This document shows, one piece after another, positions 1 to 28,750 of a stretch of DNA of 28,750 bases. Position numbers and translations under genes: made by a program. The notes below the pieces were generated by a model. That model was not told the origin of the DNA, did no database searches, and saw only the letters and a list, made by a program, of their open reading frames with translations. Position 1 is the stretch's first letter, and the number at the start of each line of letters is the position of its first letter. The stretch is from a virus: IMG/VR virus record IMGVR_UViG_3300021373_000986, positions 1-28,750 of that record; one strand, written 5' to 3'.

Positions 1-138
1 CAGGTCATCACCTTCATTCCAACCCAACTGCTTTAAAAGCCGTTGTGGAAGTTCAATGAAAAGGTCACCTGTGTCAGGGTCTTCTTGCACTACTAGCGTA
101 GAACTTTCTTCTACTTGACTTACTCGTTTTGTACTCAT
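1..138 (-). CDS. AbrB/MazE-like swapped-hairpin protein (partial, cut by window edge)
   Basis: Only the first 46 codons are in the window; the reading frame runs open off the low-coordinate edge. The ATG lies at 138 and overlaps the stop of the upstream zinc-finger-like gene by 4 bases (ATGA), so translation is probably coupled. Residues 26-46 read DLFIELPQRLLKQLGWNEGD, a pattern typical of the SpoVT/AbrB/MazE swapped-hairpin fold (strand, then a helix with LP..LL..LGW, then GD). That fold usually binds DNA as a dimer, as a transition-state regulator or as an antitoxin. No toxin gene is visible here. A phage DNA-binding or regulatory role is inference. The assignment rests on the motif alone because the C-terminal half is missing. 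Confidence 0.7.
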   Translation of the reverse strand, partial: MSTKRVSQVEESSTLVVQEDPDTGDLFIELPQRLLKQLGWNEGDDL

Positions 139-809
139 AATCCAGCCTCCTTTAATACCATCTGTACGAAATCAACATCTTCTTTGCGGGTTGAAAACTT
201 ACGTGTCCAAAATGTGGGTTCTAAATATTCATTAATCATATGATGTTCATTATCTGTCATTGAGGCAATAGCTGCATCGCCGCTATCGCAATTAAAAATA
301 ATCCAAGGGCTAATGCGTCCGGATTTGATCCAATGTATAAGACGCGGCCTAGAAATCTCCCTAAAGAATACATTAAACGGTCTATCATGTTCTCTGCCCC
401 ACTGTTCCATTAGCAGAATACCACGCTCTACTGCACGTTCTGCTGTTTCTTTCTTGTTTAACTCTCGTATGTAACTCTCATACACAGAGTCTTTACACCA
501 ACTATCTAATGGGATACTTGCTGTAATTACAAAGTCAATAAACTTTTCTGGATCAATCGCATTTATTTCTAGCATGTGTCTGCCAAATTTTGTAAACCCC
601 GTATAGTAATTTGACTTCGCAAAATGCTCATATGTTTTTTGTGTTTTTGATCCCTGTGTTATTTCATAAAATCTATTATATGCCAAGAAACCAAGACGAA
701 CATACTTATCGTCTCGGTTAATGTGTCTACGCTTTTGTTCACATAGATGAACCGCAAGCGTTTTTTCACGCTGAAATGTCTTCTTACAAAATTGACATTC
801 AAAACTCAT
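135..809 (-). CDS. Conserved T4-like phage protein with N-terminal C2H2-like zinc-finger motif
   Basis: 224 aa. The first 30 residues carry C5-x2-C8, then H21 and C23/H29, a zinc-finger-like cluster (CQFCKKTF...LAVHLCEQKRRH). The rest is mixed helical, with a notable GRISPWIIFNCDSG segment near residues 163-176 and a C-terminal LKEAGL. From memory, proteins with this layout are conserved in marine T4-like phages (cyanophages) close to the clamp-loader genes, with no established function. Here the gene starts inside the stop codon of the gp62-like gene (ATGA overlap) and in turn overlaps the AbrB-like gene, so it belongs to the uvsW-to-clamp-loader transcription unit. A DNA or RNA contact role in replication or transcription is plausible from the zinc motif and context only. 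Confidence 0.8.
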   Translation of the reverse strand: MSFECQFCKKTFQREKTLAVHLCEQKRRHINRDDKYVRLGFLAYNRFYEITQGSKTQKTYEHFAKSNYYTGFTKFGRHMLEINAIDPEKFIDFVITASIPLDSWCKDSVYESYIRELNKKETAERAVERGILLMEQWGREHDRPFNVFFREISRPRLIHWIKSGRISPWIIFNCDSGDAAIASMTDNEHHMINEYLEPTFWTRKFSTRKEDVDFVQMVLKEAGL

Positions 810-1285
810 TTCTTACTACGCTTCTTTTTCCCAAATATTTCATCAATCTGTTCTTGTGACTTACCAGCATCTTCTGCTAATTGTTTAATATCTGAAACAT
901 TGTTCAATATCTGAAACAATTCTATCTCGTCTGATTTTAGATGTGGATAAATTTCAGAAATGAATTCTGAAACTTTGTCAGTTTTCTTCTTTGTATTAGG
1001 ACCCTTTATCCATTCATGATACTGCTTTTTACCTGTACCTGTCAAGCAAAAAAGTTTCCACATCAGTTCATCATGTTTATACAAATCTACGTAATTTTTG
1101 TTAACAAAATCATTTGTATTTAGAAGTGCATCTTCTTGATTTGATCCTTTTACACTGGAAGCATATCTTAGAAATAGCCAACTAGACCATTTCTTTTTCT
1201 GTTCATCTGGTAGACGAGAATACCAGCCATAGTCACGGTTGTCTATAGCTGCTAATACATCATTCAGTGGTAGTTTATCACTCAT
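806..1285 (-). CDS. 62: Probable clamp-loader small subunit, gp62-like
   Basis: 159 aa from the ATG at 1285. A longer in-frame ATG at 1321 would give 171 aa, but 1285 is preferred because AGAGG sits about 5 bases upstream and the longer form would lie deep inside the previous gene. T4 gp62 pairs with gp44 to load the gp45 sliding clamp. Similarity is weak and pattern-level: a helical protein with a small-residue/basic segment (GTGKKQYHEWIKG) resembling the GKRYGKWAK-type segment of gp62, followed by helical C-terminal repeats and a lysine-rich tail (KKKRSKK). Context supports it, since it is downstream of uvsW in a replication cluster. The gp44 and gp45 genes are not in the window and would be expected beyond its low-coordinate end. 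It could also be an unrelated phage protein. Confidence 0.55.
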   Translation of the reverse strand: MSDKLPLNDVLAAIDNRDYGWYSRLPDEQKKKWSSWLFLRYASSVKGSNQEDALLNTNDFVNKNYVDLYKHDELMWKLFCLTGTGKKQYHEWIKGPNTKKKTDKVSEFISEIYPHLKSDEIELFQILNNVSDIKQLAEDAGKSQEQIDEIFGKKKRSKK

Positions 1286-1523
1286 TATAACCTCTGGGTG
1301 GTTCAATATATTTCCCACCATTTACAAACATGAATAGAGAACACATAGTTTTATCTGAAAAGTAGAAACAATCAAAGTTATCAAATACTTCACTGGTCCA
1401 TTCATCACTATATAGATTCTCTTTACACCATTCATGTGCAATGTCTGATTGGTGCATGTCTTCAATTAAGACACGATGCATTTTTTGTGTTTCATCAATT
1501 TTATCTAGTTTAGAAAAAGTCAT
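1278..1523 (-). CDS. Unknown small acidic/aromatic protein (81 aa)
   Basis: I do not recognise this protein. It is 81 aa, rich in acidic and aromatic residues with several cysteines and methionines (SEVFDNFDCFYFSDKTMCSL), and no transmembrane segment or catalytic motif is evident. It overlaps the end of the 166-aa gene by 14 bases and its own stop (1278) overlaps the gp62-like start (1285), so it sits in a translationally coupled series. The tight overlaps on both sides are the main evidence that it is real. Confidence 0.7.
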   Translation of the reverse strand: MTFSKLDKIDETQKMHRVLIEDMHQSDIAHEWCKENLYSDEWTSEVFDNFDCFYFSDKTMCSLFMFVNGGKYIEPPRGYNE

Positions 1524-2010
1524 AGCTGCTCAGTACATCCGGTATTCTGTTTAAGTCTTTTACAAAGTATGCACACATTGGCTTCTCTTTATGTTCAAGC
1601 GGTATAGCAAGAATGTGTCCATATTTAAGTTTCGGGAAGAACCATTTAACATCAGCAAATACATTATGAACTTTTACTGGCTTCCAATCCATTGTAAAGC
1701 CACCAAGAGGATTTGTCAATATAGTATCGAACGATCTCTCATTAATACTTGTAAGTGGAATGAATTCAAGTTGTCCAAGGTCTCTATCACCAATAAGAAT
1801 GTTCCAATCAATAGGCATTTCAATTCTGTAATTGCCAATACTTAGTGAAATACTAGGTGCATTGAACGTTTCAATAAACACAAGAGGAATGAAAAAGAAA
1901 TCAGGCTCTTGTTTGTCTGTTACATCTAATACACAATATCGGATATCTTCTATTTCTTCTGGTAGACTATTCATTTCGAATGTCTTATTTTCTGGTGTTA
2001 AAATTTTCAT
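1510..2010 (-). CDS. Conserved phage protein of unknown function downstream of uvsW (166 aa)
   Basis: 166 aa, mainly beta-rich by appearance. Notable segments are FFFIPLVFIETFNAPSISL (about 38-56), IEMPIDWNILIGD (about 63-75) and a C-terminal CAYFVKDLNRIPDV. From memory a homologous protein with ETF.AP, MP.DW.ILIG and CAYFVK motifs follows uvsW in marine T4-like phages; its role is not known. The start codon shares one base with the uvsW stop and the end overlaps the 81-aa gene, so expression is coupled to uvsW. The conservation of gene order suggests a DNA replication or expression role, but nothing in the sequence fixes it. Confidence 0.8.
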   Translation of the reverse strand: MKILTPENKTFEMNSLPEEIEDIRYCVLDVTDKQEPDFFFIPLVFIETFNAPSISLSIGNYRIEMPIDWNILIGDRDLGQLEFIPLTSINERSFDTILTNPLGGFTMDWKPVKVHNVFADVKWFFPKLKYGHILAIPLEHKEKPMCAYFVKDLNRIPDVLSSYDFF

Positions 2011-3455
2011 TAGTATTTGACCTTTTGAATGTTATATGGATACTCTGCATCCTTGTAATATTTTTTGCGTTCAGTCAGATGGCGCTTTGAGAATTTACAG
2101 CGGCTAGTCACATCCCAAATCTGAACAAAATCTTTATCTTCTGCTATACGAACCCCACGCCCGATAGACTGAATTACACGAACAAATGACTTGCCAGGTT
2201 CAAGAAGTACCAGATTAAAAATGCGAGGAATGTTGATACCAACGGCAGCAACGCCGTAAGTAGCGATTGTGATTGTATTCGTTCCCTCATTGATTTCTTT
2301 GTACGCATCTTTGCGGTCATTTGTTTTCATTTCTCCCTGAACAAACTCTGCACCGGGCAGTAGTTCCTGTAATAGTTGTCCGTTCTTAATTCTTCCTGTC
2401 AATACAAGTGTATTACCTGTCTTGGACACTTCTTTAATCATTTCTGCGAGGTATTCCATTCGCTTCTTGTCTTCTAACAAGAACTTTAACTCGCTTTGGT
2501 AACTTGTATATTCTGCTGTTTCCTGTGTCTGAACAATGTTCACTTCACAGTTAGCAAGAACTCCTTGATCCTGTAATTCTTTTGCTGCTAGACGATTGAT
2601 GACTTCACCTAATGAACTACGCAGTGACGCAAACTCATAGTCTGCTTTTGGAATAGTTCCTGTTAAGCCCCAACGAATAGGAACATTTGCAAATACACTT
2701 GTGAGCAAATCTTTTAGAACATCTGCTTTAGCTTGGTGTACTTCGTCAACCATAACGCATATAACATCTTCAATAAAATCCATGATGTTATCTTCGCCTT
2801 TTTTTGTTTTCTTTAACAAACTATTGAGCGATTGCCATGTACAGATAGTATGTGTCTTACCTATATCTTTACGGTCTCCGAAGTACACCCCCACATCTAA
2901 CCCACAATTAATATAATCTTCTTCTGTCTGTCTAACTAGATCCTTATTTGGTACAATAACGATAGAACGACCATACTTCTCTACAATCTTAGACAGTGTA
3001 GCAGTCATAATAGTTTTACCTGCGCCTGTCGCAATCTCCTGTAGAGCCTGTGGTGTCTCTATGAACTTGTTAACAACATCTACTTGATAGTCACGTAAAC
3101 GAATTGGTTGACCTGCAATAGGATGTCCTTCAGGCCAGCAAGTATCACCCCAAAACTCCTCGTCAATAACATCAAACGATAGTTCTGTGTGTTCACGCTT
3201 ATCATCAATATCAATTTCATATCCTGCTTCAATAACAATCGGCAGAACATCATCAAGTAGATTTAAGTAAGTACGACCACCAACATCACAGAAGCGAACT
3301 GTCCCATCCCAACGTCCCAACTTATATGCTGGCATATGATACGCATGAGGTAAGAAAAACTTTAGCTTGTCTGAACACTTGCGGCGTGTTGCAGGATCAA
3401 GACCTTCAAGTTTGACATTCACTTCATCTTTGATTATGATAGTGCATTTCTTCAT
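2010..3455 (-). CDS. uvsW: UvsW-type superfamily 2 DNA helicase
   Basis: 481 aa, close to the 500 aa or so of T4 UvsW. SF2 helicase motifs are in order: RDYQ (121-124), Walker A ATGAGKT (142-148), DEVH Walker B (237-240), LTGT motif III (264-267), a C-terminal helicase domain and motif VI QSIGRGVR (429-436). The N-terminal ~100 residues contain the small substrate-binding domain with KLGRWDGTVRF, a hallmark of the UvsW family. In T4 the enzyme unwinds R-loops and branched DNA, drives fork regression, and shifts replication from origin- to recombination-dependent initiation. The start overlaps the DUF59 gene stop by 4 bases (ATGA), so both should be translated from the transcript that begins at the promoter near 3795. 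Confidence 0.97.
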   Translation of the reverse strand: MKKCTIIIKDEVNVKLEGLDPATRRKCSDKLKFFLPHAYHMPAYKLGRWDGTVRFCDVGGRTYLNLLDDVLPIVIEAGYEIDIDDKREHTELSFDVIDEEFWGDTCWPEGHPIAGQPIRLRDYQVDVVNKFIETPQALQEIATGAGKTIMTATLSKIVEKYGRSIVIVPNKDLVRQTEEDYINCGLDVGVYFGDRKDIGKTHTICTWQSLNSLLKKTKKGEDNIMDFIEDVICVMVDEVHQAKADVLKDLLTSVFANVPIRWGLTGTIPKADYEFASLRSSLGEVINRLAAKELQDQGVLANCEVNIVQTQETAEYTSYQSELKFLLEDKKRMEYLAEMIKEVSKTGNTLVLTGRIKNGQLLQELLPGAEFVQGEMKTNDRKDAYKEINEGTNTITIATYGVAAVGINIPRIFNLVLLEPGKSFVRVIQSIGRGVRIAEDKDFVQIWDVTSRCKFSKRHLTERKKYYKDAEYPYNIQKVKY

Positions 3456-3760
3456 TCAAATATTCCAAGAATTAACTTAGCGTCTTCTGACATCATTTCG
3501 GGTCCCCATTGTGGCTCCCATACAACATCAACATTGCACATAGATACACCCGCACTCATAGCTGCGCCCTTAACGTCTTCAATAATAAAGTCAGCCGCTG
3601 GACAAAATGCACTCGTAAGAGACATTGTAATATCACAATATCCCTCACCGACTTTCACTTCATAAATCAATCCCAAGTCGTACACGTTTACTGAAATCTC
3701 AGGATCATATACTTCTTTAAGATTCTCAATAATTTTTTCTTTTGTTTCTTCGATGCTCAT
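3452..3760 (-). CDS. DUF59/MIP18 (SufT/PaaD-like) iron-sulfur assembly protein
   Basis: 102 aa, the usual size of a single DUF59 domain. Diagnostic segments are VYDPEISVNVYDLGLIYEV (17-35), SLTSAFCPAADFI with conserved C53 (48-59), and a C-terminal WEPQWGPEMMSEDAK. Members of this family (SufT, PaaD, MIP18) help mature Fe-S cluster proteins in the cytoplasm. As a phage gene it is a candidate host-derived auxiliary gene; its client is unknown. The stop overlaps the uvsW start, tying the two together. It has its own promoter immediately upstream and is insulated from the AAA-ATPase gene by a terminator. Start choice fits family length, although no Shine-Dalgarno sequence lies at normal spacing (an AAGGTG is 13 bases away). 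Confidence 0.92.
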   Translation of the reverse strand: MSIEETKEKIIENLKEVYDPEISVNVYDLGLIYEVKVGEGYCDITMSLTSAFCPAADFIIEDVKGAAMSAGVSMCNVDVVWEPQWGPEMMSEDAKLILGIFE

Positions 3761-3766
3761 TGTATT

Positions 3767-3795
3767 ATAATAACACCTTTCGATCCTAATGTCAA
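3767..3795 (-). promoter_or_regulatory. Sigma70-like promoter for DUF59-uvsW operon
   Basis: On the minus strand TTGACA (3795-3790), a 17-base spacer, then TATTAT (3772-3767). This is a perfect -35 and near-consensus -10 at ideal spacing. It lies between the large-loop terminator and the DUF59 start at 3760. Only six bases separate the -10 box from the ATG, so the mRNA could be nearly leaderless. Its spacer does not match the five-copy early promoter family. Confidence 0.75.
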
Positions 3796-3798
3796 ATG

Positions 3799-3848
3799 GA
3801 AAAAGACGGATACCAGGGAGAGAAAGGAGAAAGACCCGGTATCCGTCT
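3799..3848 (-). terminator. Intrinsic terminator with large polypyrimidine loop after the AAA-ATPase gene
   Basis: A perfect 11-bp inverted repeat (AGACGGATACC at 3848-3838 reading minus, GGTATCCGTCT at 3814-3804) is followed on the minus strand by a T run. The 23-base interior can add a GGG/CCC pairing, leaving a loop that is almost all pyrimidines. It starts 15 bases after the AAA-ATPase stop codon, so it should end that transcript. The loop is much larger than in the other terminators of the window. Confidence 0.8.
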
Positions 3849-3862
3849 GGGCTTGTGAAGCG

Positions 3863-4837
3863 TTATACACGCTTCATGCAAGTTGTTTCAGCAAGACGCT
3901 TCCAGCGTGTTGGGTTCATCTTGCACAAGTCTGCAAGTTTCTGAGCCATACGCAGTGAGATTTCACGCATCTTTGCTTGATTCTGTTCCAAGAATTGAAC
4001 AATCTCAACTTCTTGTTGTTTGCTCAAACCTTTAGTATCGAACAGACCACCATCACGTGCAATTTGCTTGATACGCAAGATTTTGTCACGTGTCGTATCA
4101 AGTGTCAAGTCAAGATAGTGACAACGAGACATGATAGCTTCCAAGTGATCCTTGATTTTAGTTGAACGCACATTGTCAAATTTCAAGTTAGTCACAAAGA
4201 TTACAGAACCTTTGAACTCGAAAGTATCAGGAACACCTTCACGACGAAGAAAGTGCGAGTCAGAGTTCCAAGAAATCTTACGCTTCTTACCGCTGTCAAG
4301 TGCAGCTTTCAGAATGTTTAGAGCGTTTTCGTCAAACAAGATGCTATCACAATCGTCAAGAACAACAACTGACTTCGGGTCAGAGTACTTGTACAGTGTA
4401 GCATACAGACCAATCGGTGACATTGTACCTTTGACAAATGTATGACGAAGCGGACGATCTGCCATCACGTCAAACAGTGAGTCTTTCTCAATCACTTGTT
4501 CGATACCATATGTTTTACCGATACCAGGAGGTCCTGAGACAACCATGCCACGCACAATACCATCAAGTGTCGCACCTGTCATTTCGTCAAGAATATCAAA
4601 GCGTTCTTTGATACGATCCATAACCTCTTCATCAGTCTCACGATGCTCTGAGATTGTTTCTACATTTTCAGGTTTCACTTTCACTCGCATCTTAGCACGA
4701 CCAAATTCAGTCTCGCTTGCGTCAACTGTGATAAAGTGCGAACCGTCTTTCGCTTGTTTCATTTCCTGAACAACCGGAAAAATTCCTGTGACTTCTTCAT
4801 TGCGATAAAAGCCATTTGTGATTTGTACTACAGACAT
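3863..4837 (-). CDS. Phage AAA+ ATPase
   Basis: 324 aa from the ATG at 4837. An ATG two codons upstream (4843) is less likely because AGGA sits directly against it, while the spacing to 4837 is about six bases. Visible motifs: Walker A GPPGIGKT (102-109), Walker B VVVLDDCD (157-164), sensor 1 asparagine in VIFVTN (N217) and a candidate arginine finger in the IMSRCHYLDL segment (R238). The N-terminal ~95 residues are a separate region without a recognised motif. It does not look like gp44 or gp41. Family knowledge says AAA+ enzymes remodel proteins or DNA complexes; the substrate is unknown. It is a single-gene unit with its own early promoter (4896-4869) and its own terminator, so it is probably made soon after infection. 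Confidence 0.88.
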   Translation of the reverse strand: MSVVQITNGFYRNEEVTGIFPVVQEMKQAKDGSHFITVDASETEFGRAKMRVKVKPENVETISEHRETDEEVMDRIKERFDILDEMTGATLDGIVRGMVVSGPPGIGKTYGIEQVIEKDSLFDVMADRPLRHTFVKGTMSPIGLYATLYKYSDPKSVVVLDDCDSILFDENALNILKAALDSGKKRKISWNSDSHFLRREGVPDTFEFKGSVIFVTNLKFDNVRSTKIKDHLEAIMSRCHYLDLTLDTTRDKILRIKQIARDGGLFDTKGLSKQQEVEIVQFLEQNQAKMREISLRMAQKLADLCKMNPTRWKRLAETTCMKRV

Positions 4838-4843
4838 AATCAT

Positions 4844-4896
4844 TCCTTTCTCTCTTGATTACTCTATTAATATAACACGATTCGTGATTCTGTCAA
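4844..4896 (-). promoter_or_regulatory. Early promoter copy 1 (AAA-ATPase)
   Basis: Minus strand: TTGACA (4896-4891), 16-base spacer, TATATT (4874-4869), then TAATAGAGTAATCAAGAGAGAAAGGA leading to the ATG (given here as positions 4868-4844, key parts GTAATCA and AAAGGA). This is one of five copies of the same promoter-leader cassette. In this copy the spacer contains the perfect palindrome CACGAATCGTG. The -35 box begins 7 bases after the stop of the upstream 100-aa gene. Confidence 0.88.
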
Positions 4897-4903
4897 GTTT
4901 TTA

Positions 4904-5206
4904 TTAAAACTTACCCTCCATAATATCTGCTGCTTTGTCGAAATATTCAGTGTATAGCTCACCATCAAGCAAGACACCCCATTTCATGTACATGTCGCTA
5001 TCAACAAAATTCCAGTTTACAGAACCATCTTCGTTCTTGTTTTCAGGATATTTTGCAGTCCATTTCATATCGTTGTAGAACTGATTGAATGTGTTAACAT
5101 CTTGCTCTTTAAGAGCATTATACAAGTTTTCAGGAATATGACTATAACCACGTGCTGCATTGTACGCTACATATGCTTCAAATGTTTCATGTTTGATTGC
5201 TTGCAT
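4904..5206 (-). CDS. Unknown early small protein (100 aa)
   Basis: I do not recognise this protein. It is 100 aa, acidic and aromatic (many Y, W, N, D, E), predicted soluble, with no signal peptide or membrane segment and no cysteine. It begins about 8 bases after an AGAGAGAGGA Shine-Dalgarno in a copy of the early promoter cassette, and is followed within 8 bases by the next promoter copy. That monocistronic, strongly promoted setting is typical of phage early genes that act on the host, which is inference. No terminator separates it from the next gene, so some transcripts should continue. Confidence 0.85.
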   Translation of the reverse strand: MQAIKHETFEAYVAYNAARGYSHIPENLYNALKEQDVNTFNQFYNDMKWTAKYPENKNEDGSVNWNFVDSDMYMKWGVLLDGELYTEYFDKAADIMEGKF

Positions 5207-5264
5207 AACTGAGTTCCTCTCTCTGATTACTATATTAATATAGCATGATTCGAGGATTTGTCAA
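5207..5264 (-). promoter_or_regulatory. Early promoter copy 2 (100-aa gene)
   Basis: Minus strand: TTGACA (5264-5259), 16-base spacer ending CGAATCATGC, TATATT (5242-5237), and leader GTAATCAGAGAGAGGA. The -35 box starts three bases after the oxygenase stop codon at 5268. It matches the other four copies in the -35, the second half of the spacer, the -10 and the leader. Confidence 0.9.
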
Positions 5265-5267
5265 GTT

Positions 5268-5813
5268 TTATGCAAGTGTTTGTATTGGAATATTGAAAGT
5301 TTTTCTGTGCGCAGACACAGTAGAGAAGAAACGATGCCATGTTTGTTTTTCATTATCTTGACCATGGCTGCTTTTAAATGCAATGATACGATTATGACGA
5401 TAAGGAATTATTTTAGAGTTAGTTCCTCTGTCATCACTTGCTGCTTCAAAGTAGCCAGTATCTTCTTCACTGTCCATGTAATATAGAATTTGATAAATCT
5501 TATCAGGACCGTCAATGTGCCAATCTTTTTCAACCTTACCATCATTTGGTAGATTACCACAAAGATTAGTTTGGTATCTATATTCTGTTGTATTTCTTTT
5601 GAATGCAGAATCAAGCACCTTTACCATATCATCCAAACGACTTTCATTATATGAAATGAACTCGTTCCACAATTTAGTTCTAGTTTCTTGATTCTGGCTT
5701 TCTACAAATTGCTCACTTAACTTGTTAGCAATATCTATATCTAATGCATTATTGATAATAATATGAGGCCAAGGTTCTGAAAAATATTCATACTGTTTTT
5801 CAAAAAAATACAT
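5268..5813 (-). CDS. 2-oxoglutarate/Fe(II)-dependent oxygenase-like protein
   Basis: 181 aa, a single jelly-roll oxygenase domain. The candidate iron ligands are H99-x-D101 in DWHIDGPDK and a distal histidine (H160 in TWHRF), with R170 about ten residues later as the expected 2-oxoglutarate anchor (HRKTFNIPI). The segment YQILYYMDSEEDTGYFEA is typical of the strand following HxD. Such enzymes hydroxylate proteins, nucleobases or small molecules; marine T4-like phages carry several, mostly with unknown substrates. The gene starts three bases after the methyltransferase stop, using a GAGGA at the end of that gene as ribosome binding site, so the two are co-expressed. H150 is an alternative distal ligand. 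Confidence 0.82.
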   Translation of the reverse strand: MYFFEKQYEYFSEPWPHIIINNALDIDIANKLSEQFVESQNQETRTKLWNEFISYNESRLDDMVKVLDSAFKRNTTEYRYQTNLCGNLPNDGKVEKDWHIDGPDKIYQILYYMDSEEDTGYFEAASDDRGTNSKIIPYRHNRIIAFKSSHGQDNEKQTWHRFFSTVSAHRKTFNIPIQTLA

Positions 5814-5815
5814 TT

Positions 5816-6463
5816 TTATTCCTCAGGTAACTCCGGTAAGTTCATGTTCAATCGTTTTACTAGCGCAAAGAAGTTATGCTTTTCTTTATAGTCGCCTGCG
5901 CTAAGTTCAAAAGAATCGCTTTGAACAATTTCAAATCCAGATGATTTAAATAATCTTTCGTATGTATCTTTGTCTAGTGTACCTAATGGTATACCTTCAT
6001 TACTTGTATCAGGGACTTCAATATATGCCCAACCGTTAATTCGTAATGCTCTATTAATTTCTAGCATAGTATAATAAGGCTGGAATGAAAATTGCAAAGA
6101 TTGTCTCATCCAAACAACATGAAAGAATTTTGACATTATCTTTGAAAAATTATAATTCATTAGGTGTACATTTAATCCCTTTTCTTTTTTACATAAATCC
6201 CATTCTTGCTTATGCAACGTTAGTCCCTGTGAATTTTCATATCCCAATTCAATTAGTTTCTCAATTGCATAACCATCGCCACATCCTATATCTATAATGA
6301 ATTTATTTTTATCACCGCCAGTGGCACCATCAATAAATCCAGGAAGTTGTGCATCGATTACTTTATGATCGATATCAGTTGAAGGCTGATAAACAACCTC
6401 GTTTTCCATTGCATACTTAAATTGCTTTTGTCTAATCCATGCTTCGTCAAATACGTGTTCCAT
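5816..6463 (-). CDS. Class I SAM-dependent methyltransferase
   Basis: 215 aa. The SAM-binding motif I is FIIDIGCGDG (55-64), followed by an acidic strand-2 region and a motif near residues 150-156 (WAYIEVPD) typical of the small-molecule/Methyltransf_11 class. No target-recognition domain or NPPY/DPPY motif of DNA amino-methylases is visible, so the substrate is not obviously DNA. The start codon shares its A with the nrdB stop (TAATG), and the end is three bases from the oxygenase start. A coupled methyltransferase and oxygenase after ribonucleotide reductase is suggestive of nucleotide or cofactor chemistry, but the substrate is unknown. Confidence 0.85.
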   Translation of the reverse strand: MEHVFDEAWIRQKQFKYAMENEVVYQPSTDIDHKVIDAQLPGFIDGATGGDKNKFIIDIGCGDGYAIEKLIELGYENSQGLTLHKQEWDLCKKEKGLNVHLMNYNFSKIMSKFFHVVWMRQSLQFSFQPYYTMLEINRALRINGWAYIEVPDTSNEGIPLGTLDKDTYERLFKSSGFEIVQSDSFELSAGDYKEKHNFFALVKRLNMNLPELPEE

Positions 6464-7593
6464 TATAGTGACATCCCTCCGAATGTGTCTTTATCAACAT
6501 CTTGTTTAACACCACCAATAACGTATGATGAAATTTCTGTTTCTTGTGGAGCGACTTGTACTTCTGCACCTGCGATCCACTTTTGTGTCCACGGTAGTGG
6601 ATTAGCTTGTGGTGTTTGATACGGACATTTTAGTCCAACTGCTGTCATACGCTTACAGCAAATCCATTCAATGTAGTCATTTAGTAGTTGCGTGTTTAGA
6701 CCAATCATTGAACCATCTTTAAATAGATACTCAGCCCATGCTTTCTCTTGCTCTACAGCATCAACAAACATTTTGATACATTCTTCTTCTGTCTCTTTAG
6801 CAATCTGAATATAATCAGGATCATCTTTTGGTAGAATTTTTAGTAGTGTTTGTGTTGAACCAAGATGTAGGTTTTCGTCACGGGCGATTAGCTTGATAAT
6901 CTTTGCGTTGCCCTCCATCTTCTTTAGTTCTGCGAATGCCCATGAACAAGCAAATGAAACATAGAAGCGAACACCTTCAAGAATGTTTACACTCATTAAA
7001 GTTTTATAAAGAGACTTCTTAATTTCGTATAGGTCTACAACTACTTTCTTGCCGTTCACAGTGTGAGTTCCCTCGCCTAGTAGATTATAATAACCTGACA
7101 TTTCAATCAGTTCATCATAGTTCTTAGAAATATCGTCAGCACAGTCCATGATTTCTTCGATATCCATCATTTCGTCAAATACTTTTGATGGGTCAGCATA
7201 TACATTACGAATGATATGTGTATATGAACGTGAGTGAATTGTTTCACTAAATGTCCAAGTTTGGATCCATGCTTCTAGTTCAGGAATAGATACTAGTGGC
7301 GCAAATGCTTCTGTTGGCGCACGACCCTGTACACTATCAAGTAGAATCTGTCGCTTCAAGTTTGAGGTGAAGATATGACGCTCATGGTCTGTAAGGTTCT
7401 TAAAATCATTAGCATCTTTAAGAACATCTACTTCTTCTGGACGCCAGAAGAAACCCAACTGCTTATCTGTTAATTTATCAAACTGTTTATATTTTAGCAT
7501 ATCATAACGCTGAATTGCTACACCACCATTTGGATCTAGGAATGCTAACGCTTTTGTATGGTCTGCTTTGTTTTTTGAATTGAATACTGACAT
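6463..7593 (-). CDS. nrdB: Ribonucleotide reductase class Ia, beta (radical) subunit
   Basis: 376 aa, the same size as E. coli NrdB. The diiron ligands are all present, each offset by +2 from E. coli: D86 (LLDSVQGR), E117 and H120 (SETIHSRSY), E206 (ILEGVRF), E240 and H243 (RDENLH). The radical tyrosine is Y124. With NrdA the enzyme converts ribonucleoside diphosphates to deoxy forms, feeding phage DNA synthesis, and works aerobically. The C-terminal tail ([10 protein letters not shown]) is the expected peptide that docks into NrdA. It follows the 206-aa unknown gene by 16 bases and shares a base with the methyltransferase start. Confidence 0.98.
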
Positions 7594-7609
7594 TTTATTT
7601 CTCTCATTT

Positions 7610-8230
7610 TTAGTACGAATCGTATCGTATTACTTCTTTTATTAACTCGACATTACTATCATAGAAATGTACCCGAACACCGTTGGGAGCCAACTTATCT
7701 TTTATTATTTCCCTTGAATATATTTCTTCACGTATCATATAATGTTTGACATTTGGTTCATCATCTAACATTTTACATATTTCTTCAATTTTATACATTT
7801 CATAATCTGGTGTTCTATCTACTCTTTTATTAGATATTTCAATTGCTATATCGGAATCCATCGTAAGAATTCCACCTAATAAAACTTGAAAATAATTCAA
7901 ATCATAAATTGATGTCATTGCATTAAATTTGTTTGGTACTGTACTATTTGAAATATGTAAACAGCAGTTATCCTTTTTGCCTCTTCTTAAAAATTCTTTT
8001 AAGAATGGACGATAATACCATCTTGTCATTGTATGACAAAGTTTGACATCATACATATAAAATCTTCCTGTTTTAGAAAAAAACTCCTCTTCAAGTTCTG
8101 CATCGTTTTCTGTACTAGGAACGCTACAATGTTTTACATATATCAATTTGGGATCAACGTGTGGTCCATTATCTAATGGCTTTACACATAATTGTTTCTT
8201 AAACTGATATTCTTCAAAGTTAAAAATCAT
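7610..8230 (-). CDS. Unknown protein between nrdA and nrdB (206 aa)
   Basis: I do not recognise this protein. It is 206 aa, soluble by appearance, with seven or so cysteines and histidines scattered ([19 protein letters not shown]) and a C-terminal half of alternating strands and charged helices ([15 protein letters not shown]). There is no signal peptide, membrane segment or clear catalytic motif. It is placed six bases after the nrdA stop with a weak AAAAAG ribosome binding site, and 16 bases before nrdB. Its base composition looks more AT-rich than the flanking nrd genes, which suggests a later insertion. The position suggests but does not show a link to ribonucleotide reduction. Confidence 0.8.
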
Positions 8231-8236
8231 TTCTTT

Positions 8237-10534
8237 TTAAATTACACAGCTATCACATGCTGCGTCATCATCTAATTCTGTTTGTGCTAATGGTTCATCC
8301 ATTAGCTTGTTTACATCAACTTCGCCCTGACCATCAAATGTATTGAAGTAGTAAAGTTGCTTACCACCATATTTGTAGAACATAATCAAGTCTTGTAGCA
8401 TTGTTGACATTGGAATCTTTTCATCTTCAAAGAACACTGGGTTATATGATGTGTTCACAGAAATACCTTGGTCGATATATTTCTGTAGTACTGCCATAAT
8501 CTTAATGTATCCTTGTGGTGACTGTTGATCCCAAAGAAGTTCATATTTGTTTTTCAGTTTATGGATACCAGGTACAACTTGCTTTAGAACACCGTGCTTT
8601 GATTGCTTCACAGACACATAGCTACGTGGCGGTTCAATGCCGTTTGTAGAGTTAGAAATCTGTGCTGATGTTTCTGCTGGCATTAGAGCCATTAGTGTAC
8701 TATTACGAATACCTGTAGTCTTTAAGTCTTCACGCAATGATGCCCAATCTTGGCGCTCAACATATGGAGTTAGTTCGTCTACTTCACGCTTGCGAGTATC
8801 CATTGGTACGATACCATCACCGTACTTTGTTTCACACACACCCGGACACGCACCCATGTCTTTTGCTAGTTTATTTGATGCTTTGATTAGGAAGTAACTC
8901 CATGCTTCTGCCCATTCATCAACTAAGTCCAAATTTGGATTTGAGTAGTTAGTATCATTTTTAGCTAACCAATAGGCAAAATTAATGATACCTACACCAA
9001 GAGGTCTCCTTTTGTTAGTTGACAGTTCAGCCGCTAGTACAGGATATTTTTGATAATCTAATAGTGCATCTAGTCCACGTACTGCTAGTTCACATGGCTT
9101 TTCAAAATCTGCTGGAGTTTTGATATTACCCCAATTGATAGCACTTAGTGTACATAGTGAAATTTCACCTTCTTCATCAAAGATGTGCTGTAATGGTTTA
9201 GTTGGTAGATTGATTTCACAGCAAAGATTTGACTGGCGAATAGGTGCAACTTCTGCTTTGAATGATCCGTGGTCATTAGCATGATCCACATTCATCAAAT
9301 AGATACGACCAGTGTTCTTACGCTCATTCATAAATGCTGAGAACAGTTCAATCGCTGGAATTGTTTTCTTACGAATTTTTGTTGAGCGTTCTGCTTTCTC
9401 ATATAGTTCACGGAACTTATCTTGATCGGCAAAAAACGACTCATAAAGTCCAGGTACATCCTGAGGAGAGAATAGTGTAATGTCACCGCCTTGTAGTAGA
9501 CGCTCATACATAACTTTGTTAAACTGTACGCCATAGTCTAGGTGACGCACACGGTTATCTTCTGTGCCTTTGTTGTTTTTAAGCACTAGTAGGTCTTCTA
9601 CTTCATAGTGCCAGATAGGATAATAAAGAGTTGCAGCACCACCGCGGACCCCACCTTGTGAGCAAGATTTCACGGCAGCCTGGAACATTTTATAGAATGG
9701 AATAACACCTGTATGTGACGCATCACCGTTGCGGATAGGAGAGTTGATTGCACGAATTGAACCTGCACCAACACCAATACCCGCTTTTTGTGAGACATAT
9801 TTTACAATTGCACTTGAGGTCGCATTGATTGAATCAAGCGAGTCATCAGTTTCAATTAGGACACAGGATGAAAATTGTCTCTGTGGTGTACGCACCCCTG
9901 CCATAACTGGCGTCGGTAGTGAAATGTCAAAATTACTTACAGCGTCATAATAATCTTTCACCCAACGCATTCTTTCGTTGCGAGGATACTGACTGAAAAG
10001 TGTCGCCGCAATAAGAATGTATGCCATTTGTGGTGTTTCGAATAGTTGTTTCGTTACTCTGTTCTGTACTAGATACTTTCCACGAAACTGTTCCATTCCA
10101 ACGTATGAGATATTGAAGTCACGTTCATGTTTAATGAAACCGTTAATCTTATCCCATTCTTCTTTTGTATAATCTTCTAGTAGAGCAGGATCATAAAAAC
10201 CTCTTTCAACGTTCTGTTGAACAAGATCGAATACATGAATTGGTTCAAACGCACCATATACATCTTTACGAATATGATAATTAATCAAATTACCTGCTAC
10301 CCACTGATAGTTCGGTGTTTCTTCACTAATCAAATCAGCGGCTGCTTTAATAAGGGTCTCCTGAATTTCAGAACTAGTAATGCCATTATAAAACTGAATA
10401 TGTGATTTCAGTTCTACTTCGCTTGCGCTTACACCATTGATGTTATCACATGCAAAGAATACAACTTTGTGCATCTTTTCTAAATCTAATTCTTCTTTCG
10501 ATCCATCCCTTTTAGTAACTTGAATATTACTCAT
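8237..10534 (-). CDS. nrdA: Ribonucleotide reductase class Ia, alpha (catalytic) subunit
   Basis: 765 aa, the size of class Ia NrdA (761 in E. coli). An ATP-cone domain occupies the first ~95 residues (VTKRDGSKEELDLEKMH), so allosteric activity control is likely retained. Active-site residues are one position before E. coli: C224 (FSSCVLIET), N436, C438 and E440 (SNLCCEI), C461 (SLCTLSAINWG). Radical-transfer tyrosines are Y728-Y729 and the C-terminal redox pair is C760/C763 (CDSCVI), reduced by thioredoxin or glutaredoxin. It is downstream of uvsY with a 50-base gap in which I see no terminator or promoter; GGAG lies 11 bases before the ATG. Confidence 0.98.
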   Translation of the reverse strand: MSNIQVTKRDGSKEELDLEKMHKVVFFACDNINGVSASEVELKSHIQFYNGITSSEIQETLIKAAADLISEETPNYQWVAGNLINYHIRKDVYGAFEPIHVFDLVQQNVERGFYDPALLEDYTKEEWDKINGFIKHERDFNISYVGMEQFRGKYLVQNRVTKQLFETPQMAYILIAATLFSQYPRNERMRWVKDYYDAVSNFDISLPTPVMAGVRTPQRQFSSCVLIETDDSLDSINATSSAIVKYVSQKAGIGVGAGSIRAINSPIRNGDASHTGVIPFYKMFQAAVKSCSQGGVRGGAATLYYPIWHYEVEDLLVLKNNKGTEDNRVRHLDYGVQFNKVMYERLLQGGDITLFSPQDVPGLYESFFADQDKFRELYEKAERSTKIRKKTIPAIELFSAFMNERKNTGRIYLMNVDHANDHGSFKAEVAPIRQSNLCCEINLPTKPLQHIFDEEGEISLCTLSAINWGNIKTPADFEKPCELAVRGLDALLDYQKYPVLAAELSTNKRRPLGVGIINFAYWLAKNDTNYSNPNLDLVDEWAEAWSYFLIKASNKLAKDMGACPGVCETKYGDGIVPMDTRKREVDELTPYVERQDWASLREDLKTTGIRNSTLMALMPAETSAQISNSTNGIEPPRSYVSVKQSKHGVLKQVVPGIHKLKNKYELLWDQQSPQGYIKIMAVLQKYIDQGISVNTSYNPVFFEDEKIPMSTMLQDLIMFYKYGGKQLYYFNTFDGQGEVDVNKLMDEPLAQTELDDDAACDSCVI

Positions 10535-10584
10535 TGTTTTTAATTCTCCAAAATAGCAATGTATTTACACACACTGCGCCCATC

Positions 10585-11052
10585 TTAATATCTAGTGTTT
10601 ATATCTGCGTCTTCCATACCTGCTACTCTCAACTTGATAATATTAGACAACTGAAAGTGTTTGATTTCAAACCCTTTGGTGATCCCTTGAAATTGATTTC
10701 GCATTAACGCTACTTGGTTTATTAGTTCTGAAATTGCTACAACTTCATCTTCGCCATCAGCATACTTTTCTGCGTCCCTGCTAGATAATGCTTTATTGTA
10801 GCTTTCTAAATATTTTCTCAAATATTCACTACGCTTTTTACGTAAACTTATATTTAGATGTTCTAGGATAGCTTCTAGCTCTTGTAGTTGTGAAAATCGT
10901 AGTTCTACATATGCTGGAAGTTCTGTAGAGTTACGCTCTACATTTCCCTTAATCTTAACCTCAGTCCTCGCTTCTGCCAGTTCTTTTTCAAAATGGTCAA
11001 GACATGCAGGAATATTATTCCAGTCCGCTACGACTTTACGATACCAACTCAT
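10585..11052 (-). CDS. uvsY: UvsY-like recombination mediator
   Basis: 155 aa, near the 137 aa of T4 UvsY. It is predicted largely helical with a heptad-like middle (LQELEAILEHLNISLRKKRS) and a conserved C-terminal region GFEIKHFQLSNIIKLRVAG, matching the RGFAIKHIQD-type segment of T4 UvsY. UvsY loads UvsX recombinase onto gp32-coated single-stranded DNA. The neighbouring uvsX and gp32 genes support the call. The start overlaps the 79-aa gene stop by four bases (ATGA). Confidence 0.88.
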   Translation of the reverse strand: MSWYRKVVADWNNIPACLDHFEKELAEARTEVKIKGNVERNSTELPAYVELRFSQLQELEAILEHLNISLRKKRSEYLRKYLESYNKALSSRDAEKYADGEDEVVAISELINQVALMRNQFQGITKGFEIKHFQLSNIIKLRVAGMEDADINTRY

Positions 11053-11288
11053 TCGTCGTACTCATCCCATTCATCTTCATCATCTTCAATATCGTCTGCA
11101 AAATATCTATCAAACGCAGTTTGTAGAATTTTATCATTCTCAATCATATCTTCCAGATCGACTTTAGAAATACCAAACTCGTCACATTGTTTGATAATTC
11201 GTTCTGCCGCTTCCATCTTTTCTTTGGCAGGGATCAATGGCTTCATTGCTTCCCACAAGTCAAAGATAAAATCAGTTTCTATTGCCAT
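11049..11288 (-). CDS. Unknown small acidic helical protein upstream of uvsY (79 aa)
   Basis: 79 aa, helical throughout, ending in a strongly acidic tail (residues 65-79, mostly D and E). I do not recognise a domain. It begins with a GAGG about 10 bases upstream and overlaps uvsY by four bases. A short acidic-tailed protein encoded between uvsX and uvsY could interact with gp32, UvsX or UvsY, which also recognise acidic tails or single-stranded DNA, but that is inference from position and charge. Confidence 0.8.
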   Translation of the reverse strand: MAIETDFIFDLWEAMKPLIPAKEKMEAAERIIKQCDEFGISKVDLEDMIENDKILQTAFDRYFADDIEDDEDEWDEYDE

Positions 11289-11293
11289 ATTTT

Positions 11294-11743
11294 TTATGCC
11301 TCATAAATTGCTGAGTTTGCACCGTGTTCTGAACATTCAACACTTACACACCAACAACGATTATTTGTTTGTTCACGTACCATTTTATCTGCAAAGTCGA
11401 ATGCATGTTGTGCAAACTTTTCTGCACCAACACCATTAAACTCTCTGATTTCACATAGTCCTTTTTCTTCTAGTTCGTACAAATCAGTAATGTGAGGATC
11501 TTTAGAATCTACACATACTTTATGATCAAAACTATCTTCTAGCCAAGCCTTTAGTGGTTTTAATCCACCAAAGTCCACACACCAATTACGATGGTCTAAG
11601 TCATCGCACCCAAAAGTAAATTTGAATGCGAGACTATATCCATGTAGAAATCTACAATGTGAGTGGTCTGCATGTGGTTGACGAAAGACTGCTGAAAGCC
11701 CTATGTTATGTCCATATGTTTTTGTAGAAAGATATTTAGCCAT
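11294..11743 (-). CDS. 6-pyruvoyl-tetrahydropterin synthase / QueD-like enzyme
   Basis: 149 aa, usual family length. The catalytic cysteine is C30 in HCRFLHGYS and the catalytic pair D73-H74 (FDHKV) is present; the substrate-binding glutamate is probably E108 (GVGAEKFA). The C-terminal VECSEHGANSAIYE fits the family. One of the three usual zinc histidines is altered: HGH is HGY here (Y36), and the first zinc histidine has no clear counterpart, with H24, H27 and H29 as candidates. QueD makes 6-carboxy-tetrahydropterin for 7-deazaguanines (queuosine or modified phage DNA). No FolE, QueE or QueC partner is in the window. The gene is coupled to uvsX by TAATG. Confidence 0.85.
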   Translation of the reverse strand: MAKYLSTKTYGHNIGLSAVFRQPHADHSHCRFLHGYSLAFKFTFGCDDLDHRNWCVDFGGLKPLKAWLEDSFDHKVCVDSKDPHITDLYELEEKGLCEIREFNGVGAEKFAQHAFDFADKMVREQTNNRCWCVSVECSEHGANSAIYEA

Positions 11744-12858
11744 TATTCTTCCCCGTTAAGTGCTGCGTTTTCATCAATGATATCACCGTTATCATCAACT
11801 TCAAGTGCATCAAGACCGTGCTTTTCAGCATCAATATCTTCCATGTTCCACTCTGCCATAACGATATCTAGTTTTTCATCAGTCCAGTTTTTGCGGAACT
11901 CAATGATTTCTTCACCAGATTTGGTTTTATATTTTAGACGATTGCCTTGCTTAACAAGAAGACCTTTTGCTTCAAAGAATTCAAGTAGACCTGAATAGGG
12001 AGACATACCTGTTTCGTAAGGAATTTCAACTTGTACACTTTCAAAGGGTTTTGCATAGCGTGTTTTCATAATCTTACATGCTGCACGAATACCATGAACT
12101 TGTGATGTCTTGTTGCCGTCTGCATCTGTTTTTAGTTTCAACTTACGCATAGCAATAACAATAGAAGATGCATAGATAAAGCCTTGACCGCCTGAAATCT
12201 TATCATCTGGATCAAACATATCTTGTGATGCATATGTATGGTTAGTTGCTACTAGACCCACATTAAAGTCACCAAACATGTTCACACAGTTACGAACAAG
12301 TGCTGCTAGTGCTTTAGGCTTACGACCCATGTCACCTTTCATATCACCCTTATTAAACTGGTCAACATCAGTAGGTGTTAGCATCATACCTAGTGAGTCT
12401 AGTACGAATAGAACCTTAGGACGGTCTTCGTCATCTACATCACCATAGTCGGCACGATATTCTTTCATAAAGTCTGAAACGATTTTAGCAACATCGTCAA
12501 TCATTGCCACGTTTAGTTTAAGAAGTTTGTCTTCACTTGTATCTACACCAAGTGCTTCTAGCCAAGAGTTATCAAGTGCGTTTTCACTGTCGATAAGAAC
12601 AACGTAAATGCCTTGATCCTGTGCATTTTTTACAATATTACCTGATGCAATGTATGACTTGCCTGCACCACTTTCGCCTGCTAGAACTGTTACTTTACCT
12701 AGTGGGATACCTTTATAAAAGTCGCCACTAATCAACTTGTTTAGACAGTAGTTACCTGTTGAAATCCAAGTATCAGGGTCACGAAAACCGATTGACATAC
12801 CCGGAACTGATTTTGTAATTGATTTACGAAATTTACTCGCATCAAATGCTTTTGCCAT
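11743..12858 (-). CDS. uvsX: UvsX, RecA-family recombinase
   Basis: 371 aa, close to T4 UvsX (391). Walker A is GESGAGKS (61-68), Walker B KVLFVLDSLG (148-157), followed by the L1/L2 region with VATNH (203-207) and SGGQGF. It forms filaments on single-stranded DNA and does strand exchange for recombination-dependent replication and repair. The tail is acidic (residues ~350-371). The start at 12858 has GGAG nine bases upstream. The gene follows gp32 after a strong terminator, with no promoter in the short gap, so its transcription probably depends on read-through or antitermination. Confidence 0.98.
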   Translation of the reverse strand: MAKAFDASKFRKSITKSVPGMSIGFRDPDTWISTGNYCLNKLISGDFYKGIPLGKVTVLAGESGAGKSYIASGNIVKNAQDQGIYVVLIDSENALDNSWLEALGVDTSEDKLLKLNVAMIDDVAKIVSDFMKEYRADYGDVDDEDRPKVLFVLDSLGMMLTPTDVDQFNKGDMKGDMGRKPKALAALVRNCVNMFGDFNVGLVATNHTYASQDMFDPDDKISGGQGFIYASSIVIAMRKLKLKTDADGNKTSQVHGIRAACKIMKTRYAKPFESVQVEIPYETGMSPYSGLLEFFEAKGLLVKQGNRLKYKTKSGEEIIEFRKNWTDEKLDIVMAEWNMEDIDAEKHGLDALEVDDNGDIIDENAALNGEE

Positions 12859-12878
12859 AATCTACTCCATAATGTGTG

Positions 12879-12904
12879 AAAAAGGGAGGGCATTCCTGCC
12901 CTCC
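12879..12904 (-). terminator. Intrinsic terminator after gp32
   Basis: Perfect 8-bp stem GGAGGGCA/TGCCCTCC with a GGAA (GNRA) loop on the minus strand, followed by CTTTTT. It lies 16 bases after the gp32 stop and 20 bases before the uvsX start. Confidence 0.88.
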
Positions 12905-12919
12905 AAGTTAGTCAAATGA

Positions 12920-13951
12920 TTAGTCACTCTTACGAGCGCGGATCATTGCCAGGATATCAGAAGCATCCTTACCAGCACCTGCTGGAGCAGAAGAAGCTGC
13001 TTCTGCTTCTACTTCTTCATTAGACTTGAAAGGAATATCATCTTCCTCTACTGTTGCTGCTGGCGCTGGAGCAGGCTTTGGAGCCGGAGCGGGAGCAGCT
13101 TTTGGAGTAGGTTTAGCCGATGTTGATGAACCTGATGATGTATTCTGAACAGCACCTTCAGGAACTTCAAGACCATATGGCTTATAGAAGTTACCCCAAC
13201 GTTGTGGATCATATAGTTCACCATCTACTGATGCTTCGAACATTTCCATGATTACGTTTAGTTCCTCTTGTGAAGGACGCTTTGGCATGAACTCATTCAA
13301 GTCAAACAGACCATGAGTTTCGATTGCCTGACGCTCTGCTTCATTTAGAGAACGCTCTTTACGAGCCCAGTTTGAAGTAGAGTAATCTGCGTACTGACCC
13401 TTTTGTGTTTTTGTCAAACGGAAGTCTGTACCCGCATCATAATCAGTTGGCATGTTTTCCATATCTGGATCCATCAACGCTGCTTTTAGCAGTTTGAAGA
13501 TTTGTGGACCAATCACGAAACGACGGATTGGATTTTCTGGAGTTTCTTCGTTCATTGGATCTGTTACTACAAACCCTTGGAAAATGTATGAACGCTTTTT
13601 CCAATACTTACGACCTAGTTCTTCCATTGCTGGATCTTTGAACCAAGGACGAATCTCTGCATGTACAGGACATGTGTCGCCCCACATTTCAACGCATGGT
13701 ACTTGTACTGTAACTGGCTTCTGTTCGCCACCTACAACACCTGCGAAAGGCATCTTAATCACCTGACGCTCACGCCAGAAGAATGTGTTACCGTTATCTG
13801 CATCTGGAAGGAATCGAATAACCGCAGTGCTATCGTTGTCCATATTCCAGAACGGATAGATTGCATCTGTGCCACGATTTTGATTGGAATTTGATTCTGC
13901 TTTGTTTTCTTGTGCCAGCAGTTTCGCACGAATTTCTGCTAAAGTTGCCAT
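12920..13951 (-). CDS. 32: gp32-like single-stranded DNA-binding protein
   Basis: 343 aa (T4 gp32 is 301). The core OB-fold region spans about residues 30-250. Part of the zinc site is suggested by C86, C94 and H97 (PCVEMWGDTCPVH). A low-complexity Ala/Pro/Ser linker (about 273-303) precedes an acidic segment (EEDDIPF) and the C-terminal domain that in T4 recruits UvsX, UvsY, helicase and polymerase. The terminal 20 residues are less acidic than in T4 and end in IRARKSD. It coats single-stranded DNA during replication. It is a monocistronic unit with its own promoter, an unusual repeat-bearing leader (13952-14037) and a terminator. AGGAG lies eight bases before the ATG. Confidence 0.93.
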   Translation of the reverse strand: MATLAEIRAKLLAQENKAESNSNQNRGTDAIYPFWNMDNDSTAVIRFLPDADNGNTFFWRERQVIKMPFAGVVGGEQKPVTVQVPCVEMWGDTCPVHAEIRPWFKDPAMEELGRKYWKKRSYIFQGFVVTDPMNEETPENPIRRFVIGPQIFKLLKAALMDPDMENMPTDYDAGTDFRLTKTQKGQYADYSTSNWARKERSLNEAERQAIETHGLFDLNEFMPKRPSQEELNVIMEMFEASVDGELYDPQRWGNFYKPYGLEVPEGAVQNTSSGSSTSAKPTPKAAPAPAPKPAPAPAATVEEDDIPFKSNEEVEAEAASSAPAGAGKDASDILAMIRARKSD

Positions 13952-13965
13952 AATGTTTTCTCCTA

Positions 13966-14005
13966 TATTAGCCTATATTAGCCTGTGTTAGTTTTTGTAT
14001 TAGCC
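13966..14005 (-). repeat. GGCTAATA repeats in the gp32 mRNA leader
   Basis: Three exact copies of GGCTAATA (minus strand 14005-13998, 13983-13976, 13973-13966) and one degenerate CTAACA between the first two. The last two are in a perfect 10-base period that runs into the Shine-Dalgarno AGGAG. The leader is A/T-rich and about 80 bases. T4 gp32 is known to repress its own translation by cooperative binding to its leader, so these repeats are a candidate operator. Confidence 0.6.
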
Positions 14006-14037
14006 TAGATGTATCACCTCTCTAAGTTAATAGATAG

Positions 14038-14066
14038 ATAATAACAAAGTTATTTATCAAAGTCAA
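14038..14066 (-). promoter_or_regulatory. gp32 promoter, overlapping a late-type motif
   Basis: Minus strand TTGACT (14066-14061), a 17-base spacer, TATTAT (14043-14038). The GATAAATAA at 14058-14050 inside the spacer matches the T4-like late promoter motif seen elsewhere, so the gene could be transcribed both early/middle and late. The left part lies in a 10-bp inverted repeat. Confidence 0.7.
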
Positions 14067-14090
14067 GGCTAAAATGCACCCTTTGATAAA
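14053..14090. repeat. 10-bp inverted repeat at the gp32 promoter
   Basis: TTTATCAAAG (14053-14062) and CTTTGATAAA (14081-14090) are perfect reverse complements separated by 18 bases. One arm covers the -35/late-motif region of the gp32 promoter and the other lies in the T-run of the upstream terminator. It could be an operator for a dimeric regulator or a second hairpin. Confidence 0.55.
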
Positions 14091-14117
14091 AAAATTGGAG
14101 ACATTTCTGTCCCCAAT
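14085..14117 (-). terminator. Intrinsic terminator after the secreted hydrolase gene
   Basis: Minus strand stem ATTGGGGACA/TGTCTCCAAT (10 bp, one G-U pair) with a GAAA tetraloop (14117-14094), then seven T. It follows the hydrolase stop by about 20 bases and closes the five-gene early operon. Confidence 0.88.
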
Positions 14118-14137
14118 TTAATTCATAATATTTGGTA

Positions 14138-15154
14138 TTACTTGTCAATGATTACGGTATCCATAGAGTCATCGAGCCAATTGTTGATTGCATCACGTAC
14201 TGACTTGTCACCAAATTTGGTACGATATGTATCTTTCATGAATGTAAGAACATGTCCACCCGGTTGAAAACCATTGACACCACGCTTGTTTGCATCAATC
14301 ATTACACCAGCGCCGTAGAATTGGATATCAGCAATAGTTGCAGATTTGAACTTGTTCTGATCCACTGGACGTGCATAAGGGTCACCTACGTTCCAAATTA
14401 AGAATACGTTGTCGATCCCCATTTGTTCAAACTTATCACGTGACGGGAAACAGTTGTACCATTTCAACGGATCATCGCCACAATGTTCTGGTAGATTTTT
14501 GTACAACCACCGACGGCTTTCTTTATTGTTTGGTGTGAATACATTTGCGTACCAATCTTTTGTTGCAGCATCAAACCAAAAACTATCTACTACGACTTTT
14601 ACCATTGGGATACGTTGTTCAAGTTTAGCAATTAAGTCCGAATTAAAACCTAGTCCGATTGCGCCTGCCGAATAGCCGATGAATACAACCTCATCCGCAG
14701 CAAATAGTTCTTTGCTCATTTCGGCAGCGACATTTTCGACAATCGCACGTCCTCGGAACTGTACTACTTCTCCGTTGATTTCATGTTCGTGATTTCCTTG
14801 CCAAATATCACTTGAACAGTAAGGCAAATACAGTATATTATAGCCTCTATCTTTCATATCATGCAAGATATCATTTTGTTGAAAATTTGGTCTACTTACG
14901 TTATCCGCAGTAGTAAATCTGGGTTGACTTGCTCTACGATTTTGATATTGATCGGGAGAAGTTACGACTCCGCCACCTGCAAGAACAACAGCCCAATTGT
15001 TACTACCATTATACTGTACATTGTATGTAGCCTGTGTACCATCATTACACAAAGCATCCGGGGAAGTTGTAGTTCGAATTTCAGTAGCATTAGCTTGTAC
15101 TACTGATAGAGTTGCAACAAATGCTGCGGTTAGGATAGACTTGTACATTCTCAT
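14138..15154 (-). CDS. Secreted pectin-acetylesterase/Notum-like alpha/beta hydrolase
   Basis: 338 aa from the ATG at 15154 (a longer frame to 15220 overlaps the upstream gene; AGAGGAG directly precedes 15154 and is 8 bases from a second ATG at 15148). Residues 3-22 form a signal peptide, with ANA as likely cleavage site. Family segments: LAGGG oxyanion region (59-62), YLPYCSSDIWQGN (109-121), FRGRAIVE (133-140), nucleophile elbow GYSAG with S162, then D258 (GDPYAR) and H301 (PGGHVL), completing a Ser-Asp-His triad. Four cysteines could pair in the periplasm. Family members remove acetyl or acyl groups from polysaccharides or lipidated proteins. Last gene of the operon from the promoter at 16230, so early expression is likely. 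A phage role in altering the host surface is inference. Confidence 0.85.
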   Translation of the reverse strand: MRMYKSILTAAFVATLSVVQANATEIRTTTSPDALCNDGTQATYNVQYNGSNNWAVVLAGGGVVTSPDQYQNRRASQPRFTTADNVSRPNFQQNDILHDMKDRGYNILYLPYCSSDIWQGNHEHEINGEVVQFRGRAIVENVAAEMSKELFAADEVVFIGYSAGAIGLGFNSDLIAKLEQRIPMVKVVVDSFWFDAATKDWYANVFTPNNKESRRWLYKNLPEHCGDDPLKWYNCFPSRDKFEQMGIDNVFLIWNVGDPYARPVDQNKFKSATIADIQFYGAGVMIDANKRGVNGFQPGGHVLTFMKDTYRTKFGDKSVRDAINNWLDDSMDTVIIDK

Positions 15155-15164
15155 ATCTCCTCTG

Positions 15165-15425
15165 TTAAAGTCTACGTTCAATTTCTTCAAGCTGGCGCTT
15201 GTGTTGCTCAAACCTGTCACGTATATTCACGTAATGTTCCCAAGTAGCATAGTCATACGTATCAGGTCCATTTTTGGCACATCGGTCACTGGCTTCCAAT
15301 TGAGCAAGTTTCTCACCGAATGCATACCAACCCACTATCTCCTTTGTGTCGTATTCATATACAACATAAACGGGACAATTATGTTTAAGTGCTTCTTCAA
15401 GGCTCAAAGTTTTTCCGAGGTTCAT
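15165..15425 (-). CDS. Unknown small protein (86 aa), early operon gene 4
   Basis: I do not recognise this protein. It is 86 aa, with a compact N-terminal part (CPVYVVYEYDTKEIVGWYAFG) and a helical, charged C-terminus (RDRFEQHKRQLEEIERRL) that may be a coiled coil. There is no signal peptide. Its ATG overlaps the stop of the 58-aa gene by four bases and has GGAG seven bases upstream; it ends ten bases before the hydrolase start. Confidence 0.78.
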   Translation of the reverse strand: MNLGKTLSLEEALKHNCPVYVVYEYDTKEIVGWYAFGEKLAQLEASDRCAKNGPDTYDYATWEHYVNIRDRFEQHKRQLEEIERRL

Positions 15426-15598
15426 ACTGGTGCTCCATCATATGCGTCTTCAAAATAACAATTAGCTACGAGACCTACACCCATTTGACCATATTCGGCA
15501 TCGATGATTTCATATACTTTATCAACGTCTACACCATCTTCAATAAGACCATATACACGTTCTTGTACTTCTACAACAAAATTACCCATTGCACTCAT
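15422..15598 (-). CDS. Unknown very small protein (58 aa), early operon gene 3
   Basis: 58 aa, reading MSAMGNFVVEVQERVYGLIE to CYFEDAYDGAPV. It is acidic (about 13 D/E and only two K/R) and probably a helix-rich fold; no domain recognised. Support comes from tight ATGA overlaps with both the 44-aa and the 86-aa genes, an AGAGG seven bases before the ATG, and a coding-like codon pattern. Too short for a confident family assignment. Confidence 0.72.
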   Translation of the reverse strand: MSAMGNFVVEVQERVYGLIEDGVDVDKVYEIIDAEYGQMGVGLVANCYFEDAYDGAPV

Positions 15599-15729
15599 TT
15601 TGATACCTCTTCTATTTCATAAGTTACTTTATCTACTTTTTGCCCTGCTAAAAATGCTAATGCATCTTCTTTTCGGGAACAGATAGCGACTGTATCGCCG
15701 CTACCTTTAACTTTTACAATGTATAACAT
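15595..15729 (-). CDS. Unknown very small protein (44 aa), early operon gene 2
   Basis: 44 aa, reading MLYIVKVKGSGDTVAICSRK followed by a helix (EDALAFLAG) and KVDKVTYEIEEVSK. The beta-turn-beta-helix-beta pattern suggests a small folded domain, not noise. The start shares its A with the stop of the 147-aa gene (TAATG) and the stop overlaps the 58-aa gene start (ATGA). No domain recognised. Confidence 0.7.
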   Translation of the reverse strand: MLYIVKVKGSGDTVAICSRKEDALAFLAGQKVDKVTYEIEEVSK

Positions 15730-16172
15730 TAAGCAGCCGCCTTTAATTCTTCACGATAGTTATAAGGACGATCCCAACGACCCACATTGATATCAATGTA
15801 GAAGTCATGATCAAAGTAGTCAATCATTGCGTCACTATTATTGTAGTAACCTGTAGACATAATAGCAGCAAGCAAGTCACCGTAGAAACGCTTAATGACA
15901 GGATCAGTAGCATGTTCTTCACAGTAATACTGATTTACTTGAATGTAAGAACCAACAGGACGAGACTGTTCACCACGCATACGTGCGTATTCATCGTTAT
16001 GCAACTGAGCATCGCCGATGAAGTCTAGCGGACCACCAAAGATGTTGACAACAAGAGTCGAATGATTGTTAACACCGACAGTCACTTCACGACCTGTAAA
16101 GCCATATGCTTTAGCAACTTTCTTAACGTTAACAGCAATTTCTTTTTTACGTTCTTGAGACATATAAGCCAT
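15729..16172 (-). CDS. Conserved phage/plasmid protein of unknown function (147 aa), early operon gene 1
   Basis: 147 aa. The N-terminus AYMSQERKKEIAVNVKKV, the central NNHSTLVVNIFGGPLDFI and the C-terminal DYFDHDFYIDINVGRWDRPY match, from memory, a widespread family of uncharacterised phage and plasmid proteins with the same start (YM.QE.K), HST motif and NIG.W..PY end. Function is not established. It is the first gene after early promoter copy 3, with AGAGGA seven bases before the ATG, so it should be among the most strongly made early products. No catalytic or membrane motif is visible. Confidence 0.85.
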   Translation of the reverse strand: MAYMSQERKKEIAVNVKKVAKAYGFTGREVTVGVNNHSTLVVNIFGGPLDFIGDAQLHNDEYARMRGEQSRPVGSYIQVNQYYCEEHATDPVIKRFYGDLLAAIMSTGYYNNSDAMIDYFDHDFYIDINVGRWDRPYNYREELKAAA

Positions 16173-16230
16173 TGAGTAGTCCTCTCTCTTGATTACATAA
16201 TTAATATAGCATGATTCGTGAGATTGTCAA
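16173..16230 (-). promoter_or_regulatory. Early promoter copy 3 (five-gene operon)
   Basis: Minus strand TTGACA (16230-16225), 16-base spacer containing CACGAATCATGC, TATATT (16208-16203), leader GTAATCAAGAGAGAGGA. The -35 box begins five bases after the stop of the 60-aa gene. Confidence 0.9.
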
Positions 16231-16235
16231 CCTTT

Positions 16236-16418
16236 TTAATCAAAAAAGTTTCCTTCAACCCAAACATATGTGTCAGAGCCTTGTTCAAACCACATACCAT
16301 CCTTGCTCTCTGGATTACCCCAAAGAAGTTCTTTGTTGGCTGTTTCCATAAGTTCAAGTCCGGTTTCTGCTTTAGCAGTGAAAATCGAACCGTATGCTTT
16401 AAACGTGAAGTAAGTCAT
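16236..16418 (-). CDS. Unknown small early protein (60 aa)
   Basis: 60 aa, reading MTYFTFKAYGSIFTAKAETG at the start and MWFEQGSDTYVWVEGNFFD at the end, rich in aromatic residues and probably a small beta/alpha fold. No domain recognised. The ATG is four bases after AGGAGAG in a copy of the early promoter cassette, and the gene is tightly bounded by promoter copies 3 and 4, which argues strongly that it is expressed. Confidence 0.82.
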   Translation of the reverse strand: MTYFTFKAYGSIFTAKAETGLELMETANKELLWGNPESKDGMWFEQGSDTYVWVEGNFFD

Positions 16419-16469
16419 TTGTCTCTCCTGATTACTTAATTAATATAGCATGATTCGCTGATTTGTCAA
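16419..16469 (-). promoter_or_regulatory. Early promoter copy 4 (60-aa gene)
   Basis: Minus strand TTGACA (16469-16464), 16-base spacer AATCAGCGAATCATGC, TATATT (16447-16442), then AATTAAGTAATCAGGAGAG to the ATG. It is nearly identical to copy 5 from the -35 to the leader. Confidence 0.9.
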
Positions 16470-16474
16470 GTTCT

Positions 16475-16924
16475 TTATGCTACTTTCTTTTCGTAAACTG
16501 CTTCACCATTTGAGAACACACCAAGACGGTTCATTTCACCAAAGTTTGCGTGAAACTTTTTAGAAATTTTCTTAACCCACGATTCTGCTAGTGGGTTTTC
16601 GTTGCCGTAGTAATCTTCTTTCGCAACAATCCAAACCGCAGCACAACCACAGTATTCACTGACGCCAAAGTAAGCAAGTTGATTTTCAGCAATTGCTAGG
16701 TCTTCACGACCAACCCATTCTTCACAGTCTTCCATAGATGGGAAAAGTTCTTTAACTTTCTCTACCATCCATTCTTTGAAATAGTTCCAATCATCTTCTG
16801 CTTGGAATTCACAGTAGTTGTCATAGTCAACACAATCGTTTTCATCATCCCAACCGTGACCATGTTCTGTAACATCATAGTAAGCAACGATTGCGTCACG
16901 TGGTGTAGAAACTGAACGACCCAT
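16475..16924 (-). CDS. Conserved phage protein of unknown function (149 aa)
   Basis: 149 aa. The N-terminus MGRSVSTPRDAIVAYYDVTE, a strongly acidic and aromatic middle (HGWDDENDCVDYDNYCEF), LFPSMEDCEEWVGRED and EYCGCAAVWIVAK form a pattern that, from memory, recurs in uncharacterised phage proteins (MGRSVSTP at the start, FPS, W.GRE, EYCG.). No function is established. It is the first gene of the early island, directly behind promoter copy 5 with AGAGGA seven bases before the ATG, and is followed five bases later by promoter copy 4. Several cysteines (about residues 32, 38, 69, 92, 94) could bind metal but do not form a known motif. Confidence 0.87.
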   Translation of the reverse strand: MGRSVSTPRDAIVAYYDVTEHGHGWDDENDCVDYDNYCEFQAEDDWNYFKEWMVEKVKELFPSMEDCEEWVGREDLAIAENQLAYFGVSEYCGCAAVWIVAKEDYYGNENPLAESWVKKISKKFHANFGEMNRLGVFSNGEAVYEKKVA

Positions 16925-16981
16925 AAGAACTTCCTCTCTCTGATTACTTAATTAATATAGCATGATTCGCTGATTTGTCAA
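16925..16981 (-). promoter_or_regulatory. Early promoter copy 5 (149-aa gene)
   Basis: Minus strand TTGACA (16981-16976), 16-base spacer AATCAGCGAATCATGC, TATATT (16959-16954), leader GTAATCAGAGAGAGGA. The -35 box lies directly beside the A/T tract of the preceding terminator, so the early island is insulated from the late block. Confidence 0.9.
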
Positions 16982-17011
16982 CAAAAAAAGAGCGCCGAAG
17001 CGCCCTTTTTT
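16982..17011 (-). terminator. Intrinsic terminator ending the late block
   Basis: Minus strand GGGCGC-TTCG-GCGCTC (17005-16990) followed by seven T. It has the stable C(UUCG)G loop, is flanked by A and T runs so could work in both directions, and sits about 25 bases after the 480-aa gene. Confidence 0.92.
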
Positions 17012-17031
17012 AATTTTTATTTTTATTTTGA

Positions 17032-18474
17032 TTAGTCTAAGATATCAAATTTTGAGAATGCTTCTGCTAACATGTCATCGAATTTTTCTTCGACTGTCTT
17101 TGTTTCGTGTACATCTTCTGTTTGTGTCTTTGACATTTTAAGAAGCATACCAGCTAGTGCAACCTTTTCTTTATTAAGACCTTTAGCATTAGTTCTGATT
17201 TCTTCACCGAAGTCACGTAGGAAGTTTGATAGTTCTGCCGCTCTATCATGACCTTTGTTCTTACGTTTCTTGTCATCAATCGTATCTACATCCACACGGT
17301 CTGCTAAATCATCAAATTGTAGAGACATCATGTCGATTTTTTGTTGCTGTGCTTGTGCTGCATTTGTAGGTTTAGCATACTGTCGTTTAATGCTATCGAA
17401 ATTAAAACCGTCACCCTTTGTTGGGAATGAAATTTTGTTTTTCTTTTCGCCTGTCTTTTTGTCAACTGCTGTGATGATTTCTTTGACACGTGCTACTTGG
17501 TTCGCACGATTGTTTTCCATTTCTTCTTCATTTACACGATGAACAAGTGGTAGAATATCTTTTAGTGATTCTTCAAACGTTGTTTTAGTAAATTTCGATA
17601 CATAGTCATTTACTGTATCTTCTGAGATTTCTACATCATCTGAGTTTTCATTCAATGCCATTGACTCAACGAATGCAGTATAACCTTTAGCACCTTGAAT
17701 ACGCTTGATTGACTCTTTGATTGAATCCATCTTTTGTTTTACATTAGCAACGATTGAACGATTGTTTTCGTTTACAAGACCTTGCTTGTTTACAACGTTC
17801 ATGAATTCTTTTAGTTTTGATAGATTTGACGAATGCTCAACAATCGCTTCGCCAACCATATCACTTGGTACGCCACCGTTAGCAACGTGTCTAGCCATTG
17901 CTCTTGCGCCGTTCAAATGTTTAAACGGATACTTGAAACGTTCACCATCAGCGTTTTCAATAAAGATAGCTGAAATATTACGTGAACGTGAGCCACGGCT
18001 TTCTTCATTTACTGGGTTACGATGCTTTACGATAATTCTTGCGTTTTCTAGTGTTTGGCGACTTGTGCGTGATGATCCTTCTAGTGGTGAGATACCTTCA
18101 TTGAATACGTCACTCATAGCCTGCTCCTTGTTTTGTTCTATTTTGAAAGCATAGTTCTTTGGTTCAATATGCTTACCGAATGATTTTGTGTTAAAGTCTA
18201 GTAGATTACTACGTGCTGTGTCTTTCAGCATATCTACAAGTTTCTTAACTTGAGGGTTGTCTAAATCAGTACGCTCACCCAAGTCAACATTTAAGTCATG
18301 TGATTCTTCATCGATGAATACCATAAGGTTTGGCATTTCTACGAAAAAGTAACGTGCTTTCTGAGGGTCAGCCACGCTTTTTCCTTGTGATGAATCGAAC
18401 ATCTTTGTTTGTAGACCAAGACCCTGAATAATCTTCATTGTCTTTTCTGCTATTCTGTCAATATTTACAGCCAT
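17032..18474 (-). CDS. Unknown protein in late block (480 aa), possible virion or assembly protein
   Basis: 480 aa, rich in charged and polar residues, mostly helical by appearance, with no signal peptide or membrane segment. I recognise no domain. An N-terminal folded part (ARYFFVEMPNLMVFIDEESH at about 40-59) is followed by long helical stretches, and the tail (KFDDMLAEAFSKFDIL) is acidic/amphipathic. It follows gp17 in the same direction, has its own late-type promoter motif overlapping the gp17 stop, ACGGAG before the ATG, and is closed by a strong terminator. Late expression and size suggest a structural, core or assembly role. Similar long proteins adjacent to terminase occur in marine T4-like phages, from memory. 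Confidence 0.8.
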   Translation of the reverse strand: MAVNIDRIAEKTMKIIQGLGLQTKMFDSSQGKSVADPQKARYFFVEMPNLMVFIDEESHDLNVDLGERTDLDNPQVKKLVDMLKDTARSNLLDFNTKSFGKHIEPKNYAFKIEQNKEQAMSDVFNEGISPLEGSSRTSRQTLENARIIVKHRNPVNEESRGSRSRNISAIFIENADGERFKYPFKHLNGARAMARHVANGGVPSDMVGEAIVEHSSNLSKLKEFMNVVNKQGLVNENNRSIVANVKQKMDSIKESIKRIQGAKGYTAFVESMALNENSDDVEISEDTVNDYVSKFTKTTFEESLKDILPLVHRVNEEEMENNRANQVARVKEIITAVDKKTGEKKNKISFPTKGDGFNFDSIKRQYAKPTNAAQAQQQKIDMMSLQFDDLADRVDVDTIDDKKRKNKGHDRAAELSNFLRDFGEEIRTNAKGLNKEKVALAGMLLKMSKTQTEDVHETKTVEEKFDDMLAEAFSKFDILD

Positions 18475-18492
18475 ATTAATCTCCGTATAGAT

Positions 18493-18501
18493 GTATTTAT
18501 C
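18493..18501 (-). promoter_or_regulatory. T4-like late promoter motif (480-aa gene)
   Basis: GATAAATAC on the minus strand, overlapping the TGA stop of the terminase gene, 18 bases before the ATG at 18474. T4 late promoters carry TATAAATA as their only element, recognised by the phage late sigma factor. Confidence 0.75.
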
Positions 18502-20059
18502 AAAATACTACAGGAAGCGGTTCGTCATCGTAACCTTCATCACTATCCAAACTTTCGCCTAGTAATTGCTCATACTGTTCATCAAATCGTGTGATGACTT
18601 GTATCTGTCTAACACATAATAACGTTGCTGAAACTAAGTCATCTGTCTCTCCTAGTTTCGCTTCGTATGATTTGCCGCTTGCTACGAATGTCTTTAACTC
18701 TCGTATCAAGTTTTTAGATAGAGGTGTCATCTTATCACTTTCCATCCATGCTTTCATCTTCATACATGCTGTAATCTTTGTCTTGTATGTCGTTGTAAAT
18801 CCTTTACGAATAGCACGTTGTACACCACGTTTTTTGGGTTCGTGTAGAAACTCTCCTGGGAATTTGTCTTCATCCATTTCATCAATAACGATAAGAGCCG
18901 CTTCGCCCAATGAATTGTTTTCTACTGACCAGTATAGCTCAGGTTGATTGTCTCCTAGCTCACGTAGCTCTGTATAGATTATTGTAAGTATATCGTGTAG
19001 CGTTCTGACTTGTCCACGAATATCTGTCTTATTGTGTTGCCACTCTGCAACTTGATTCATTTCTGGTAGAGACCAAACTTCGATTGCTGCATTGTCTCCG
19101 CCAGTACCCATAGCAGGATCAAGTCCTACAACATACGTGTTACCTTTTTTAATGCTATCATACCAACGTATTTGTCCTGTACGATGTTTAGGTTCGACGC
19201 CCTTGTATTGAGAAAGTTTGATACTATCAACAAGCGTTTCATCGAATGCAATAAATTCACAATTATGCTCACGTCTAAATCGTTCTTCGCCAACACGACC
19301 TTTTTCTTCTGCTGCCCATACATCATCACGGTCTGGATGCTGTGACCACACAGCCATATAAGGTTTGAAGCCATTGACACCTACTTCTGTTTCGTTGCCA
19401 TATGCATCAATACGTTTGTTAGCACCTTGCCAAATAAGAGCAAACTGGTCATCATCTAAGTTAGGTGTTGATGTGATAATTGCTTTACCACCTGTTGCAA
19501 GCGTAGGAGAGATAGAAGTCCAGAACTCTTTCGCAATCGTAGGTCGCACGAATGCAAATTCGTCTGCATATAGTAGTGAGATAGAAAGACCACGACCTGT
19601 GTTTTCTGTTGTCGCTTGTGCGATAATACGAGAACCGTTATCAAACTCTATCGATCCTTTGTTGTATGATACGACACCACATCGAATATGGTCAGGACAC
19701 ATTTCATATGCATATCTGATACGGTGCATAATCTCTTGCGCACCTGAATATTTGTGAGCCGCAATAAGGATAGTTTGGTCAGGAACAAACATACCATACC
19801 AAAGAAGATATCCGGCAGCCGTTGTAGATTTACCCATCTGACGACCAAGCATTGAAATCGAATAACGATAATTATGATACGAATTCACAAGTTCATCTTG
19901 GTATGAATACGCTTTGTATATCATACTACCCTTAGTAGGGTGTTGAATAGTAAAGTAAGTGTTTAAGAAATAATACGGATCAAAACACTTACTAAATTCA
20001 AGTAGTTGACTATCCGTATATTCTGTTTTTGCATATGCTCGTTTTGTTAAGTCTGCCAT
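18500..20059 (-). CDS. 17: Terminase large subunit gp17
   Basis: 519 aa (T4 gp17 is 610). The ATPase domain has Walker A GRQMGKST (72-79), Walker B LLYADE (162-167) and coupling motif TSTP (196-199). The RNase H-like nuclease domain has D314 (GLDPAMGTG), E380 (SVENNS) and D473/D474 (TDDLVSA). The protein cuts concatemeric DNA and powers its packaging at the portal. The shorter length comes mainly from the N-terminus. Transcription probably starts at the late motif near 20094. The next gene's late motif overlaps this stop codon. Confidence 0.97.
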   Translation of the reverse strand: MADLTKRAYAKTEYTDSQLLEFSKCFDPYYFLNTYFTIQHPTKGSMIYKAYSYQDELVNSYHNYRYSISMLGRQMGKSTTAAGYLLWYGMFVPDQTILIAAHKYSGAQEIMHRIRYAYEMCPDHIRCGVVSYNKGSIEFDNGSRIIAQATTENTGRGLSISLLYADEFAFVRPTIAKEFWTSISPTLATGGKAIITSTPNLDDDQFALIWQGANKRIDAYGNETEVGVNGFKPYMAVWSQHPDRDDVWAAEEKGRVGEERFRREHNCEFIAFDETLVDSIKLSQYKGVEPKHRTGQIRWYDSIKKGNTYVVGLDPAMGTGGDNAAIEVWSLPEMNQVAEWQHNKTDIRGQVRTLHDILTIIYTELRELGDNQPELYWSVENNSLGEAALIVIDEMDEDKFPGEFLHEPKKRGVQRAIRKGFTTTYKTKITACMKMKAWMESDKMTPLSKNLIRELKTFVASGKSYEAKLGETDDLVSATLLCVRQIQVITRFDEQYEQLLGESLDSDEGYDDEPLPVVF

Positions 20060-20085
20060 AAGTTATATACTCAGTTAATTTATAA

Positions 20086-20094
20086 GTATTTATC
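20086..20094 (-). promoter_or_regulatory. T4-like late promoter motif (terminase gp17)
   Basis: GATAAATAC on the minus strand, 26 bases before the gp17 ATG at 20059 and just after a terminator hairpin. Confidence 0.75.
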
Positions 20095-20096
20095 AG

Positions 20097-20127
20097 ATAA
20101 AAAAAGCGACCCGAAGGTCGCTTTTTA
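20097..20127 (-). terminator. Intrinsic terminator after the 231-aa gene
   Basis: Minus strand GCGACC-TTCG-GGTCGC (20121-20106), a perfect 6-bp stem with a UUCG loop, followed by seven T. It separates the upstream tail/packaging operon from gp17. Confidence 0.92.
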
Positions 20128-20149
20128 GGGCCTGCTCTGTTGGTGAGCG

Positions 20150-20845
20150 TTATTGTTTATCAAGCACATTCATAATACGAATGATACCTTGGTCTAGATA
20201 TTTAATAGAGCGTTCACGGACATCTGTGTCCATTGCTTCTTCATAACCATCTTCGTCTGATAATGCTTCTAGTTCATTCGATAGTTTTTTAAACGCATTC
20301 ATACGTAATGCATCACGTTCACTGTTTCCTGCTTTTTCAGCCGCATCTTCAAAATCATTTAAAATATATTGGATCATGTTTTGAACTTGTGCGTTACCGC
20401 CTCGTGTGAACATACCAAAATCTTTTACCTGATCGCTGAATGATTCATCAACTAGACCGAACTCTGCTGCGTCTGCCATTAGAGCATCATAGATTTCATC
20501 TTCATTAACTGAATATTCTAGTGGGTTATCACCGTTGCTTGGACGCAGTGTTTTCTTTTGACGTGAAATTGAATCTGCTGTCTTTTTTGAAAAGTCATCT
20601 AAGTCCAGTTTATCGTTTGCAGGAGTTGCTTCGTATTCTGTTTCTTCTACTGCTTCGCCGCAGCCACATGGTGAAGCACCGCAACCACAGTCTGCTTCTG
20701 GTGCAGCAGGTGCTACTTGTGGCATACCTTGACCTGCTAGTGCTAGAAGTCTTACGATTTCGTCTGGGTACTCTGAGCTAGTATTTGTTGTTGTGATAGA
20801 CTTACCGTTGTCTTCTGTTGTTGTTAGATTGTAATGTTTTTTCAT
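20150..20845 (-). CDS. Unknown late-block protein with CGCG cysteine cluster (231 aa)
   Basis: 231 aa. An N-terminal polar region with SSEYPDEIVRLLALAGQ (23-39) leads to an Ala/Pro stretch and the cluster DCGCGASPCGCGE (52-64; C53, C55, C60, C62), then a long acidic helical region. No enzyme motif is visible. The four cysteines could bind a metal ion, but the short spacing is not a known finger. It overlaps the 193-aa gene by four bases and ends before a terminator. From memory, proteins with a similar N-terminal helix occur beside the terminase genes in marine T4-like phages. A virion core or scaffold role is possible, not shown. Confidence 0.8.
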   Translation of the reverse strand: MKKHYNLTTTEDNGKSITTTNTSSEYPDEIVRLLALAGQGMPQVAPAAPEADCGCGASPCGCGEAVEETEYEATPANDKLDLDDFSKKTADSISRQKKTLRPSNGDNPLEYSVNEDEIYDALMADAAEFGLVDESFSDQVKDFGMFTRGGNAQVQNMIQYILNDFEDAAEKAGNSERDALRMNAFKKLSNELEALSDEDGYEEAMDTDVRERSIKYLDQGIIRIMNVLDKQ

Positions 20846-21423
20846 TTTTCATCTCCTGAGATAACTGAATCGCTTGCTGCGTCTTCTGTTGTCATCACAT
20901 CACCTGCTTTGTCACGCTTTGGCTTTGGAGATAGTGCATTTTCTACTTCTGCTTTGTCGTGGTCATCACGCTTAGACAGTGACTTCAAGAAATTATCAAC
21001 GAATGAACGACCATAGTGTTCACCATTGTCTGATGTATCATCATATTCTGAGTCTAGTAGTGCTTTCTTATCGCCTTCTTCTGCTGGTTCCTCTGTTGGC
21101 TCCCAACCTTCAGGATGAACTGCGATATGAGTAATGTTCATTTCTAGCAAGTCTGATAGTTGCTGTCTTAAAATATCTGCTGACATTGGGTAGCCAGTCA
21201 TAATATCTATTTTTGAAACTTTTGTGTTTGTTACCTCTTCTGAGAAGAATAGAGGATTTTTCGTAATAGGTGTAGTTGAAACACGTGAGATTGTTCTTAG
21301 GTCATATTTGCCTAAGAAACGTTCAATACGATCTACGTCACCTTCTTCTAGGTCCGACGCAAAACGTAGAGTCATTTTGTGTTCATTTGTTGATTCTGTC
21401 AAGTATTCTTTAAAACTTTTCAT
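20842..21423 (-). CDS. Unknown protein with capsid-targeting-like N-terminus (193 aa)
   Basis: 193 aa. The N-terminus MKSFKEYLTES closely resembles the T4 capsid-targeting sequence (MKTYQEFIAEA) that delivers internal proteins into the prohead; LTE-S fits the (L/I)-x-E cut site of prohead protease gp21. Residues 16-105 look like a folded alpha/beta domain (MTLRFASDLEEGDVDRIERF at 17-36, HIAVHPEGWEP near 98), and the tail is disordered, acidic and serine-rich. Function unknown. The gene begins with its own late motif, 28 bases upstream, and GGAG 11 bases before the ATG. If the N-terminus is a targeting signal, the protein would be packaged in the head and possibly injected with DNA. Confidence 0.83.
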   Translation of the reverse strand: MKSFKEYLTESTNEHKMTLRFASDLEEGDVDRIERFLGKYDLRTISRVSTTPITKNPLFFSEEVTNTKVSKIDIMTGYPMSADILRQQLSDLLEMNITHIAVHPEGWEPTEEPAEEGDKKALLDSEYDDTSDNGEHYGRSFVDNFLKSLSKRDDHDKAEVENALSPKPKRDKAGDVMTTEDAASDSVISGDEK

Positions 21424-21450
21424 TGGTGCGCTCCAATATAATATCTATTC

Positions 21451-21459
21451 TTATTTATC
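21451..21459 (-). promoter_or_regulatory. T4-like late promoter motif (193-aa gene)
   Basis: GATAAATAA on the minus strand, embedded in the last codons and stop of the gp16-like gene (Asp-Lys-stop), 28 bases before the ATG at 21423. Confidence 0.65.
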
Positions 21460-21975
21460 AGAATCATCAATTTTTGATTGTGCTTGGGCAAGTCGCTTCA
21501 ATAAGTCATTGCGATCCATAACTACTTTTCCTTCAGTTTCAAAATCGTCTTCATCTTTTGCGTTCTTCTTTTCTTCTTTTTCAATCTGATGTTCAAGCCT
21601 TGCTTTCTGCATTTGTAAATTAATCATACGAAGTTTACGATCCACTTTAGAATCTTTTGCTTCCATAGCAGTTTTTAACATCTGATTTGCTGTTTCCATC
21701 AGTTTTGCGCCTGCATGTACTTCAACATTCATACCCAATGAGAATAATTCTTCAAAAGCGTTTAGTGCTTTAGAGTGTATTTCATCCATTTCTCTGTCAT
21801 GTTGATTTAAATCACTTACCATTGGTAGTGCAGCATCAATCTTATCAGTTGTTTCTAATTCAGCATTTAGAATTTCTGTTAATTCTCTGCTTTCTTCAAC
21901 TGTAGGAGTTTCATCAATTTCGTCCTCGTCATCAATGGGATTAATATTGAATGTTTCTTCTAATTTCTTCGTCAT
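21451..21975 (-). CDS. 16: Probable terminase small subunit, gp16-like
   Basis: 174 aa, near the 164 aa of T4 gp16. An acidic N-terminal region (residues 1-60) is followed by a helical core typical of small terminases (ALNAFEELFSLGMN, AKLMETANQMLKTAMEAKDS, KLRMINLQMQKARLEHQIEK) and a polar tail. Small terminases form rings that regulate gp17 and recognise DNA. Sequence resemblance is at the level of pattern (helix, ...A..AKDS..., helix) and context, being between gp4 and gp17. The start overlaps the gp4 stop (ATGA). It might instead be a core/scaffold protein. Confidence 0.65.
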   Translation of the reverse strand: MTKKLEETFNINPIDDEDEIDETPTVEESRELTEILNAELETTDKIDAALPMVSDLNQHDREMDEIHSKALNAFEELFSLGMNVEVHAGAKLMETANQMLKTAMEAKDSKVDRKLRMINLQMQKARLEHQIEKEEKKNAKDEDDFETEGKVVMDRNDLLKRLAQAQSKIDDSDK

Positions 21976-22433
21976 TTCTTTTTCCTCGGCTGTTTAGGTT
22001 TAGGTTTTTTAGTATTTGCGTATATATCGCCTTCATTCAATACTCTAAAACGCATACCTCTCTTTTTAGCCCACTTCGTTGCTGCTTCCCATTTAGCATA
22101 ATTAACAACTACTTGCTGTGCTTCGCCTCTCTTACGTGCAAACTCAGGTCTTGACTGAGATGCAGGTTTAATTTCAATAACTTCTGCTAGTTTATTACCT
22201 TTTGCATCTATATATGTAATTATAAAATCAGGAACATAAACAGTTAGCTTACCTGTTAGTGGATGCATATAATTTATCTTAACAGGTTCACTCGCCCAAG
22301 CAACTATATTAGGATTATTGTCACAAAACTGCATAAAAGTAAGTTCCCAACCACTTCTAAACGTTGGTGATCCTGCTCCTGCATATTTCTGTGGGTTTTG
22401 GACTTTGTATCTGCCCTGATGGTATTTACTCAT
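21972..22433 (-). CDS. 4: Head-completion nuclease-like protein gp4
   Basis: 153 aa, matching T4 gp4 (head completion, about 150 aa). Conserved run YHQGRYK.QNP.KY near the start, FRSGWELTFMQFCDNNPNIV (25-44), AWASEPVKINY, then the PD-(D/E)xK core: E30, PDF with D69, and EIK (E87, K89). T4 gp4 is needed to complete filled heads before tail joining, and the fold resembles TnsA-type nucleases. The C-terminus is a basic, proline-lysine tail. It overlaps genes on both sides by four bases (ATGA). Confidence 0.9.
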   Translation of the reverse strand: MSKYHQGRYKVQNPQKYAGAGSPTFRSGWELTFMQFCDNNPNIVAWASEPVKINYMHPLTGKLTVYVPDFIITYIDAKGNKLAEVIEIKPASQSRPEFARKRGEAQQVVVNYAKWEAATKWAKKRGMRFRVLNEGDIYANTKKPKPKQPRKKK

Positions 22434-22690
22434 TTGATTATTGTTCTATTTACAATATCACTTGTTGTTCTTCTAATAACTCTACCTGTTTTATAGCCTT
22501 TAATCTGTATGTTGTTAGTAATAAAATCGCCTAATTCATTTAGTGTCATATGATTAAAGTCTTCAATCAATTCACTTACTGGAGTGCCAAATTCTTTTGA
22601 TACAGATACAAGTTTAGCCGCAAAATTCTTTGCGTTTGTTTCTGATAGTCCACGGTTTCTTAATTTAGCAACAATAATATCTATATTCAT
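22430..22690 (-). CDS. Unknown small protein in tail/head operon (86 aa)
   Basis: 86 aa, mostly helical, with a basic C-terminus (GYKTGRVIRRTTSDIVNRTI). No domain recognised. It is coupled by four-base overlaps to both the tube-fold protein gene and the gp4 gene, so it is almost certainly translated. The context suggests a baseplate or head-completion accessory protein; nothing in the sequence proves this. Confidence 0.8.
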   Translation of the reverse strand: MNIDIIVAKLRNRGLSETNAKNFAAKLVSVSKEFGTPVSELIEDFNHMTLNELGDFITNNIQIKGYKTGRVIRRTTSDIVNRTIIK

Positions 22691-24345
22691 CTTAAAGTCC
22701 TTCTAATAAGATTTCCTATGTTCTGAATACTATTTTGCTTGCTATCTCTAGGTGCAATACTTGTAGAGCCAGTTGATATTGAACCTACAGGTCTAGCGTT
22801 ATTAGAAACTCTCGAATTACTAATAAGTGAGTCTCTGATTAAATCACCTGCTATTCCAAATCTACTTTGTGATCCTATACTTAAACCTGTTAAGTTTCCT
22901 ATACCACTATTTCCCAAAATTCCCTGTGTTACATCCCTAGTGATATTGCCTATGTCTATTTTACGACCATTAAAAAAAGATGAAACAAGTTCATTTCGGA
23001 TAGAGCTTGCTAAATCTCTACTACCATAGAAATCACTGCCTACCATTGAAGAATAATTAGATCCAGCCAATTGTGGACTTTGCGATATACCAGGTATTAG
23101 AGTATTAGTTTGATAATTATTGTTATTATTTACAAATGTATCAGGTATTTCGGTACTCGGTTCAAATGTATTACCGAAACTTTGGCCTCTAGAATAACGT
23201 AGTCGCCTTGCTTCTGCTTGTTCAGCCGATTGTCTAGCCATTATATCTGATAACGCTTGTCCTGCGGCTGTTTGCTGAGATGCTATATCTACTGGTTTAT
23301 ATTCTATCTGACTCGTAGAAGCACGTTCTACTGTTTCGGTCATTTGTGAATTAACTGCTACCGGTGACATTGCATAACGTGCTTCCATGAAATCAGAAAT
23401 TGCACGGGCTTTGTCTTCATTTGTAGCATTTCTATCATTCTCAGCACGTTTCATTGCTTGATAGAATTTTTGTAATTCTTGTAGTTGTCGTTGCTGCGCT
23501 TGCTGATTTGCTGCGTTCCTAGCAACATTTGCGGCGTCAGTATCAACTTCAAATACTTCAAGTTCTCTGTTAATACGTAGATTTTCTCTAAGTCTACTTG
23601 TAACAAAGTCACTGTTATCAACTGACAGGTCTTCTAATATAAACTCTAATCCCTCTTGCATCCATTGCGGTACTGCAGGAGGTTGAGTTGGAGTACCAAA
23701 TACAACGTTTTCTGGCTGTAATGTTATTGAAATTGTTCTTAAAGCACTTTGTGAATAGTCACTTTCAGAAAATGTAATACTTGTTACTACTGGATTTATT
23801 AATACAATTCTCTGAATAAAGCCGTCACCATTATCAAATGAACCGAAGAAATGGTATACTGTTACTTTATCGAAATTTTTATGAGATGATATCTGTGAAC
23901 CGGATGGGAATTTTCTTCCAGAATTTATATCTTCAATTGTTGATTGCATATTACCCGCATCAACATTTAACCCAGAGTTTTTGAATAATTTCGCATATAT
24001 GTCTTTTGCGAATATCATAGTTTTTCCATCAACAGTATCATAAAACGTTACTGTTACTTCTGGAAAATCTACTCTTGTTGGAATGTATTCACGTTTACCG
24101 TATCTATCAACGGGTTGCGTGGTTGTTTGAATAGTGATTGGCGACACGCTTTGTGCTTGTGCAGATATATCATTAACTGAACCAGTAGTGTTTGTAAATT
24201 CAACAAACCACTGGTCTGCCATCTTGGGAGCAGTTGTGATTGCAGATTCTGGTGCACCTCCGAATCCAAATCTTTTTCTCGCACCTCTGCTATCTGCTAA
24301 GATAGTACCTTCGGTACGTGCTTCTGCCTCCCTACGTGTCGCCAT
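22687..24345 (-). CDS. Tail-tube-fold protein, possible baseplate/tube initiator (gp54/gp48-like)
   Basis: 552 aa. Residues 40-225 have a pattern of the phage tail-tube fold (QWFVEFTNTTGSVNDISAQA, PITIQTTTQPVDRYGKREY, VTVTFYDTVDGK, and a later VVTSITFSESDYSQSALRTI), like gp19. A helical linker rich in Q, A and R (about 285-345) and a Ser/Asn/Gly-rich, disordered C-terminal third follow, ending NLIRRTLR. T4 has two tube-fold proteins at the tube base, gp54 and gp48, of 320 and 364 aa; this one is longer. The neighbour is gp19, 15 bases upstream. A baseplate-proximal tube cap or initiator is the most likely role, but the specific T4 equivalent is not certain. Confidence 0.65.
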   Translation of the reverse strand: MATRREAEARTEGTILADSRGARKRFGFGGAPESAITTAPKMADQWFVEFTNTTGSVNDISAQAQSVSPITIQTTTQPVDRYGKREYIPTRVDFPEVTVTFYDTVDGKTMIFAKDIYAKLFKNSGLNVDAGNMQSTIEDINSGRKFPSGSQISSHKNFDKVTVYHFFGSFDNGDGFIQRIVLINPVVTSITFSESDYSQSALRTISITLQPENVVFGTPTQPPAVPQWMQEGLEFILEDLSVDNSDFVTSRLRENLRINRELEVFEVDTDAANVARNAANQQAQQRQLQELQKFYQAMKRAENDRNATNEDKARAISDFMEARYAMSPVAVNSQMTETVERASTSQIEYKPVDIASQQTAAGQALSDIMARQSAEQAEARRLRYSRGQSFGNTFEPSTEIPDTFVNNNNNYQTNTLIPGISQSPQLAGSNYSSMVGSDFYGSRDLASSIRNELVSSFFNGRKIDIGNITRDVTQGILGNSGIGNLTGLSIGSQSRFGIAGDLIRDSLISNSRVSNNARPVGSISTGSTSIAPRDSKQNSIQNIGNLIRRTLR

Positions 24346-24360
24346 TCCTATTTCCTTTTA

Positions 24361-24954
24361 TTAGCCTAAGATTGATGAGTTGTTAACGAAACCCTGACCT
24401 GGCATAATATCATCGTCTGTGAATACTGCGTTATCGTATTGTAGCGTAAGTGCGATTGTTACTGGATCTGAAACTGCGTAATCAGACTGTGAGTAATCAG
24501 CATTTTGTACAAAACAACCTTCCAGCTGCCACTGTTCAACAGGAATACCGTCGTTACCATTTAGAATTTCAACAAATGTTGAGAATTTATAGTTGGTACC
24601 CGCTGCTGGACCAGTTTGATTTTTATGGTCTAGCTGTGATTGCAGTTGACGACCTACTAGTTTAGTTAGGTTGTTAGCAATGTCATCACGTAGTGTAATT
24701 GTGATTGGTTCCCATGTGTGCTTACCCATCATGTACATACGTGAGTTGTATGAATCGACTGGGATTGATTCGTGTGTAACTTTAGGACGAGTTACATTCA
24801 TCACTTGACGTGTGAATTCTTGTGTTGCTGTCCCAACGCCGCCGAAACCTGCTACTTGAACACGGAAACGATAGTTTAGTTTAGGCTGTAGAATACCGGT
24901 GCCTGTACCCGAAGAATCTAGAGGTACACCGAAATTACTTAGTGTTCTTGCCAT
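24361..24954 (-). CDS. 19: Tail tube protein gp19
   Basis: 197 aa from the ATG at 24954 (a longer frame to 24981 lacks a ribosome binding site; AGGAG lies eight bases before 24954). The sequence has the tube fold: FRVQVAGFGG (about 30-39), PKVTHESIPVDSYNSRMYMM, TWEPITITLRDD, and the C-terminal QNADYSQSDYAVSDPVTIAL typical of tube monomers (final beta strands). T4 gp19 is 163 aa. Hexameric rings of this protein stack inside the sheath. It follows gp18, is served by the late motif near 25010, and precedes the second tube-fold protein. Confidence 0.92.
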   Translation of the reverse strand: MARTLSNFGVPLDSSGTGTGILQPKLNYRFRVQVAGFGGVGTATQEFTRQVMNVTRPKVTHESIPVDSYNSRMYMMGKHTWEPITITLRDDIANNLTKLVGRQLQSQLDHKNQTGPAAGTNYKFSTFVEILNGNDGIPVEQWQLEGCFVQNADYSQSDYAVSDPVTIALTLQYDNAVFTDDDIMPGQGFVNNSSILG

Positions 24955-25001
24955 TTTTATGTCTCCTAATATAGTTTGCAAACTAATTCATAGTTATACA
25001 A

Positions 25002-25010
25002 GTATTTATC
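25002..25010 (-). promoter_or_regulatory. T4-like late promoter motif (tail tube gp19)
   Basis: GATAAATAC on the minus strand, 47 bases before the gp19 ATG at 24954, just downstream of the sheath terminator. Confidence 0.75.
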
Positions 25011-25041
25011 TGTTATGCTCATTATTAAAGTTGTATATAAT

Positions 25042-25068
25042 AAAAAACCCCGCCGAAGCAGGGTTTTT
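25042..25068 (-). terminator. Intrinsic terminator after the tail sheath gene
   Basis: Minus strand CCCTGC-TTCG-GCGGGG (25063-25048; one T-G pair), followed by six T. It has a UUCG loop, flanked by A and T runs, and lies about 28 bases after the gp18 stop. Confidence 0.92.
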
Positions 25069-25090
25069 CAATTAAATTATCGCTGAACTA

Positions 25091-27748
25091 TTATAGTTCT
25101 TCGCCTGTGTTACGAATACGTAGTGGAATGTAGATGAATTCTACTGATTTCACTGGTTGAATTGCAACGTCAACCCATAGCTCGTTTCTGTCGATACGTG
25201 CTGGTGTGTTGTTTGATTCGTCACATACTACTAGGAAGTCATATAGACCACGCTCTGATACTAGCTGACCACAGAAACGCTCTACTGCATCACGGATGTT
25301 GTCACGTGTGATTTTATCATTCTGTTCGAATAAGAAACCACGTGATAATTGATCCAGATTGTAACGCATGTAGTTTACTAGACGTGCTACGTTGATACGA
25401 TCCATTGCTGACGCAAATGATTGTAGAGTTTTCTGACCGTATACTACTAGTCCTGTGCCTGGCATATCTGCAATTGGGTTCATACGGTTCATATATAGAA
25501 CGTCACGCTGACCTTCTGATAGACGAACTCTTACAAACTCATTCTCTGCGTTTACGTAACCAACTGCTGATGCGTTTGTTACTACACCACGTGTTAGACC
25601 CGCTGGAGCAAACCATGGGAATGATACTTGGTCTGAGAATGCGATTGTGCGTAGCGCAATTGCTGATGCTGGCATTACAACGTCATTACCTGATAAGTCT
25701 GTTGATAGACCGTGTGGGTAATAGATACCTGCGTATGCATCTGCTGGAATGTTGTCATCTGCCCAGTTTTTGATTGATGTTGTATCACCTCTTAGTGTTA
25801 GTGGTGCATCACCGATAACGAATGCGATTTCTTTTTTGTCTTTGTTAAGACCTAGCATTTCGTCCATTAATTCTGGGTACCCAGGTGCTGCAATTAGATT
25901 GAAGTATGTTGCTTCTGAGCGGATTCCTTCGTTGCCTGCTAGTGCCGCTTGCATTGCTTCAACTACCATGTGACGTTGTGCCGCTGCGCCGAATTTGCCT
26001 GCACCATCTAGTTCAGTACCTGAACACCATTCCCATTTACCATCAACCCATTTCTTAACGTTGTATGTTGAATGGTCCATGTTAACCATCAGAATACCTT
26101 CTGGGTATAGTTCTGCATTTGGTGTTTTATCATGTGCTGTTCTATTATTAGCAACTAAGTTTGTGAAAGGCGCATCATATGAGTAGTGACCGAAAATTAC
26201 ACCATTTGTTGATGATTGGTCAGAATTATCTAGTTTTACCCATGTTGTTCCGTTCCAACGATGAATTGCTGGATATGGTTTTGCGTCACCATCAACCCAA
26301 ATATCACCTGTTGATAGTGGAGACGAACCGTCTTTTCTTACTGTAGGTTTTGCCGAACGTAGTTGTAATTCTGCTTGGCCTAATCCGTTGTTGTCTTCTG
26401 ACCATGCATAGTGAACCCACTGCTGTTCGCCGTTGATGTATTCTGCACGTAGAAGTTCGATTTTCAGGTCTGCATTATACCATAGAGTACCTTCTTCAAT
26501 ATCACCATTTGGCTGTGCTGCATTTGCTTCAAACGCTAGATTTTCCCATGATGTTGCGATGATTGTTGCTGCACTTAGACCCCATGCCATGTTTTCACTT
26601 GCAGGGAAATTAATAGTGATTGATTTACCGTCAGTTTTTACAAATTTGATACCATCTGTACCAAATAACTCTACTGATACATTCAATTGTGAAAGCATTG
26701 CGCTTGCTTGTAAGTTTTGGATAACTGATGTTGTTGCGATTGTATTTTGTGAATCACCATATGTAAATGATAGACCATCAATTTCGATTGTGCCAAATAC
26801 TGAACCACCTGTTGATGGGATAGTAATGCTATTAGTTTGCGCACCATTATGTCTTTTGATTTGGAAATAGCCTTTACCATGATACTTTAGGAATACATCG
26901 CCTGCATTTCCTAGATAATCGCTTGCTTCATCGTCTGTTGCATATGCAGGAACTTGTGATAGAATGAACCTACCTGCCGCTGATGAATATGAACTTACAT
27001 TTACATCAAGGCCGCCGCCCTGTGTTGTCAGTCTCACATATGTGTCACCCGCAACACCTGATGGTGCAAATTTAGCAAACTGAAAATTAGGAGAACCGAT
27101 GTCACCTAATAGAATCCAGTCTGTTGAAACTTTTTTCCAATATGTAATTCTTGTTGTAGATGTAACTACTGCGAATTGACCGCTAGATCCAAATACGTTA
27201 GCAGGTGAAGCGAAGCCGCCTGCGTTTTCTTGTTCTACATTGCCTGTACCTGGTACGTCATTAAGTACGATTGGATTTACTTTAACCCAGTCTGTACCAT
27301 CATGTTCAAATAAACCAAAGTCAGAATCATCAATGTCTAACCAATAAGTTCCATCTTCGATAAAGCCTCTTGGCTCATTTGCTGTTGATTGAAGTTGTGC
27401 TAAGTCTACATCCGCACGAATAACATAAGCGTTATTTGATACGCCTAGATACTGATATGCTGCTAGAAGACCATATTCACTTGTCTCTGCCCCTTGCACA
27501 ACTGAACCACCTACTTCGTAGAATAGAGGTTCGCCGAATGTCTCGACTAGTTCACGCTGTGAAGAAACAAGATAAGCAACGCCTGCATTTTGTGGTAGGG
27601 TGCCAGCTGCAATTGCTGAACCTGATGCGTCTGCTTTGTTTGACGCTGTTGCTACTACTAATAGCGGTAGTGTACCTTGTGTGGCTGCTGCATACTGAGA
27701 TTCGTCAGTCACCATCACTGATACGCCTGGGGATACTAATGTCGCCAT
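25091..27748 (-). CDS. 18: Tail sheath protein gp18, enlarged by inserted W-rich modules
   Basis: 885 aa, versus 659 for T4 gp18. The N-terminal (about 1-115) and C-terminal (about 590-885) parts form the recognisable sheath core, ending in VDVAIQPVKSVEFIYIPLRI, a hallmark of sheath C-termini. Between them lies a large surface-type insertion that includes at least four related units ending in W or WNG (about 130-158, 418-447, 480-507, 550-575; for example GDIWVDGD then HRWNGTTWVKLDN). The contractile sheath drives the tube into the cell; the insertion would decorate the outside. A terminator and a late-type motif variant at 27783-27791 flank the gene. Confidence 0.96.
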   Translation of the reverse strand: MATLVSPGVSVMVTDESQYAAATQGTLPLLVVATASNKADASGSAIAAGTLPQNAGVAYLVSSQRELVETFGEPLFYEVGGSVVQGAETSEYGLLAAYQYLGVSNNAYVIRADVDLAQLQSTANEPRGFIEDGTYWLDIDDSDFGLFEHDGTDWVKVNPIVLNDVPGTGNVEQENAGGFASPANVFGSSGQFAVVTSTTRITYWKKVSTDWILLGDIGSPNFQFAKFAPSGVAGDTYVRLTTQGGGLDVNVSSYSSAAGRFILSQVPAYATDDEASDYLGNAGDVFLKYHGKGYFQIKRHNGAQTNSITIPSTGGSVFGTIEIDGLSFTYGDSQNTIATTSVIQNLQASAMLSQLNVSVELFGTDGIKFVKTDGKSITINFPASENMAWGLSAATIIATSWENLAFEANAAQPNGDIEEGTLWYNADLKIELLRAEYINGEQQWVHYAWSEDNNGLGQAELQLRSAKPTVRKDGSSPLSTGDIWVDGDAKPYPAIHRWNGTTWVKLDNSDQSSTNGVIFGHYSYDAPFTNLVANNRTAHDKTPNAELYPEGILMVNMDHSTYNVKKWVDGKWEWCSGTELDGAGKFGAAAQRHMVVEAMQAALAGNEGIRSEATYFNLIAAPGYPELMDEMLGLNKDKKEIAFVIGDAPLTLRGDTTSIKNWADDNIPADAYAGIYYPHGLSTDLSGNDVVMPASAIALRTIAFSDQVSFPWFAPAGLTRGVVTNASAVGYVNAENEFVRVRLSEGQRDVLYMNRMNPIADMPGTGLVVYGQKTLQSFASAMDRINVARLVNYMRYNLDQLSRGFLFEQNDKITRDNIRDAVERFCGQLVSERGLYDFLVVCDESNNTPARIDRNELWVDVAIQPVKSVEFIYIPLRIRNTGEEL

Positions 27749-27782
27749 TCTGTTTCTCCTTTGTTATAAAGAATTGCTAAGA

Positions 27783-27791
27783 GTATTTAGC
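27783..27791 (-). promoter_or_regulatory. Late promoter motif variant upstream of gp18
   Basis: GCTAAATAC on the minus strand, one base from the GATAAATAC seen elsewhere, 34 bases before the ATG at 27748. It is embedded in a short hairpin GCTAA-ATACTC-TTAGC. AAAGGAGAAACAGA precedes the ATG. The deviating second base makes this weaker evidence. Confidence 0.45.
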
Positions 27792-27825
27792 TAAAAAAGA
27801 GAAAAAATAGCGATTTCAGAATTAA

Positions 27826-28440
27826 CTACGTAGACAATGTTTGTTCAACTTGACTATATAGTGCATCCAAAGTAGTATCATTGTATATGATATTTTCAAA
27901 CTTGTTGTTTGTATCAATCCATTTCCATTCAGAAGGATGAACATCATAGTTTGACATGAGGTCTGATCCAGTAGTATTATCTAATACCGCAGAACCCCAC
28001 CATTCAGGCTGTTCTCCTCTACGAACTTGCCAGACTTTGCCACCAAGTTCTCTAATCATACTCATTTCATTAGGGAAACGTACATCAGGAATTACATAGT
28101 TGTAATGAGGGTTATCAATCATATGCTTCTTAACTAAACTGACCCATATACCGTCATCAAAGCCATTACGCATACAATCTGTTCCGAACTCTTGTAGAAC
28201 TAGTCGAGGTGTAATCTCTCGTCCTGTTTCTTGTGTCCAGAATTTATCTACTTTCTCACGCCAAATTCTGCTACGGTCAGTATCACCTTCTAACATAGCA
28301 CGATCCCAACCGAATACTTGTGCTACGCCGTCTTTTAGTTTGTCTGCGAAAGAAATCTTTTTAAAATCGTGGTAGTCTACTAAGATATCTGCTACTGTTC
28401 CTTTACCTGAGCCTATTAACCCACATATTCCTATAATCAT
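27826..28440 (-). CDS. 1: Deoxynucleoside monophosphate kinase gp1
   Basis: 204 aa, versus 241 for T4 gp1. The P-loop GLIGSGKGT (7-15), KISFADKLKDGVAQVFGWDR (33-52), EFGTDCMRNGFDD and PDVRFPNE (118-125 region) match the phage dNMP kinase family. It phosphorylates dNMPs to dNDPs for DNA synthesis, using nucleotides released from host DNA. The start overlaps the DUF3147 gene stop by 3 bases (TTATGA), with GAGG five bases upstream. It precedes gp18 by about 78 bases, an unusual neighbour for an early metabolic gene. Confidence 0.94.
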   Translation of the reverse strand: MIIGICGLIGSGKGTVADILVDYHDFKKISFADKLKDGVAQVFGWDRAMLEGDTDRSRIWREKVDKFWTQETGREITPRLVLQEFGTDCMRNGFDDGIWVSLVKKHMIDNPHYNYVIPDVRFPNEMSMIRELGGKVWQVRRGEQPEWWGSAVLDNTTGSDLMSNYDVHPSEWKWIDTNNKFENIIYNDTTLDALYSQVEQTLST

Positions 28441-28750
28441 AAAAACCTCAATAAGATGTTATACAGAATGATAGTCACGGCAGATCCTAATAACATAGAA
28501 TACCAAAAGCCGATATGACTAATCGTTAATCCGAATATAACAAAAAATATTAAGGATGTCAAGACAAAATATATAGTTTCGAAAGAAAACTTTGTGAATA
28601 CTTCTGCTTCTACACCAGAGAAATACATAAAGAACATTGCGAGAAAGGCGGTAAAAGGTATACCCATTAATAATGCAGCCATAGTAGCACTTCGTTGTGC
28701 TATCGTACTTACACTCGCAACGAGTATACCTGAGATTATTGCTTTAAGTA
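28437..28750 (-). CDS. DUF3147-like inner-membrane protein (partial, 5' end outside window)
   Basis: The frame is open from the stop at 28437 to the high-coordinate edge, giving 104 residues, so an internal ATG at 28682 (81 aa) is probably not the true start. The sequence fits the DUF3147 small membrane protein family: SGILVASVSTIAQRSATMAA, then ALLMGIPFTAFLAMFFMYF, YFVLTSLIFFVIF and a final HIGFWYSMLLGSAVTIILYN. About three to four transmembrane helices are expected. Bacterial family members are uncharacterised inner-membrane proteins. In a phage the role is unknown; it is coupled to the dNMP kinase gene. The family assignment is from memory of the motif pattern. Confidence 0.75.
   Translation of the reverse strand, partial: LKAIISGILVASVSTIAQRSATMAALLMGIPFTAFLAMFFMYFSGVEAEVFTKFSFETIYFVLTSLIFFVIFGLTISHIGFWYSMLLGSAVTIILYNILLRFL

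Follow-up and report, generated by a model that had tools for sequence, protein, structure and literature searches.

Genomic setting of the esterase gene

The window, a 28,750-nucleotide stretch of metagenomic viral DNA, carries a gene for a protein of the pectin acetylesterase (PAE)/Notum family, hereafter the esterase, which lies between replication and packaging genes (Table 1). Five small genes accompany it in the island between the gene for a virion structural protein and that for the ssDNA-binding protein (SSB). The tail tube and sheath genes are about 9 kb away, and there is no tail module around the esterase gene, which agrees with the initial annotation in speaking against a tail-based role.

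Judged by TerL, the closest named phages are Pseudomonas phage PA5oct/MIJ3 (56% identity), Agrobacterium phage Atu_ph07 (52%) and Sinorhizobium phage Phosso (49%), and the SSB is 60% identical to its PA5oct counterpart. The genes for sheath, tube, terminase, structural protein, SSB and UvsX stand in the same order in PA5oct and in the window, and the order terminase, structural protein, SSB, RecA-like protein is also found in Phosso, CBB and Vibrio phage 2.275. On the basis of these identities and this gene order, the window is assigned to a PA5oct/Atu_ph07/RaK2-like jumbo myovirus, of which it is a fragment. The earlier description of the phage as T4-like holds in a broad sense but not in the narrow one, its TerL being nearest to those of the phages just named. 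The host is probably Gram-negative. PA5oct gp278, which lies next to the SSB gene of that phage, was considered as the counterpart replaced by the esterase and was rejected, since it is a homologue of the structural gene at 17032-18474.

Elsewhere in the window, a PF01883 iron-sulfur cluster assembly protein (3452-3760) lies beside a UvsW-like helicase, and a methyltransferase adjoins a weak 2OG-Fe(II)-oxygenase-like protein behind nrdB (5268-6463). A PTPS-like gene (PF01242; 11294-11743) sits between the UvsX and RNR genes; in a 342-kb relative it is only 39% identical, whereas the flanking UvsX and the gene at 10585-11052 are more than 80% identical.

Table 1. Features of the esterase locus, with positions in the window
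Feature	Position	Strand	Basis or remark
Two further promoter copies	5224-5264 and 4856-4896		repeat search
ssDNA-binding protein (SSB), conserved downstream neighbour	12920..13951	-	phrog_1192, 1e-70
SSB promoter-like site TTGACT-17-TATTAT, downstream of terminator	14038..14066	-	kept in all same-lineage relatives
Intrinsic terminator AAATTGGGGACAGAAATGTCTCCAATTT-TTTT after esterase	14092..14119	-	hairpin sequence
PAE/Notum-family esterase, predicted exported	14138..15154	-	338 aa from ATG; PF03283, Foldseek, S162/D258/H301
Putative signal peptide, ~24 residues, predicted cleavage after ANA	15083..15154	-	sequence and hydropathy
86-aa gene, no assigned function, directly upstream of esterase; its stop codon is the upstream cassette edge	15165..15425	-	
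58-aa gene, no assigned function	15422..15598	-	100% identity to relatives lacking the esterase
147-aa gene, phrog_10415 (unknown function)	15729..16172	-	
Promoter copy 1, nearest strong promoter upstream of esterase operon	16190..16230	-	repeat search
60-aa gene, no assigned function	16236..16418	-	
Promoter copy 2	16429..16469	-	repeat search
149-aa gene, replaced in L078 by other genes	16475..16924	-	breakpoints at promoter repeats
Promoter copy 3	16941..16981	-	repeat search
Virion structural protein, conserved upstream neighbour	17032..18474	-	phrog_13484; 38% to PA5oct gp278

Promoters of the esterase operon

A 41-bp promoter sequence, TTGACA-N6-CGAATCATGCTATATTAAT-N3-GTAATCA, occurs five times in the window with at most two mismatches, against none expected from shuffled sequences. 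It is near-consensus for sigma-70 and has an extended -10 element. Three of the five copies lie just upstream of the esterase, where copies 1 to 3 precede the genes at 15729-16172, 16236-16418 and 16475-16924, respectively, and where the repeat extends to 56 bp when its flanks are counted. The early promoter proposed in the initial annotation is thus borne out as a sequence, and from its sigma-70 type we can fairly infer early transcription by the host polymerase.

The same motif was found in 38 IMG/VR stretches, several of them on jumbo-size contigs, two of which, 342 and 246 kb long, encode an SSB at 75% identity. The jumbo contigs that share the motif with the window have no PAE gene, and these two lack the whole island.

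Family, fold and active site of the esterase

The esterase matches Pfam PF03283 (PAE) over residues 21-252 at E=1e-23 (84.5 bits, where the curated cut-off is 26.6 bits). Human NOTUM was matched at E=3.6e-13 in a phmmer search of the PDB, and fly Notum at 1.3e-55 by a 14-sequence profile (alignment A7). No other family with a solved structure was matched well by both sequence and fold. Models of PHROGs, NCBIfam and PADLOC gave no match for the protein. An AlphaFold (AF2) model built from the 14-sequence alignment has a pLDDT of 78.7 and a pTM of 0.84; its best 50 Foldseek matches in the PDB are all Notum (E 4e-16 to 3e-14, TM ~0.6), and a viral structure library returned generic alpha/beta hydrolases only, at E 1e-4 or worse. 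Structure prediction and comparison with Notum therefore find the alpha/beta-hydrolase fold, in line with the initial annotation, which had placed the protein in the PAE/Notum family and named S162, D258 and H301 as its likely catalytic residues.

Those residue numbers are correct, and the residues follow the canonical order and align with the Notum triad: S162, in GYSAG, with the catalytic serine; D258, in GDPY and invariant in 14 relatives, with FDEAQ of Notum; and H301, in GGHVL, with GHGVL of fly Notum. In the model, S162 follows a strand at the start of a helix, as in a nucleophile elbow, D258 likewise comes after a strand, and H301 is placed between the final sheet strand and the helix that comes next, preceded by a loop (295-300) with a pLDDT below 50. 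Human NOTUM has the triad S232/D340/H389, whose histidine is in the beta8-alphaF loop (PMC7544826), and the modelled position of H301 agrees with that placement.

The esterase shares with Notum, a palmitoleoyl-protein carboxylesterase, the common fold, the CNDG and YCSSDxW motifs, the GxSAG nucleophile and the aligned Asp and His. Notum is secreted, and the esterase is predicted to be. It differs from Notum in being shorter and phage-borne, with about 18-20% identity over the structure. Its YCSSD..W region is Notum-like and differs from the PYCTGD of some bacterial PAEs (L028). The GGWYC of Notum, in which W128/Y129 line the acyl pocket (PMC7544826), is replaced by GGV, and judged by these residues the esterase appears to lack the hydrophobic acyl pocket in its strict Notum form.

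In base composition the gene (GC3 0.32) resembles the rest of the phage, and dN/dS between the window and the second copy of the gene, on contig L001, is 0.08 over 174 codons, so that by sequence comparison the esterase is under purifying selection. A second ATG at 15148 (residue 3) stands at a better distance from GAGGAG than the first, and the true product may for that reason be one of 336 aa.

The N-terminus, MRMYKSILTAAFVATLSVVQANA followed by TE across the predicted cleavage site, opens with a basic residue, followed by a run of hydrophobic residues and an A-N-A site, and by eye and hydropathy it looks like a signal of the Sec type, in keeping with the signal peptide of the initial annotation. 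N-terminal hydrophobic segments are likewise present in the relatives L031, L011 and L012. Cysteines 36, 113, 225 and 235 are conserved family-wide, as would be expected for folding in an oxidising compartment. The putative signal peptide and the four conserved cysteines point to export of the esterase; both export and esterase activity have a good likelihood.

Presence and absence of the esterase gene among sister phages

The window shares about 94% identity with contigs L036 (= L078), L054 (= L079) and L065 on the SSB-UvsX-RNR side and as far as the gene at 16236-16418. In all three the alignment ends at 14102 and restarts at 15165, with about 19 bases in between, so that the esterase is precisely missing. 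A more diverged strain, L083 (92% identity on one side, 78% on the other), is in the same empty state. In these four gene-less contigs the stop codon of the 86-aa gene is followed immediately by a terminator with a different stem. Contig L001, by contrast with them, holds a partial second copy of the esterase at the same place as in the window, where, at 93% identity, it adjoins the same SSB gene. Because the gene-less contigs break exactly at the esterase edges, the gene is best described as a one-gene unit of gain or loss, an optional, moron-like accessory cassette bounded by the upstream stop codon and the terminator.

When the window is compared with L001, dS is 0.65 for the esterase, higher than for UvsX (0.26) and SSB (0.18), which suggests exchange of diverged esterase alleles. 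The gene at 16475-16924 is also swapped, and since two promoter copies coincide with its breakpoints (16478, 16983), the repeated promoter may act as a recombination joint. In L078 (8231-9907) the replacement consists of a 92-aa gene and one for a 425-aa protein, for which no family match was found.

Relatives in phages and bacteria

The PAE family seems almost absent from phages. No PAE was detected by tblastn in 50,697 phage genomes, PA5oct-type relatives included, or in plasmids. Scans of IMG/VR with the esterase protein and four alignments found only L001 and L009, although these scans relied on short conserved peptides that diverged members can escape; a scan of IMG/VR by a DNA pattern in which the serine codons were fixed as TCN returned nothing. 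Our search of the literature on PAE or Notum in phages found nothing relevant. The PAE of L009 (9992-10789; 265 aa), unrelated to the case in the window, has no plain signal peptide and lies in a siphophage tail/lysis module, where its neighbours are an endolysin-like gene and tail genes, one of which has weak BNR-repeat matches; it shows a second use of the family, probably tied to the virion or to lysis.

The closest cellular relatives found are L031 (35% identity over 314 aa) and L011/L012 (31%), probably secreted proteins of 320-345 aa from small alphaproteobacterial genomes of 1.4-1.5 Mb. They share with the esterase the GDPY and GH motifs, with 31-35% full-length identity, and are chromosomal, unlike the phage gene. 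In the tree, the phage esterase and these three form a clade with 100/100 support, apart from Notum and from the longer PAEs, myxobacterial and other, and the longer bacterial PAEs L013-L025 group separately from it. Plant and bacterial pectin acetylesterases share with the esterase the PF03283 match above the curated cut-off, the Ser-Asp-His triad and secretion, the last being a prediction for the phage protein.

PAE genes are rare among the sampled genomes of alpha- and gammaproteobacteria. They occur in 4 of 199 genomes of an alphaproteobacterial order (one below the cut-off, two being the sources of the query itself) and, by the clade profile, in 3 of 385 genomes of the class. We also considered a recent transfer from the host but set it aside, given this rarity and a nearest cellular protein only 35% identical. 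In the neighbourhoods of L011/L012 no phage genes and no hint of function were seen.

Discussion

We tentatively favour, at somewhat less than even chances, the view that the esterase is an early-made, exported serine carboxylesterase of PAE/Notum type that remodels the envelope of the infected cell by O-deacylation. The gene would be transcribed early from host-type sigma-70 promoters, and its product would be exported by the host Sec system to the periplasm or the cell surface, where a Ser162-His301-Asp258 triad would hydrolyse acyl esters; the enzyme would stay outside the virion. PAE relatives act on acetylated pectin in plants or, in the case of Notum, on lipidated proteins. For the phage enzyme, the most likely substrate would be O-acetyl or short O-acyl groups carried by an envelope glycan, such as O-antigen, capsule or exopolysaccharide. 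The phage would probably benefit from an altered surface of the infected cell, to which sister or rival phages bind less well and whose envelope debris does not trap the progeny. We infer both substrate and benefit from the nature of the enzyme and its setting, and the benefit would be conditional at most, since sister phages lack the gene. The more specific proposition that a lytic jumbo phage strips envelope acyl groups with a Notum-type deacylase exported early in infection, for superinfection exclusion or release, with a family new to phages carried as an exchangeable single-gene cassette, is possible and is put forward with more reserve.

The putative signal peptide and PAE membership would also fit an enzyme that is released on lysis or exported further and removes acetyl groups from extracellular polysaccharide, whether of a biofilm or mucus matrix or of algal or plant origin, aiding the spread of progeny or feeding the host, as an auxiliary, diffusible partner of depolymerases. 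Plant PAE enzymes do act on acetylated pectin (PMC9864977). A Sec signal alone, however, keeps a protein in the Gram-negative periplasm until lysis, and a product released by lysis needs no early promoters; we regard this alternative as unlikely.

A deacylase of longer chains, like Notum itself, might instead remove fatty acyl chains from lipids of the host, from lipid A or from lipoproteins of the envelope and cause envelope stress, block an envelope-sensing defence or prepare lysis. Notum is the nearest solved structure by both sequence and fold, and the YCSSD..W region sides with Notum and not with L028. The absence of the WY of the Notum pocket and the lack of a lysis gene adjoining the esterase weigh against such an activity, which we consider rather unlikely. 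To our knowledge, bacteria offer no Wnt-like substrate.

Counter-defence genes often sit in accessory operons of the kind seen here, early and composed of small unknown genes with gene-by-gene turnover. The esterase could thus be a counter-defence or host-toxic envelope protein directed at a component of a surface or periplasmic anti-phage system. PADLOC models did not match it, however, and we know of no defence target with a periplasmic ester, and we judge this role improbable.

Tail-borne phage deacetylases, such as gp63.1 of G7C and receptor-binding proteins with SGNH domains, remove O-acetyl groups from host glycans at entry (PMC13123978). That SGNH-type deacetylases are known on tail fibres (PMC13123978), and that L009, the only other phage PAE found, belongs to a tail/lysis module and has no plain signal peptide, would be in keeping with a virion-associated esterase used at entry. 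The parallel is chemical only: those enzymes have the SGNH fold, sit on the virion tail and serve entry, whereas the esterase has a PAE fold, a putative signal peptide and an early-type operon driven by sigma-70 promoters, has no tail-attachment domain, and is neither encoded with nor fused to tail proteins, the nearest tail gene being some 9 kb distant. A place in the virion is very improbable. That a bacterial gene was joined to phage DNA in assembly is scarcely credible: the gene is absent from sister contigs, but the independent contig L001 joins it to the same SSB gene, its GC3 matches the phage and selection on it is purifying.

If the envelope-remodelling reading is right, an exported early PAE/Notum enzyme would represent a use different from that of the known phage glycan deacetylases, which are found on virion tails and act at entry: it would edit the envelope of a cell already infected. 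The evidence comes from one metagenomic window and one partial second copy (L001), and natural strain pairs that differ by the esterase and a few neighbours make its role testable in principle. The compact clade of 320-345 aa also provides a small model for PAE/Notum enzymes. As a separate observation on the family, L016, a contig titled Klebsiella pneumoniae MAG, comes from a genome with three PAE genes; its protein groups with the myxobacterial ones, and the Klebsiella pneumoniae label looks doubtful.
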